NCBI GenBank assembly: GCA_905221605.1
Contig: CAJNDS010002537.1
Span: 62,001-126,000 of the forward strand
Direction: 5' to 3'
DNA from: Symbiodinium natans
Lineage: Eukaryota; Sar; Dinophyceae; Suessiales; Symbiodiniaceae
DNA: 64,000 bases
Below, in pieces: positions 1 through 64,000 of the stretch; the stretch's first letter is position 1, and every line of letters begins with the position of its first letter. The position numbers were made by a program, and so were the translations under genes. The notes below the pieces were generated by a model. It had not been told where the DNA came from and did no database searches. It was given only the letters and a program-made list of their open reading frames with translations.

Positions 1-1990
1 CTAATGGAATTTTTGCGCCACATAAGAATGATTGACTTGTGTTTGAACTGAAAAGGAGCCTCTCCCCAGAAGCTTCCCTGTCCAGCAGACAATGGAAAGG
101 CGTTTCGTGCCAAGAAAGGGGCCCAAGCATTCCCGACACACGGACCGCCGATACTAACCGCGATGATGTCAATAGTGTAGACGAAGATGAGATGTAGATG
201 ACGAAATCAGGAGTGGCAAATGCAGGAGCACAAAGGAACCACAGAATTAGTGTCGCCACAAGTCTGGCTGAAGAAACAACTTGCCAAACCTCTGAAAAGC
301 TCAATCATCAACGCGTCAGCATTTAGGCCTTGAGCTGTTCACGCGGTCCTACTACTTACCTGCTTAGCACCCCGACTTGACGAATGTCGGTACGGAACCA
401 GACTACAAACTTAGAGCCTCCAGCAAAAGTTCGAACTGAATTAATTGGGTTTGACGAAACCCAACGTCTTAAACCTGAACCCTATAGGCCCTGCACGGTA
501 AAACCTGAACGGTAAGCAGCCCTCGCGGAACGCCCGGCATCGAAACAGGATTTTGGAGTCAAACTGCGCGCCTCCCTAGTCGCGTTTTCGTGCTTATGAC
601 CCTGGGACCCACAAGCGAACCGTACGATACCATCGCATCTCATTCAAGGGTTTCCTCCCAAAAATCCTCCACTTGTGAGGATCGTCTAGGCATCAGGCTA
701 GGGTTTTTAAGGTTTTGGGTTTAGTAATTTAGGGTTGAGGTTTAGGGTTGAGGGTTGAGGGTTGAGGAGGAGGTCCCAACCTCCCCGCAGCCCAACCCCC
801 ACCAAAAAATTGAGCCCAAGCAGGAGGGGGCCTCAGGAAGCGGGCAGGCTGGAGCATGCGGAGAAGGAGAAGCTCCACAAGCAAAGCCCGACGACCTGAT
901 GAGTGGAGAGACACCTAAGCTGGAGGCTCCAGCCTCCCCAAAACCAGTGGTTCTGAAGAACCCTCACGTGATGAACCTAGGGCCCCTCCAAGAAGTGGCA
1001 TCTGGAAGTGGGCAAGAGAGAGCCCCGACGGATGGGCAGCCTCCGAAGGGAAAGGGCGGCCCTACCAAAGGGCGAGGCAAAGGAGAGTATCTGCTAGAAC
1101 GCAGAACGGAAGCCCAGAGGAACAAACTTCATTGAGCGTTGATCTTTGCAATGGTGGGTGCTGTCTTTCTACAATGGTGGCTATGAATTGCGGCATTGTG
1201 GTGGAAGTTTTGCTTTTCTGGCTTATGGACGAATCCGTCAGTGCATGTTACAAAAAACATTTTGCGTTTATGACTATGCGGGCTGCCATGATGGGCACCG
1301 GGATGCCACATTGACCTCCTCGTGTCCTGAGCCCGCGGGAATGTTTCACCCGTTTGTTTGGTCGGATCTGGTCTTGGTTTCTGCGGTTCGTGTTTGGTTT
1401 TTTGGTTTTTGCCTGCGCGTTTTGGCTCGCTACCGACTCGTTTCACTGATTTGGCAAAAGACCTGCCTACTGGGCTGCTGACGCAGTAAAGAGGCGACCG
1501 TTCAAAAGAAACAGCACCATTCCGTGATCAGCGGATAACAGGCAGGTTCAGCGGCACCGGGCACAGCGGAGTGCACACGAGTGCCGCACGATCAAGTTGG
1601 GCGTACACCGCGTCAACCCGTGCAGCGCACGCACCTGCAGCAGCAGGCGGCACAAGTTCACAACTGCTGCGGCAGAGGGAACGACTCGACAACAGCGATG
1701 TGAGTCCTTGAGTAGCGGGCGGACAGACCCCGACCAGAACTGGAACAGCTGAGATGGTACACCCAAAACAGCTCAACAGGCCATGGCTCAAGCGGAGAGC
1801 AAACAAGAACAGAAAAAAAACCCAAAGTTCACAACCGACCTGCGAGCCAAGGCTGTCGTACATGCTATGCCGTTGCGTGCAGGCAGTTTAACCTGTTTAA
1901 ACCCCATTGTACAAGTCGTACATGCACGCTTTTCCCATTTTGAGAGTGGTTTTGTGTTGCGTTGTGTCGTGCTGTGTCGTGTCGTGACGT
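1..1990. other. no supported gene; left-edge intergenic DNA
   Basis: I see no recognisable gene here. Degenerate telomere-like repeat (TTTAGGG, TTGAGGG) lies at about 700-775. A plus-strand reading frame at 755-1135 (126 codons, rich in P, G, K and E) begins inside that repeat and has no motif. It could be an exon or chance. Several overlapping frames at 1130-1860 are open on both strands and none looks protein-like. Confidence 0.5.
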
Positions 1991-2009
1991 GTCGTGTTGG
2001 CGTGTGCGT

Positions 2010-2098
2010 GAATGTGAAATGTGAAATGTGAAATGTGAAATGTGAAATGTGAAATGTGAAATGTGAAATGTGAAATGTGAAATGTGAAATGTGAATGT
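2010..2098. repeat. 7-bp tandem repeat (GTGAAAT)n
   Basis: About twelve near-perfect copies of the heptamer GTGAAAT run directly into the TG-rich array that follows. It resembles no telomere repeat used elsewhere in the window. Confidence 0.9.
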
Positions 2099-2415
2099 GA
2101 ATGTGAGTGTGTGTGTGTGTGTGTGTCTCTCTGTGTGTGTCTCTCTGTGTGTGTGTGTGTGTGTGTCTCTGTGTGTCTGTGTCTGTGTCTCTCTGTGTCT
2201 GTGTCTGTGTCTGTGTCTGTGTCTGTGTCTGTGTCTGTGTCTGTGTCTCTGTCTGTGTCTGTGTCTGTGTCTGTGTCTGTGTCTGTGTCTGTGTCTGTGT
2301 CTGTGGGGGGTCTGTCTGTGTGTCTGTGTCTCTGTGTCTCTGTGTCTCTGTGTCTCTGTGTCTCTGTGTCTCTGTGTCTCTGTGAGTCTGTGTCTGTGTC
2401 TGTGTCTGAGTGTCT
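2099..2415. repeat. TG/TGTGTC microsatellite array
   Basis: A dinucleotide and hexanucleotide array (TG, TGTGTC, TCTGTG) that changes unit from left to right. The long open frames on both strands here are translations of the repeat, not genes. Confidence 0.9.
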
Positions 2416-3087
2416 GTTGTTCCGGTGGGGGGAGGGGGGCTTTGGCATTCTTGGGCTCCAAGTGCTCAAAAAGCCAAGGCTTTGGAGAAGTTTGGGATGC
2501 GGCCCGCGGTTGGAGCTTCTGGGCCCAAGCCCTCCCCGGCCTCCGTACCCAAGAGCAACTTTTTGTGCAGTGTTCTGATCTTGTCCATTCGGCCATTTTT
2601 TTGGGGGGATGGCTTAGGGATTAGGGTCTAGGATGGTTAAGGCGGCTAAGGCACTTGGCAAAAATGGCTGACAGCGCGAGTCTCGCGACAAGCTGCAGTG
2701 CTTTCTGATGACCATGCGAACCACCGGCGTTGAGTCGGCTGCCATTACTCGTACGTGTCAAGGTAAACCTGGTGCCAATCGGGCCACACGGATGAAACCC
2801 TTGGGAAATCGCCGGGCCAGAGTCTTTCTTGTCTTAGAACATCTGAGAACTTCGAAGCATGAGTTACTTGCACTTGTCTCGGCCCAGCGACGCAATGGCT
2901 TGAGGCATTCGCTGGAAATTTGGGCCAGCCCCGAAGTAAACGATATTTTCAAAAACTTTGCCACACGAGTGTCAGGAATGAATCCTGCCTGGCCCGCTAG
3001 TCTGTGACACAAGATGAGGACGAGGCCATTGTGAAACGGAAATCATGAACGCACTCTTCCACCTCACTGTCGATCCCCGGCTTTCAC

Positions 3088-4291
3088 TTCTGATGTGCGA
3101 GCCTTGCACGCCTTGTGCATCTCGTAGGCGAGCTTCAGGAGGACCCCCCCGCCCGCCTGACCCACGCCAACGATGATCGACCAGCCCAGGCCACCACCTG
3201 GTCAGGATTTAGGGTTTAGGTTTAGGGGTTTAGGGTAGCCCAAGCCCTCACCTTGTAGCTCGCTCAGAGTGGCCATGAGGTAGTAGGTCAATTGAAAGAC
3301 ATCCTCCCCGGCAAAGTGAACAGCCTCCAAGAACCTCACATGCGAGTCTCAAACAGTGAATACGACATCCGAACATGTTAGACCTGTTGGTATCACTCGC
3401 TCAGTATGTGCACGATGAGACGAACTGCTCCCTGGAAACAGGCCGCCCTGGACGGGAAGGGCGGGTCAAAATCGAACCCGCGGGCCGCTTAAGCCGACCG
3501 AGTTGCGTGCACACCACCTGTGTTTGGCTCATGTCACTCCCTTCAAGCTCTGACTTTAATAAGCCTAGACCCTAAACCCTAAACCGTTTCGACGGCCAGC
3601 CTGCCAGCCCTCCCGGTTGGCCCGAGGCGGATGATGCGAAGCATTACATAGGGCCTGAGGGGGCTCTGAACAGGAACCAAACACTGTCCCCTAAACCGCA
3701 AACTCCCTGAAACCCGTAAACCTCCACCACAATCCCGTAATGTAGCATGCGCACTTGCACGTTTACCTCCAGCAGAGCAGCCAGCGAAATCTCCGGTTGT
3801 TGCGGTGATTAGGAAGGACACAGCCATGCTGACCCAAGACGTAGATGGCCAACTCGACGAGGAAGAGGGCGACACTGGCAACTGTCGTTCCTAACAGGAT
3901 GTCCCTCACCTGAAGTCAACCAAGCAGGCTTTTGGCTCATACCCTAAACCCTTAAATCCTTTCCCTAAACCCGAAACCCTTAAAACCTAAACCCTTAACC
4001 CCTAAACCCTATAGTTCAAATGTGCTGGAAACCTTGACAACCGATCAAACATTCAGATCAGTGGCAAAGCCACCATCATTGGTGAAGTCAAGATCACCGG
4101 TAGCGTACGCACCGGCCCATCCCACAACATCAAGAACGCAGTCAATGGCCTCAATGCTTTAGAGTTTACGGTTTAGAGGGATGTTAGGATGTTTAGGGTT
4201 TAAGGATTAGGGTTCGGGGCTTGGGGGATTTAGGACAATGGCCTCGACAAACAAGAAGCCTCCTTCCGGCTCTACATCAAGGCTCCACTTC
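3088..4291 (-). CDS. multi-pass membrane protein, 7 consecutive exons (unrecognised family)
   Basis: Seven minus-strand exons join in phase: 4291-4243, 4149-4051, 3909-3767, 3654-3601, 3447-3397, 3334-3252 and 3197 to about 3088. Introns are 54-153 nt with GC, GT, GT, GC, GT and GT donors, and every acceptor is AG followed by G. The product has an acidic stretch (VVGWAGAYATGDLDF), a clear membrane helix (GTTVASVALFLVELAIYVLG), a basic loop (NHRNNRRFRW), further amphipathic helices (YVMLRIIRLG, AVRLIVHILSEFLEAVHF), and a glycine-rich segment, GWSIIVGVGQAGGG. That suggests an integral membrane protein, perhaps a channel or transporter, but I do not recognise the family. The first intron is bounded by the 10-bp direct repeat GAGGCCATTG. 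Telomere-like repeat fills much of the introns. The 3' end and terminal exon are not resolved. Confidence 0.7.
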
Positions 4292-4397
4292 CTTGTCTGG
4301 CCCCCACGAAAAGGGTAAATCGTTAGGGTTTAGGGTTTTGGCTTGAGGGTTTTATGTTGGAAGCCCAAGTAATTATCGGCCACCCTAGACCCTGAAC

Positions 4398-5290
4398 CTA
4401 TGGGAGGGTGGCCATCGTGATCACTGACAAGCAGGCCATTGGGTTTTTCCAAAAACTGCATCTCCCCCTATGAGAAACGCCACCAAGCATCGTGACTAGC
4501 CAAAAAGTTCCACACACGAAAGCTGCAAACGACGCGATGAGTAGCGACATCTCAACGGACACAATGAAAGCCTGACCATCTTCTGGAGGCCTCGGACAAA
4601 TAAAAGTGATGTCTGGCGTTTGGTTTGGGATCTGTCTTTGATACCCCTGGGTAGGGTTTAGGGTGCTGGGTTTTGGGTTTACGATGGTTTACGGTTTGGG
4701 CTTTGGTACGGATTTAGCGAAAAAAAACCGAACAAGGCGCCGGATTTCCATTGCCCGGAACTCGAGCGCATGATAGGTCACTGCCAGACGTCGGCCGCCA
4801 GTGTCCTTTAGGGCTTGGAGTTGATGGTTTTGGGAGCTCTTGGGTGTGGAGTTTCAGATTTGGGGGTTTAGGCTTTTGTAGCTTGGATCCATGAGCGAAA
4901 TGCGACGGCACAACCCTGAAAGTCAAACCTCTCAAACACCAAAGCCCTAAGTCGTTTTTGGCTGTGTAATCCCAACGCTGTCCAACCTTCAAACAAACTA
5001 AATCCTAATTAAACCCTTAAACTCCAAACCTCAAACCCAGACCCTAAACCCGAAAACCTCAACGTCCCCAGCTTCGAACCGTAATCAAGGGCTAAGTCCT
5101 TGCTCACACTGCTCAGCACGTGAAGAAAGCAAAGTGAGCACCCAGGCTGCTCACTCACTTCGAACCAGAAGCGCGCCTGGCAGGGACGAACCCTAAACCC
5201 TAGGTAGGACGCGGTGATTTGGCCGTGCCGCATTTTGTTGGGCATGTTCACAAGCAATGTCAGCCCCAAACCCTTAACCCAATGAGGTTT
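4398..5290 (-). CDS. probable upstream exons of the 3.1-4.3 kb membrane gene
   Basis: Short coding-like islands lie between telomere-like tracts on the minus strand. At 4467-4398 the frame reads GEMQFLEKPNGLLV. At 4805 to about 4735, after a CCCTAAAG acceptor, it reads RRLAVTYHALEFRAMEIRR. Near 5180-5165 it reads ARFWFE, followed by a strong GTGAGT donor. Near 5097-5060 it reads DLALDYGSKLGTL, and near 5264-5205 LTLLVNMPNKMRHGQITAS. They have plausible AG-G acceptors and the right strand and position to be 5' exons of the gene to the left. I could not chain them all in phase, so the link is inference and exons may be missing. Confidence 0.45.
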
Positions 5291-5344
5291 TAGGGTTCTT
5301 TTTGAGTGCTTGGACCTCATCGGCCCTAAGCCCTAAACCCTAAA

Positions 5345-7055
5345 CCTCTTCCACGACCCCGATGGATGGCACAGAAGAGAAAGACCTGAATTGCTATATT
5401 TTTAACCGAATCAGAAACCCATGGGGGGGTCATGGATCATTGAGCTGAGAGCTTGGGTTTGGGGGTTTCGGGTTTGGAACTCAGGGAGTGACACTATAGT
5501 TTTGTAACCTTCGCACCCAAAAAGCAGACAGGTTTAGGGCGTGTAGGATATAATTAGTGCGTTTGGGTCTATAGGGCTGCAGGGGCTCACCTGTAAGCAG
5601 TTTGCCTGGGTGGTGGGTTTTGCATGTTTGAGACGCAGAAAACGCAGTGGTATTTACTGTGATTTTGCAAATGAAGCCTAATGAAAAATTGTTGGGCTGA
5701 GCGGCTTTCTGCACGAACCAATTAGTTTGTTGACCGCGGGCGCTTTGACACTTTCGCAACCTTTCCAAGTGCAGCCATCATGTTGACATCATCAGGCAAG
5801 TTGTACCGACACAAAAAGGAGTGGATGTGGGCGTGTACGTTCGGGATCAAGCAACTTAGTTTTTCCTGAAAAAGCTTAGCCCAAAAACTCACTCAATCCA
5901 CGTCCTTTGCACAAATCCCTGTAAATACCAATACATTTGTTCTGGTGAGTGTTGAAAGCGCCTGACGGCCTGCAACACGAAACCGTAGACCATAAACTAA
6001 AGCCTTGCCACAGAGCCAAGATGCCCCGCATCACAGACCAAACGCTAGCATGCCCCCCCCCCCCAAAACGTCAACCCCCTCAAGCAAATGATCCTCTGAA
6101 AGCCACCGCCCCACCCAGGCAACTACCAACACGCCTGGCTGTAGGGTTGTTTGGGTGTAGTCGTTTGGGGTCTAGTGTGTCTAAGGTTCAGGGTTTATAG
6201 GGTGTTTCGGTTGTCTTGGGTTTAGGGTTCCCTGCCTTGCCCAATGTGTCGGACGCGGAGAGCACGATGGAGTCTGTAAGATTCTCGGTGAGGGCCGTCG
6301 AATCGCCTTACTGGGCCGCTGAACTATGGAAAGAAAGGGGGAATCTGTTCCTGAAGCCCCAGAACCAAAAACCCTAAAACCTTAACGCCTAAACCGTTGC
6401 TAAACCCTAGACCTACAGTCTTCCCGAAGTTTAGACGCTAGCCGCTAGCCAACTAGCCAACTAACGTACGTAAACTAAGTTGCTGGAATCTCTGGAGCTG
6501 GAAATCCAGACCTGCGCAATGTCCATCTCTAGCTGACCTGGAAGAGCCCGTGCTTCACATATGGTTTAGCGTTTAGGTTTTAGGATTTTAGGGTTTTAGG
6601 TTTGAGGCTAGGGTGTGCAGCAAGGTTGAGGGATGGGATGGTGTTAGGGCGGTTTAAGATTTAGGGGTTTAGGCCACAAGCTCACCTTCCAGCAGTTCAT
6701 GCTCCACGTAGGCCACAGACCCATAAACATACACAGCAGGGTCATACCTTGGTTGGTTTTAACTGTCAACAGTCAAAAAAGTTTAGTTTAGGGTTTCGGG
6801 TTTAGGGATGCTCAGGGCTTGTGGGTCCTAACCCCACACATAACCCTAAACCTTGTTTTGAACATACTCAGTACGCGAGGCACTCGCAATTGACTGCACA
6901 GCACGGAAGTGTCGAGAGGGGCTCTAGGGGTGCTGGAGCAACAGGGACAGACCGTGGGTTTGGTTTCTCAGATAAACTTATTCGATAAGCGCAACTTCAG
7001 ATAGCTAATAAACAATACCCAGAATTTGAATCGCAATTTTTATCAGAATATTTCT
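5345..7055. other. intergenic or intronic DNA with scattered telomere-like repeat
   Basis: Short degenerate TTTAGGG/CCCTAAA pieces recur (for example 6370-6415, 6560-6680, 6780-6850), with a poly-C run at 6053-6064. I found no exon I would defend, though the sandwich pattern seen elsewhere suggests small exons could be hidden here. Confidence 0.4.
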
Positions 7056-7059
7056 ACTT

Positions 7060-8944
7060 CTTACGCCGGATGCTGAAATATTATGCTTCTCGTTAACTGC
7101 GGTCGTGGACACATCGCAAAGAACTGTTGGCAACCCCAAGGCGAAGGGCCAGAAAGATGACAAGGGAGGAAAAAGTAACAAGGGTGGCAAAGGCAATCCC
7201 AGATCATCTCCTTCTTCATCGCCGATAATTTGTCACAAAAGTGTGGGCAATCAGGACTCATCGCGCGAAATTGTCGCGCGGGGCGGTTCTGCGAGAAGCC
7301 TTGAGTCCGAAGATGGCGAGGGCAATGGGTCTCACATCAACGCTGACGTGGTCTCATGACGATGAGTTCCAGCGTAGGAGCACAAGGTCTTTCGCGCGGT
7401 AGTTTATCACTGCTGTTGTATTCAGTCTCCAGTGTTGTTGACTGTTTTCGGCAAGCGCCTTGTAGACTCTGGTAGACTCTGGTGCCACATGCCATAGTCT
7501 TAGCCAGAAGGCTTCGCAGTTCTATCATGTCGTTTGGTCTTGTCCTGGATTCACTCTGGAACTCAAAGCAGCAAACGGCGAGCGCGTCCCAACACATGGG
7601 ATCGTTGATGTTGAGGCTTGGTTCAGTGGAGCCAAGTACACATTGACTAGGTGTGTCTTTGCTGACATAGAGTTCAATGTGCTTTCGCCGTATGTGTTGA
7701 GCACGCATGGTTGGTCGTGTTTTCTCGGAAACAAGGCACACCTGAAGAAGCGCAAAGCGCAAATCCCACTTTCAATGATTGAAAGAGGCTGGTGGGCATT
7801 TGGCCAATTACCTCAGGTTCCTTTTGAAGATGCGTTGGTTTTGATGGAACTAGGCTCTGTGAAGTCGGCATCTACTCAGAGGACTACGTGCTCAGGAGAT
7901 GGAGCTCGGGAGGTGACAGCTGAAATTCGGAGGGTGGATCTACCTCCACGACCTATACTGAAGCGACCAGCTGGCAACTTGTCTTTTCTTTCGCGTACGT
8001 TTTCGTGCACCGTGAGCAAAGAGGTGAGTCAAGCTTCTTATGTGCTTGAAGGACCAGTGTCCACGATATCTGAAGGCGCTTCGCCGAGGAGAGTGCTGCA
8101 CGTGGCCAGGAGAGAGAGCCGCAGGCAGTAGGCGAGGAGTACTCTCAAAGAACGGGCAGGATTCGGATGTGGAGATGCCGCGCATGCCGCATGGGGAGGT
8201 TGAAGCTAGCGATGAGCCAGAAGTGGAGTTGACTTCCACATCTTTGCGGAAGCATTTGTGACAGGGCCATTTTCCCTGACTCACGTCATGCCCCCAATGC
8301 TGCCGCACGCAGCGCCGCACGCCTGCCAGACGCCTGAAGCACAGTAGGGTTAGAGAGGTGCAGTGTGACTATGGTTTTCTTGCGAGTAGGCAGTTTTTGC
8401 TTTTAGCAGTGGTTCTTACAGGCATGCGTGTGTGGTGATGGGTCCGGATGCTACTCAAAACGCGCGAGCATTGAATCATGTCTGGACGGAGGTTGGCATG
8501 CTGGGGAAAGAAGTGGAAGTCGTGAGTGACAACGAGCCTGCCCTTGTTTCGATGCTCAGGTCAGCTGCCAAGCTGGACACATGCCCATTGAGTGGAATTT
8601 CGTTTCGTCCTACTCCTGCTGATCGTCCTCAAACAAAGGGTCTGGTAGAGAAGAGCGTGGACTTGATTAAGGTTCTTTTCGGTAACAACTGGATGTGTAT
8701 AGAAGATCAAATTGGATCTCGCATGGCTCTCGGGGGTGAGCTGTTTGATTCTGCACTTCTTTACACTGTGAAGTGTTACAACCTCTTTCATGTGAAGCGA
8801 GGACATCAAAGCAGCGCTACTGACAAGATGAAGGGGTTGGGCGAGCAGGAAACGAAGAAACCGACAACGTATCCTTTTGGGGCTATTGGGGTGGAGCTCC
8901 TCCCCTCTTGTCACTGTGCCACCAAGCTGCCTTTCACAATGTAG
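7060..8944 (+). pseudogene. decayed Copia-like retrotransposon gag-pol (zinc knuckle, protease, integrase)
   Basis: Order on the plus strand is that of a Ty1/Copia-type polyprotein. A degenerate CCHC knuckle (NCGRGHIAKNCW) sits near 7095-7130. An aspartic-protease core, LVDSGATCHSL, is at about 7459-7500, followed by frames to 8131. A broken HHCC zinc-binding region lies near 8250-8300. The integrase core has its first Asp in VQCDYGF (about 8358-8375), its second in VSDNEPA (about 8520), and its Glu in KGLVEKSVDL (about 8637). Frameshifts and stops break it several times: the protease motif carries an exact 10-bp tandem duplication (7464-7483), and the integrase changes frame between 8375 and 8432. 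I see no reverse transcriptase, RNase H or LTRs, so this is a truncated, inactive relic. Confidence 0.8.
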
Positions 8945-11050
8945 CTACACCCGACGTGTGGGGAGTGAGGAGTCTCGGTAACACTGTTGCTTCCTTGGAA
9001 ATGAGCGGTCACGGGCCAATCCCTTGTCAACGGCCCATGAATCCTTATTCGTTCTGCAGGATCAAATCAACCGGCAACAGGCAGCAGGCAGCATTCGAAG
9101 GTTCAGGTTGCCTTGTTTAAGAAGGACCAGTGATTAGTCCCTTCACTGCATGGCTCAGAGTCAGGTCTCGCAGGCGTGCCCCTCCCTGCAGAGGTCTCTT
9201 CCCATCTGCTGGGCCGACACACCCGGGCAAGGTCAGGTTTGTGTCCACCTTGCTTGCATTCAGTAGTCACCACTTGCTCAGTGGCGACACCCAAGCCCAG
9301 TCGACCTCTCACTTTGTGTTGATTGAGGGGTTTCGTGTGGGGGCCCATCGCCGCCCCGCGCGCGCGACGGAAAACGTTAGAACCGGTCATGAAGTGCGTG
9401 AAACCACCTCGTGTCTGAGCGAGGTATATAATGCGTGGTAGAGCGGCTGGGATTGGACCAGGTTGTGAGATGCCCACCTCGGCCTTGCTCCCCCGCTTTT
9501 GGATGCTGGGTGTGCTTTTCGATTCTGTTATTCACCAACACCGCGCAAGCACGGTGGTGTGAAGCACAGCCAGTAGCGGTGCCTTTGGGGCCTGGATGGC
9601 CCTGAAACATACTGGCCAAAGAGGACTTCGGGACTTGCTGCTTGCGGGCAGCATGCAGAGGAAGTGGAGCAGGACCTGTGCTGGGGGCTGCAGGCACAGG
9701 ACCCCACCCCAAACTTGACCCTGTGAGGTGCTTTGGCCCAGTGGCCAGTGAGTAAGAACGAGAAAGCTGATCCCTGCCCTGCCCTGGTGAGTAAGAGCGA
9801 GAAAGCCGGGCAGGGCCCTGGGTTGCTGGCGCTTAGGTTAGTAAGAGCGAGAACGCCTAGGCCTGCTCTGCAGGTTGGCGGGGGGTCGGGCATCTCACTG
9901 TTCTGTGTCTCAGGTTGCTAGGCTTTGGCTTCCTGGTCAGGCCTGTTTGACATCCGTGCGCCTAGTACTGTGAAGAGCGGCGTACCGGTAAAGCTTGCTC
10001 CCGCAACGCCAGAGCGCTGGGTGAGCCACTCCCCTGGGCTAGGTTTCTGTACAGCGGCGTGCATGTGAGTAGTCTCTGACCGAAGAGCTGCTCTCGGTAC
10101 CTGCATGGCCCTTTGTTTCACCTGACCGGTCGAGCCTCGGCTCCCGAAGGGCCATAGAGCCAGCGACTCGTGCGCTTGGGTGTGTGAGATATGACGTGCA
10201 GTCATGTCTAAATCACACTGGCGCTATCATGCATGTGCATGCTGGTTGAGTACGAGCCGACGTGAGCGGATCAAGCCTCCAACCTCGAATCCTATGATTG
10301 CTTGGCTGCAAGATGCTTTACCATCGAGCTGTATGTCGCAACATGTAACATGTACATAGGCATGATCGCTGTCAGGTGCAGCAACAAGCCTCACGTTGTG
10401 TGCGGTAGTTCTGCTGCTCTGGAAGTGTGGGCTCTGTAGGATTGTAGGTGCAAAGGCTCCACTCTTAAAGACCTTCCCTAAACCCCGAAATTTCCTCAAC
10501 TTGCCATAACTCCAACATCCAAGACACGAGATCTTTCGTTCTTCTTCATAGATACGACTATCTTTTCGATCTATTTGCCCGTGTCCGTGGATGCGGCTAT
10601 CTTGTATCCGAGCCTTGGAAACTGTGACGTGGGTGTACATATTGTATATCTGTATATATAAAATGTACAAGAACACTCCACGCCGAGTGGTGCAAAACAC
10701 TCAACAGCGCGTTGCATGCAGTCTCGCCATTTGCTGCCATTTATGAGCTGTTCCAGCTGTTTCGACCGATGTGGTGGAACCGATTGGTCTCGACAGATGT
10801 TCAGTTGATTCGCACGAAGTGGCTTGAGCGTCCAGTTAGAAAGTTGAAAGAAGGTTTCCGATTTCAGACACAAACGCTAAGCCCTTAACCCAAACCATTG
10901 GCCAGCTGAGATGCTTTGTTTGGTAGTCGTCACCATAGAAGTGCACGCTGGAGTGGAAAGGGCCCAGCACGAATGTCTGTTGGCCAACCTCATGCGAACC
11001 TCACAACATGGCCAGTCACAAATCGCCAGAAACAGCGTTCCTCAAACTTT
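8945..11050. other. no supported gene
   Basis: Overlapping frames are open on both strands with no motif. A short motif, GTAAGARCGAGAA, recurs near 9749, 9788 and 9839. A tRNA-like patch near 10270-10340 was considered and rejected. Unit junctions are unclear and I call no element here. Confidence 0.4.
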
Positions 11051-11088
11051 GATGGATCAGATTCCTACCCTGAACCCTGAACGCCAGC

Positions 11089-12631
11089 CTGTCGCCACAT
11101 AGCCGGCATAAACCCCAGTTGCAGTGCGCGTGAAGTTCAGCTGCAAAGCCATCACCAGCTTAGCGACTGTCAAATCGCTCGCTCCGACAAGCACGGCGAA
11201 GAGCGCAGCATATCCAGAACGCTGAATGAGGTCTCCGGACTGGGTCTCATTCAACGGACACTTGTCATCAAAGTCTGCATATGTCAGCTCCGCAATCAGC
11301 TGATGCTGGTTGTTGTACACGCTCCTCTGCCACTGCGAACTGCAGTCTGTGCGTGGCTGCAACGAGTCCGGAGTCGGCCCCAGGTCCACGAAATAGTGTG
11401 GCACGGAGGCAATGCCGTGAAAATGGCTCGGAAGAAAGGCCGTGCTCACCGACAACTGGAAACTCCCGACAAGGTTTCTCACAATAGTCAAATCTGGCGG
11501 AGGGAGGGCTTGGATCCAAGGTCCAAGAAGAGGGGCACAGGATGTGCTGCCCGCATTCGAATAGGTGTCCTCCTCGCAGGCCAGGCAGTCGTCTATGTCC
11601 GTCTCCAGGTTTGCATCGTACTTGCCGGCGGGACACTCGGAGCAGCCGGTTCCATTGAAGACCTGCCCAGGTGTGCAAAGCGCGCGGATCGCGAGCTGCA
11701 CTTTCCAAGTGTCATCCACCTCAGCTCCTCCCACATCTCCACAGCAGATCACAAAGGTACCTGGAGCAAGCAATACAGCGCTTGCACTGTGGCGGGCCGG
11801 AGGAGCATCCAACGCACCATCGTGTAAAGTCCTCCATTGGTGAGTCCCCACATCAAACTGGTACAACGACCCTGAATCCTGGTTACTCGCAAGCTCACCA
11901 CCATAGATGATCAGCTGGTCCTCAAGTTCATCGTAAGCCATGTTGACCTGGATCCGAGCCAAGGGAGCACCTGGACCGGATAGCTGGCTCCAAGTGTTAC
12001 TTGCGAACGAATAGCTCCACAGATCGTTGAAAAGCACGTGCCCGCAAGTCCCAAGCTGACGGCCGCCGAAAATAAACATGAGACCACGGCGTTTGGACAC
12101 GGCGCTGCCATGACCATAGCGCAGATCGGGACCATCCGTGGATGGCAGCATTTCTTCCCACGCCAAGCTGGTCAAATCCAGGGACCACAGCTCTCTTGAT
12201 CTACTGCAGGTGGAGTGTCTAAGCTGAAATCCTCCGAACATGAAGATTGCACTCTGATCAGGTGCAACTTCCATGCTATGGCCGTATCGAGGTATTGGGT
12301 TCACGTCGTTCTGAGTGCTGAAGGCCACTTGTGCCCATACCCGCGTAGCGGGATTAAAGTGCCACATGTCTGAAAGATATGTCCCGGTGGTGCCGGAAAC
12401 ATGATAGCCCCCATAGATGAATAGGTCCTTCCCTACAGATGTAGCCGCATGGCTGTGCCTTGATTGCGGCCTTAGCCCCGGAATAGATAGCACCTTCCAG
12501 CTCGAAGCTGCGAACTGCCACACATCCGACAAGGAGAGCCCTCCATCTTGCCCACCGAACAGCAATGAGCCATGGTATTCGACGTTGGTGAAGGTAGCAT
12601 CCTGCCGAACTCCTGGGCCTCCTCCGCCTAC
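11089..12631 (-). CDS. Kelch-repeat protein with Cys-rich (GCC2/GCC3-like) module, large exon
   Basis: One long minus-strand exon of about 514 codons. The acceptor is TTCAG before GTAGGC at 12631, and a GC donor is likely near 11089. Residues 1 to about 290 hold five or more Kelch blades, each with a GG turn and downstream Tyr/Trp: GSLLFGGQDGG, DLFIYGGYHV, AIFMFGGFQL, LMFIFGGRQL, QLIIYGGEL. They should form a beta-propeller. A Cys-rich segment follows (CTPGQVFNGTGCSECPAGKY, then CLACEEDTYSNAGSTSC), typical of extracellular GCC2/GCC3 or EGF-like modules. About 150 C-terminal residues have Cys pairs and N-glycosylation sequons. I infer a secreted or surface adhesion-type protein. No ATG or signal peptide lies in this exon, so 5' exons are missing; a 3' exon is also likely. 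Confidence 0.85.
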
Positions 12632-12639
12632 CTGAACAT

Positions 12640-13375
12640 TCTTGAACCAAGGGCTTCTGGCTTCAGATTTCGGGCTCAGGCTTCAGGGTATTTCGGTGTT
12701 GGGGCGTTGGTTGGAGTATTTCTCACTCTGCCTCGTTCCAGGACACCGACCCAGAAACAGGGGAGACAGCTGCAAGCCAAGCCAGCAAACTCATCCCTCC
12801 TGGTTTAAGGCTGAAGGATCAAGGGTCGAGGTTTAAGGGTTGAGGGCTGAAGCGTCAAGGGTCGAGGGTTTAGGGTTTAGGGCTGAAGGGCCAAGGGTGG
12901 AGGGTTTTGGGTTTAGACAAGAGCTTAAAGGGTTTTATGATTCACCGTCTCTCTCCGATGCCATTCTGATTCTGGGCCAGCTTCTCCTCGGAGAAACATG
13001 CCCCAAAATTCTCCAAACCCGAGATTCTTGACCATTAACCCCTGGTTGCCCTGCTGCCGGTTTTTTCAGGAATGCAAGTCGAGAAGCCGTAGCATCTAGG
13101 GCTCAGGCTATAGAGAACCTCCTTGAAAGTCAACTTACTTCTTTAGCGAGGGAACACGAGACCGCGATCGAGAAGTCATACCCTCCCCACACTGCAGAAG
13201 TAAATGGCTGCTTGGAACTAACAGCTTGAAGTTTGGGCTTTCTGCTGTCCTGCAGCAACTTGGACTCTCGCTTTGTGGCTCTGCGAGGTGGCTGGGCTGA
13301 GAGTGCTTCTGCTTGAGCCAAACGACGCAATGATGTTTTCCATCACCCGCATTCGCAGGACGTTGCTTTGGCGGT
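12640..13375. other. telomere-like tract upstream of the Kelch exon, no clear gene
   Basis: TTTAGGG/TTGAGGG-type repeat lies at about 12795-12915, on the acceptor side of the Kelch exon. The rest is unassigned. The sequence TTTGGCTCAAG, matching the end of the spliced leader, lies on the minus strand at 13322-13312. It is followed some 140 nt later by a short ATG frame starting MTSRSRSRVPS. Confidence 0.4.
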
Positions 13376-13379
13376 TTTG

Positions 13380-14340
13380 GGGTTTTGGGCCTGGGCTTTA
13401 GGGTTTATAATCTCGGCTGACGTCGCCAAGCACTCATCCAGATAGATGGCATATTCCACCTTTGCCGACAGGTTCTCAGGGTTCTCAGACACTGAGGTCT
13501 GTGAAAGGCAGGAACTTTTTTGCGACTCTTAGGGTGCCTCGAGTCATCCACCGCGGCCAATCACGAGAGATTACCTCCGATCTCGCCTGGGTCCAGGTCA
13601 TCGTCGATGAAGGACACATTGTTCGCCCGGGATACCGGCGGCGTCGCACGGTAAATGAAAGCCTTTTTTTCTAGAAGTTCAAGGATGCTCAGAGTCTCAG
13701 AAGTCTCAGAAGTCTCAGCGTTCATTTTGGCGTCTTCCACTTGATCCACCAGTTCGCTGTCGACAGCAATTGAAAGAGCTCCTGGCTTGGAGATCTCACC
13801 TCAACCTGGATGGCAAGGAAGGCAGGCGTCGTCTGCTCCACAAGCACGGACCTGGTGAAGACCGTGAAGTGGGTGAAATTGTCGCGTGGCGTGTTCCTTC
13901 GTGGTGTTCTGGCTTATGTATCCACCCAGCGTGGTTTCGGCACGTCTTCTGTGCCAACTCCTCTCGCAAGCGCAGCGTGCGCAAGTTGCACTTGTGCGGT
14001 GCTGTGCATGATGCGAAGCGTGCCGGTGACGCCAAACATGCAGCCGAACAGAATCAGGAAGATGTTGGCGAACTATGGCGAACTCGCTGATTACAGACTT
14101 GGCCACCAGTGGAAGAGACAAGACTTGCATGCTGCAGACCAGCGAGGCGAAGCCCAAAGCCTGGCCAAAGGCCTTCTTCAAGTCCTCCTGCCGATCCTGG
14201 TTCAGTTTGCAGAAAATTGTGGGAGGGTTTCTTTGGCATGTGCTTTGTCGAAGCTAGCTAGTTTCGGCTTGACGGCCCTGAGCAAAAGTTCCTGCCTCAG
14301 AGCATTGCCTCGCCGACTCTTCGGAAATGTTCTCGTAATT
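13380..14340 (-). pseudogene. membrane-protein pseudogene with small tandem duplications
   Basis: A protein-like minus-strand sequence can be followed from about 14330 to 13400. It has a charged helix (QDRQEDLKKAFGQ), a hydrophobic helix (ALGFASLVCSMQVLSLPLVA), a second helix (NIFLILFGCMFGVTGTLRIM), then soluble parts (FTRSVLVEQTTPAFLAIQVE, SIAVDSELVDQVEDAK, NVSFIDDDLDPGEIGG) and near 13460-13400 VEYAIYLDECLATSAEII. The frame is broken by a 10-bp-period duplication (14065-14084) inside the second helix, an in-frame TAA near 13918, and a 5-bp-period duplication near 13800. There are no convincing splice sites at these breaks, so I read it as a decayed, possibly retroposed gene. The family is not recognised. 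A 191-codon plus-strand frame overlaps it and is less protein-like. Confidence 0.55.
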
Positions 14341-14389
14341 CTCCTTTCGAACATGCCTGCTGCTGGGCAAGGCTACGACGGATGAAGAG

Positions 14390-15205
14390 GTACATCTTGG
14401 TCCCTCAAAGTGATGGACCTTGTACTGCGTAAATCACAAGGAATTCTCCAATGGCCTGAGGCCCCAAGGCAAGGATGCAACGAAGCCATGCCCACTGCAG
14501 TATTTGATTTTCGTGGACTACAACAAAAGGGTTGCCACTCTTGCGTGCTCAATCCTAGCACATACGACGAAAAACGATCACAATGCAAAACGAGATGTAG
14601 CGTCCTATGGCATATTCAAAACGATCATCAACCGCAATCAAGCATGATACACTCATAGCATGACAACATCTATGGTTGCATGCCAAGAGAGTGCTGTGGC
14701 GTGTAGAAATGTACTGTACTACAGATGGCAAGAGCAAGTTTGCTTGTCGTTTGAGCACTGGCCGCAGGCCGTGCAGTAATGTCCACCTTGCACACGGCAC
14801 AAAGGCAACAGCGCCACCATATCTGGCCAAACTTACAATCCCTAGAAAGCTCCAAGGACTCTTAGTTTAAAGCTTTTGGTGCCCGAACTTAAGGCCTTAT
14901 CATGTCAGGTTTTTGGGCTATTTTTTGAGCCTGAGGACATTGGTTGCTCGCGGAGTCGTTAGTTTCAGCACAACACGTCCACACAACTCTTCTGCAGCAC
15001 CCGATGTGGCTGCGGCGCACCCTCCTTTTTGACTCAAGATGCCAGCTCTTCATTTCAGCAAAAGGTGACTCTGCCGATGGCAACAAAGCACTTCTCACTG
15101 AGTTGCCCGCCAGAATCCTTTGCAGCCTTGACTGTGCTCCACAACACACAACCTCCCCCAAAGAACAGCGGCGACGATCTCTGCTTGCCCAGAGGTGAAG
15201 TCACT
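14390..15205. other. no supported gene
   Basis: Open frames on both strands, none with a recognisable domain. The sequence is ordinary in base composition. Confidence 0.4.
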
Positions 15206-15208
15206 CAA

Positions 15209-15296
15209 CCCTAAACCCTATAACCCTATAACCCTAAACCCTAAACCCTAAACCCTAAACCCTATAACCCTAAACCCTCAACCCTAAACCCCGCAA
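15209..15296. repeat. telomere-like tract (CCCTAAA)n with CCCTATAA variants
   Basis: About a dozen units of CCCTAAA/CCCTATAA on the plus strand. To its right, minus-strand sequence near 15355-15298 reads CESDTDCRIQLSWSSC, a possible small exon whose donor would abut this tract. Confidence 0.85.
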
Positions 15297-15299
15297 GGC

Positions 15300-16650
15300 T
15301 ACAAGATGACCAGCTAAGCTGAATTCGGCAGTCTGTGTCGCTCTCGCAGTTGAGAGGGGAAACACACACGAGCAGTGTGAGATAGGGGCTGGGGTCCCGT
15401 TTACGCTTGAACCACCCAATACTGGGGTTTGGGACCTATAGGGTTCAGCACGCCGCAGCAATATGTAACCATGGGACCCTTGCGCGGAGACTTCTTGCTG
15501 CTCTTCATCAACAAAGAGCTCCGAATTTTTGGTTGCCCACCATTGAACGGATGTTTTGTGCAGTGGCAACCTCTACATGAATTACAGCAGCAACCCTTTG
15601 GTTCCTGCAGACCGGAAGCAAGAAACTCCTTGTGAATCTCTTGCGTGGCATGATACTTTGAGCATCCTACCCGTGCGACGGAGGTGTGCGCGAAAACCTT
15701 TCCTCATGAAAGCGATCACTGGCGATCACGCTATTTGCTGAGCATCATCAGCAAATGACATTGGCATATATCCTCATATCCCGGGGTGCAAAGAAGCACC
15801 GCTCAGAAAAATCCGCATGAGCCTTGGCAAACGTCAACCGGTTTAGGGTTTAACGGTAGACTCCGCTCGGCTGGGCAAACAGGTAATACTTCACCACACT
15901 GCACACATGGACAACTCTGCCATGACTTGAAGCCAGCGCTCTGGAAAGGAGGGCAAACCGAGAAACGACCAACATTTACAAGCAATGAAGGTGTGGGTGA
16001 GCGCCATTCTCTGAAAGAAAGCGTGATGCGCTCTAAGCACTTGTAGTCGTCGCATGCGCCGACATAGACTGTGTGACATGTGAAGGATCTTTCGTAATGA
16101 TTGCGCTTGGCAGGGGGGAAATTGTTGGTGTTTTGGGTGCTGCTGGAGACGTACTTTTACACATAAACAACACATTATATAAATAAATATATGTATATAA
16201 ATATATAGACACACACACACACCTTTGAATGTAGACACAAACATGTACATACATGTATTTGTGTATGCATGAGATTTTGCTGGTTGCTGGCGCGAGGTTT
16301 GGTTCCCTGACATGATATGCTTAGAATTCAGATCTCGACATATTTCCGGGATTGCATCAAGTCAAGACATGTTTCACAAACATACATACCCTCTGGTCCG
16401 ATTCAACACGAACACAGCCACACACACATACTTTTTTGTTTGCATGTCCTTGTTTGCGTTCGTGCTTGTTTTTGTTGGTTTGTTTGCTTGTTTTTGTGTT
16501 TGTGTTTGTGTTTCTGTTCGTGTGTGTGTGTGCGCGTGTCTGCATGTTGTGTGTTGTGTGTTGTGTGTTGTGTGTGTGCGCGCGTTTCAACAACGCAAAC
16601 CATCTTGCAAAAAAAACAACAACATGAACTCCAAACGACCCCAACGCTCC
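15300..16650. other. intergenic DNA with AT and CA/GT microsatellites
   Basis: An (AT)n/(CA)n patch lies at about 16160-16260 and a GT/TTTGTG-rich tract at about 16430-16590. No gene is supported. The long frames here are repeat translations. Confidence 0.5.
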
Positions 16651-17084
16651 CGACACCCTACATTCAGCCCCGGCCAGTTCAGCTTGGCAGCAGAATCCCT
16701 TGGGGTCACCCACGCCCTCAAGCTTGACCTCGGCCAGGCCGGCCGCCTCCTGCAGAGCAGAAAAGGCAGAAATGATCTGGATGGGCTGTGCCCACTTATA
16801 ACTGTATTTGTGAACCACTTAGAAGGCCCTTCATTGCCCTAATATGGTTATAAATGATTGGGTGAGAAGTGCAGGTACTATGTGGTTAGCAAGTACCATG
16901 AACCTCCAAGCAGTGCTCCCAAAATACCTGGCAACCGAAGAGCTTCACCTTTGCCTCGCACTGCGCCGAAGGAATCTGAACTCAACTCCCCCCCCGTTCT
17001 CCACGAACTTCAGCTTAACTTAGAAGGCGCAAGCCAGCGCCTTTAACTAAGTACTGTTGAAAAAAGGCAGCTCTGTGGAAAACA

Positions 17085-17800
17085 TGGCTCCATCTTCTTC
17101 AGGTCTTCAATCTCAGTCCACTCAGTCTTGCCGTCGTCGTATTTCCTCAAGTTCTGGTAGCAGACAGAGCACTTATTCTGTAACGCATCTGGCAGGTGCA
17201 TGGATTCGATTCCGCTGCAGCAAAAAGCCTGGCATGCTCACATGTAGCTTATTCTAATTCTGCCTATGAGGCGGGCCTGCCCAGACTGCGCCATGCAAGA
17301 TGACTCAGTACTTGTATGTGAGGCCGTATAGACATACGGAAGCAAGGGGGGGTGCGAGCTCCAGTCTTTGGGTTAAGGGCTTCGAGGAGGTTGTAGAGAG
17401 GAAGGAGGTTTGCAAGAGTTCAGGTGCTATGGGCCACAAGGCTGCTCTCACCTTCTGCACATAAAGCTGTTCAAAGTACTCCACCAAGCGAATTGCAGGG
17501 GGTCCCCATGAAGCCTCATAATAGGGCCCAAACTTCCGTGCATCTTCCGCGCGAGAGGTGTGCAACGATGGGTCCCCCCCTTCCCGCCCGCCCATGGACT
17601 TGCACAGAGAGGACTTCGAGAACAGGGGGCTTAGAACAACTCCGAAACCCCAAGCCCTACCTAGGTTTCATTGGTTTGGGGGGCACAGGTCGAGGTTTCT
17701 GAGCCGAGTCTTTACGTTGAACCGTCAAAGCCAAGCTTCACCAGCACATCGGTCGTTGTGTGCTGTAGGACATGACCACTCTGCCCTCGGCGAAGGTTAG
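17085..17800 (-). CDS. paralogous exon pair (NLRRGQSG and KYDDGKTEW types), partial gene
   Basis: Two minus-strand exons match exons of the adjacent gene at 18.4-18.8 kb. Near 17810-17735 the frame reads EVTNLRRGQSGHVLQHTTTD then VLVKLG. Near 17165-17085 it reads NLRKYDDGKTEWTEIEDLKK. The peptides look like a small beta-barrel domain (Tudor/SH3-like) split over two exons; that fold is inference. Further minus-strand frame at 16790-16660 (LAEVKLEGVGDPKGFCCQAE) may be a downstream exon. No stop-bearing terminal exon was found. Most likely a third, partial copy of a tandemly duplicated unit of about 1 kb. Confidence 0.5.
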
Positions 17801-17952
17801 TAACCTCAGCTTTTTTGCTTCGAGCGGCTTACGATTTGCAACCCATGTTACAAGCACTCAACCCAAAGATTGCGAAACCTTTGTCACCCCTCTGGGCTAC
17901 ACATGAAAGAACATCTCCAGCAAGGCAGCATGCCTCTCTTTGGGCCTGAGCT

Positions 17953-18765
17953 TCACGCAGCCATTCCCTTGCTCACATCGATGACGTCAGCCTCCTTCTC
18001 ACGGCTGACTCCCGAAAGCAAAGCGCCATCTCTGGAGCAGAGCCAAACACACCTTATAAACCCTGAACCCTGAACCCTGAACCCTAAACCCTAAACCCTA
18101 AACCCTAAAGCCTAAAGCCTAAACCCTAAACCCTAAACCCTACAGCCTAAACCCTAAAGCCTAAACAACTCCTGCCTAAACAACTCCTCATGCGGATGTG
18201 TATGTCTCAATGCTTCGGGCTCTTCGGCGGCCTCTGCTTTCTTCTCTTCCGCCTGGACCAGCAGCGACTCGAGGGTGCAGGAACCAGCTCTAAGCAGCTT
18301 TCAACATGCTCCCCCCCTTATACCAACAGTCCCTCAGAGGGAGCATAGTGCCCCCTCTTTTCGTCCCAAACAAGGACTACAGTCCTTAAGAGGGAGTATA
18401 GTACCCCCTGTTATAGTCCCAAATAAGGACTGTGAGTATAAGGGGGAACATCCCAAAATATTGTAGGCAAACAAGGCTCCATCTTCTTCAGGTCTTCAAT
18501 GTCAGTCCACTCAGTCTTGCCGTCGTCGTATTTCCTCAAGCATGTGGCGAACTCGGGCGCAGGGGGGGGGGGGGGGGGGTTTGGCATGTTTCTTCGGAGA
18601 CTTCTCCCCAAGAAAGGGGTTTGAGATGCACCTGCTGAGTTTGCCGAGCTTCACCAGCACATCGGTCGTGGTGTGCTGCATGACCTGACCACTCTGCCCT
18701 CGCCGCAGGTTTGTGACCTGAGTCGGTGTGCCGATGATTACCTTCACCTTGGGTTTCTGCTGCAT
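17953..18765 (-). CDS. four-exon member of tandem exon family (ends VSKGMAA)
   Basis: The order on the minus strand is as follows. From 18765, ATG then QQKPKVKVIIGTPTQVTNL and RRGQSGQVMQHTTTDVLVKL. Near 18560-18470, RKYDDGKTEWTDIEDLKKM. Near 18290-18190, an acidic exon (QAEEKKAEAAEEPEALRH). Near 18016-17953, SREKEADVIDVSKGMAA and stop. The intron before the last exon is telomere-like repeat (about 18056-18165), and another tract lies just upstream of the first exon (18776-18807). Exon limits are approximate, and a poly-G run of 18 or more at 18557-18574 interrupts the second intron. I infer a small cytoplasmic protein with a split beta-barrel domain; function unknown. The terminal and acidic exons have clear counterparts in the neighbouring gene at 19.0-19.6 kb. 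Confidence 0.55.
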
Positions 18766-19005
18766 GATCTGAGGGGTTTAGGGTTTAGGGCTTAGGGCTT
18801 AGGGTTTGTATGGCCGTCCACCCACTCTGCCCCCAACGTATGACATGGGGGTTTACGAAAATCGGGTGCCCCGAAAAGTAGTAGGATTCCCTTCTCATAA
18901 GGACCCCAAAAGGTACCCCAATTTTCGGAAACCACCACATTTAGGAAGACTGCCAGAGGCCAGACCCCGCAAGAAACAGCGTAGCGGCACATTGGCCCCT
19001 GAGCT

Positions 19006-19562
19006 TCAGGCAGCCATTCCCTTCTTGACATCAATGACTTCATCACCACCTTCCTTCTCAGAAACGACTCATGAATCCAGCAGGAAGGATGCCATATCCG
19101 TGGAGCAGCCACACCACGCAAAACACGCCAAGCACATGATCCCGGAAATTGGGGCATTGAGACATGCATTGCAATGCTTCGGTTCGGCCTCCTGCGCTGC
19201 TGGCTCCGGCTTCTTGTCTTCCACCTGGCACCACCCGCAACGACTCAGGGGAAGTAGAAAAAAATGTCGCGACGCTGTGACTCGAGGAAGAAAGAAGTGA
19301 CCGCCGAAAACGATGCATTAAGCCCCGCAGTGGGCCTAGAAGCCCATTAGAAGCTTAAACCCTACACCCTAAGCTCTAAACCCTAAACCCTAAACCCTAA
19401 CCCTAAACCCTAAACCCTAAGCCCTAAACCCTAAACCCTAAACCCTAAACCCTAAACTCCGCCGGCCTTCGGCTCCGCCTTTGCCTCCACCTTGGGCTCC
19501 GCCTTCGCCTCCTTTGGCTGGGTCGTGGCGGCCGTGGCGGGGGTCGAGGAGCTGCAGCCCAT
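19006..19562 (-). CDS. putative N-myristoylated acidic protein (starts MGCSSS)
   Basis: The first exon begins with ATG at 19562, preceded by CCCCCCAG and CCCTAAA repeat. It reads MGCSSSTPATAATTQPKEAK and then a KAEPK-rich stretch before a likely GA donor near 19460, where TTTAGGG (sense) begins. Gly2-Cys3-Ser is a classic context for N-myristoylation plus palmitoylation, suggesting membrane anchoring. A second exon near 19220-19160 reads VEDKKPEPAAQEAEPKH, and a terminal exon near 19072-19006 reads VSEKEGGDEVIDVKKGMAA before TGA. The last exon is paralogous to that of the gene at 17.95 kb. Internal junctions are approximate. The lysine/glutamate/alanine repeats could form a helix. Function unknown. 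Confidence 0.6.
19361..19457. repeat. telomere-like tract (CCCTAAA)n, donor side of the MGCSSS exon
   Basis: A near-perfect tract on the plus strand. It reads TTTAGGG on the sense strand of the minus-strand gene and begins at the exon's donor. Confidence 0.9.
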
Positions 19563-19566
19563 CCTG

Positions 19567-19672
19567 GGGGGTTTAGGGTTTAAGGTTTAGGGTTTAGGGT
19601 TGAGGGTTGAGGGTTTAGGGCCAAGTTCTGGGTTTAGGGTTTGGTGCTTAGGGTTTAGGGTTTAGGTTTTAA
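19567..19672. repeat. telomere-like tract (TTTAGGG)n, acceptor side of the MGCSSS exon
   Basis: Near-perfect in parts, with TTGAGGG variants. It reads CCCTAAA on the gene's sense strand and ends 5 nt before the start codon region. Confidence 0.9.
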
Positions 19673-19679
19673 GAACCCT

Positions 19680-21700
19680 CTAAGGAACCCCTTTAAGGCA
19701 CCCAGTAAGGACCTGAGGAAGCCTTAAAGACACTTTGCCAGGAAAACTTGGGGGGCGGCGGGTTATTAAAGACATACTGGTGAGCCTTGAACTCAAGAAG
19801 CCTCGATCTTGACCCTAAAAAAACAAGTAGTCATAACAGCAACCAGCGACCAAGAACTAACTAAGAGATGGCACTGGCAATTGAACGAACTCGCTGATCA
19901 AGCATACTCAACTTCAGTTCGCAACCAGTGTTGTAGTCATCGACCCATCTTGCAACGAAGTAGCTTGTGGCAGAGGAACTTTCGCAAAGTTTCGTGGCAA
20001 AGTTGATGCTGAGACAGCTGCTGAGGGGGTCTCTAAAACTGTGGGGGCTTAGGGCCTCTGAGGCCTTCAGGCGAGCCTCCGGAAAACTCTAGGAGATTGG
20101 CAATTCGGGCTGTCGATGCTCAGAGCTCAGATGACTTCAGAGGCAAATCGACAGAATCCTCACCATGACGCCTCCGAATGTGCCCGGAAGCTTCCGGGGC
20201 AGTTCTCTGCATCAATGTTCTGTCAGCTATACAGGCACACACAGCGTGCACGCGTGGGTGCGAGTGTCTGCAAAGGCTCGACCCCCCCCCCCTGCCCGCC
20301 CCCCTCCAGAATGGACGACCAACGCACCACCCGAGCCCGAACCCCAAAGGCCCGAAACTCAACACAGACCATGTTGAACCGTTGCACCCAAGGACCCACC
20401 CTCCCTCTCTAATCTTTTTGATCTTCTTTTCTTCTGCGCCGAGCTGGCCGCGTTTCAGACGTGAACTTTGAGCCTACAGCACAAAGTGGTCGGGCAGTTT
20501 TGCGTGTTCTGCGCTGTGAGGCAGAAAGAAAATGCAGCTGCATTTGCAAACTCCTCCGGTTGGAAACATAGAGGTGACATTCAAACGCGCGAAAACTTCT
20601 GAGGTGTTCCACTGCTCATTGGCAAGGATCGTGGAGACTCACAATACGACGCTATTATGTACAGGCTTCTCTATATAGGGTACAAAAGCTGGCCAACGCA
20701 GATAAGGCTTGATGTACAGACTCGTCTGTTCACTTTCTGTTCACAGGAGGCATGGACTTGACATTCAAATGCGTGGCAACATCTGCGGTGTGCCACTTGC
20801 TGATGTTCTGGCCTTCTTCACACAGGGCCAGCTAAAACATTTCAGTAAGAGAAGACTGTTCTGGCCTTCTTCACACAGGGCCAGCTAAAACATTTCAGTA
20901 AGAGAAGACAGACGGCCAGAATATGAGTTGACTGAATCCGTGCTTCACTTTGCTTGTATCCTTTGACTCTGAAGGGCCTGGCCGTGCTTACCATCGCTGC
21001 ACTTCAGCCGTGGCTTTCAAGGTTGGGGGTTGTTTTGGGGGCTGTGGGAACAGAACAACAGGAAACACATGCCAGTGTTTCAGGAAGACAAGAAGTATGA
21101 CAAGCATAACTTCCAGAACAGGGTGTGAGCCTGGTATGTAGAAACTAGTATTTCTGGTTTAGGGCTGGGTTCCGGTGCTCGCGAGATCACGAAACACAGT
21201 ATCGACGTCGATGACGACAGCTCTAGTACTTCAGTGAAGGATCTTCGTGGTTCAAGCATTGGGGATTCAAAGGTGGGGTTTGGACGGGCTTGGGGATGTT
21301 TTGGGCTTGGGGTCGCGGTAGAGATGGGGTCCGAAGGCTTGGTGGGTTTAAGGTTTAGGGTTTAGGGCCTCTTTCGGGTTTAGGTGAAACAGACACAGGT
21401 CAAGCCTCGCCGGCCCCTTCGCGAGCAAAAGCAAGTCTGGACAGCCCAGGGGCCTCCGCTGGCTAAAGGCAATCAGAAATAGGGGTACCTCTTTGAGTTT
21501 TTTTTACAGGATTGTCTAGTATCTTGGGGTATATAAGGGGACCCCTATATTTCGAAAATTGCAAACCAGGTTGTAGGGTCTAGGGCGTCTAGGGTTGGGT
21601 ATTCTTTTTTGTCTCTCAAGACAGCGCAGGCACTGATGAAAGTCATCTAAGACCCGCATCAGTTCCCTCGTCCGTGTCTCTGCCTGTTTAACTATCCCAC
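19680..21700. other. no supported gene; one tandem duplication
   Basis: A perfect or near-perfect 53-bp tandem duplication lies at 20804-20909. A telomere-like fragment is at about 21340-21380 and a poly-C run at 20282-20291. Open frames exist but show no motif. Confidence 0.45.
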
Positions 21701-21719
21701 TGAAAATACGTTCACACTA

Positions 21720-22826
21720 TTGTCGAGAATGGATAAACGTAAGCCTTGGGCTGTCGCGCGCAAATTGGGCGAACTGGCCAGCATCGAACTCACTGATCAG
21801 AAGAGGGAAATATACCAAGGGGCTTGCTTGGCCAGAAGCTGTAAAGTGCGAAAGCACACAGCCACCAGCTTCGCCCTGAGGGCAGCAAGTGCGGCACCCA
21901 GGCTGGTCCTCGCCGATCCATCTCCAAGATGGTGCGAGCCACACCAGTGGGTCCGTCGCGTTGCACTTTGCCGCAGACGAGGTCACATCTTCTTGTCACA
22001 AAGGAAGAGGACCCTTTGCGGTCCTCCTCTTTCAGAAAAGTCGGGACCCCCTTTTCCCGGCCCAGGCACCCCGTCCTGCACATTCCAGCACCGCCGCGGG
22101 AGGTCCCCGAGCCTTTCCCGCCAAAGCTCGCACCCCGCGTTGCCCTCCCACCACCAAAGCTCTCACCATGTATTTACCCGCCCCGCCCCGTTCCGTGGGC
22201 CCACCGCCAAAGCTGGCACCGGCCCACACCATCTCGTGGAGTGTTCCTCCTCGCACCCCGTGTCGGGTCCCACCCGCGCCCATTCAGCCATTCACCCCGA
22301 AGTTCCTGCGCGGCGTTGGTCTTGCGCAACCCCCACCGCTTTGTCCCTCCCGTCCCGCCGCCCCGCTGCCAAAGCTCGCTTGCAATCGTTCTCTCCTGCA
22401 GGCACACACACCCTGCTTTGTCCTTCCCATCCCTCCCGCTCCGTCCCGCCGCACGCAGGCTTTGCCGCACCGTGCATGTCCCCCCGTCCCAAGCATCGCA
22501 CGCCCGCAGATTCCCTCCGTCCCATCCGATCCTCGCGGCCTCCCCGAGCTGAGAGGCCTCTGCAAAGGCAAGAAGAATCAATATTTCAGGACCCCATCTG
22601 GCATTCAGCAAGGGAGTCCCGTCACAGCGCGCAAAAAACGCGGAAGAAAGGAGGTTTGGATTGCTGTAACAAAGCGAAGACGCACAAACCCCCGACCCAA
22701 GTTTCAGGCACAGAGTGGACAAGTCAGAAGCAGGCGATAACTGGAGGAAGTCATGCAGGTCCCGGCCAGGCAAAAAAACCGAAAAGGCAAAATCTAAAAG
22801 AACGGCCCCCTGCCAGTAGTAATTAG
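21720..22826 (+). CDS. long proline/serine/arginine-rich ORF, doubtful
   Basis: A 368-codon plus-strand frame with an ATG at 21729 and no recognised domain. From about 22030 on, the DNA is C-rich and carries a diverged repeat with cores such as CCAAAGCTC, so the long frame may simply reflect composition. The first 90 codons look more ordinary (RKPWAVARKLGELASIELTD). A second frame is also open over much of the same stretch. I list it because of its length, not because I believe it. Confidence 0.2.
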   Translation: MSRMDKRKPWAVARKLGELASIELTDQKREIYQGACLARSCKVRKHTATSFALRAASAAPRLVLADPSPRWCEPHQWVRRVALCRRRGHIFLSQRKRTLCGPPLSEKSGPPFPGPGTPSCTFQHRRGRSPSLSRQSSHPALPSHHQSSHHVFTRPAPFRGPTAKAGTGPHHLVECSSSHPVSGPTRAHSAIHPEVPARRWSCATPTALSLPSRRPAAKARLQSFSPAGTHTLLCPSHPSRSVPPHAGFAAPCMSPRPKHRTPADSLRPIRSSRPPRAERPLQRQEESIFQDPIWHSARESRHSAQKTRKKGGLDCCNKAKTHKPPTQVSGTEWTSQKQAITGGSHAGPGQAKKPKRQNLKERPPASSN

Positions 22827-22829
22827 CAA

Positions 22830-23595
22830 TTGTCACTGGCGAGACTCTACGCAAAACACAGCCTTCCAGTGTCACAGCAGCAGACGAGAGGCAAACTCAA
22901 CTTGCAAATCAACACTCCGCCATTCAACATCGTTCAACCATGTGTTCCTTCACTGTTTTATCCAGACAAGCGCGGCTACTTGTGGTTAACCATGAACTTG
23001 CCCCTGCGAGGCCCATGCGTTGGCTCCAGTGAACCTCTTCAGCGGGCTCACTTTCAGCAGACCAGCCAGCATGGCCTGAACGAAGCTCGACAGTTCGAGT
23101 CTAGAGCCGGCAAGGCCCTTCAGTGGGGCCGTGACGTCACGCTCCCTTCAAGGCATCTGCCGCGGGCGCCCTTTGGAGAAGGCAGGGTGCGGAATGCCCT
23201 CCCCACGATTCTCCACTAAAAGACTCTGCTTGAGACGGAATCCCTGCTCTGTGCGGTACATTGCGATGTTCTGCCTTGGCAACCCTCGACCCTCTTAGCA
23301 GCTCCCTTTTGCACATGCACCCCTTCTTGATATCTCATCTTGTCCCACTGGCTGAATTCTACCTGTCCCACTACACATTCTGGTCCTCTGATGTGCATCC
23401 TTGGGTTGCGCCTTCTTACCTTCTCGCGATTCTGTTCCAGCTACCTTGCCCGAACAAATCTGGCTTCTTCCGCTGCTTTCGAAGAACTTTCGCAGAGCCT
23501 GTCGAAGCGGGCATGCCCCGGTCGGCCAACAAAAGCCGCAAACACTGCACCTACGACACGGTTCGATACAACAGCCATGCATCGATAGTCTTAAT
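22830..23595. other. no supported gene
   Basis: Frames are open on both strands (for example plus 23261-23671) without motifs. Confidence 0.4.
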
Positions 23596-23599
23596 GTCA

Positions 23600-23745
23600 T
23601 ATATATATATACATACATATACATATATGCTACCCCCCCCCCCCCCCAGGAGAATCTACCTTTTCAGGTAATCTTGGATCTTGGATGGGTTTAGGGTTTA
23701 AGGTTTAGGGTTTAGGGTTGAGTGATGGTACCCCCCCCCCCCCAA
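23600..23745. repeat. AT-repeat plus poly-C modules (two copies)
   Basis: A TATATA-rich stretch leads into GCTACC plus a long C run and then GGAGAATCTACC (about 23600-23660). A second GGTACC plus C run follows at 23725-23743. Inverted counterparts lie at 25 kb. Confidence 0.8.
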
Positions 23746-24990
23746 TCTTATGGTTCGAGGCGTACCGTCCTTCCTTCTCCATTATCTGCAATTGATATAC
23801 AGTACATATACCCTATATACATACATGATGTGGGCACTTATCCTACTTTGTCTTTGCTTTTCCTAGCTCTATGGGATTTAAAGTTCAAGAGTTTAAGCCT
23901 CAAGCCCTATAGGGTTACAAGGTTCTGTTACTGTAGGGTTTAGCGGGTTTAGGGTTTAAGGATTCTAAACGTGAGCCCTGTAAGGCTTCAGGGTTTGTCG
24001 TTAAAACAGTAAAGGGGTTAAAACCCTACAAGGTTTCGGGTTACGATTTTTAAATTCCTAAGTCTTAAACCACAAAAGGGTAAACCATGTAGGGTTTAAA
24101 CCCTATAAGGGCTAGCCCCGATAGGGTTCTAGAGATACACCCTGAATAACCCTAAAGCTTTACATCCTATAGGGTTTAAATATTTCAACCTAAACCCTAA
24201 ACCTTTAAACCTATAGAGTTTAAAGGCCACCTATTCGGTTTAAATACCTAACCCTATAGGGACTCTATAGGGTTTAAGGTTCAAGCCTTTAGGGTTACAG
24301 ATTGAATGCCCAAGCCTTAGGTTTTAATCACTAGATCTTGCACCTGTAAAATCCTATGGGGCTTGCAGATTGTAATGCCTAAACCTCAAGGCTAAATTCC
24401 TAAACTTCATTCGCCTTCAAAACCTAAGGTCTGGGCATTTATACTTTTAGCGCCTTTAGGGTTAAGACCTTGGAACCTTCATAGGGTTTTAGGGTTCTGA
24501 CCCTAAAGGGTTTAGGGTGAGGTTGAAATGTCTAAACCTTAAACACTTAAGGTTTAAACTCTATGGGCTTAGGTTTGAATGCATGAGTCTTAATTAAACC
24601 CTGAACCTTTACACCTTAAACCTATAGGGTTTAAACATTAAGGGCTTAGGTTCAATTGCCGGTTAAATGCCTGAATCTTAAACCTGTAGGGTTTAAAAGT
24701 TAAGGGTTTTGGTTTAATTTCCGGCTTAGATTTGAAATCCTTACATCTTACACCCTAAACCTTTAAACCTTAACCCTATAGGGTTTAAAGGTTAAGGGTT
24801 AAGTTTAGTTGCTTAACCTTGAAACCCCATAGGGTTTAAAGGTGTAGGGTTTAAGGTGTAGCCCTAGATCCTATAGGTTTAAGGCATAGCGATTAAAACC
24901 CTAAACCTGTAGGGTGTCGGGGCTTCTCTTAAATCCTTAAAGGCTTAAAGCCTTAACCCCGATAGGGTTTTAGAGACAAGCCCAGCCCAA
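23680..24990. repeat. degenerate telomere-derived region with head-to-head CCCTATAGGG
   Basis: About 1.3 kb in which nearly every phrase is a mutated CCCTAAA or TTTAGGG unit in mixed orientation. It has repeated palindromic joints such as CCCTATAGGG (for example near 24252 and 24775). No frame is long. Confidence 0.8.
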
Positions 24991-25029
24991 ACAACCCTTA
25001 ACCTTAAGAAAAAAACCCTGGAGCTGGAG

Positions 25030-25440
25030 CGGGAGCGGAGCGGAGGGGGAGGGGGGGGGGGGGGGGTACCACAGTCCCAAGGCCAAGTTGGAAGAACCCC
25101 CCGCCCCCCCCCCCCCCCCTCCCCCCCCCCACCTAAGCAACCCGACTGCTTATAAGCAACCCAACTGCTTCTAAGCAACACACCTAAAACAAAAGACAAA
25201 CTCTTATACCTCATCCTCTGGATATGGAAATCTGAAACTCTCATCATGTAGAGATTGAAAATTCGAATCTTGTTGAAGATGAGAGGGTAAGAATCTATAC
25301 GAAAGCGTTAGAGGTATCTTCAACCCGATACGAAAAAGCTACAGGTGTCTTAAACCCCCACCCTTTGGAGGTAGATTCTCCAGGGGGGGGGGGGGTACCA
25401 CATATATATATATATGTATACGCAGAGAGAGAGAGAGGGA
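25030..25440. repeat. inverted copies of the GGTACC/poly-C module
   Basis: Poly-G followed by GGTACCACA at about 25046-25075, poly-C at 25097-25131, and at about 25370-25425 the reverse complement of the 23.6 kb module: GGTAGATTCTCC, a G run, GTACC, then ATATAT. Confidence 0.8.
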
Positions 25441-25444
25441 GAGA

Positions 25445-26060
25445 TGGGCCATACGCCCTCTATTTTGTGAAATCCAAGTGCCATGAAGAACCTTGTTGCC
25501 CTGGAGTTGATTCTCGCGGACCGCAGCCTCATAGGCTTCTTTCACCTTGCGGAAGACTGTGGTCATCTCCTTGGCCTGAGCGCTCGGAAACTCTGAGGGC
25601 CTCTTCCTGCAGCGCGACATCTGAGGGCCAAATCTGTCCAGACTTTGCAGAAGCACCGCGCGGCATGGGGGAGTTTCCAGTTAAAGGGGATTCTTACCCG
25701 AACAGACTGTCCAACTGCTGAGCTTGGGGCTTTCTCCATGTTCTTGTCCTCACCGAACAAAAGGCTGCAGTATTTCACGCGATGCCTTCCTTTTGCCTGC
25801 TGGCAAGCTTGATCCATGTCTTTCAAGTTGAGGTTTGCGGTCGCTGGCCCTTCTGGGTCTAGCTCGGGTATGGGACAGACCTAACAACTCGAAAAATGCG
25901 AGCGGCACCAAAGAGCAAACGATCCAGGATTTGCAGACCAGCCACTGGATGGCACTCCAAAGCCAATTTCCGATAGGCCTGGGCAGGGTAAAAGCGCCAC
26001 GTGACATGATGCGTTGGAGATGTCTGCTCATGTATAAAAACTAAAATCTCAACCCACTAT
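25445..26060. other. no supported gene
   Basis: Minus-strand frames at 25339-25826 (for example MTTVFRKVKEAYEAAVRE) look mildly protein-like, but I cannot place splice sites or a family. Confidence 0.35.
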
Positions 26061-26065
26061 ATATA

Positions 26066-26205
26066 GGTAGCCCTGAGCCCTGAGCCCTGAACCCTGAGCC
26101 CTGAGCCCTAAGCCCTAAGCCCTAAGCCCTAAGCCCTCAGCCCTAAGCCCTAAGCCCTAAGCCCTAAGCCCTAAGCCCTAAGCCCTAAGCCCTAAGCCCT
26201 GCAAC
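26066..26205. repeat. telomere-variant tract (CCCTAAG/CCCTGAG)n
   Basis: About twenty 7-bp units with AAG or GAG in place of AAA. It lies immediately left of a candidate minus-strand exon. Confidence 0.9.
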
Positions 26206-26302
26206 GCAGCCGCGGTCTGCTGCAAGAGTCGCAAGAGCGGCGATGCTGAGACTGGGGCAACTCCAGGGTGTGAAAGTGTTTCGTCAGCTGTGGGGGAGGA
26301 GC
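26206..26302 (-). CDS. candidate small exon between telomere-like tracts
   Basis: After an acceptor CTGCAG the minus strand reads SSPTADETLSHPGVAPVS and then ASPLLRLLQQTAAALQ up to a donor at the CCCTAAG tract. TTTAGGG repeat on the plus strand (26341-26378) lies on its acceptor side. Support is only the open frame and the sandwich arrangement seen around firm exons elsewhere. Confidence 0.3.
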
Positions 26303-26683
26303 CTGCAGGGGAATTCCATTGAAGACCCTCATGTTAGGCAATTTAGGGTTTAGGGTTTAGGGATTAGGGTTTAGGGTAACTTTCCCGCGGGAGCATTCTG
26401 AAACACACGCTGTCCCGCGTTTGAAGCACTGCTAAGTGAACTCTGCTCCTCTGGCTTGCGTCCGTAAACCTGCCGTTCGGGGCGTTCATACCAGTATGCA
26501 CTTCCTGGGATTGGTGCAACGTTCCTCGTTTGTCCTTCTCCCCCCTGTTGAAGAGAGCCAGAAGAGGGTTAAGAAGGGCTCATTTTTGAGGGTCCCCCTA
26601 AACCCTAAACCCTAAACCCTCAACCCTCAACCCTCAACCCTAAACCTCTCTTGCCTATATATATATTTAAACCTTATAGTCAG

Positions 26684-27440
26684 CAAATCGACCGGCCCTG
26701 TTGGTCACGCCCTAAGGGCAATCCTTCCAAATCGACCGGCCCTGTTGGGCACTCAAGGGTCTGGCCTTGTCCTGGCCCACGCGCGCGCGGCCTTGGCCTT
26801 GGCCCTTCCAAATCGACCGGCCCTGTTGGGCACTCAAGGGGCCCTTCCACATCGACCGGCCCTGTTGGGCACGCAAGGGTCCGGCCTTGTCCTGGCCCGT
26901 GCGCGCGCGCGGCCTTGGCCTTGGCCTTGGCCCTTCCAAAATCGACCGGCCCTGTTGGTCACTGGCCCTGGGGCCAATCCTTAAATCGACCGGCCCTGTT
27001 GGGCACGCAAGGGTCTGGCCTTGTCCTGGCCCGCGCGCGCGCGGCCTTGGCCTTGGCCTTGGCCCTTCCAAATCGACCGGCCCTGTTGGTCACTGGCGCG
27101 CGGCCTTGGCCTTGGCCTTGGCCCTTCCAAATCGACCGGCCCTGTTGGTCACTGGCCCTGGGGCCAATCCTTAAATCGACCGGCCCTGTTGGGCACGCAA
27201 GGGTCTGTTGTCCTGGCCCGCGCGCGTGCGGGCTTGGCCTTGGCCTTGGCCCTTCCAAATCGACCGGCCCTGTTGGTCACTGGCCCTGGGGCCAATCCTT
27301 AAATCGACCGGCCCTGTTGGGCACGCAAGGCCTTGTCCTGGCCCGCGCGCGTGCGGCCTTGGCCCTTCCAAATCGACCGGCCCTGTTGGCACTCAAGGGT
27401 CTTTGGCCTTGTCCTGGCCCGCGCGCGCGCGGCCTTGGCC
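26684..27440. repeat. GC-rich minisatellite (core ATCGACCGGCCCTGTTGG)
   Basis: At least twelve copies of an 18-19-bp core lie in two alternating spacer contexts (CGCAAGGGTCTGGCC... and CACTGGCCCTGGGG...). They form higher-order units of roughly 60-130 bp that include CG-rich runs and CCTTGG repeats. Long frames on both strands are repeat translations. It grades at 27445-27540 into a (TTTTTCAAGG)-like array. Confidence 0.9.
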
Positions 27441-27544
27441 TTGGCTTTTTCAAGGTTTTTCAAGTTTTTTCAAGGTTTCCAGAATTTTTCAGTGTTTTTC
27501 ATGGTTTTTCAATGTTTTTCAGGGTGTTTCAAGGTTTGTAACCT

Positions 27545-28045
27545 TCAATTCTGATGAAGGGCCGCCCCCGCGACCTTTTCACAGCCCAGTTTTGGTCAAG
27601 GGGGGGTCGTATTTTTCAATTTTAAAGGCAAAATAGTCTTCGAGACCCCCCCTTGCCTCAAACTCCGACCCCCCCTTGAGAGGGAAAGTTTACCTCCAAA
27701 AACACCCCAAATGAGGGGGACCCCAGGATCGGCCCGGGTCCCAACTAAAAATGCGATTTTTTAGTACTGAAATCGACGGCTCTGGGTGGTCTCTCGTTTT
27801 CTGGATTTTTGACCAAAACCGAGCCTTCACCGGTTTCAGGATTTCAAGTCCCGCCCCTCTATGGGGGCCGATGAAATGGTTCGTGGGTAGGATGCTCCAT
27901 GACAGAGGGAGGTTGGAGGACAGGGCTTACTGATGAGAAATGTAAACTCTTTATTTTCTTAATGTTTTGGGATTCTCTGGGTGGGTGGGTTTTTTTCCGT
28001 TGCCTACACACACTGCTGGCCTAGTAAATGCTCGAACTTGAGATG
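27545..28045. other. no supported gene
   Basis: GC-skewed, C-run-rich sequence (for example GACCCCCCCTTG) without a credible frame. Confidence 0.45.
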
Positions 28046-28082
28046 CTGAACCCTAAACCCTAAACCCTAAACCTTATCCTAC

Positions 28083-28429
28083 CTAGGAAATTGAGCTGGT
28101 GCCACGAACGCCGGGCTTCGCGCTTCTTCTGCCAGCGCTCCAGCTCCTCGTGTAGTTGCCGCAGCTCTTCCCACCACCAGGCCCTTGGAGATACAGGGCT
28201 CCAAGGAAGAACAGTTTTGGGTTTAGGGTTTAGGGTTTAGGGTTTAGGGTGCAGCTCTCAAGAGTCTCTAAACCCGGCTAGCACATCTGCCCCGGATCTG
28301 CTTTCTTGGCTTCGGGCCAGTCTGCATCGTCCCAGTCTGCGTCCCAGCCCGCATCGTCCCAGTCTGCATCGTCCAGCCATCGCCCCAAGCATCGTCCCAG
28401 CCGGCATTGTCCCAGTCGTCCCAGGATAC
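28083..28429 (-). CDS. acidic Trp/Asp repeat exon plus coiled-coil exon
   Basis: An exon from 28429 (acceptor CTTTCAG) to about 28283 encodes a WDD-type repeat: SWDDWDNAGWDDAWGDGW, then after an apparent single-base loss DDADWDDAGWDADWDDADW and PEAKKADPGQMC. A second exon at 28183-28083 reads WWWEELRQLHEELERWQKKR then EARRSWHQLNF, an amphipathic coiled coil, with acceptor CCAAG-G and donor CTAG-GTAGG. Telomere-like tracts flank both exons in the common arrangement (28441-28478, 28216-28250, 28051-28075). The W/D-rich tail plus charged coil is reminiscent of C-termini of SCY1-like trafficking proteins, but that is a guess. The lost base could be decay, or it could hide a small intron. Confidence 0.5.
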
Positions 28430-29708
28430 CTGAAAGTTAGGGCTTAGGGTTTAGGGTTTAGGGCTTAGGGTTTAGGGGCAGTGCTTGTGAGTCCAGAAAC
28501 TCTGAGTTCGCGCAGATGCATTCTCACGCTCAGTTTTGCCGGGGGCGGCTCTTGAGAATGGAACTGGAGAACCCCCAGCCACTTATCTGTTGAACTGAGT
28601 TCGCACTCGAAAATTGCATCTATTTTGTCAGATCGCATTAAACCTGAGTTCACGTCAAGATTGTGCACTAAAAAATTGCATCTATTTTGTCAGATCGCAT
28701 TAACACTGAGTTCACGTCAAGATTGTGCCCTCAAGTTGAATCTGTTTTGTCAGAGCGCATTAAGAAATATACATCTGCTGTTCTCTACCGAAGCTGACGT
28801 CCCAGTTCTGGCGTGTTGCACAAGCCTCAAGATCGCTGCCCTTCTGCAAATAAAACAGCTAAATATAGGGGTCGGAAGAAGTACTAAATAGTATTCCCTT
28901 CTGGTTCCGTTTATAAATATACTAAATAACCCCCCCAAAACCCTGTTCTAACTATTCAGGCCCCTATACTAAACGTAACGCCGATTCTTGCCAAGATGCA
29001 TCAGACTGGTTGAGAGGTGGCCGGAGACCTCAGGCTCACTCAGCCTCCATGACTCCAAGATCATCCGACGATATGAAGAATGCACAAAACTACTATCTGC
29101 TTAAGCATGCGCCGACCTCTCACACTAAGAATTCCCGCCCTTGCTGCATTGCTGGCAGTGGACTTGCTGTGCTTGTCTTCCCAACTCGCTCCGGCACGGG
29201 ATTTGGTTGCCACATCTTGGATCACTCAGGGGCCCCAATCTCCCGCACGTGCCCAGAGGCCCATGTGATCTAAGCAGGGTCGGAACGGCATCTCCAGACA
29301 CCGCGGCAGATTCTCAAGATCGCAAGCGACGGCGCCAGGTTCTAAGGCGTCGGGAGGGGTCTTGCACTGAGGCTGCAGTTCTGGACTCGAAGCACAAGAA
29401 TGCAGGGCGCCCCCGACTTCTTCTCTCAGGGGTGTTGCTTCTGAGACTCCGTGGCATCGAGGGCTTGAAGACTCAGTTGCCCAGTTGCGTCTGTGTGTGC
29501 ATAAGTCAATATGGGGGTTTATTGGGGTCCTTATAAACCCCCACATCTTGAGGGCCTTACAGCAATGCTCTGGCCCGGCATCGATGAGGTACGCATCAGA
29601 GCAAGAGTCAGAATCGAAACCTCCACTTGCCGCAAGGGACGGAAGCAGAAAGGAAGAAGATGCAAGAGACACCTTGGGCCTTGCAGATTGCTGGTCCTGC
29701 CCTCAACC

Positions 29709-30010
29709 TAGCAAGGATCGCATCTCTTCCTCCTGCAGACCACTCAACATCACTCAACGACATATTCGTGGCTCACAAGCGCCAAGGTCGTGCTTCTTGA
29801 CGTCTGGGCAAAGGCCTGTTCGACCTCCGCAGCTCGTAGAGGTACCTCTTGGCAGCAACCACGGTGGCAAACACAAGAGGTCCTCTCTGTGAACACATGC
29901 GTGGGCACGCTGCGCGAACCAAGCAAATATCAGCGTCTTGTAAGAACTTGGCCAAAGCTTTTCGGTCTCTCAGGCTGTATTCAGCCTGGACTTCGAAACA
30001 TGTCGACAAC
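29709..30010 (-). pseudogene. broken duplicate of 5' exons of the LRR gene at 38 kb
   Basis: This stretch matches 38078-38420 closely. Its minus strand encodes YSLRDRKALAKFLQDADI and VFATVVAAKRYLYELRRSN as at 38.2-38.4 kb. In the copy the intron between the two exons is shortened so the frame fails. Compared with the 38 kb version, an extra 10 bp (CACTCAAC at 29741-29748 and again at 29751-29758) adds a stop. Homology stops near 29709. I read this as a non-functional segmental duplicate. Confidence 0.8.
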
Positions 30011-30014
30011 TTGC

Positions 30015-31280
30015 AAAAACCTCGAAGAAACAGCATGGTAGAAAGTCAGAGCAGGAACGTTTGCAAGAACAGGCTACATCCTTTATGCGTTTTCTGGCTT
30101 AATGCGGCAATGCGTAGAACTCGGTGGTTCTGCCCATGCTGTCGAAGCCAAGTATGAAACTTGCGCTCGCAATCATCTTTCTATTCAGTGTCAAGACTTC
30201 AGACCTGGCACTGCTGCCTGAGAATCCTCGACAGACTTCAATTCTCAACATCCTGCAACTTAACGCTGTGGCATGGGCAAGACACTCAAGATCAGCAAGC
30301 CCTGTTCCACCTTGAAGAGCATCTCCATCTCTGACATGCCAGAGCCACCTTGTGCGAAGCCCATGACGCAACCCATGTCTATGGACTCAGTGGTTCCATG
30401 TGGTTCCACTCTAGTCCAGGTTGGGGCAGCCCAGGCGACCGGCCTGAGGAGCCCGCGCCGACATGGGATTGAACTTTATTATTGATAAAATTGTGGTGAA
30501 GCCACTCTACTTCCCGATCTAGGTGAGGCTATGGCAGACCTGATGTCATGGAGGTCTCGTCGAAAACCACGAACGATTGACGATTGAATAGTACCGCTTC
30601 GTGGCAACTGACACACACTGACAGCAAGTGTGCTGGCTATCCCCTTGAGCAACATAAGGCCAACACACACAGGCAAGCTCCAAAGTCAATTGTGTCACAT
30701 CAAAGCGGCGTGTGCTATCAGTGTACTCAGGATGGCACTGAGTGAACCTCTTTTGTCAAACAACAGGCCGGACATCGCTGGACATGCGTTTCGTCTCACT
30801 CCAAACAAGCCTTGAGATGAGCAAAATTGTTTTTAAGGCGTAAAGTGGCACAGGCTTGAAGGTTTAAGTACCTCAGGCCCAGGCAGAAAAGCTACCCAAG
30901 GTTGGCAGCTTTGCTATGAAGTTCTGCACGCTGGGCTGCGTCGAGGCTGAGAGGGTGCAGCTTGGAGGCAGACAGAACAACGGAAAAGCCAAACCCAGTT
31001 TGTCGTTAAGCCTTTTTGCAACACTGCCCTTGAAGTCAAATTCGCAAGTCCAGGCGCCTGCGCAGAGAGTTTATACATCCAGCAGTGAAACATGCAACGT
31101 GCAAGTCACGCTGCAACTGTCAACTTGCACAACAGTAATTACGAATATCAATCCTTTGCAATGAGCCCAGGCATTAGAATTATAACTGCGAGCAGCTACT
31201 AATCTTCCGCGACTTGACCAAGCTAAATCGCTGCAATGATGGTTCCAGTTTGCGCTTGCGTTGCAGCTGCATCTGCAGCC
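30015..31280. other. no supported gene
   Basis: Mixed short frames only; no repeats of note. Confidence 0.4.
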
Positions 31281-31283
31281 ACT

Positions 31284-32085
31284 CTATTGCAGAAATGGTT
31301 GTGCCGAACTGCTCTTCATGACGTGAGGCCTCATTGAGTGGATGAGCCGCGTAGTCTGGTTGCTGTTTGGAGCAAGCTCAGCAGCAAAGGTCTCCAGTGG
31401 CACTGCATCCTCGAGTTCCACATGACTGCTTAGGTCTGCAATTGCTGACACAGAAGCCTTGACATCTGCACGTGATTCTGAATCTGGTGTGTACCCAGAC
31501 AGCGTCGTGCTCCACAAACCTTGCACAGCTTTCTTGCAAAGCTCACGTGTTGACTGCGATGGAGATGCACGTCGTTCAAACAAAAGCCTGAACATACCAT
31601 CTCGGGCTGATATATGGATACAGCGGGTTGTTTTGCAGGATCTTCTCGACCACGCAACCACTCTCTGGAGAAATCCAGGACAACACAAGCAGGGACCCAA
31701 ATCTAGATGCCATGCGCGCCACTGAATCACGGAGGCTTCCGCGGCAGCGCCCCGAACTTTGAACATCTTTTTCAACAAGTCTGACTGGAGCTGCGGCCCA
31801 TCTGGCATGCGCTCGTCGCTCTCCACATGGCTTACGATCACCTGAGGCGTGGAGATTGTCATACAAGGCGAGCAAGCTTCGCCTGACATCATGGTGTGGG
31901 TAACAGTGTTTCCGGTCCATCTTGTGGGAGAGCATCTTCCTGAAAAAAGCATCCACTCGGCCACCCGCTCCCCGCCTGAACAGAATGATGCCCTCACATG
32001 CAACAGCCAGCACCAGCAGCATAATTGATTCGTAGCTGAATGCTTCCCTCCCGCAAGTGATTGAACACTCGCCATTGTTCACCAT
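31284..32085 (-). pseudogene. degenerate ORF, two alternating frames
   Basis: Protein-like sequence switches between two minus-strand frames. EAFSYESIMLLVLAVACEGI (hydrophobic) comes first, then VSHVESDERMPDGPQLQSDL, then VLSWISPESGCVVEKILQ, then LCKKAVQGLWSTTLSGYTPD and AIADLSSHVELEDAVPLE. I find no clean splice signals at the switches, so frameshift decay is the simpler reading. It lies just downstream of the first LRR array. Family unknown. Confidence 0.35.
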
Positions 32086-32450
32086 GAGATCTTCGCAAGA
32101 ACCAATTCTAAATTCTTGGCGCTGATGTTTGCAGTTGAGCCTACGTGGAAGCTAATTTTGCCGGTCTTGGTACAGTTGGTGTCTCGCAAAAGCTCCTAGT
32201 TTGAAGGCAATCAACAGCACTTTCCCAAAGTATATGAACCGTGGATATCATGGAAGCACAAAACCACTCCATCTTTCCCAGCCTGCATCATTTCCGATCC
32301 TCAGGGCCCAAACACCATTGATCTCCGATGCAGCTGTGCAGAACGAGGAAAAGGGGCAAGTGAAAATTGGACTTAGCCAACCCGTAGAACGTCAAACGAG
32401 TCGGCAGTGCTCTGTTTGCTGCAAGCCTTCGTTCAATGCACTGCCGGGCC

Positions 32451-34546
32451 TCAGGCCGCATCATGGTGACATGAAGCAAGGCAGTTCTTCTCAAGTGCTG
32501 TCGCGAGTGCCTAAGGGATGACGTGCCAGTGCAATAAATGTCTGGAGAGCAACCGGGCCTTGGTACCCTCGTCACCAATGGAATTGCAATCGAGGTTGAT
32601 CCTGGTGACAGTGCTGTTCTTCTCAAGCGCTGTCGCGAGTGCCTGGGGAAGGGATGAAATGCCAATGCAATAAATGTCTGGAGAGCAACCGGGCCTTGGT
32701 ACCCTCGTCACCAATGGAGTTGCTCTGGAGGTTGATCGTGGTGACAGTGCTGTTCTTCTCAAGCGCTGTCGCGAGTGCCTGGGGAAGGGATGAAATGCCA
32801 ATGCAATAAATGTCTGGAGAGCAACCGGGCCTTGGTACCCTCGTCACCAATGGAGTTGCTCTCGAGGCCGATCGTGGTGACAGTGCTGTTCTTCTCAAGC
32901 GCTGTCGCGAGTGCCTGGGAAAGGGATGACGTGCCAGCGCAATAAATGTCTGGAGAGCAACCGGGCCTTGGTACCCTCGAGACCAATGGAATTGTTCCCG
33001 AGGTTGATGGTGGTGACAGTGCTGTTCTTCTCAAGCGCTGTCGCGAGTGCCTGGGGAAGGGATGACATGCCAATGCAATAAATGTCTGGAGAGCAACCGG
33101 GCCTTGGTACCCTCGTCACCAATGGAATTGCCCCGGAGGTTGATCCTGGTGACAGTGCTGTTCTTCTCAAGCGCTGTCGCGAGTGCCTGGGGAAGGGATG
33201 AAATGCCAATGCAATAAATGTCTGGAGAGCAACCGGGCCTTGGTACCCTCGTCACCAATGGAGTTGCTCTGGAGGTTGATCGTGGTGACAGTGCTGTTCT
33301 TCTCAAGCGCTGTCGCGAGTGCCTGGGGAAGGGATGACATGCCAATGCAATTAATGTCTGGAGAGCAACCGGGCCTTGGTACCCTCGTCACCAATAGAAT
33401 TGTGCAGGAGGATGATCGTGGTGACAGTGCTGTTCTTCTCAAGCGCTGTCGCGAGTGCCTGGGGAAGGGATGACGTGCCAGTGCAATAAATGTCTGGAGA
33501 GCAACCGGGCCTTGGCACCCTCGTGACCGACGGAATTGAGCTCGAGGTTGATGGTGGTGACAGTGCTGTTCTTCTCAAGCGCTGTCGCGAGTGCCTGGGG
33601 AAGGGATGACGTGCCAGTGCAATAAATGTCTGGAGAGCAACCGGGCCTTGGTACCCTCGTGACCAATGGAATTGCACACGAGGTTGATCTTGGTGACAGT
33701 GCTGTTCTTCTCAAGCGCTGTCGCGAGTGCCTGGGGAAGGGATGACGTGCCAGTGCAATAAATGTCTGGAGAGCAACCGGGCCTTGGCACCCTCGTGACC
33801 GACGGAATTGAGCTCGAGGTTGATGGTGGTGACAGTGCTGTTCTTCTCAAGCGCTGTCGCGAGTGCCTGGGGAAGGGATGACGTGCCAGCGCAATAAATG
33901 TCTGGAGAGCAACCGGGCCTTGGTACCCTCGTGACCAATGGAATTGTTCCCGAGGTTGATGGTGGTGACAGTGCTGTTCTTCTCAAGCGCTGTCGCGAGT
34001 GCCTGGGGAAGGGATGACATGCCAATGCAATAAATGTCTGGAGAGCAACCGGGCCTTGGTACCCTCGTGACCAATGGAATTGCCCCCGAGGTTGATCGTG
34101 GCGACAGTGCTGTTCTTCTCAAGCGCTGTCGCGAGTGCCTGGGGAAGGGATGACATGCCAATGCAATAAATGTCTGGAGAGCAACCGGGCCTTGGTACCC
34201 TCGTCACCAATGGAATTGCCCCGGAGGTTGATCGTGGTGACAGTGCTGTTCTTCTCAAGCGCTGTCGCGAGTGCCTGGGGAAGGGATGAAATGCCCATGC
34301 AATAAATGTCTGGAGAGCAACCGGGCCTTGGTACCCTCGTCACCAATGGAGTTGCTCTCGAGGCCGATCGTGGTGACAGTGCTGTTCTTCTCAAGCGCTG
34401 TCGCGAGTGCCTGGGGAAGGGATGACATGCCAATGCAATAAATGTCTGGAGAGCACCCGGGCCTTGGCGCCCTCGTCACCAATGGATTTGCCCCCGAGGT
34501 CGATCGCGGTGACAGTGCTGTTCTTCTCAAGCGCTGTCGCGAGTGC
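32451..34546 (-). CDS. LRR array 1: fifteen 28-residue LRR exons separated by 52-nt introns
   Basis: Fifteen exons of 84 nt start at 34546, 34410, 34274 and so on every 136 nt down to 32642. Each encodes one ribonuclease-inhibitor-type LRR (ALATALEKNSTVTTINL then xxNSIGDEGTK), and all join in phase 0. The 52-nt introns start GCCCGG and end CCCCAG. A terminal exon (32510-32451) adds ALATALEKNCLASCHHDAA and TGA. Variation between units is concentrated at the two residues after INL, the variable surface positions of an LRR. Read without introns the array looks frameshifted, because 136 is not a multiple of three. No N-terminal exon is attached: sequence right of 34546 matches only the intron upstream of array 2. 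It is either a truncated copy or shares exons with array 2 by alternative splicing. Confidence 0.75.
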
Positions 34547-35099
34547 CTGGGGAAGGGATGACATGCCAATGCCTTTGTCAGGGAGCAGCTTGGCTTGATG
34601 ACTATTGTAAGGCAAATCGCATCTCATTGTGCGAGATAGCACGTTGTGGATCCACAAAGTCTGCCTCTTCCACATGCATGTTTCAATTGAGTCAGGCCTT
34701 TATACGTGGGCGTGGGTCTGCATCCTGGAGCTGTGGCTGGTCAACGTTGCCTTCTGCATCTGCAACCTAGATTTGTGGCATGACTTGCATGCAACCACTG
34801 AAGGAAGCAGAAAGGGTGACTCACCAAGTCGTGCGCAAGAGTAGGGTCGAGTCCCAAATCAAACTGCAAACTTGAGTTTGAAGTTTGAATTTTATGCATC
34901 AGTCAACAATGCACTTAAAACGTCTGATGCGCTCCTCTGCTGACTACCGTAATCTCCAATGCAGCTGTGCAGACTGGAAAAGGGGCAATGAAAATTGGAC
35001 TTAGCCAAACGACCGTAGAACGTCAAGATAAATTACTAAACATGACGAGTCGCCTGTGCTCTGTTTCCTGCAAGCCTTCGTTCAATGCACTGCCGGGCC

Positions 35100-38000
35100 T
35101 CAGGCCGCATCATGGTGACATGAAGCAAGGCAGTTCTTCTCAAGTGCTGTCGCGAGTGCCTATGGGATGACGTGCCAGTGCAATAAATGTCTAGAGAGCA
35201 ACCGGGCCTTGGCACCCTCGTCACCAATGGAATTGCGATCGAGGTTGATCGTGGTGACAGTGCTGTTCTTCTCAAGCGCTGTCGCGAGTGCCTGGGGAAG
35301 GGATGAAATCCCAATGCAATAAATGTCTGGAGAGCAACCGGGCCTTGGTACCCTCGTCACCAATGGAGTTGCTCTGGAGGTTGATCGTGGTGACAGTGCT
35401 GTTCTTCTCAAGCGCTGTCGCGAGTGCCTGGGGAAGGGATGAAATGCCAATGCAATAAATGTCTGGAGAGCAACCGGGCCTTGGTACCCTCGTCACCAAT
35501 GGAGTTGCTCTCGAGGCCGATCGTGGTGACAGTGCTGTTCTTCTCAAGCGCTGTCGCGAGTGCCTGGGGAAGGGATGACATGCCAATGCAATTAATGTCT
35601 GGAGAGCAACCGGGCCTTGGTACCCTCGTGACCAATGGAATTGCCCCCGAGGTTGATGGTGGTGACAGTGCTGTTCTTCTCAAGCGCTGTCGCGAGTGCC
35701 TGGGGAAGGGATGACATGCCAATGCAATAAATGTCTGGAGAGCAACCGGGCCTTGGCACCCTCGTCACCAATGGAGCTTGACTCGAGGTTGATGGTGGTG
35801 ACAGTGCTGTTCTTCTCAAGCGCTGTCGCGAGTGCCTGGGGAAGGGATGACATGCCAACGCAATAAATGTCTGGAGAGCAACCGGGCCTTGGCACCCTCG
35901 CGACCAATGGAGCTGAAGTTGAGGTTGATGGTGGTGACAGTGCTGTTCTTCTCAAGCGCCGTCGCGAGTGCCTGGGGAAGGGATGACATGCCAATGCAAT
36001 AAATGTCTGGAGAGCAACCGGGCCTTGGCACCACTGTTGAGGGTGATCGTGGTGACAGTGCTGTTCTTCTCAAGTGCTGTCGCGAGTGCCTGGGGAAGGG
36101 ATGACATGCAAATGCAATAAATGTCTGGAGAGCAACCGGGCCTTGGTACCCTCGTCACCAATGGAATTGCCACAGAAGTTGATCGTGGTGACAGTGCTGT
36201 TCTTCTCAAGCGCTGTCGCGAGTGCCTGGGGAAGGGATGACGTGCCAGTGCAATAAATGTCTGGAGAGCAACCGGGCCTTGGCACCCTCGTCACCAACGG
36301 AATTGTGCGAGAGGTCGATCGTGGTGACAGTGCTGTTCTTCTCAAGCGCTGTCGCGAGTGCCTGGGGAAGGGATGACATGCCAATGCAATAAATGTCTGG
36401 AGAGCACCCGGGCCTTGGCACCCTCGTCACCAATGGAATTGAGCTCGAGGTTGATCGTGGTGACAGTGCTGTTCTTCTCAAGCGCTTTCGCGAGTGCCTG
36501 GGGAAGGGATAACATGCCAATGCAATAAATGTCTGGAGAGCACCCGGGCCTTGGCACCCTCGTCACCAATGGAATTGCCCCCGAGGTTGATCGTGGTGAC
36601 AGTGCTGTTCTTCTCAAGCGCTTTCGCGAGTGCCTGGGGAAGGAATGACATGCCAATGCAATAAATGTCTGGAGAGCAACCGGGCCTTGGCACCCTCGTG
36701 ACCAATGGAATTGCTCTCGAGGTTGATCGTGGCGACAGTGCTGTTCTTCTCAAGCGCTGTCGCGAGTGCCTGGGGAAGGGATGACATGCCCATGCAATAA
36801 ATGTCTGGAGAGCAACCGGGCCTTGGTACCCTCGTCACCAATATAATTTTCCCGGAGGTTGATCGTGGTGACAGTGCTGTTCTTCTCAAGCGCTTTCGCG
36901 AGGGCCTGGGGAAGGGATGACATGCCAATGCAATAAATGTCTGGAGAGCAACCGGGCCTTGGCACCCTCGTGACCAATGGAGTTGAACTCGAGGTTGATC
37001 GTGGTGATAGTGCCGTTTTTCTCAAGCGCTGTCGCGAGTGCCTGGGGAAGGGATGACATGCCAATGCCTATGTCAGGGAGCAGCTTGGCTTGATGACTAT
37101 TGTCAGGCAAATTGCATCTCATTGTGCGAGATAGCACGCTGTGGATCCACAAAGTTTGCCTCTTCCACATGCATGTTTCAATTGAGTCAGGCCTTCACAA
37201 TGGCCTTTGCTGTCTTTGCGGAGTTTGCTCGGATCTGTAGCTTTTGGAGGACTTCGTGTGCTCCCAGTGCCTGAAGGCTTCCAAAAATGATGGCTCATAG
37301 GGAAATGCAGGACAAGTCCCAGCCTCCCCAAGAGCGTGGGCCTCCCTTTCATTGGCTTCGAAGTTGAGCAGCTGCAAGATTCGGAGGCGGTGGTAGAATG
37401 GCAACGACTTGGCCAACTGCATCACCTCACCTTCTGGGAGGTTTTCGAAATGCACCTCCTCACACACCGTCACCTTCTCATGAAAAATCTTCTCCTGTAG
37501 TTTGATGACTTGCGGGGCATCATGACGGTGTGTGAATTTTGAGTTTGCCATGTGCTTCTCAAATTCTTTGGGGGCCATGGGCACTTTGCCCCTGAAGCTG
37601 GCCCCGGATTCAATTTGCACCGCATCGATTTGTTGGTTCTTCTTGGTGGCACTTTTGGCCGAAGACCACTCGATCTCGGCGAGGCACCACCCACGCATCT
37701 TATATGGGATCGGGTTGTGCAACAATTCTCGGAGCGGAATGGTCTGGATCGATTTGCTGGGTACATGATAAACCGGGACTTTCTGCTCCGAGTTGTTCAG
37801 CCAAAAATCATCTGGGGTGAGACATTCAAGACGGAAGGTCAAGCAGTGCTCATGAGCATACATTACATGCATGTTGGCCATCGATCGCCGGAAGCTCTCC
37901 TCTTCCTCTGGCGTCTGCCGCTCAAATTGAAAAAGAGAAATATAATCGTAAAATATCCAAATTTCTGAGAAATAAGCGGCATCATAGAGAGCTACACAGC

Positions 38001-38396
38001 TGACCAACTTCTCTAGTTGGAAGCAACATGGGTCTGGGTGCTGTTGACTTTCCCAACTATGGGAAACCGAGCAAAGGATCGCATCTCTTCCTCCTGCAGA
38101 CCACTCAACAACATGTTCGTGGCTCACCAGCGCCAAGGTCTCCTCGCTCAGAGGAATGGCATGAGAACACTAGATGATTCGCATGTCATAGCGGCCTGCT
38201 GTGCTTCTTGACGTCTGGGCAAAGGCCTGTTCGACCTCCGCAGCTCGTAGAGGTACCTCTTGGCAGCAACCACGGTGGCAAACACAAGAGGTCCTCTCTG
38301 TGAACACATGCGTGGGCACTCTGCGCGAACCAACCGAATATCAGCATCTTGTAAGAACTTGGCCAAAGCTTTTCGGTCTCTCAGGCTGTATTCAGC
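35100..38396 (-). CDS. LRR receptor-like protein with N-terminal SHSWES domain (array 2)
   Basis: Exon A 38396-38205 (64 codons, LVFATVVAAKRYLYELRR) joins through a 62-nt GC-AG intron to exon B 38142-37324 (273 codons). Exon B carries SVSHSWESQQHPDPCCFQLE, IWIFYDYISLFQFERQ, SMANMHVMYAHEHCLTFRLE and MRGWCLAEIEWSSAK, an arrangement I associate with a large dinoflagellate-specific family whose cytosolic head resembles TIR-type effector domains. B ends in an LRR-like piece (MQLAKSLPFYHRLRILQLL). Next come a 66-nt LRR exon (37270-37205), fourteen LRR exons starting at 37041 with 136-nt spacing, and a terminal exon (35159-35100) with stop. Predicted total is about 764 residues. One unit (36089) lacks 18 bp and stays in frame. 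Exons 5' of A are probably missing. A sensor or scaffold role is inferred from architecture only. Confidence 0.8.
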
Positions 38397-38424
38397 CTGG
38401 ACTTCGAAACAAGTGGGGAAAATG

Positions 38425-41400
38425 GGGCAAGCGAGGGCAAGTGGGGGCAAAGTCAATTAGCTCTTCCGGACAACCAAGTGGGACAAGTGGGGGCAAATCA
38501 CTGCAATTTCAACTTCGAATAGTGGTTCCCGTCTGCACCCGCAATGGGCTGTCTTCTGCCTTCATGCTGGGCCGTGATTTGGAGATGAGGCTTTGTGCCA
38601 ATCTGCAACAAAACTCGCAGTTGGCTCTGAGGCATGCACACCTTCAGCTGGCTCCGAGCTCATCTCTAGATGAAGCCGTCAGCCTTGGTCACGGGCAGCT
38701 CTCGCTTCTCCTATCTGCGCAACCTGCACAAAACCCGAAAGAGCCAACAACAGAAGAAGTGCTGGCAAAACCTGAATCAAATCAAAAAGGTTTGGGGGCT
38801 TCAGGCTCTGAGGTCCAGGGCTTGCAGCCGTGTAAGACTTGGCAGCTAGCTTGCAGCAGGCGTCTACAAGATTCCCGAGGTGGCTCTATCACAACACTCC
38901 AGGTGCCTGGGCTTGTATAAGTAGATGTTCTTTATCGAGTTTGGCCCTATATTCGGTACAGTGCGTCCCATGATCAGGTTTAGTAACAAAACAAAATTTC
39001 TGAGCCGTTCTGAATGTCTCAGGTGCTGCCCCTAGAACCTGAAGCCCGGGCTGCAGGATAGAGCCTCTTCCTCGGGTTGCATGCACCTGCCAAAGCCCTA
39101 AAAAGAGCCTTAACTGATAACAAACACGTGAACCCTCGACTCCAAACCCCATAAAAAGAAAATAACATAATAATAAATCATATAACCTAGAAAGCCTGGA
39201 AACACTTAGAATAAAACTTGATTCAACCCGAAACATCCCCCCTTGAACCCCCTATAAGCTTCATGGACTCCTCGGCCCCCCCAAAATCCGCGAACCCACC
39301 GACGCTTTTTCAGGCTTTCTTGCCCCCCCCCCCCCCCGAGCGGGCTCACGCAGCCCAGGGCCTTCCGAAGTTTTGGGGGCACTCCGCGGGGGCTTCTCCT
39401 GGGGTTTCTTTTTCTCGTTCAAAGGGGGATTCAATGTGGGGCCAGCGTGAGATTCTTATTCTAGGGGACTAACAAGGGATTCATAGGGGGGCAACTGGGA
39501 TTGTAGAGGGGGATTAAGAAAAGGGGGGTTTAGGAGTTGTGGCTTTGGAGGGCCCATCGTTTCAGATCCCGTTCGGGTTTCGGGTTCCAGCTTTGGGGTC
39601 ACGGCCGGGCGCAGGGGTGGTTTAACGTGGTTGAATGTCTTTAGCACCATTTTTTTTACGCTGATCGCCCCAATCCTGAAACCCTATAAACACCCCATAG
39701 ACCCAACAAAGCCCCAGTGCTTTGGCTCAAGCCCTGAACCCCGAGAGCCCCTCTTGAATCCGACGGGGCTCCCGGAGGTTGGAGACTCTGTGCCCCAGAG
39801 CCCCCAAGCGCCCCCAAGCGCCCACAAGCGCCCCCCACGATTAAATTGAAGAATATAGGGACACTTTAGGGGCCCTTGAAGAGCGAAAGCCCTGAGCCAG
39901 GCTCCCGGCTGCAATCTTCAACCTGAGCTTTCGAGGCTTTCCGGCTTGAGGGTTCAAAAGGCTCTGCTGAGTTTCCAACAAAAAAAAAAGGGTGTAGGGT
40001 TGAGGGTTTAGGGTTTAGGGTTCAGGGGTTGGGACCGCCGGAGCCCATTTTCCGGGCTTCCGGACGCTTTAGGGTTCAGGGTCTGCGACCCCTCGCGCTC
40101 GCCCTCGATCAGCCTGATAATTACCGGAACCAGGAATCTTAGGCAACGCTACACCGTCCCATCGTCCTTCGGATTTGGGCGCCCTTGCCTTTGCTCGGAA
40201 CCACGAGCGGGCCGCGAAGGTGACAATTCTGTCGCAGTCGCTGGGCCGCTATAGGTTCAATGCTTTCTCAAGGCTGGAGCGTGCAGCCGTATGTTGAAAA
40301 CTGCCAAGGACATACGTGCTAATTACATATACGCATACTCCGCGCAGCACTGTGGCACATTTTTCTAGAAGCCCTTGAAAAGACCAAACCCCAGCATGGC
40401 CTAACAACTTCTGCGACTCTGTCTGCTCATGTCGTGTGCGAAAACAACCTGCGCAGCCGCTCCGAGCCCAGCTTGGCAGAGAGGCAGCCGTCGTTGATGG
40501 GAGAGCTCAGGGCCGTTGAGGGTTGCCAAAGGGCTCACGAATCAAAAGGGAGCTTATAGTACACCTAGGCCGTACTAGATTAGACTCTACTCCACTCCAG
40601 TCTGGTATAGCCATCCTGACTCTACGAGCGACCAGTGGTCCGATAAAATCCATCAGAAGCACCACGCAGCGATCCGCCAGCAGTGAACCCCCATGCCACA
40701 CCTTCGGTAAGTTGTGTGCCGCGGTCAGCCCCAATCCAAGCGGTCTTGCCGCACCACCCGCCGCAACGCAGAAGAGACTTTAGAAAGACTTGAAGCAACT
40801 TCTTTGGCTCACCCACAGGGCGCATGAATCAAACGCGCAGCTCTGCACCGCCTCGCTCTCAATTTTCTCAGACCCGAAGGGTCTAGAACTTCCTCCAACA
40901 AGCCCACTGGTTGCCCGAAGTGAGTCTGGAGTGAGGTACGACAGGTACGAGTTGGAGTTGCCGTTAGGGCAATACAGGACCCGGGGCGGTGACGGTCTGC
41001 TCACAGCAAAATCCAGTGGGCGGGACGCATTCGAGCCCACTCCTACATTGCCCCGAACGTTGGCCTTGTTGTAAATGAGAAACGCGATTGAAGCGTGCGA
41101 AGTTTCGTCACGGTGTTCATGGTTGTGTTTGACGATGATGTGGGAAGAGAGATGGTCGGGTTTGCGCCGAAGGGTTTCATAGCCTCACATGTTGAAATGC
41201 TGAATCCCCTACATTTGAGACAACATGTTAACAATGTGACAGCGGCAAACAGCGTAGCATGAACAACTCGCCAGCACAAGCAGAACATGAGCAACGTGCC
41301 TTTTCTACTCACGAAAATCTCTCTGACAAAGTGCTTGAAACGTAGCGAAACAGCTGTAAAGTGACGACGTTACAAAGAAACCCCATCGGAAACATAGCCC

Positions 41401-41600
41401 GAGAAAAGGGTCTGTGCAGTCGCTTCTGGACGCGCAAACCAGGCTACTTCTGAAATACTTCTGAGGGCGGCGCGAAAGTTAGTCAATCCTAGGGGGGTGG
41501 TCAATGCGTTAGTTCGGGGCTACTTAGGTATATACAGGGACTATATAAGGTATATGTGGAGGTCTTTTTTGTAAATAGGGGTTCTATAGGGGAATGAGAT
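38425..41600. other. no supported gene; poly-C and telomere-like fragments
   Basis: A poly-C run lies at 39325-39339 and a telomere-like piece at 39991-40032. A TTTGGCTCAAG sequence is on the plus strand at 39721-39731. Frames such as plus 38201-38920 overlap minus-strand exons of the LRR gene and are shadows. Confidence 0.4.
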
Positions 41601-41608
41601 TAAGAGGC

Positions 41609-41724
41609 TCAGAGGAAATACGGGTACTGCTGGCTGGACTGCTTGTCCCAGATGGTGCCCAGCGCGTAGACCTCCGCGGTCTCCAAGGTCGCTTGCTCGG
41701 TGCCCTTCGCCACCACCGAGACGC
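41609..41724 (-). CDS. C-terminal exon of an unidentified gene
   Basis: After the acceptor GGGGGAG-G the frame reads VSVVAKGTEQATLETAEVYA and then LGTIWDKQSSQQYPYFL, followed by TGA at 41611-41609. It is compact, with natural composition and a clear AG-G acceptor. The GA-rich microsatellite at 41741 would be in its upstream intron. Possible upstream pieces near 42450 (DGSVTESFKDL) could not be joined. Family unknown. Confidence 0.5.
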
Positions 41725-41740
41725 CTCCCCCAACAGAGAG

Positions 41741-41892
41741 GGAGAGAGACAGAGGGAGAGGGAGAGGGAGGGAGGGAGAAAGAGAGAGAGAGAGAGATAG
41801 AAAAAAAGAGAGAGAGAGAGAGAGAGAGAGGGAGGGAGGGAGGGAGTGGGGGAGGGAGGGGAGGGAGGGAGGGAGGGAGGGAGGTAGAGAGA
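41741..41892. repeat. GA/GGGA microsatellite
   Basis: An (AG)n tract grades into (GGGA)n. Long Arg/Glu or Ser/Leu frames here are repeat translations. Confidence 0.9.
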
Positions 41893-42279
41893 CAGAGCTT
41901 ATACCTATTTTGCTGCCAAAACATTCTTTGTTGAGGGAAGTGTGGGGGATGCTTCTGTAGGAGAGAGCTATAGGCTATAGGCTCTAGCCCCCCAAAACAA
42001 AAGAGCACCGGGGTCTGTTTACATTCATGCTCAGACACGTAAGGCTTTAGACTCACGCCTGATTCTACACTCCCCTTAGAACCTTAATTCAAATAAATGG
42101 TTAGCATCCCCTTGGGTTTTGTATGAGTAATAATAATTCCAAAGGGGGGCGAATAAGATTCCCACCAAGCAACCTGCTGAGTCCATCTCCGGGATGTACA
42201 GGCGCGCGGTGAGCCGCTCAAGGCCCTGATCCTGGGGGCACTTTTTCTCCCCTAAACCCTATAATACCCTTTGGGGGTG

Positions 42280-42440
42280 GGGGGCTCAACTTCCTTTGTT
42301 TTTCTTTTTTTCTTTTGGGGGGGGGGGGGGGGGGTCCCCCAAGCCCCTTTCACCCTTTGAGGGTGGGGGGGCTCGATTTCTTTTGTTTTTTTTTTTGGGA
42401 GGGGGAGGAAACCCTAAAACCCTAGCCCTTTTGGGGGTGG
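42280..42440. repeat. two poly-G plus TTTGTTTTTC modules
   Basis: Two diverged copies, about 75 bp each, of a unit with CCCTTTGRGGGTGGGGGGCTC, a T-rich run and a G run. One G run is about 20 long (42317-42336). A third fragment sits at 42426-42445. Confidence 0.7.
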
Positions 42441-42449
42441 GCCAAGGTC

Positions 42450-42905
42450 CTTGAAGCTCTCGGTCACGGAGCCATCCTGAGCAAGAGAGGCTCAAATTCA
42501 GAATGGCAGAGGCCGCAAAGGCCATGGTGGAATCTGTTGGTGAGTGCTGAGTAGTGATTGAAATGCATTGGACAATCTGAATACATAGGCAGCAACCCGA
42601 GTGTGCTAAAAGCAGCCTGGGATCGTTAAAGACGTGCAGGGACACGCGTGCCCTCCCCGCGACGTCCGGGTCAGGCATCACCCGGGCACGGCCTCCTGTC
42701 GTGAATTTCGCCCCTTGCGTTCCCGAGGAGGAGGTGTCCAGTATCAACAGAGGCGACTTCACGAAGCCCGAGACGCAGCAGGCCGAGGTCTTGCGCTGGG
42801 CAGCGGTTGCCTTCGCTGCTGAGTTCATAAGCCCCCCAAAAAAGTGTGCACTTTCAGTTCTTTTGGGGGCGTATAGTATCCCAAAAAGTGTAAAGCGTAC
42901 TCGCT
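42450..42905. other. possible exon fragments, unassigned
   Basis: On the plus strand 42701-42830 reads VPEEEVSSINRGDFTKPETQ then QAEVLRWAAVAFAAEF, quite protein-like. It would be one of the few plus-strand coding pieces. The minus strand is also open. I could not choose between them or find partners. Confidence 0.3.
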
Positions 42906-42908
42906 CAG

Positions 42909-44589
42909 CTACTCAGTTGCAAACGTCTTGAGGGCACAGCTTGGGGTGGCGTCGGCAGTCCTGCCGCTCTCGCTCGCGCGCGTCTGTCCAGGAAGCACGT
43001 ATGTCCAGGCCACGCATCGCAAGTCGTTCAAGCAAAAGTCGGAACAGTTTTGGGCATTTGCAGCGTCAGGTGCATGTGGACTCATCGGGAAGTTCATGTA
43101 GTCAATTCCAGGGATGTCTGTCGTGTTCAGGATCTGCCCACCAAGAGGGTTCGAAGTCAGGCCAACACTGGCGTATTGCGTTGCGGACACTTCGCGGATG
43201 CGAAGCCCAAGGAACGCCTCAGGCTCAATGTCAAAGAGGTCCTGCGGGAACGTAATGGTGGCGATGATTTCTTGTTGCTGGGAGCCTCCCGGCTTCACAA
43301 GATTCAAAGGGCTGGTAGCGGAAAGCACTTGCGGAACCGCCGAATGGTAGAGGGTCTCCTGGCGCAAGCCATCCAGCGAGGGAAGCGGGTATACTCGGAG
43401 GGTGCGGTACTGGGAGTCGTATTCCATGACTCGCGGAAGTGCCTGCAGACCGGCCCACTTTCCATTTGATAACCCATACTCCCGGACCCATCCGAATATG
43501 ATACGCCTGTTCATGACAGGGTCGAAGAAGGACTTGGAGGCATAGTAGTTTCCATAATCCAGTGGGACTGCGCTGCCCATCCGGACAAACTCCCTGCTCT
43601 CCCAGTCAAAGAGACCGAGCCAGTAGAAATCCAACGTGACGACCATCATGGACAACTTCAAAACCCAAATGCCAGCAGGGCTCATGATGTCGTCAGCTTC
43701 TGTAGGTTGCAGGTTAAAGAAGTCGGGGCACTCAAACATTCCCCGCGGCACATAGTTCTCTTGAAGCAGTATGCTGTCAAAGCTCCACCTCCGAAACGAA
43801 GAGTCGGCCGAGTAGCCAACCACTGCAGCTACCGGTGCACCGGCTGCCTCGCCACCCGCACCCTTCAAGCTGGTCGCTAGGTGCATGAGGTAGAGCTGGC
43901 GCCTCTCATCCCACAATGCAGTCGTAGGGTCTCGGAAGATCGTGATGCTCAGGCCACCTGGTGGCACTGAAGCGATGACCGGGTTGTCGGGATCTTCCTG
44001 CCACTCGATCAGCATCGGGTCGGAAGTGTTCTTGGGCCACGCCAAACACTGGAGTTGAGCTTTTGTGCCTGCACAGGTGTAGGCAATGATCGGATGGCTG
44101 CCATTCACCAAGGTCACCGAGCCGGAGTAAAACCCGGCATCCGCGTATGGGTACTTGGAAGGATTGAACCTCAGGGCTTCCGTCACGCCCACGTGCTCCC
44201 AAGTGACGCCGTCCCAGCTCACGACGTGGTACCAAGACATATTCCCCCAGTTTGCACCGCCGGGGTTGTATTGCATCCACAGATGGATTAGGCCAGTTCT
44301 GGGGTCGCGGAAGGGCCCGTTGGGATCGTTGATCCAATTTTCCTTGGTAGCCCAGCAACCATATCACAGTAAGGGCACCCTTCTTTTTGGGATGGCCACT
44401 TCATAAAGGGAACCCAGAACCAAAAAAAAAAAAAGAGTAAAGGGCACCACTGGGCCACCAAGCTTCAGGTGGCCGCACATGAAACACAGGAAAGTAGGGG
44501 TCAGCCTCGGGATCGGAAGCAGCTGAAAGTCCTCCGAGCAGAGCAGCCAGCATGGCCAGCACGGGATGCACAAAAGAAGCCATGGACAT
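42909..44589 (-). CDS. secreted glycoside hydrolase family 32 (invertase/fructosidase type)
   Basis: Two exons, 44589-44467 and 44342-42909, joined by a 124-nt GA-AG intron, predict 518 residues. Exon 1 starts ATG at 44589 and encodes a signal peptide (SFVHPVLAMLAALLGGLSAA), then FHVRPP. The join creates HVRPPENWINDPNG, the hallmark nucleophile motif (Asp47). RDP is at residues 178-180 (Asp179, transition-state stabiliser) and the ECPDFF motif carries the acid/base Glu245. IFGWVREYG and the five-bladed propeller spacing fit GH32, which hydrolyses sucrose or fructans. The end (NCSDFCLNDLRCVAWTYV, then SCALK) looks like a PAN/Apple-type Cys module rather than a full GH32 beta-sandwich, which may be shortened. 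Four or more NxS/T sequons support secretion. The alternative is a fructan-active rather than sucrose-active enzyme. Confidence 0.9.
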
Positions 44590-44594
44590 TGCTC

Positions 44595-46640
44595 AAATGT
44601 CTTATCTACACGTCCGACATCGTCCCAAAAAAGACACCAGTCTCTGCCAAGAGCCCAAATGACAACCCAAGCATGTTCCTTGCTTGGTCTCACACACGGC
44701 ACAAGCAAGAGCTGGTTGCGCATGGGATGGCCCTAAACCCCACAAGCCAGATTGTGATTGTGATTGGTTCTCAAAGTAAAAGAGATGGATAGAGCGAAAG
44801 CAAAATGAATATGGAAAACGAAATCACTTGCTATAGAGACACCCAGTCAATGCGCAAGTCAATGTGCCAAGAATCCCCTTAGAACTTAGAAGCTACTTAG
44901 AAGAATTTCGTGACGCACCAAAAACCCAAACGAATTCAATGCTGACAGGCGTGCCGAAATTAGAAGTGAGCTAGAGATCGCGTGAACTTATTGCAAAAAA
45001 GCGAGGCCTGGAGCACAACTCTGTTCTGGACTATTGTGGTTGCCCCCTGCCAAACAAATCACCAGTCGCAAGGCAAGGAAGGAACGAAATTGCCTGTAAC
45101 TGCATGCATCGCTCTCACCGGGTGGAGGTTTCGACGCTTACTCTCGCACGCGGCCGGCAAGGTAAACAGGATAGAGATTTAAGGGTAAAACCTGAGGGTT
45201 TCTGGCCCGTAGTGCTTCAACTCAGCATAGCCTAGCGCATGCACAGAAAGGCCATAAATCTGGAAAGTCCAATTCGAGCCAAAGGCTCCGTTGCAAGAAA
45301 GCCATTGAAACTTGAGCTGAGTTTGCGTGAATAATGGAAGCTTCGCTGTTGTCGACAGGAGCAGCGTTGCCCCGCGTTTCCAGCCGGCTCACCACGACAG
45401 CCCCGGCATTTGGCAGGGGGGGAAGTGCAAGGCCTCCTATTCACCTGAATCCAAAACCTCTCCGCTCGAGCGTAATGCCTCTAGACCGCTGAACCTCACG
45501 CACAGACAAGGCATCACATCTCAACACATCTTTCTGCTCCCGCGGCGCAGAGCTCAACTAACGCCTTCAGCGGAACATGCGCTTGCCCAGTTCATCACCT
45601 GAGCCCAACGGTGATGCTTCCTGAGCCCCAAATAAAATCCTAACTCCCAAACCCAACAAACAGCACAGTTGGAAGGAAGCTGCAAAGGGTCCTCAGGGCT
45701 CTCCCCCCAAAGTCGGGCTCTGGCTGGAAGGGTGCGATGATCGGCTCTGGTTGAAGGTAATTAAACATAAGTAACATAACCACTCATGGTTTTTCGCACC
45801 GTGGGGTTGAGGGAATGCTGGTAGATGGCACACGGTCTGAGGAAATTGAAGTCGAAACTTTCCCCATCGCATGCGAATTCAAGCGATTTAACAACACGTG
45901 AAGGCGAAACGGCAGGCAGCAAGATGCTTCGGCAAAATCTGCTGTTCACACTTCTTGGCAACAGAGGCGGCATGGAATGACCTTGCCTGAATTGATTCTC
46001 CTTGGTAATGCACGCAAACTGAAAGGCAACGGCAACGCACCGATGTTGCTCTGCCAAATTTGGCTGGAACTAGGTTGATCCCAGTGGGCACACTGAGCAT
46101 GCAGCAGTTTAACAAAGCGCACAGCACCAAGCAGCAACATTTCTGCCACATACACCAAACATGCATCACGTGAGAAGCTCTCGGCTTCCATGGCTGTCTG
46201 AATGCTTCACGCATGCTCTTGGAGCGTGCCTTTGCGCTGGGTTTCTGCCACAGCAAGTTTGCTGCCGGGAACCCTGACTGGAGGCAACAGTGTGAATGGA
46301 ACTGCATGGCTTGTCGACTCTATCAAACACACAAGTCCAACACCAACTAGGAGATATTGCTAAACACTCTAGGCCTTGCACATGGGCTCACTGTGCAGAA
46401 CAACTGGTGCATTTGGCCAATGAAGCTCGAAACTGACGGAAAAGGCCAAGTCTCTAACGGATTGTGCGCCGTGCGCCTATTCTACGGGCGACGATCAACA
46501 GCAAGAAATTGCCTTACTTGGCAAGCAGCTCTTGAACCTTGGTGTTGCAGTCCACATCTCACCAACACGAGTCAAGCGGTGGCCATCTTTGCCCGGCGCC
46601 AGTGCTGCGCAGCAAGTGAATACCTGCACGCAAAGCTCGC
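44595..46640. other. no supported gene
   Basis: Open frames on both strands (for example minus 45888-46307) lack motifs and splice logic. Confidence 0.4.
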
Positions 46641-46689
46641 ACGTATAAATGAATATCTATATCTACGCACAAATGAACTCTGCATCTTT

Positions 46690-46870
46690 ATCTGTAAGCT
46701 TATACTCATACTTATACTCATACTTATACTTATCCTTATACTTATACTTATACTTATACTTGTACTGTACTTGTACTTGTACTTGTACTTGTACTTCTAC
46801 ATATACTTATACTTATACTTGTACTTATACTTATACTAACACTGATGCTTATACTTGTGCTTATACGCAC
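46690..46870. repeat. (CTTATA)n / (CTTGTA)n microsatellite
   Basis: About 28 hexamers of the type CTTATA with CTTGTA variants. Tyr/Leu-rich frames here are repeat translations. Confidence 0.9.
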
Positions 46871-46909
46871 TCACCCGAAGCGGACCAGCCAAGTCTTGTT
46901 GCTGGCCCA

Positions 46910-47500
46910 AACATTCGTCTTGCCACCCAATGTATCTTGGCTAGACATGTCTCCCATGGTGTTGAGGATCTTTCCAACAGTCCCCAAAATTCCCGTGCTG
47001 ATTGAGGAAGGCATAGATGACCTCGAAAGGAATCTCAATGACATCTATCAAGATCCAAGGCTTTCCCTTTATTGCCGGCAACTTGTGGAAACGGTCATTC
47101 TTCAACACAGTCTGCGGGGCACGTCTTGGCTTCGGAGGATTCTACGGGGTCGAAGGACCGGTGCTCTTTACTACCAAGGAGTTCAAGAGGGGCACCACCC
47201 AAGACTTCCAGAACAGCAGGCCGGAACATTAAGTCAGCTGAGCTGAGCGCCGCGTTCTTCCAGATTTTGGACACCAAGACTTCTACTGCACCTGGCAACT
47301 TCTCCAAGCCGAGGCCGGAAGCACCCAGCAAATCTCTCATAGTGTGCTTTGAATCCGCCACCTTCAATTGTCATCGCAACCTTGCGAGCTGCAGCTTTCC
47401 CTGTCGTCCCAAGTCCCCTTGATTCAGCCGTAGCCCTCTTCTGCACCATCAAGGCCTCGTCCATCTTCGACCTGGACATGCCTCGTCTTCGCACACGTCA
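46910..47500 (-). pseudogene. decayed gene, frame-shifted
   Basis: Protein-like minus-strand pieces follow one another in different frames: SRSKMDEALMVQKRATAESR (near 47460), then KHTMRDLLGASGLGLEKLPG (near 47340), then VPLLNSLVVKSTGPSTP (near 47180), then after an in-frame TAG RFHKLPAIKGKPWILIDVIE and IPFEVIYAFLNQHGNFGDC (near 47090-46980). The last part looks like a real folded segment. A plus-strand frame (47017-47232) is also open, so orientation is not certain. No family recognised; a mobile-element origin is possible. Confidence 0.35.
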
Positions 47501-47504
47501 GCCG

Positions 47505-49435
47505 CACCAGCGCGAGTGCGATAGTCCGAATCAAGCCTTTTGAGCATATCATGGCTTGAGCTCCTCGCCGAAGCTTTGGGTGGAGGGCAGATCCCAGAAG
47601 CAGCTCCCTCCTACAACAAGCACGTGTCGTCGCCATGTCGCTTGCCTGCCAGCTTCCCCACAAGAACCGATGCAAGGCCTGAGTTGGCTGAGCACACAGG
47701 ATCGTGAAAACTTCAAGGATCACATATCCACTCTGTTGATGCTGGTTGCTCTGGCATGCTCTGGCATGCTCTGGCCTGAGTGCTGCAAGGTAGAAAGAAT
47801 CCACGTCTGGGCTGCACTGCAGGAAGTCGGTCACTACTCTGAGCACCACGCACATCAGTCCAGTAGAGGATGGCATTCGGTTGCACTCAGAGAGTGTGCG
47901 GGGCATCTTGTTCCTCAGGTAGGTGTGTGTGTGTGTGTGCGCACAACTCGCCGGGCCATTTCCTCTCGCACGGTGACACGACCCAACGGAGGCCCTTGGA
48001 CATGGGAACAGAAGTAACTAGCTGACCCTCGGAAGCTCCTCGATGTCAGGAACAATCCAACCACATTGACTGCGGTGCTACGAGTAGATGGTCAGTGCTC
48101 TACTTTACGGTCTGGTTTTCTGTGCCCCAGTCAACCCGTTACACAAAAGGCAAGCATACTTCGGGCATTTCCCTAAATAGACCACTAATAATGTACCTCC
48201 AAAAACTGTGGTCTTTACTGCAGGACCCCCTCAAAATAGGGTACAGCCTATTTCCTAAGCCCTTGTTTAGAGAACTTCTTTAGAGAACTGGCCAAATGCT
48301 CAAGGCAGGTGGCTTTCGGCCATGGTCCACGACATCGTCGAGCTCGGCCTCTGACATCCCTGCGCGTCCTTGGCAGAACAAAGGCTTTGGGTTCAGAGCC
48401 CTTTGGACGTATGGCTTCAGCATGTCTACGCATGTATAAGAATTTTTAAGACTCTTTAAGACTGGTGCAAGTAGGGGCACATGCTGGGCACATAGAGATT
48501 CAATAACTTACTGAGAAGCCGGCCTTTGATGAAACCATTGAATCGCGCAAGTCCTGTGCAGCTCCGAGACATTGCCCCATGTGTGCAGAAGACATCGCAT
48601 GTCAGTTGTGGTTCCCACCACATCCCTTTCAAATGCTCAGGTGGCATACGACTTGATCTGACCCCAAGTCCTACCCCTTAGTAGTGCTAGCAAGTACGAT
48701 TCAGAGGACTGCACGGTTCATGCGGCACCTTGCACACAGAGCCTTGCGACAAAATAGCAAACCGAAGTTGTACAAGCTGCATGCCAGGACAGTCCCGGGT
48801 GATCAGTGTGCATCTCGCAAACGGCGCGAAGATCGCCACGATCTGAAGAGCAGCCGCTACTCCAGATTTGCATGCTTTCACACTTGCCCAACAGAGTCCA
48901 CGAACATTTTCACGAAATCTTCAAAGGCAAACCCCGACTCAAGCTACCCCGTCACTGAGCTCCGCACCCAGAAAATGAAAGGGATGACTACCAGAGGCAG
49001 CTGTGTATCAAAGCATTGGCGCATCAAAGCCATAATTCAACCTTGCACTGTCTGTGGCTCGCACGACCACCGCCGCATATAGTGCATGTGCGAAAGTGTG
49101 CTAACATGCCTCACTTTTGTGCTCTGAGGTGCAGGGCCACTGTTTCGCAAGCTTGCGCGAGACGAGGGGTCTCCTACAGGTGGGATGTTTCCAACAGGTG
49201 GCAACGTCTGGAAATTTGATAGTTCCAGCTTCTCAAATATCCGGCATCTTCACATTGACGTAGATGTGGATCCGCGACCTCAGCGTTCCGGGCGCATCAA
49301 AGTAAAACAACCAGAATGCTTCCATCAGGACAGCTTGCAAAGAGTAAGATAACACAAACAGCCATCTGCAAGTGCATATTCCGGCAAACAACATGGCGTC
49401 GATTCAGTTTTCATAACACGCAGGGTCGGGATCAC
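47505..49435. other. no supported gene
   Basis: A triple 10-bp-period repeat (CTGGCATGCT) lies at 47748-47776 and a GT microsatellite at 47920-47940. Overlapping frames are open on both strands without motifs. Confidence 0.4.
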
Positions 49436-49442
49436 GCCGTGC

Positions 49443-50809
49443 TCATGCTCTTCCATCGCGGATAGCATTGCGGCCACCCAACGAACAGTGATACTCATGC
49501 AACATGTTTGCGACATTCAGGCCTTGCCGCTTCCAGGTTTTGAGTTGCCGCCGCTCGGCATACATCCATCGCTTCACGCTTCCCAAAGATGGCGCCAAGT
49601 TCTCCAAGGCATCTTTCACATCAGGATCCTCTAAGAATCTAGCAGATGCAATCTTCTCAGCCTCTTCTGTAGTGTCGGCCTCTCCGAAATACTGCTGCGA
49701 GTTAAAGCACGGCACTCTGAGAGCGGTGAAGAAACGGCCGCTCAAGGTGTGCCTAGTCACAAACTTGATATCTTCGGTGGTCACCGCCCTGTTCAAGTAG
49801 CGCTCCAGAAACAGAGTCACGGCGGTCTTGGGGTGCAAGCCCTCCACTGACATGCCAGGTCTTGGAGGAGAGTCGACGCGTCGTTTTCTCGATCCCGGCT
49901 TCGCCTTTCTCTTTGGAAGTGGCGCCTCGACCTTCGGAAGCTAAGAAAAATTTAGGCTGAGCCCCAAACACCACTGTACGATAGATCCAGAATGAAACTT
50001 GTAACACTCTCAAAACTTATGAGTACAGTCATACTTTATCCAACTTCAGGCTGCCCACAAGCCTTGTCTCCCTCTTTGGAGTCGTCCTCCTTGTCTTTTC
50101 CCTTCCAGTCGTCCTCCTTGTCTCTAAGCAGGAGGAGTTCCAGCTACTGTCCAAGGGCAGAATTGTTGCTATCGAAACGCACGCAGCGACGTAAAATGAT
50201 TTGCTCCGTCTGTCGGTCGAGCCTGCTCGCCGGTCGTGCCAGACGAGCACCTGCATCACGCAATACATGAAGAAACGCACGTGCGTGGATTATAGCCCAC
50301 CTACACCTCAGCAACCAACAAGCGAGCCATAGTGGTGAAATAGGGCCAGGCTTCAATCGTTCTATCCTGGTGCTACTGGGGCGGTTCATGTTGTCACGGC
50401 TTAGCCAATGCCGTCAAAATAAAGACGGCATGTCACTGAGAAACTTGGGAGACAGGTCCAGAATTCAGCCACTAGAAGCCTAAATCCACACATCCACCCA
50501 AGAAGCGGTTTCGGGATTTTGCTCGGGGCCTCCTTTCAAGCTTCACTGGCGTCAGGGTATCATCCTGCCGTGACTTTCTGGGTGCAGCACAAACGCGGTG
50601 CAATCCAAGAGTGCTTCGAGTAACTAGCAAAGCTGACAACGAAGGCTTCACAGCTTAACTGATCATGTATAGCCATAGTCAAATGGTGCAGAAGCCAATT
50701 GTGTCGAACCCAGAAGCGGCACCAAATTCGCAGCAGCCCGCGCCTGTGTGGGCACATCCTTTTCGGGCCGTGTCAAGGTCAAGCCCGGAGAGTACTCCTC
50801 GCCGGCCAT
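49443..50809 (-). CDS. nuclear protein with dsRBD-like domain (partial model, possible relict spliced leader)
   Basis: The best exon, 49931-49443, follows a CCGAAG-G acceptor. It starts with a basic bipartite nuclear-localisation-like stretch (PLPKRKAKPGSRKRR), then a domain with dsRBD-like alpha-beta-beta-beta-alpha spacing: KTAVTLFLERYLNRAVTTED, SGRFFTALRVPCFNSQQYFG, TEEAEKIASARFLEDP. It ends ...NAIRDGRA and stop. An acidic exon near 50130-50048 reads DKEDDWKGKDKEDDSKEGDK. A start exon, ATG at 50809, reads MAGEEYSPGLTLTRPEKDVP and ends near a GC donor at about 50675 (or at TGA 50665-50663). Just upstream, minus 50851-50841 is TTTGGCTCAAG, matching the 3' end of the dinoflagellate spliced leader. 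That the three exons belong together is inference. The dsRBD assignment rests on spacing and the AE..AS..FL helix only. Confidence 0.55.
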
Positions 50810-50859
50810 TGTTCCCTAATCGGAGAAACGGAATCTGTGACTTGAGCCAAATATTGACA

Positions 50860-52615
50860 GACAAGTAACTCACCAACTTGCACCCATGCGTCTTCAAAGG
50901 TGACTGCTCTGGTCGCATCATCTCAGTGAGACACCTCTGTTCATCAACCGTCATCGAGACGACCTTCGACCACTACAGGATCTCACTCACTCAAAGGCTG
51001 GGAGACGCTCAGCCCCCGGCCAGGAGGCGCACGCTCTGTCCATCCACCTTGCCCAAGAGGCAGCACGCAGGGCCACACGAGTCCAGATGGTTCAAAGATG
51101 TCGGACAAAGCTCCACATGCGCGGAACACCTCCAACACTGAACTTGGCGGTGTGAGAGGCTTTGGACGCAGTCTCCACAGCTAGGGCCCAGGAGGCTCAG
51201 CAGGTTTCAGGGTCTCAGAACTTTGCATTCCTTGCGCCGAGAGTCCATGTTGCAGCCATCACATAAGGTCCCTTTGTGCACCTTAGCTGGGCTTCTGGCG
51301 TGCTCTTGGCAACCCGACTCTTGCGGCAGCCCACCTGGACCTGGAGCCTACAACCTCGAGCTCTGCACTTCAAACCTCAGCACAACCCCGTGCCTCTTGG
51401 CCGTAGCAGAGCAGTCTGCGGAAGCTCCTGCAGCACCGCGCCAAATCATGTCACACGGCCCCAAAACAAACCTCTTCAGCCGACATGGAAGCGCACTGTA
51501 CCCGTGCCCTTGAACTTGCACGGACGTCACCTGCAGCAGGCAATGCCGCCTGTTCGGTGCACCTACCAGCTTGCACGGGTGAACACGAATAGGCAAACTC
51601 GCGCTTTCTGATTGTAAACAAAGGATCTGGGAACAACTCTACGCTGCACCTACCACCTTGGCTGGTCCTTCATGCTTCTCATGCGCACATCTAGGAGCTA
51701 ATAACCCCGAGCTTGAGCGTAGACGGGGACTTTCGCTTCAAGACTGCGAAGGAAAAGCCTCAGCATCATCCTCCTCGGTCGATGCTGTACATGTGGATGT
51801 GGGCCTCGTCACATCCCAGTCATCCCGCGCATTCTCCGTGACATGACAGGTGCATTTCTCCGCCTGGGCCGACGTCGCTGCTGCCTCTCTGCCAAGCCTC
51901 CGTCGCTGGCCCGGCAGCTCGTGGGTGCGAAGGTCTCCTGAGTCTCCTGTTCCATCTCTTCTGCAGACGCCAGCTCCTGGCAATTTCGCAAGGAACGCCG
52001 TGCTCACAGCAGAAGGATTGCATGTTGAAACTTGAGTGAAAGGAAGGCTGTGTTCAGGGTTGCACATGTCTAGATCACGGAGTCGGGATGATGGGCACGC
52101 TTCGGCTGTAGTGTGTGTGTGTGTACTTGCAGCACAAATTGCACTGTCCAAATATTCGGGAAGTCGGACACCACTTGCCCATGGGAAAACAACGATGTGC
52201 AACAGACCCAAGAACCCAGTCATTTAGCGACGTTCGGGATCAGAAGTCTTGAGGATGGCCTTCCATCTTATGACTGCCAAGGCTCCGATTCTCTGTTCGC
52301 GGGCCCTTCCGCCAACAGTGGCCGATGTGAATCGGTCCTGCATTTGCCAGCTGTTCTCTCTCTCTCCTCTCCAGGCTAGCGGTTTGCGCTCGGACCCTTG
52401 CTGTGCCCCTGAACAAGCTGATCTTCGCGAATGCAGGGTGGATATCGGTAAGGAATGAAACAAACCTGAAGGAAGCTTGCATGAAGTGCTGAAGTCCTGG
52501 CTTGGCCCGCTTGGCTGGAGAGCGTGGCCGCGGCAGCTGAGCTTTCCGACATTTTTCATGGCTCGCTGATGCAACAGGGGCTCTTCCTTGCGCAAAAGCT
52601 CCGTGTAACGGAATC
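50860..52615. other. no confident gene
   Basis: A minus-strand frame near 52670-52480 is mildly protein-like (KFHERAQGVPHVFSIEQIPL) but lacks partners. The remaining frames look random. Confidence 0.35.
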
Positions 52616-52621
52616 TGCTCA

Positions 52622-53192
52622 ATGCTAAACACGTGTGGTACTCCCTGCGCCCGTTCGTGGAATTTGTACACAAACGTGCTGCAGAAAGCCAGGGAAGTGT
52701 TGTCTCAGGCTATGGGTGTTCAACTGTTCTTTGGCACTCCAACTCTTGCACATTTGAGTGGTGGCGTGCAAAAATTACTGTAGAGTGTTTCTCCACAGCT
52801 TTTTGAAACAGCAAACAGTTTGTGCTTCATGGTGGTCGCTCTGGGAGTCAGCAATGGGGCTACGGCCAAAGTCATTGAAAACATTGCGACTGTGCCTGTG
52901 CGAACTGCCTTCATTTGTGCACAGAGAACCTGCTAGGACCTACTTCTTTGTTGGTGCCGGTCCAGTGACCATGGATTCAAAAAATGGCTGGTTCTTGTCT
53001 AGATCCAATCAAAAAGAATGTCGGGCTGATCATGTTGATGAGCATGATGAGGCATCGACCCCCTCGACATTGCCGTCTTTGCAGTATTGGCCCATGAGGT
53101 CCATGAAGCACTCTTTTCAGTGTGATATAAAAGTCTCCGGTTCGTATTGGCTCTTGTGGGATCCTTGTAAGGTTCATTTTGTAAAGCTATAG
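52622..53192 (+). pseudogene. plus-strand reading frame broken by stops
   Basis: From ATG at 52622 the frame reads NLYTNVLQKAREVLSQAMGV and QLFFGTPTLAHLSGGVQKLL, then TAG (52781-52783). It continues in the same frame as NSLCFMVVALGVSNGATAKV and IENIATVPVRTAFICAQRTC before a second TAG. Further right another frame gives GIDPLDIAVFAVLAHEVHEA. The stretches between stops look like one decayed protein, unrelated to anything I recognise. Its plus orientation is exceptional here, and a retroposed origin is plausible. Confidence 0.4.
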
Positions 53193-53199
53193 ATGGTGT

Positions 53200-54175
53200 G
53201 AGGGTTTCGGGCTTAAGATTTTGAATTTCGTGTTCGTGTCTTGCCCCGCTGGACTTCATGCCTTACATTCGGGACTGCCGCCAAGGTTTTTGCAGGACTA
53301 CAAGGGTGTAAGCGAGCGCGAAGGCTGTGAAGGAGTTTTAAATTGTTTTTTGCCCTGTGTCCCGCCTCGCTTCCCGCCGCGCATCCAAAGCGTTCGAGTT
53401 AGCCCTCAAGCTCTGAGCCCAAGCCTCACAGCCCCAGACTCTATAAATCTTGAGCCCCTTCAGTGGAGGCATGCGGGGCCTAGTTTTGGGACACGTGCGA
53501 GTTCCCTGTGCAGCAGGATGCCACAACTCTGCAGATTCATGTCTGGCCGGTACTGCGAGACCCAAGCTTGATGTGAACGACGACCACGGTGGTCGTTAAA
53601 TGTGGGTGCAGGTCTGCGCACGCACTCATGTTCCGCACATGACGAGTAACCTGCTCGGTAGCAAGCCCAAAATCACTCAATGCGGATTGCGGCAACTGTG
53701 CAGTCACAAAACATGACCTGGACCTTGCAAACCCAAAACCTGAAAACCTACCTTCAACATAATCTTGGCACAGGCTCACATGTCTGCGAGATGGCTTCGT
53801 TGGCGTGGCTAGGATGTGACCGCCACGCCCCCTTCAAGCAGCAAAAAGTTTTCAAAAAAACGAGAGAAAACCAGAAAAATCCAAAACGGTAAAAAGTGCA
53901 ATCCAAATCACAAACATGACTGCCAGCATGAAGGTTTGTGGCATGTACACAAGAATAACGTCACTCCTCAGCACGTCACTCCCCTCTACGTCCCTCTCTG
54001 TTTGTCTAAGCTCGACGTGAATTATGAGGGGGAAGATCGTAGAGCCATCCCGCTTGAGGACTGCGCAGCTACTTTCGTGAGTGCGTGGGCTGGCGCAACA
54101 GGACCAAGGCTGTTGCATACATCCCCCCAGGGGCACAAAGAAGACGATGGGAAAAAGAAACGCAAATTGCAATAG
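53200..54175. other. no supported gene
   Basis: No motif-bearing frame; short A-rich stretches near 53840-53900. Confidence 0.4.
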
Positions 54176-54179
54176 ACAA

Positions 54180-54205
54180 TTAGCAGTAGAAGTAGAAGCA
54201 GTAGC

Positions 54206-54255
<50 letters not shown>

Positions 54256-54256
54256 C

Positions 54257-54291
<35 letters not shown>

Positions 54292-54294
54292 GAA

Positions 54295-54366
<72 letters not shown>

Positions 54367-54376
54367 TAGTAGTAGA
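54180..54376. repeat. (TAG)n microsatellite
   Basis: About 60 near-perfect triplets with a few CAG, GAA and TGG interruptions. Poly-Thr, poly-Leu and poly-Val frames on both strands are artefacts of it. Confidence 0.95.
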
Positions 54377-54494
54377 TGGGGACCTTTTTCTGCTGCAGGC
54401 ACGGACTGTCTTGGGCTGGATAGAGGAGTCCCCGTTTTGGAGATCCACAAGAGATCCGCAGCTTCCCACAACAAGAGCTTACAAGCCCGCCTCT

Positions 54495-57400
54495 TTAAGG
54501 ACCTCGGGCTCGAGCTTCGGGCATGTCGCTGTCGGCTTTGGTACAAAGCCGGTCGGCGAAGAAAGATAACACGGCCAACAGGCAAGCAGCGCTTGCCCAG
54601 AGAGTTGCGGCTTCGAGGCCTGCCAGATAGGCTATACGACAAAGCTCAGCCCCGCCATAGTAGAAGCCACAGCCAATGGCAAAGAGCACCAAACTCTGAA
54701 AGCAGTCTGCCAGGGTCCCTGGGTACATGGGCGCGGAGAAGCGGTCACAGAGAAAGACGCAGAGCCTGAGCATCATCGCAAACCTTACAGGGACACTGAG
54801 GCCAGACCGAGCGAGAGCTTTCTGATTCAAGGTGAGAGCCGACAGACTGGGCTTTTCTTTCTTGGCTTTGGGCTTACACGTCTCGAGCTGTGCGTGGGGG
54901 GCCGTAAGCTCATCTTCTCTTATCGTTCCAGCTGTATCCCCTCCGGAGGATGCTAAGGCTACTACAGGTTCCTGAAGGCTTAGGGAGTTCTTATAATAAT
55001 ACTACTAAAAATTCACAAAACCAATAATAATAAGAAGAAGAAGAATAAACAAAAAAAATTAATCATAATAATAAGAAGAAGAAGAATAAACAAAAAAAAT
55101 AATCATAATAATAATAATAGTAATAAATAGAGTTCATAGGATGTTTTCGCAAAGGGGCCAGCACACATAGAAGCCGAAGGTGGCGGAGATGGCCCAGCAG
55201 GCCACCCAGTATCCGGGCACCCCTGCACGAGCCAAGGCGATGGTGCTGTCCTTTAGGGTTTAGGGTTTAGGGTTTAGGGTTTGGGGTTTAGGGTTTAGGG
55301 TTTAGGGTTTAGGGTTTAGGGGCTGTCCACGGATGCGCTGAAGGTGACGGCGGTGATAAGGAGAAGGTACTGCAGGGGCATGAGCTCCCTCCTTGCCTAG
55401 GATGGTCCTTAAAACCCTCACTGAATAAAATATTCCTGAATAGGATCCTCTACCAAGTAAGGGAAAGTTAAACAAAAACGTCCCAAGGGCCTACCGAGCT
55501 GCCAACAGCTCACCACGCAGAGGTCCGCGGACATACTGCGTGAAGAGGTCCTCAGCAGCGACAACTGCGACAGCTCTTCCTGCTTGGCCTAGCTTACTTG
55601 GCCCGTGATGCACGGCAATGCAGTTCACTCCTTGCTCCCATACCACTCAACGATTGCCCGGTGAATGAACTCACGGTCAAACTCTGTGCGGCACTCAGCC
55701 TTAGCTGCGCAAGTGTTTGGTTTTTGGAAAGCTGATTCTTCACAGGAAAATATGTTTTGGTCAGGAAGCTCGCTCCAGATCGAAGGTACGAAGGTCTGAC
55801 ACAAGCTTGAGCTTTGCAAGGTTGCTCCGACGAAAAAGATGCATCAGCACATAGATGGGCGTTAGCCTTCAGGGAGGCGCGATGCAGTTGAGCTGACTGC
55901 CACACACACACCACACACATAAGCACGAACAAACACACAATCACACAAGTGCAAGCATGTGTTCTCTTTGAGCCAGACGGCGCAAAGAGGTAGCTGAGGA
56001 CGCGGATCGCCCCAGAGTTCGTCCAGCCAAAAGCAAAACCCACGTCAAAGAGTCCAGCCGCAATGTATGTCGCAACCAGGCATCTCAGAGGCTCTCGCGC
56101 TTAGGGTTTAGGGTTTAGGGTTTAGGGTTTAGGGTTTATGGTTTAGTTAGGGTTTAGGGTTTAGGGTGATTTTGCAGTCCATGTTGGAACTGCACTGAGG
56201 TGCCTTCATGCTTGAAAGCTTTCTTGCCTAGATAACATCCGAGTATAACAAGCATACGACTGAACCTTGTGGAAATTCTGAACAACCACAAGTCGACACA
56301 ATTAAAATGATCACGCGCTCAGCAGCATGTACTTTATATTCTTGTAACTATATTAGCTACAGAAACTATAGTAAGTATAGCATCCAACAGTTGTGCCAGA
56401 ATGCAGGAATGTTCCGGCTTCCACAAAGATCGGCGCCAGGACGGTCCTGGATTCTTGCCGTGTTAGAAGTTTAGGGTTTAGGGTTTAGGGTTTCAGGGTT
56501 TAGGTGTGGAGCTTTGGGGCCTAGCTTTTCTTGTTTTTCGTCTTCGGCCTTTTTGCCACCCGTCTATGTTGCTTGGGGCTTAGGGTTTCAGGCTTCAGGG
56601 CCTGGGTTGTAGTCCCTGAAACAATGCAATATTTGGATATTTGGTGGCACTCATCCACAGCACCTTCAGATAACTGGATCCTGGATGCTTCGAATCCAAT
56701 GTAAACGAAGCGCACACACACAAACACAAACACAAACACAAACCCAAACCCAAACCCAAACCCAAACCCAAACCCAAACACAAACACAAACACACAAACA
56801 CACAAACACACAAACACAAACACACAAACACACAAACACAGAAACACAGAAACACAGAAACACAGAAACACAGAAACACAGAAACACAGAAACACAGAAA
56901 CACAGAAACACAGAAACACAGAAACACAGAAACACAGAAACACAGAAACACAGAAACACACAAACACACAAACACACAAACACACAAACACACAAACCCA
57001 CACGCCCACACGCCCACACGCCCACACGCCCACAGGCCCACAGGCCCACAGGCCCACAGGCCCACAGGCCCACAGGCCCACAGGCCCACAGGCCCACAGG
57101 CCCACAGGCCCACAGGCCCACAGGCACACAGGCACACAGGCACACAGGCACACAGGCACACAGGCACACAGGCACACAGGCACACAGGCACACAGGCACA
57201 CAGGCACACAGGCACACAGGCACACAGGCACACAGGCACACAGGCACACAGGCACACAGGCACACAGGCACACAGGCACACAGGCAGGCACACAGGCACA
57301 CAGGCACACACGCACACACCAGTCGTCCCAACAATACCCGTTAAACCCCTGTTGATCTCCGTTAAAGACCCTAAACCCTAAACCCTAAACCCTGAGCCCT

Positions 57401-59155
57401 AAACCCTCAACCCTCAACCCTAAACCCCTAAACCCTAAACCCCATCCCTGCAACAGTGCCCCCCATCGACCCCCAACCCCCCCCCAGGGAGCCCCGTATC
57501 AGTAGGCTTTGAACCCAGGTCCTCCCCTCCGGGTTGGCCATGCGGTAAGCAGCCAATTCAAAGACACACCAGAGCCTTGAGGGTTCGAGTTTTGGGGTTT
57601 GGGGTTTGGGGTTTGGGGTTTGGGGTTTGCGGTTTAGGGTTTAGGGTTTAGGGTTTAGGGTTTAGGGTTTAGGGTTTAGGGTTTAGGGCTTCAATGATAC
57701 AACCCTTTGAGTACGTGAGTACCCAAATCGTGCTGAAATGACATGCAGACGTTTGCAAGAGTGTACCTGCTGAACCCTAAACCCTAAACCCTATAGGCCT
57801 TGAGAGGTAGGGTGCCGACCAGAGGACCCGGAGCTCTTTGGAAACTCGCAGAAATCCTCCTAGGCCATAGATGCCCCGCTCCATGAGCTCCTGATCCACC
57901 TGTCGTGGATTGGGTTTAGGGTTTAGGGTTTAGGGTTTAGGGTTTAGGGTTTAGGGTTTAGGGTTTAGGGTTGAGGGTTGAGGGTTGAGGGTTGAGGGTT
58001 CAGGGTTGAGGGTTGAGGGTTTAGGGTTTAGGGAGGGTTTAGGGTTTACGGTTTAGGGTTTGGGTGTAGGGTGTTGGGTGTAGGGTGTAGGGTGGAGGCT
58101 TTGGGGTTTAGGGTTTAGGGTTCAATGCAGCGCCTGCCTAAACTGCTACACGCCTAAACTCCACTTAGTAGATCCACCTGGTGGATGCTCACCACGTCTA
58201 GGAAGCACATGGGGCGCTTGCCGAGGTGTGGGGAGTAGGGTGCCAGCAGCAGGCCCAGAAAGCTTCCCAGGAGGCCCGAAGTGAGACACCAAGGAAAGAA
58301 TGGGCACTCCCCCGCGTAGTCGGGGAAATCAGGCACAAAGCTGAGAGGCATCGGGAGCACGTGTAGGCGGCTCAATAGCCCAGCTGACACCACGCCGATA
58401 AACTGCCCCAGCAACATGTGTTTCCATCCTGCTTGGAAGAGCAAGCTAAGGACTTTGTACCTCAGGTTGGGACATAGGACACAAGAAGAGCAACGCCAAA
58501 GAACAGGAGCACTCCCCCAAGCCTGCCGGGCGTTTGCCAAGTGTGTGATAGGAAGATGTCGTAGCCACCCACAGGCGATGAGCGTTCATAAAGGTGTCGA
58601 CGGCCCTTTCCGACAGCATGCTTCCGCGGGTGAGTTGTGGTGTTCATGACAAAATCATACACACTGGACATGGGCTTCTCCCCTCTGAGCGTCGTCGAGT
58701 CCCTGGCAGCCCTAGCATCTGCTCTTAAACCCTAAACCCTTTCTGCAACAGGCTTGCCACTTCGCCCGGGGTTGGTGCCACTCGATATAAGCACCAAACC
58801 CTAAACCCTAAACCCCCTTGTAGCCTCCTCGGGCAGATCGATGGGAGACTGCCGCCAAAGGTGACCCAAGCCCCTCAGACACCCCTGGAGGGAGATGCCG
58901 CGCACGATGTCGGTGTCCACCTGAGCTCAGACCGCGACTGACATCGGTTAAACCACCTTGGGGGCTTTCCGAAAAAAAAGAGGGGTATACCCCTAACTTG
59001 TCTACCCCAAAATACTCTAGAATCCCCTTTTAAAGGAATTTTGAGAGAAAAAAAAAAGGGCACCCCCCCCCCCCTTCTTTTTCGGAACCCCCCCCCCAAA
59101 GCTTAAAGGGGCCAGGCCTCCAGGTGCTTCATGTGCTGCAGCCGGCTCCATTTAC
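54495..59155 (-). CDS. TIR-like multi-pass membrane protein, 14-exon model
   Basis: Minus-strand exons: 59155-59118, 58920-58817, 58711-58523, 58460-58178, 57899-57799, 57575-57522, 56446 to about 56419, about 56091-55967, 55866-55770, 55699-55631, 55550-55495, 55388-55328, 55250-55149, 54971-54495. Phases agree at almost all junctions; unsure ones are 58817/58711 and 56419/56091. Donors are GC, GT or GA and acceptors AG-G. Domains: YDIFLSHTWQTPGRYKVLSL, CFLDVVSIHQ-VDQELMERG, FLRVSKELRVLWSAPYLSRL, WCVFELAAYRMANPEG, a TIR-like alternation with D-IFLSH at its start. Then come membrane helices (LRCLVATYIAAGLFDVGFAF; LQYLLLITAVTFSAS; YWVACWAISATFGFYVCW; SLVLFAIGCGFYYGGAELC) around a charged loop (FDREFIHRAIVEWYGS). 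About 590 residues are seen. 5' exons are missing and the last exon may splice on (GTCCTT after CCCGAG). Probable membrane sensor or signalling protein; enzymatic activity unknown. Confidence 0.85.
54985..55130. repeat. AT-rich AAT/AAG tandem block (intron content)
   Basis: Two copies of an approximately 45-bp block (AATAATAAGAAGAAGAAGAA, then TAAACAAAAAAA) inside the 177-nt last intron of the TIR-like gene. Confidence 0.85.
55251..55327 (-). repeat. 77-nt intron made almost wholly of CCCTAAA repeat
   Basis: Between exons 55388-55328 and 55250-55149 the intron reads GACAGCC, then about ten CCCTAAA units (sense strand), ending in AAAG. GGACAGC occurs at both exon edges, so GA-AG splicing restores a Val-Asp-Ser-Thr reading. 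Confidence 0.85.
56740..57320. repeat. hexameric/octameric CACAxx arrays (CACAAA, CACAGA, CACAGG)
   Basis: Successive blocks of CAAACA, ACACAGAA, ACACAA, CACACGCC, CACAGGCC and CACAGGCA. All lie inside the 1,075-nt intron 57521-56447 of the TIR-like gene. Long Cys/Val/Pro frames on the minus strand and Thr/His/Gln frames on the plus strand are repeat translations. Confidence 0.9.
57594..57690. repeat. telomere-like intron tract
   Basis: TTTGGGG then TTTAGGG units on the plus strand, on the acceptor side of exon 57575-57522. Opposite-orientation units lie at the donor end of the same intron (57770-57795). Confidence 0.9.
57907..58125. repeat. telomere-like tract filling a 278-nt intron
   Basis: TTTAGGG, TTGAGGG and GTGTAGG units fill most of intron 58177-57900 of the TIR-like gene. 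Confidence 0.9.
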
Positions 59156-59321
59156 CTAGTTGTGGAGTAGTTTAGGGTTTAGGGTTTAGGGTTTAGGTTT
59201 TAGGGACTCCCCCAGAAAGGTTAAAGGTTACCTACTCTACTACTGGGATATAGACTCATGTCAGGCTGCCAATTAAGCCAGGCTGGCCTTTAGAACCCGT
59301 CTTGCAAAATATTCCGAATGT

Positions 59322-59750
59322 GTGCTCCTCTTAAACCCAGTCCCACGGGTGTACTTCGTAAGGCAGGGGATCGTCTGGGCAGGTGGTTGGGAGAGCTTCG
59401 CCAAGGAGCTCGGCGCGTGCGGGGCATGGGAGGCCTCAACCGCTGCGAAATTCGAGGCCGGTATGCCCGAAGCGCCCTGCCGCGGTGCAAACATCTCCCG
59501 TGCAGCATGGGAGTTTGAGGGTGCCTTGTTTGTGGACCACACTTTCTTCCAGCAGCCTCTGGATTTACGGCCCCATTGTTGCTGCCGAAATCTGCCGGAA
59601 CCGCGCTGTATGCCTCTAACTCCCGACATGCTCTTCCGAATTCCCAAGGAAATCCCGCCTGCGGGCCCGCAGCAGAACTGCAGGAAGACGGGGTGGTCTC
59701 ACCCTTGTGGTAGCTGTCGACAACCTCTGGTGGCTCCTGGCAGGTTTTGA
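59322..59750 (+). CDS. hypothetical plus-strand ORF
   Basis: A 142-codon frame (GWESFAKELGACGAWEASTA, ALFVDHTFFQQPLDL) without a recognised domain. A 154-codon minus-strand frame overlaps it. Neither shows convincing splice structure. Listed for completeness. Confidence 0.25.
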   Translation: MLLLNPVPRVYFVRQGIVWAGGWESFAKELGACGAWEASTAAKFEAGMPEAPCRGANISRAAWEFEGALFVDHTFFQQPLDLRPHCCCRNLPEPRCMPLTPDMLFRIPKEIPPAGPQQNCRKTGWSHPCGSCRQPLVAPGRF

Positions 59751-59799
59751 TCAACCGTGAATGAAGCCTTGGATCATGTGGGCCACTTCATGGTAATGT

Positions 59800-60905
59800 G
59801 GTCCGTGTCCCCTTTACCCTAAACCCCTTCTTTGCCCACAAGCCAACTGGGCTTCAGGGTAGCGTGGGTCCTTGTACCCCCTGTACCCTAAACCCCTTCT
59901 TTGACCCAAAAGCCAAACCCTTTTGAATTTTCTTAAAACACCTCTAAACATCCCTAAACCCTTTGGCATCCCTGATCCTGATTGTAACCTAATTGCCCCC
60001 AAGAGTCCTTTGCGCCACCAGCAAGGTCCTCCTCTTGGCAGCAGCTGCTGTTCAGACCCATCCCGGAGTAACGGAGAGGCTTGTCTTCAAGATTGAAAAC
60101 GTGACGGAAGAGAAGCTAAGAGTGTTGCCACTTAATTCAGGAATATGTTGTGCCGTTTTGTTTTGTGAGACTATGTTCCTCATGCCGCGAGGCGATTGCT
60201 GTCGCAGTTCTTCCGTCGTTGGCTTGGGGGGGGGGCCTGTTTTGAAGGAACATGTTAGCGAATCATCGAGCTATAGCCAAAAATTGCCGCGGTAGTGCAT
60301 GGCATGCCTTCTTCTGGGTCACTCGAGACGCCGCGAAGTTGATCTTTGGGCAATGCCAGTGTGCAAATTTGCAGCTGAGAGAACACGTCGGCACTCATTT
60401 TCACCCCCGCGGGCCTGAAACGATCCACTGCGGTGGTGAAAGCGCATGCGGATGCAGTTTTGCATGCAGCGCGGACTCGTGGGATTACATGCGATGCACA
60501 GCATGCGCATGAGTCGTGCATGCCTGGCAGGGAGCGCTAGCCGAGACCTGCCTGGCCCTTTCTCCTACTATGTGCTTAAGAACCCCCCAAAAACATAAGA
60601 ACAAGAACAAAACATTCCTGAAACAAGGGAGTGATTATTATTTGACTATTATCTGCTTTTGTAATTCTTTTGGGCGGTTCTTAAGCACACAGTAGTCTTG
60701 AATTGCTTGCTCGGCCGAAGCCTCGGAAGATGCCTCTGAAAGAAGAAGAAAAAGAAGCCGAAGAAAGGCTCTTTGGGCTCAAGTGGCTGGTGGGTCTGTA
60801 GCCCCCTTTAAAACAGGGCACAGAAAAGATGCTGGCAGACGCCGCTACGATAAGTCTAGGGGATCACGACGAGTAACAACTATTCTCGTGGTCTCTCTGT
60901 TTTTT
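59800..60905. other. no supported gene; short duplicated unit
   Basis: A roughly 65-bp unit (ACCCTAAACCCCTTCTTTG...AAGCCAA) occurs twice at 59815-59915. Frames at 59993-60521 lack motifs. A sequence near 60771-60782 (CTTTGGGCTCAAG) partly resembles the spliced-leader end. Confidence 0.4.
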
Positions 60906-60913
60906 TGTTGGCA

Positions 60914-62153
60914 TCAGCACACTGAGCCCTGCAAGGCATGTCGCGGCAGCGCGACCTGAACCTTCACGGGGGAAGGTTGGCCGTCTTGATTCTCGCCGAA
61001 GCAGACCAATTTGCCACCCGCCGTCACGGCACCTCATTCTCGGAAGCCCAGATTAAGATTCTCGCTTCGTTGTCCCCTTTTGAGCCAAAAAAACACCAAT
61101 ACAAAAACTTGAAAAAGATGTTCAACAAAAAGCAGCCAAGGAGCAGGTGTGGCGAAACCCTGCGGCTACGGCAACCACAGGGCCAAGGTCTGTCGGTACA
61201 TTGTGCTGGCCTGCGCTGGGGCCCATGCAAACCAGCTCGCCGCTTGCTGTCACGGCACACGTGTCACGAAATCCGGCAGCCACGGCCACCACTGGGCCAA
61301 GGTCGGCTGGCACGTCACACTGGCCATGCTCGTTGGATCCGAAGCAAACCAGCTCGCCGGTTGCTGTCACGGCACAGGTGTGATAAACTCCTGCAGCCAC
61401 GGCCACCACTGGACCAAGAGTTGGGGGCACATCGCACTGCCCGTGATGGTTGGATCCAAAGCAAACCAGCTTGCCCCCTTCCGTCAAGGCGCAGGTATGA
61501 GAGTTTCCTGCGGCCACGGCCACCACTGGAGCAAGGTCCGTGGGGACGTCGCACTGGCCGCAGTAGTTCGAGCCAAAGCACACCAGCTTGCCAGCCTGTG
61601 TCAGGGCGCAGGTGTGATAGGCTCCTGCAGCCACGACCGACACCGGACCGAGGTCCGGCGGTACGTCGCACTGGCCGCCTTTGTTCGATCCGGAGCAAAC
61701 CAGATCACCGCTTGCCGTCACGGCACAGGCGTGAAAATCTCCGGCTGCCACTGCAACCACTGGACCAATGTCTGGCATGTCGGTCTGGCTAAGAGCGCCA
61801 AAACTCAACAGCCGGCCGCACTCGCTGATTGCAGAGATGTGATTGAGGCCTGCGGCTACTGGAGACTCTGATGCGGAGCGGAAGGTCACGGCCAAGAACG
61901 GCAGGACAAACTCCCGCGCCAAGCTGGCAAACACGGCCGCATGCGGTTCCCTCTTCTTGTTCAGGTCTACAAGGAGCCAGCAAAGGTGGCGGAGGTCTTT
62001 GTCCAAGATGTGCAGGCCATCTGCGCGCAAGTTGAGGATGGCCATGCTGGGGGGGGGGGCCGGGGCTGGGGGGCAGCCTTTGTGCTGTCGGACAAGCCCT
62101 GTGCTTAGGCTTGAGACGGAGGGGCACAAACAACTCAACCTCAACGCTGCCAT
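60914..62153 (-). CDS. RCC1-repeat protein, two exons
   Basis: Exon 1 runs from the first ATG (62153; MAILNL at 62045 is an alternative start) to 61145. A 112-nt GC-AG intron (61144-61033) leads to exon 2, 61032-60914. The join restores HTCAVTAGGKLVCFGENQDG from a frame that otherwise ends in stop. The N-terminal 100 residues are helical (LHILDKDLRHLCWLLVDLNK). Seven RCC1-type units of 41 residues follow (DLGPVVAVAAGxxHTCAVTA, then SGELVCFGSNxxGQCDVP), predicting a beta-propeller; the last is incomplete. Such repeats occur in RCC1, UVR8 and HERC-type proteins. This short protein has no HECT domain in view, so I give no specific function. The DNA units are about 123 bp and still similar, so the repeats are young or homogenised. 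Confidence 0.85.
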
Positions 62154-62239
62154 GCTGATGTGGCGAGCTGGTAGTAGGGGGATGTTTGAGCAGACGCGCT
62201 CCACACAAGCAGGCTTTTGGGCACAGGGCACCACAGTCG

Positions 62240-62555
62240 AGTCGATTTCAAAGACCTAAACGCCAAGCTGCTGCCGCTTCCTGCACACTTCAGGGCAGCT
62301 TCCATGGCTACGACGCAAGCGACTCCCAAGCTGAACTTTGTCAAAGGACGGACGGATTGCCATCAGGTCCAGCCAAGGAGGGCGTCAGGAATTAAAAGTG
62401 TAATTGAAAGTCAGCTGCCTTGCAGATATCTACTGCAATCGAAACTGACCGTAGCAAATTTCCCATGCATGCTACACCTATCGAAGGCGCAGTGCATTCA
62501 AAAGATGCCATATACAATCTTCAAACGCAAGCATAATTATATGTGCAAAGATCAA
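62240..62555. other. intergenic gap
   Basis: Between PPDK's visible 3' part and the RCC1 gene. No motif or repeat. Any last PPDK exon after the GTGAGC at 62570-62565 would have to lie here. Confidence 0.4.
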
Positions 62556-62558
62556 AGC

Positions 62559-63499
62559 TCACCAGGGGCCAAACTGCTGCTGCCTGGGCTTGGCAGCCTT
62601 CGTGGAAGCTTGGAGAGCCTTCTCGCCCTGCGATTTCAAGGCAGCCTGCGCAGCCGCGAGGCGGGCAATGGGCACGCGGAAGGGCGAGCAAGAGACGTAG
62701 TCTAAGCCCGTCTTCTCGCAGAACTCAATGGAAGCTGGATCACCGCCGTGCTCGCCACAAATGCCCATCTTCATGCCCGCGCGCTTTCCGCGGCCCCGCT
62801 CCACCGCAATCTTGATCAGCTCGCCAACACCCTCCTGGTCCAGGCTCACGAAAGGGTCCGTTTCCACGATGCCTGGGGAAGCGTTTCACAACACAAACTG
62901 ACGGCCCTTTGCACCTCTAGACTCTAGACTAGAAACATCTATAAAATTCTACAAACACTAAGAACGGAAAGTGCATTTTTGTTGATCATGTCCCACCTTT
63001 CGCTTTGTACTCAGGCAAGAAGGACCCGGCATCATCACGACTCAAGCCATACGTGGTCTGAGTCAGATCATTGGTGCCAAAACTGAAGAACTCCGCTTGC
63101 TCTGCCAATTTGCCAGCCTGCAGTGCTGCGCGGGGCAGCTCTACCATGGTTCCGACGTGATACCTGAAGTTCACGCCCTGCTCCTTCTGCACCTGCTTGG
63201 CAGTGTCTTCGATGACCTTCTTCAGCTGCACCAGCTCCTCCACAGTGGAAACCAGGGGCACCATGACCTCGGCCACCGGGGTCTTCTTGGCGCTGCGCCC
63301 GACCTCCGCGGCCGCCTCGAAGATGGCCCGAGCTTGCATTTCGCAGATCTCCGGATACGTGATGGCCAGGCGGCAGCCTCTGTGCCCGAGCATGGGGTTG
63401 GCCTCTTGCAGCTCGCTCGCGCGCCGGCGCACGCGATCCAAAGGGACCCCGGCGGCTTTTGCCACAAGGCCCATCTCGGCTTCGGTGTGCGGGATGAAC
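62559..63499 (-). CDS. ppdK: pyruvate, phosphate dikinase, C-terminal part (two exons)
   Basis: PPDK interconverts pyruvate, ATP and phosphate with PEP, AMP and pyrophosphate. Exons 63499-62997 and 62872-62559 join through a 124-nt GT-AG intron (K-G-IVETDPF). The encoded C-terminal PEP/pyruvate barrel has [47 protein letters not shown] and [11 protein letters not shown], with the catalytic Cys in [10 protein letters not shown]. Typical family members end soon after [13 protein letters not shown]. Here a K/Q-rich tail follows and stops at 62559, but a good donor (CTG-GTGAGC, near 62568) suggests the true end may be spliced. The N-terminal and swivelling His domains lie off the right edge. Upstream of 63499 the intron contains a 35-bp minisatellite. 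Confidence 0.92.
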
Positions 63500-63599
63500 C
63501 TTAGCTCACGATCACTTCAGTGAGGACGTAACAATTGTGTGTCCCTCTAATGGGAACCTTGCGAAACGTGTGAAGCTTTCAAGGGTGCTTGTGCTCCAA

Positions 63600-64000
63600 A
63601 ATTTGGGCGGATCGGTCGAGCAGTGAAGAACAGCCCAAAACCCCTAAAAGCGGACGAGACCGTGACAGCCCAAAACCCCTAGAAGCGGACGAGACCGTGA
63701 CAGCCCAAACCCCCTGGAAGCGGACGAGACCGTGACAGCCCAAAACCCCTAGAAGCGGACGAGACCGTGACAGCCCAAAACCCCTAGAAGCGGACGAGAC
63801 CGTGACAGCCAAAACCCCTAGAAGCGGACGAGACTGTAGAAGCGGACGAGACCGTGACAAACCCTGACAATACAGAAGCGGACGAGACCGTGACAGCCCA
63901 AAACCCCTAGAAGCGGACGAGACCGTGACAGCCCAAAACCCTAGAAGCAGACAAGACCATGACGCCCAAAACCCCTAGACGGACGAGACCGTGACAGCCC
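63600..64000. repeat. 35-bp minisatellite in a PPDK intron
   Basis: About eleven copies of a 35-bp unit (cores AGAAGCGGACGAGACCGTGA and CAGCCCAAAACCCCT). Some copies lack the second half, and the array runs off the window. It lies upstream of the first visible PPDK exon. Confidence 0.9.

Follow-up and report, generated by a model that had tools for sequence, protein, structure and literature searches.

Tandem modules pairing a predicted one-repeat LRR exon with a short GC-AG intron in the dinoflagellate Symbiodinium natans

Introduction

How could a tandem repeat whose period is not a multiple of three encode a protein? The question is raised by a 136-bp repeat in Symbiodinium natans, which we analyzed within a 64,000-nucleotide stretch of contig CAJNDS010002537.1 (positions 62,001 to 126,000; hereafter, the window, whose own numbering is used below). 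An earlier note on this DNA had proposed a single interval of about 29 copies, each an 84-nt exon for one 28-residue ribonuclease inhibitor (RI)-type leucine-rich repeat (LRR) and a 52-nt intron, spliced in phase 0 into the same stop-bearing terminal exon. We propose, with a probability of roughly three in four and from sequence comparison, that the repeats make up the repeat-coding portions of genes from a dinoflagellate family in which a weakly HET-like N-terminal domain (N-domain) precedes an RI-type LRR solenoid assembled from cassette exons, with a role in recognition.

Results

Two arrays of one module

Tandem Repeats Finder reported period 136 at 32484-34572 (15.4 copies, 94% matches) and at 35133-37067 (14.4 copies, 89% matches), and we delimited 29 full units plus two terminal partial units. 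The copy number proposed earlier was thus confirmed; the interval is indeed a tandem repeat, but it comprises two arrays, separated by about 550 bp and on the minus strand, rather than one. Their parts and flanks are as follows.

32321..32500, minus strand: 3' flank of array 1, sharing 86% identity with the corresponding flank of array 2 (34952-35149)
32451..32510, minus strand: terminal exon of array 1, read in phase 0, with stop
32511..34546, minus strand: array 1, 15 modules of an 84-nt LRR exon and an intron (14 of 52 nt, one of 48)
34571..34700, minus strand: 5' flank of array 1, which over 130 bp shares 96% identity with the corresponding flank of array 2
35100..35159, minus strand: terminal exon of array 2, read in phase 0, ALATALEKNCLASCHHDAA then stop
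35160..37041, minus strand: array 2, 14 modules (84-nt exons in 13 and a 66-nt exon in one; 52-nt introns in 13 and a 48-nt intron in one)

Exons measure 84 nt in 28 of the 29 units and 66 nt in one, which carries an 18-nt in-frame deletion, and introns measure 52 nt in 27 and 48 nt in the last intron of each array; the exon indel is therefore a multiple of three, and the intron indel is 4 nt. Every intron has GC..AG borders, with AAG upstream and GCACTC downstream (GCCCTC once), so the division of the unit and the junctions described earlier both hold. Once joined, the units of each array read through in phase 0 (29/29 exons), to stops that end at 32451 (array 1) and 35100 (array 2); left unjoined, they contain 8-14 stops per array across frames, and the longest open stretch is 135 residues. 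The joined array matches Pfam LRR_6 (E 7e-64), and a model of an intron-less paralog, L016, matches NOD2 and ribonuclease inhibitor, in agreement with a 28-residue RI-type repeat. No stretch passes on its own for the other Pfam hits of the joined array, which we read as repeat artefacts.

The terminal exons are less clear. A second frame of the array 2 terminal-exon stretch is conserved in the loci L009 and L010 and conflicts with the phase-0 reading, and an alternative acceptor AG lies at +13; the frame in which the otherwise open arrays would enter their terminal exon is thus ambiguous. A comparison of the terminal tails had further hits at unrelated positions (window 7397 and 58413, L009 6335, L041 5739, in script coordinates), and its codon-position tally was therefore left unused.

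Evidence for splicing

Within the window, framework exon positions differ by 0.042 and introns by 0.041. This equal similarity leaves the window alone undecided between spliced modules and a decayed LRR minisatellite, formerly coding and now a 136-bp satellite that is neither transcribed nor spliced, and it is the diverged loci that decide. Framework exons differ by 0.205 between the window and L009 and by 0.224 between the window and L010, compared with 0.486 and 0.463 for the introns (computed over introns shorter than 70 nt and all but the final L010 exon), and the exon changes are in excess at third codon positions. The earlier note had held random substitutions over exon and intron parts, together with a lack of transcription, to speak against splicing: parts within the window are indeed equally similar, but toward L009 and L010 the exons have changed less than the introns.

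GC..AG borders recur in 16/16 intervals of L009 and L010, including a 1224-bp gap that separates two arrays. Across five further loci of the same genome, AG precedes 50 of 51 HMM-placed exons and GC follows 47, and intron lengths fall evenly over the three remainders modulo 3 (16/14/12, n = 42). Exon lengths are constrained: among 77 script-delimited exons, 68 are 84 nt and six are another multiple of three; one L010 exon was called as 76 nt (an earlier AG|GT was taken; the GC donor lies at 84), and two exons were left uncalled by the residue rule. An acceptor at 0 with a donor at 84 is the sole splice definition that is open in all five loci tested; the alternative definitions are not. In L016, N-domain and LRRs form one 634-residue open reading frame that has the predicted joins.

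The stop count adds little. The 28 full-length window exons contain no stop, against 2.65 expected when the same substitutions are placed randomly, and 130 of 2000 such runs gave none, so that the absence of stops alone is weak evidence. The borders are of a kind known from the genus, in which the GC donor is about as frequent as GT, donors are GC, GT or GA, and acceptors are AG followed by G, according to PMC4083563; all 29 window introns run GC..AG and are followed by GC. The spliced-leader 21-mer was present in 205 exact copies and in none in the reversed control. Since the host is a dinoflagellate, introns of this kind are normal.

Exon-length constraint, free intron length and the L016 joins together strongly support splicing of the 84-nt exons, and with it the earlier proposal that the 52-nt pieces are introns. 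A decayed minisatellite gains from the equal similarity within the window and from array 1, which lacks its own N-domain exon, but it sits poorly with 29/29 open exons, an exon indel that is a multiple of three beside a 4-nt intron indel, GC..AG borders in every unit of the window and of L009 and L010, and the low dN/dS of the upstream N-domain (below); we consider it improbable, while decay of array 1 alone is possible. Separate insertion of introner elements, one per intron and always at one site of pre-existing intron-less repeats, would be in keeping with the commonness of such elements in dinoflagellates (PMC11453091) and with the existence of L016. Within a locus, however, introns are about as alike as exons, a pattern compatible with whole modules having been duplicated, and we regard separate insertion as very unlikely.

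An upstream N-domain predicted to join array 2

Upstream of array 2 we propose the following gene parts.

37042..37192, minus strand: proposed GC-AG intron, 151 nt, separating exon d from the initial LRR exon of array 2
37193..37270, minus strand: proposed exon d (ALGAHEVLQKLQIRANSAKTAKAIVK), with a phase-0 AAG|GC donor and a homologous exon in L009
37324..38142, minus strand: proposed exon c, the conserved, weakly HET-like N-domain, 69% identical to L009
38196..38256, minus strand: proposed exon b (..YLYELRRSNRPLPRRQEAQQ), preceded by a 63-nt GT-AG intron, its joins chosen to fit relatives such as P0060
ending at 38320, minus strand: proposed exon a, upstream of exon b

With these exons the conserved N-domain joins array 2 in frame. 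Between the window and L009 it has dN 0.207 and dS 1.47 over 281 codons (dN/dS about 0.14), and by this ratio it is under purifying selection. Neither the N-domain nor the hypervariable codons described below appear in the earlier note. A phase-0 reading (MRC..GIGMSSLPQ) of the stretch upstream of each array continues into the first LRR and had suggested that the 3' half of each intron was once coding; we dropped this because L009 and L010 have similar intron tails, several with an in-frame TGA or an in-phase TAG at the end, and because exon d supplies a phase-0 donor.

The homology between the 5' flanks of the two arrays stops at the exon d donor. In both the window and L009, a single N-domain precedes two arrays that have separate tails, and splicing could choose between the arrays.

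The affinity of the N-domain is faint. Pfam HET (PF06985) matched 4 of 38 family members at 17.7-20.6 bits, where the cut-off is 22.5, over profile positions 2 or 3 to 146 of 146, and it matched neither the window N-domain exon nor L009. Pfam hits of that exon and of the 38 members include no NACHT, and by the same searches no NLR architecture (NACHT or NB-ARC) is apparent. Foldseek gave no fold match at E <= 0.001 in PDB or BFVD, and no relative was confirmed in IMG/VR. The genome contains at least 97 N-domain matches; LRR exons were sought beside 30 of them (L011-L040), mostly within about 1.5 kb on each side, and longer stretches were examined at L009, L041 and L042. N-domain and LRR_6 occur in one protein in 4 of 95 relatives.

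Variation concentrated in two codons

The near-identical units of the window differ mainly at codons 18-19, which take 16 distinct 6-nt states among 28 units. There, pN is 0.58 against a framework pS of 0.05, diversity reaches 0.48, while codons other than 17-20 have 0.051 and the intron has 0.041, and pairwise differences comprise 642 nonsynonymous and 7 synonymous changes; the permutation for this variability was based on the 26 units whose length is exactly 136 nt. The same codons are hypervariable in four other loci, less sharply than in the window: pN is 0.57-0.66 across all five, clearly exceeding the pS measured at these two codons in the window, L009, L010 and L041, and level with it in L042 (0.635 vs 0.643). 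Relative to framework pS, the excess is 11-fold in the window and 1.6-3.4-fold elsewhere. These are simple counts on units that are non-independent samples, covering 28/29 exons in the window, 10/10 in L009, 7/8 in L010, 14/17 in L041 and 10/11 in L042.

Repeats that differ mainly at a few surface positions suggest a modular recognition protein. The introns might instead be real and the protein serve a structural or general binding function, its variable codons reflecting relaxed constraint at solvent-exposed sites. Change is tolerated at exposed LRR positions, non-immune LRR proteins are numerous, and L042 has no excess of pN over pS at these codons; relaxed constraint alone, though, is insufficient for the window, because it cannot push codons 18-19 beyond the intron, whose diversity they exceed 12-fold, or beyond framework pS. 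We judge this account unlikely. Still further down we would place a mutator or templated conversion aimed at codons 18-19, by which variability would be produced and not selected alone: the many states amid near-identical sequence would suit it, but the changes hit all bases with no single-base signature, and further exposed codons vary in a graded manner in other loci. Diversifying selection on exposed residues where the LRR strand ends, at codons 18-19 and in other loci also codon 21, appears the better account.

Discussion

The most likely product of the family is a protein in which a conserved, weakly HET-like N-domain precedes an RI-type LRR solenoid. Each LRR would be encoded by one 84-nt phase-0 exon with a short GC-AG intron after it, and exon and intron together would form the unit of tandem duplication. 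Because duplication would proceed by whole modules, exchange of units would alter repeat number without damage to the frame and hold units near-identical; repeat counts do differ among arrays and loci, as the earlier note had anticipated. We infer that the gene is expressed and spliced, that the exchange is unequal, and that the solenoid binds ligands, its most likely role being recognition through a fast-evolving, repeat-built surface.

The ingredients are known separately. Vertebrate NOD/NLRC proteins (PMC6642158) likewise have one 28-residue RI-type LRR per frame-preserving exon, but their exon border lies inside the beta-sheet, whereas here it falls at residues 28/1, some 13 residues ahead of the strand, which occupies register 14-16 in the L016 model, and they have a NACHT domain, which Pfam did not find in our N-domain exon or the 38 family members. 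Tetrahymena, also an alveolate, has LRR genes with tandem arrays of uniform one-LRR exons that expand and contract, probably by unequal exchange, and for which a single origin was suggested, according to PMC6564038; those exons are 90 bp and phase 2, compared with 84 bp and phase 0 here.

Near-identical repeats with few hypervariable codons, in variable number, are also a feature of high-internal-conservation (HIC) NLRs, among them Podospora het-d/het-e (PMC12222747 and PMC4986451). Their repeats are more than about 85% identical within a gene; those of the window match at 94% and 89%, with a framework difference of 0.042, and those of L009 and L010 are more diverged. As to few hypervariable codons under diversifying selection, simple counts on non-independent units agree, L042 being unclear. 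The Podospora proteins begin with a HET domain and ours with a weakly HET-like one; HIC NLRs combine WD40, ANK or TPR repeats with NACHT, unlike the LRRs here, and an intron per repeat is not described for them in the accessible portions of these two papers. Closer to hand, the Symbiodinium proteins P0055, P0057, P0058 and P0059, called "NLRC3" at NCBI, have the same N-domain followed by RI-type LRRs, but their repeats, compared by protein sequence, are diverged; our literature search found no published account of them. Nor did it find a description of one-LRR exons combined with near-identical, hypervariable-codon repeats, or of a hypervariable repeat-modular recognition family in dinoflagellates.

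More tentatively, and as a possibility we hold at well under even odds, the family may be a cassette-built sensor in which exchange drives repeat number and order and each cassette carries a few specificity codons, serving self/non-self or immune recognition in a single-celled alga in the manner of Podospora het-d/het-e, with LRRs and intron-borne modules in place of theirs.

For gene predictors, the locus is a concrete argument for accommodating 84-nt exons and GC-AG introns where repeats are nearly identical. If the family is real, exon-array LRR genes would occur in a second lineage of alveolates, beside the single origin suggested for Tetrahymena (PMC6564038). Dinoflagellates include coral symbionts and bloom formers, and recognition of partners or rivals among them would then likewise become testable at the level of genes.

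Structure of the LRR arrays

Tandem Repeats Finder delimits two 136-bp tandem arrays in the window, which on the minus strand resolve into 29 modules, each an LRR exon with its short intron, plus two terminal partial units. The features discussed are as follows.

32451-32510, minus strand: terminal exon of array 1, overlapping, in another frame, a C-terminal tail kept in loci L009 and L010
32484-34572: array 1
35100-35159, minus strand: terminal exon of array 2, with the same overlap
35133-37067: array 2
37193-37270, minus strand: exon d, a short exon between the N-domain exon and the first LRR exon
37324-38142, minus strand: conserved N-domain exon, upstream of array 2

The division of the repeat into an 84-nt exon and a 52-nt intron made in the earlier note holds for 28 of 29 exons (the other is 66 nt) and 27 of 29 introns (the last intron of either array is 48 nt), and its count of about 29 copies stands, although they form two separate arrays of 14 and 15 units rather than one tract. 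All 29 introns are bounded by GC..AG, with GC following in every case. As that note had also proposed, the units run in phase 0 once joined: the joined exons are open in both arrays, whereas the longest open stretch in any frame of the unjoined arrays is 135 residues. Joined array 1 matches LRR_6 of Pfam (E 7e-64). The proposed shared terminal exon is confirmed insofar as phase 0 reaches a stop after ALATALEKNCLASCHHDAA, but a tail that the window has in common with L009 and L010, EALKSIEERTAANR, lies in another frame of the same terminal stretch, and reading it would require an acceptor 13 nt farther along.

The host genome (759 Mb, 2543 contigs) holds 205 exact copies of the 21-base dinoflagellate spliced leader, and none of the pattern read backwards. 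The window is rich in TTTAGGG-type tracts. GC is nearly as common as GT among Symbiodinium donors and G often follows the acceptor AG (PMC4083563), while 25-74% of Symbiodiniaceae introns are GC/GA-AG and telomeres are (TTTAGGG)n (review, PMC11453091). Elsewhere on the minus strand of the window lie another coding tandem array (a 370-residue ORF at 61122-62234, with RCC1 repeats across a 117-bp tandem repeat at 61227-61772) and two long single ORFs, one for a kelch-repeat protein (11057-12565) and one with a glycosyl hydrolase family 32 domain and a PAN domain (42909-44276).

Evidence for introns from diverged loci

Within the window, framework exon and intron are alike in divergence (0.042 vs 0.041), so the window by itself cannot settle the intron question. 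A DNA search of the genome gave two diverged loci, L009 (6 and 4 units) and L010 (8 units), with a period of about 140, 84-nt exons and intervals of 50, 53, 55, 56, 61, 165, 532 and 1224 nt, bounded by GC..AG in 16/16; the 1224-nt interval separates the two L009 arrays and need not be an intron. Framework exons of the window differ from those of L009 and L010 by 0.205 and 0.224, with third codon positions changed in excess in both, compared with 0.486 and 0.463 for introns. In L009 (4300-4450), a telomere-like TTTAGGG/CCCTAAA tract lies within one LRR intron, stretching it to 165 nt with the splice dinucleotides kept.

More loci were obtained by searching the genome with the N-domain, among them L015, L041 and L042 (at least 5, 17 and 11 units). 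An HMM of the 28-residue exon found 51 exons in these five loci, preceded by AG in 50 and followed by GC in 47, and the 42 introns between close neighbours divide 16/14/12 by length modulo 3. When exons of the window and the five loci were delimited by script, 68 of 77 were 84 nt and six were other multiples of 3 (66, 75, 81, 81, 102 and 108), the remaining three comprising one mis-called and two uncalled exons. For stretches of five loci (15, 4, 7, 4 and 3 units), we also listed all donor/acceptor pairs that no unit lacks; acceptor 0/donor 84 is the only definition that is open and keeps phase in all five. In the paralog L016, the N-domain and an LRR run occupy one 634-residue ORF without introns, and the joins of its three repeats scoring over the cut-off coincide exactly with those of the splice model. 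This ORF (L016:664-2514, minus strand) starts MGGCCS, which we take to resemble an acylated, membrane-anchored N-terminus.

Because of the exon/intron contrasts in the diverged loci, the unique splice definition and the L016 joins, it is very likely, judging from sequence, that the 52-nt pieces are spliced introns, as the earlier note had read them. Exon skipping, raised there as a possibility, would be conceivable in principle, because no module disturbs the reading frame.

Hypervariable codons

Variation among the 28 full-length window exons is concentrated at codons 18 and 19, which show 10 and 9 different residues; diversity there is 0.48, compared with 0.051 for the exon apart from codons 17-20 and 0.041 for the intron. 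An equal concentration in any six adjacent bases arose in 2 of 20000 runs with shuffled site diversities. Pairwise differences at these codons are nonsynonymous in 642 cases and synonymous in 7, among 16 distinct 6-nt states. These codons have a pN of 0.579 in the window, where framework pS is 0.051, and of 0.57-0.66 in L009, L010, L041 and L042, where framework pS is 0.17-0.36 and codon 21 is also variable; in L042 their pN equals their pS. Because the units are not independent, these figures serve as comparisons against the intron and do not amount to formal tests. The L016 model places a beta strand at register 14-16, and LRR geometry would then put residues 14, 16 and 18 on the concave face, with 19 in the adjoining loop.

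The N-domain

The N-domain exon, exon d and the first LRR exon of array 2 join in phase 0 across two GC-AG introns (53 and 151 nt), and the same exon d and donor precede the first LRR exon of L009; two proposed exons farther upstream, placed by guidance from relatives, also fit. The window and L009 N-domains are 69% identical (dN 0.207, dS 1.47; 281 codons). NCBI names exist for 9 of 95 relatives, all Symbiodinium and seven named NLRC3; LRR_6 is present in the sequences of four of the 95. The window N-domain exon fits no Pfam family and its L009 counterpart has one chance-level match, but 4 of 38 family members match nearly the whole HET profile (PF06985) at E 0.0006 to 0.005, under the curated cut-off, and one of the four, P0093, is 32% identical to L009 in alignment. 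We treat the HET likeness as a lead, not as membership. The AF2 model of the L009 domain (pLDDT 81.6) had no match in PDB or BFVD at E <= 0.001; that of L016 (pLDDT 83.1) matches NOD2 and ribonuclease inhibitor, which agrees with its LRR part. On each of the contigs C192, C2105 and C2454, numerous partial matches to the N-domain (query 145-295) lie in clusters, perhaps as tandem gene arrays of the family.

Duplication of the arrays

The two arrays are a tandem duplication, as their 5' flanks are 96% identical (130 bp) and their 3' flanks 86%. The 5' homology stops at the exon d donor, and array 1 therefore lacks a separate copy of the N-domain; at 34571-34700 (minus strand) it retains intron and acceptor, with exon d and N-domain lost. 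Both arrays end GLES-NLQS-NLD(R/C), the inner units are in changed order, and one array 2 unit has an identical counterpart in array 1 across the compared part. L009 has the same layout (array, tail, array, tail), its second array likewise lacking its own N-domain. Three possibilities stand for array 1: a copy without function, a gene in its own right, or a further sensor cassette to which splicing gives access. Between the window and L009, synonymous sites of the N-domain have diverged more (pS 0.644) than those of the LRR framework (0.390), which may reflect locus-to-locus exchange of LRR units or a constraint acting on the exon sequence.

Relation to known systems

One 28-residue LRR per exon is shared with vertebrate NOD/NLRC genes, where the exon border lies inside the beta-sheet (PMC6642158). 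Tandem LRR exons are shared with Tetrahymena, although those are 90-bp and phase-2 rather than 84 nt and phase 0; their authors considered them unique (PMC6564038). Near-identical repeats with few hypervariable codons are shared with Podospora, in which a HET domain stands ahead of them (PMC12222747 and PMC4986451). Our literature search, which excluded most subscription papers, found no description of the combination. These dinoflagellate genes unite features of the NOD/NLRC, Tetrahymena and Podospora types.
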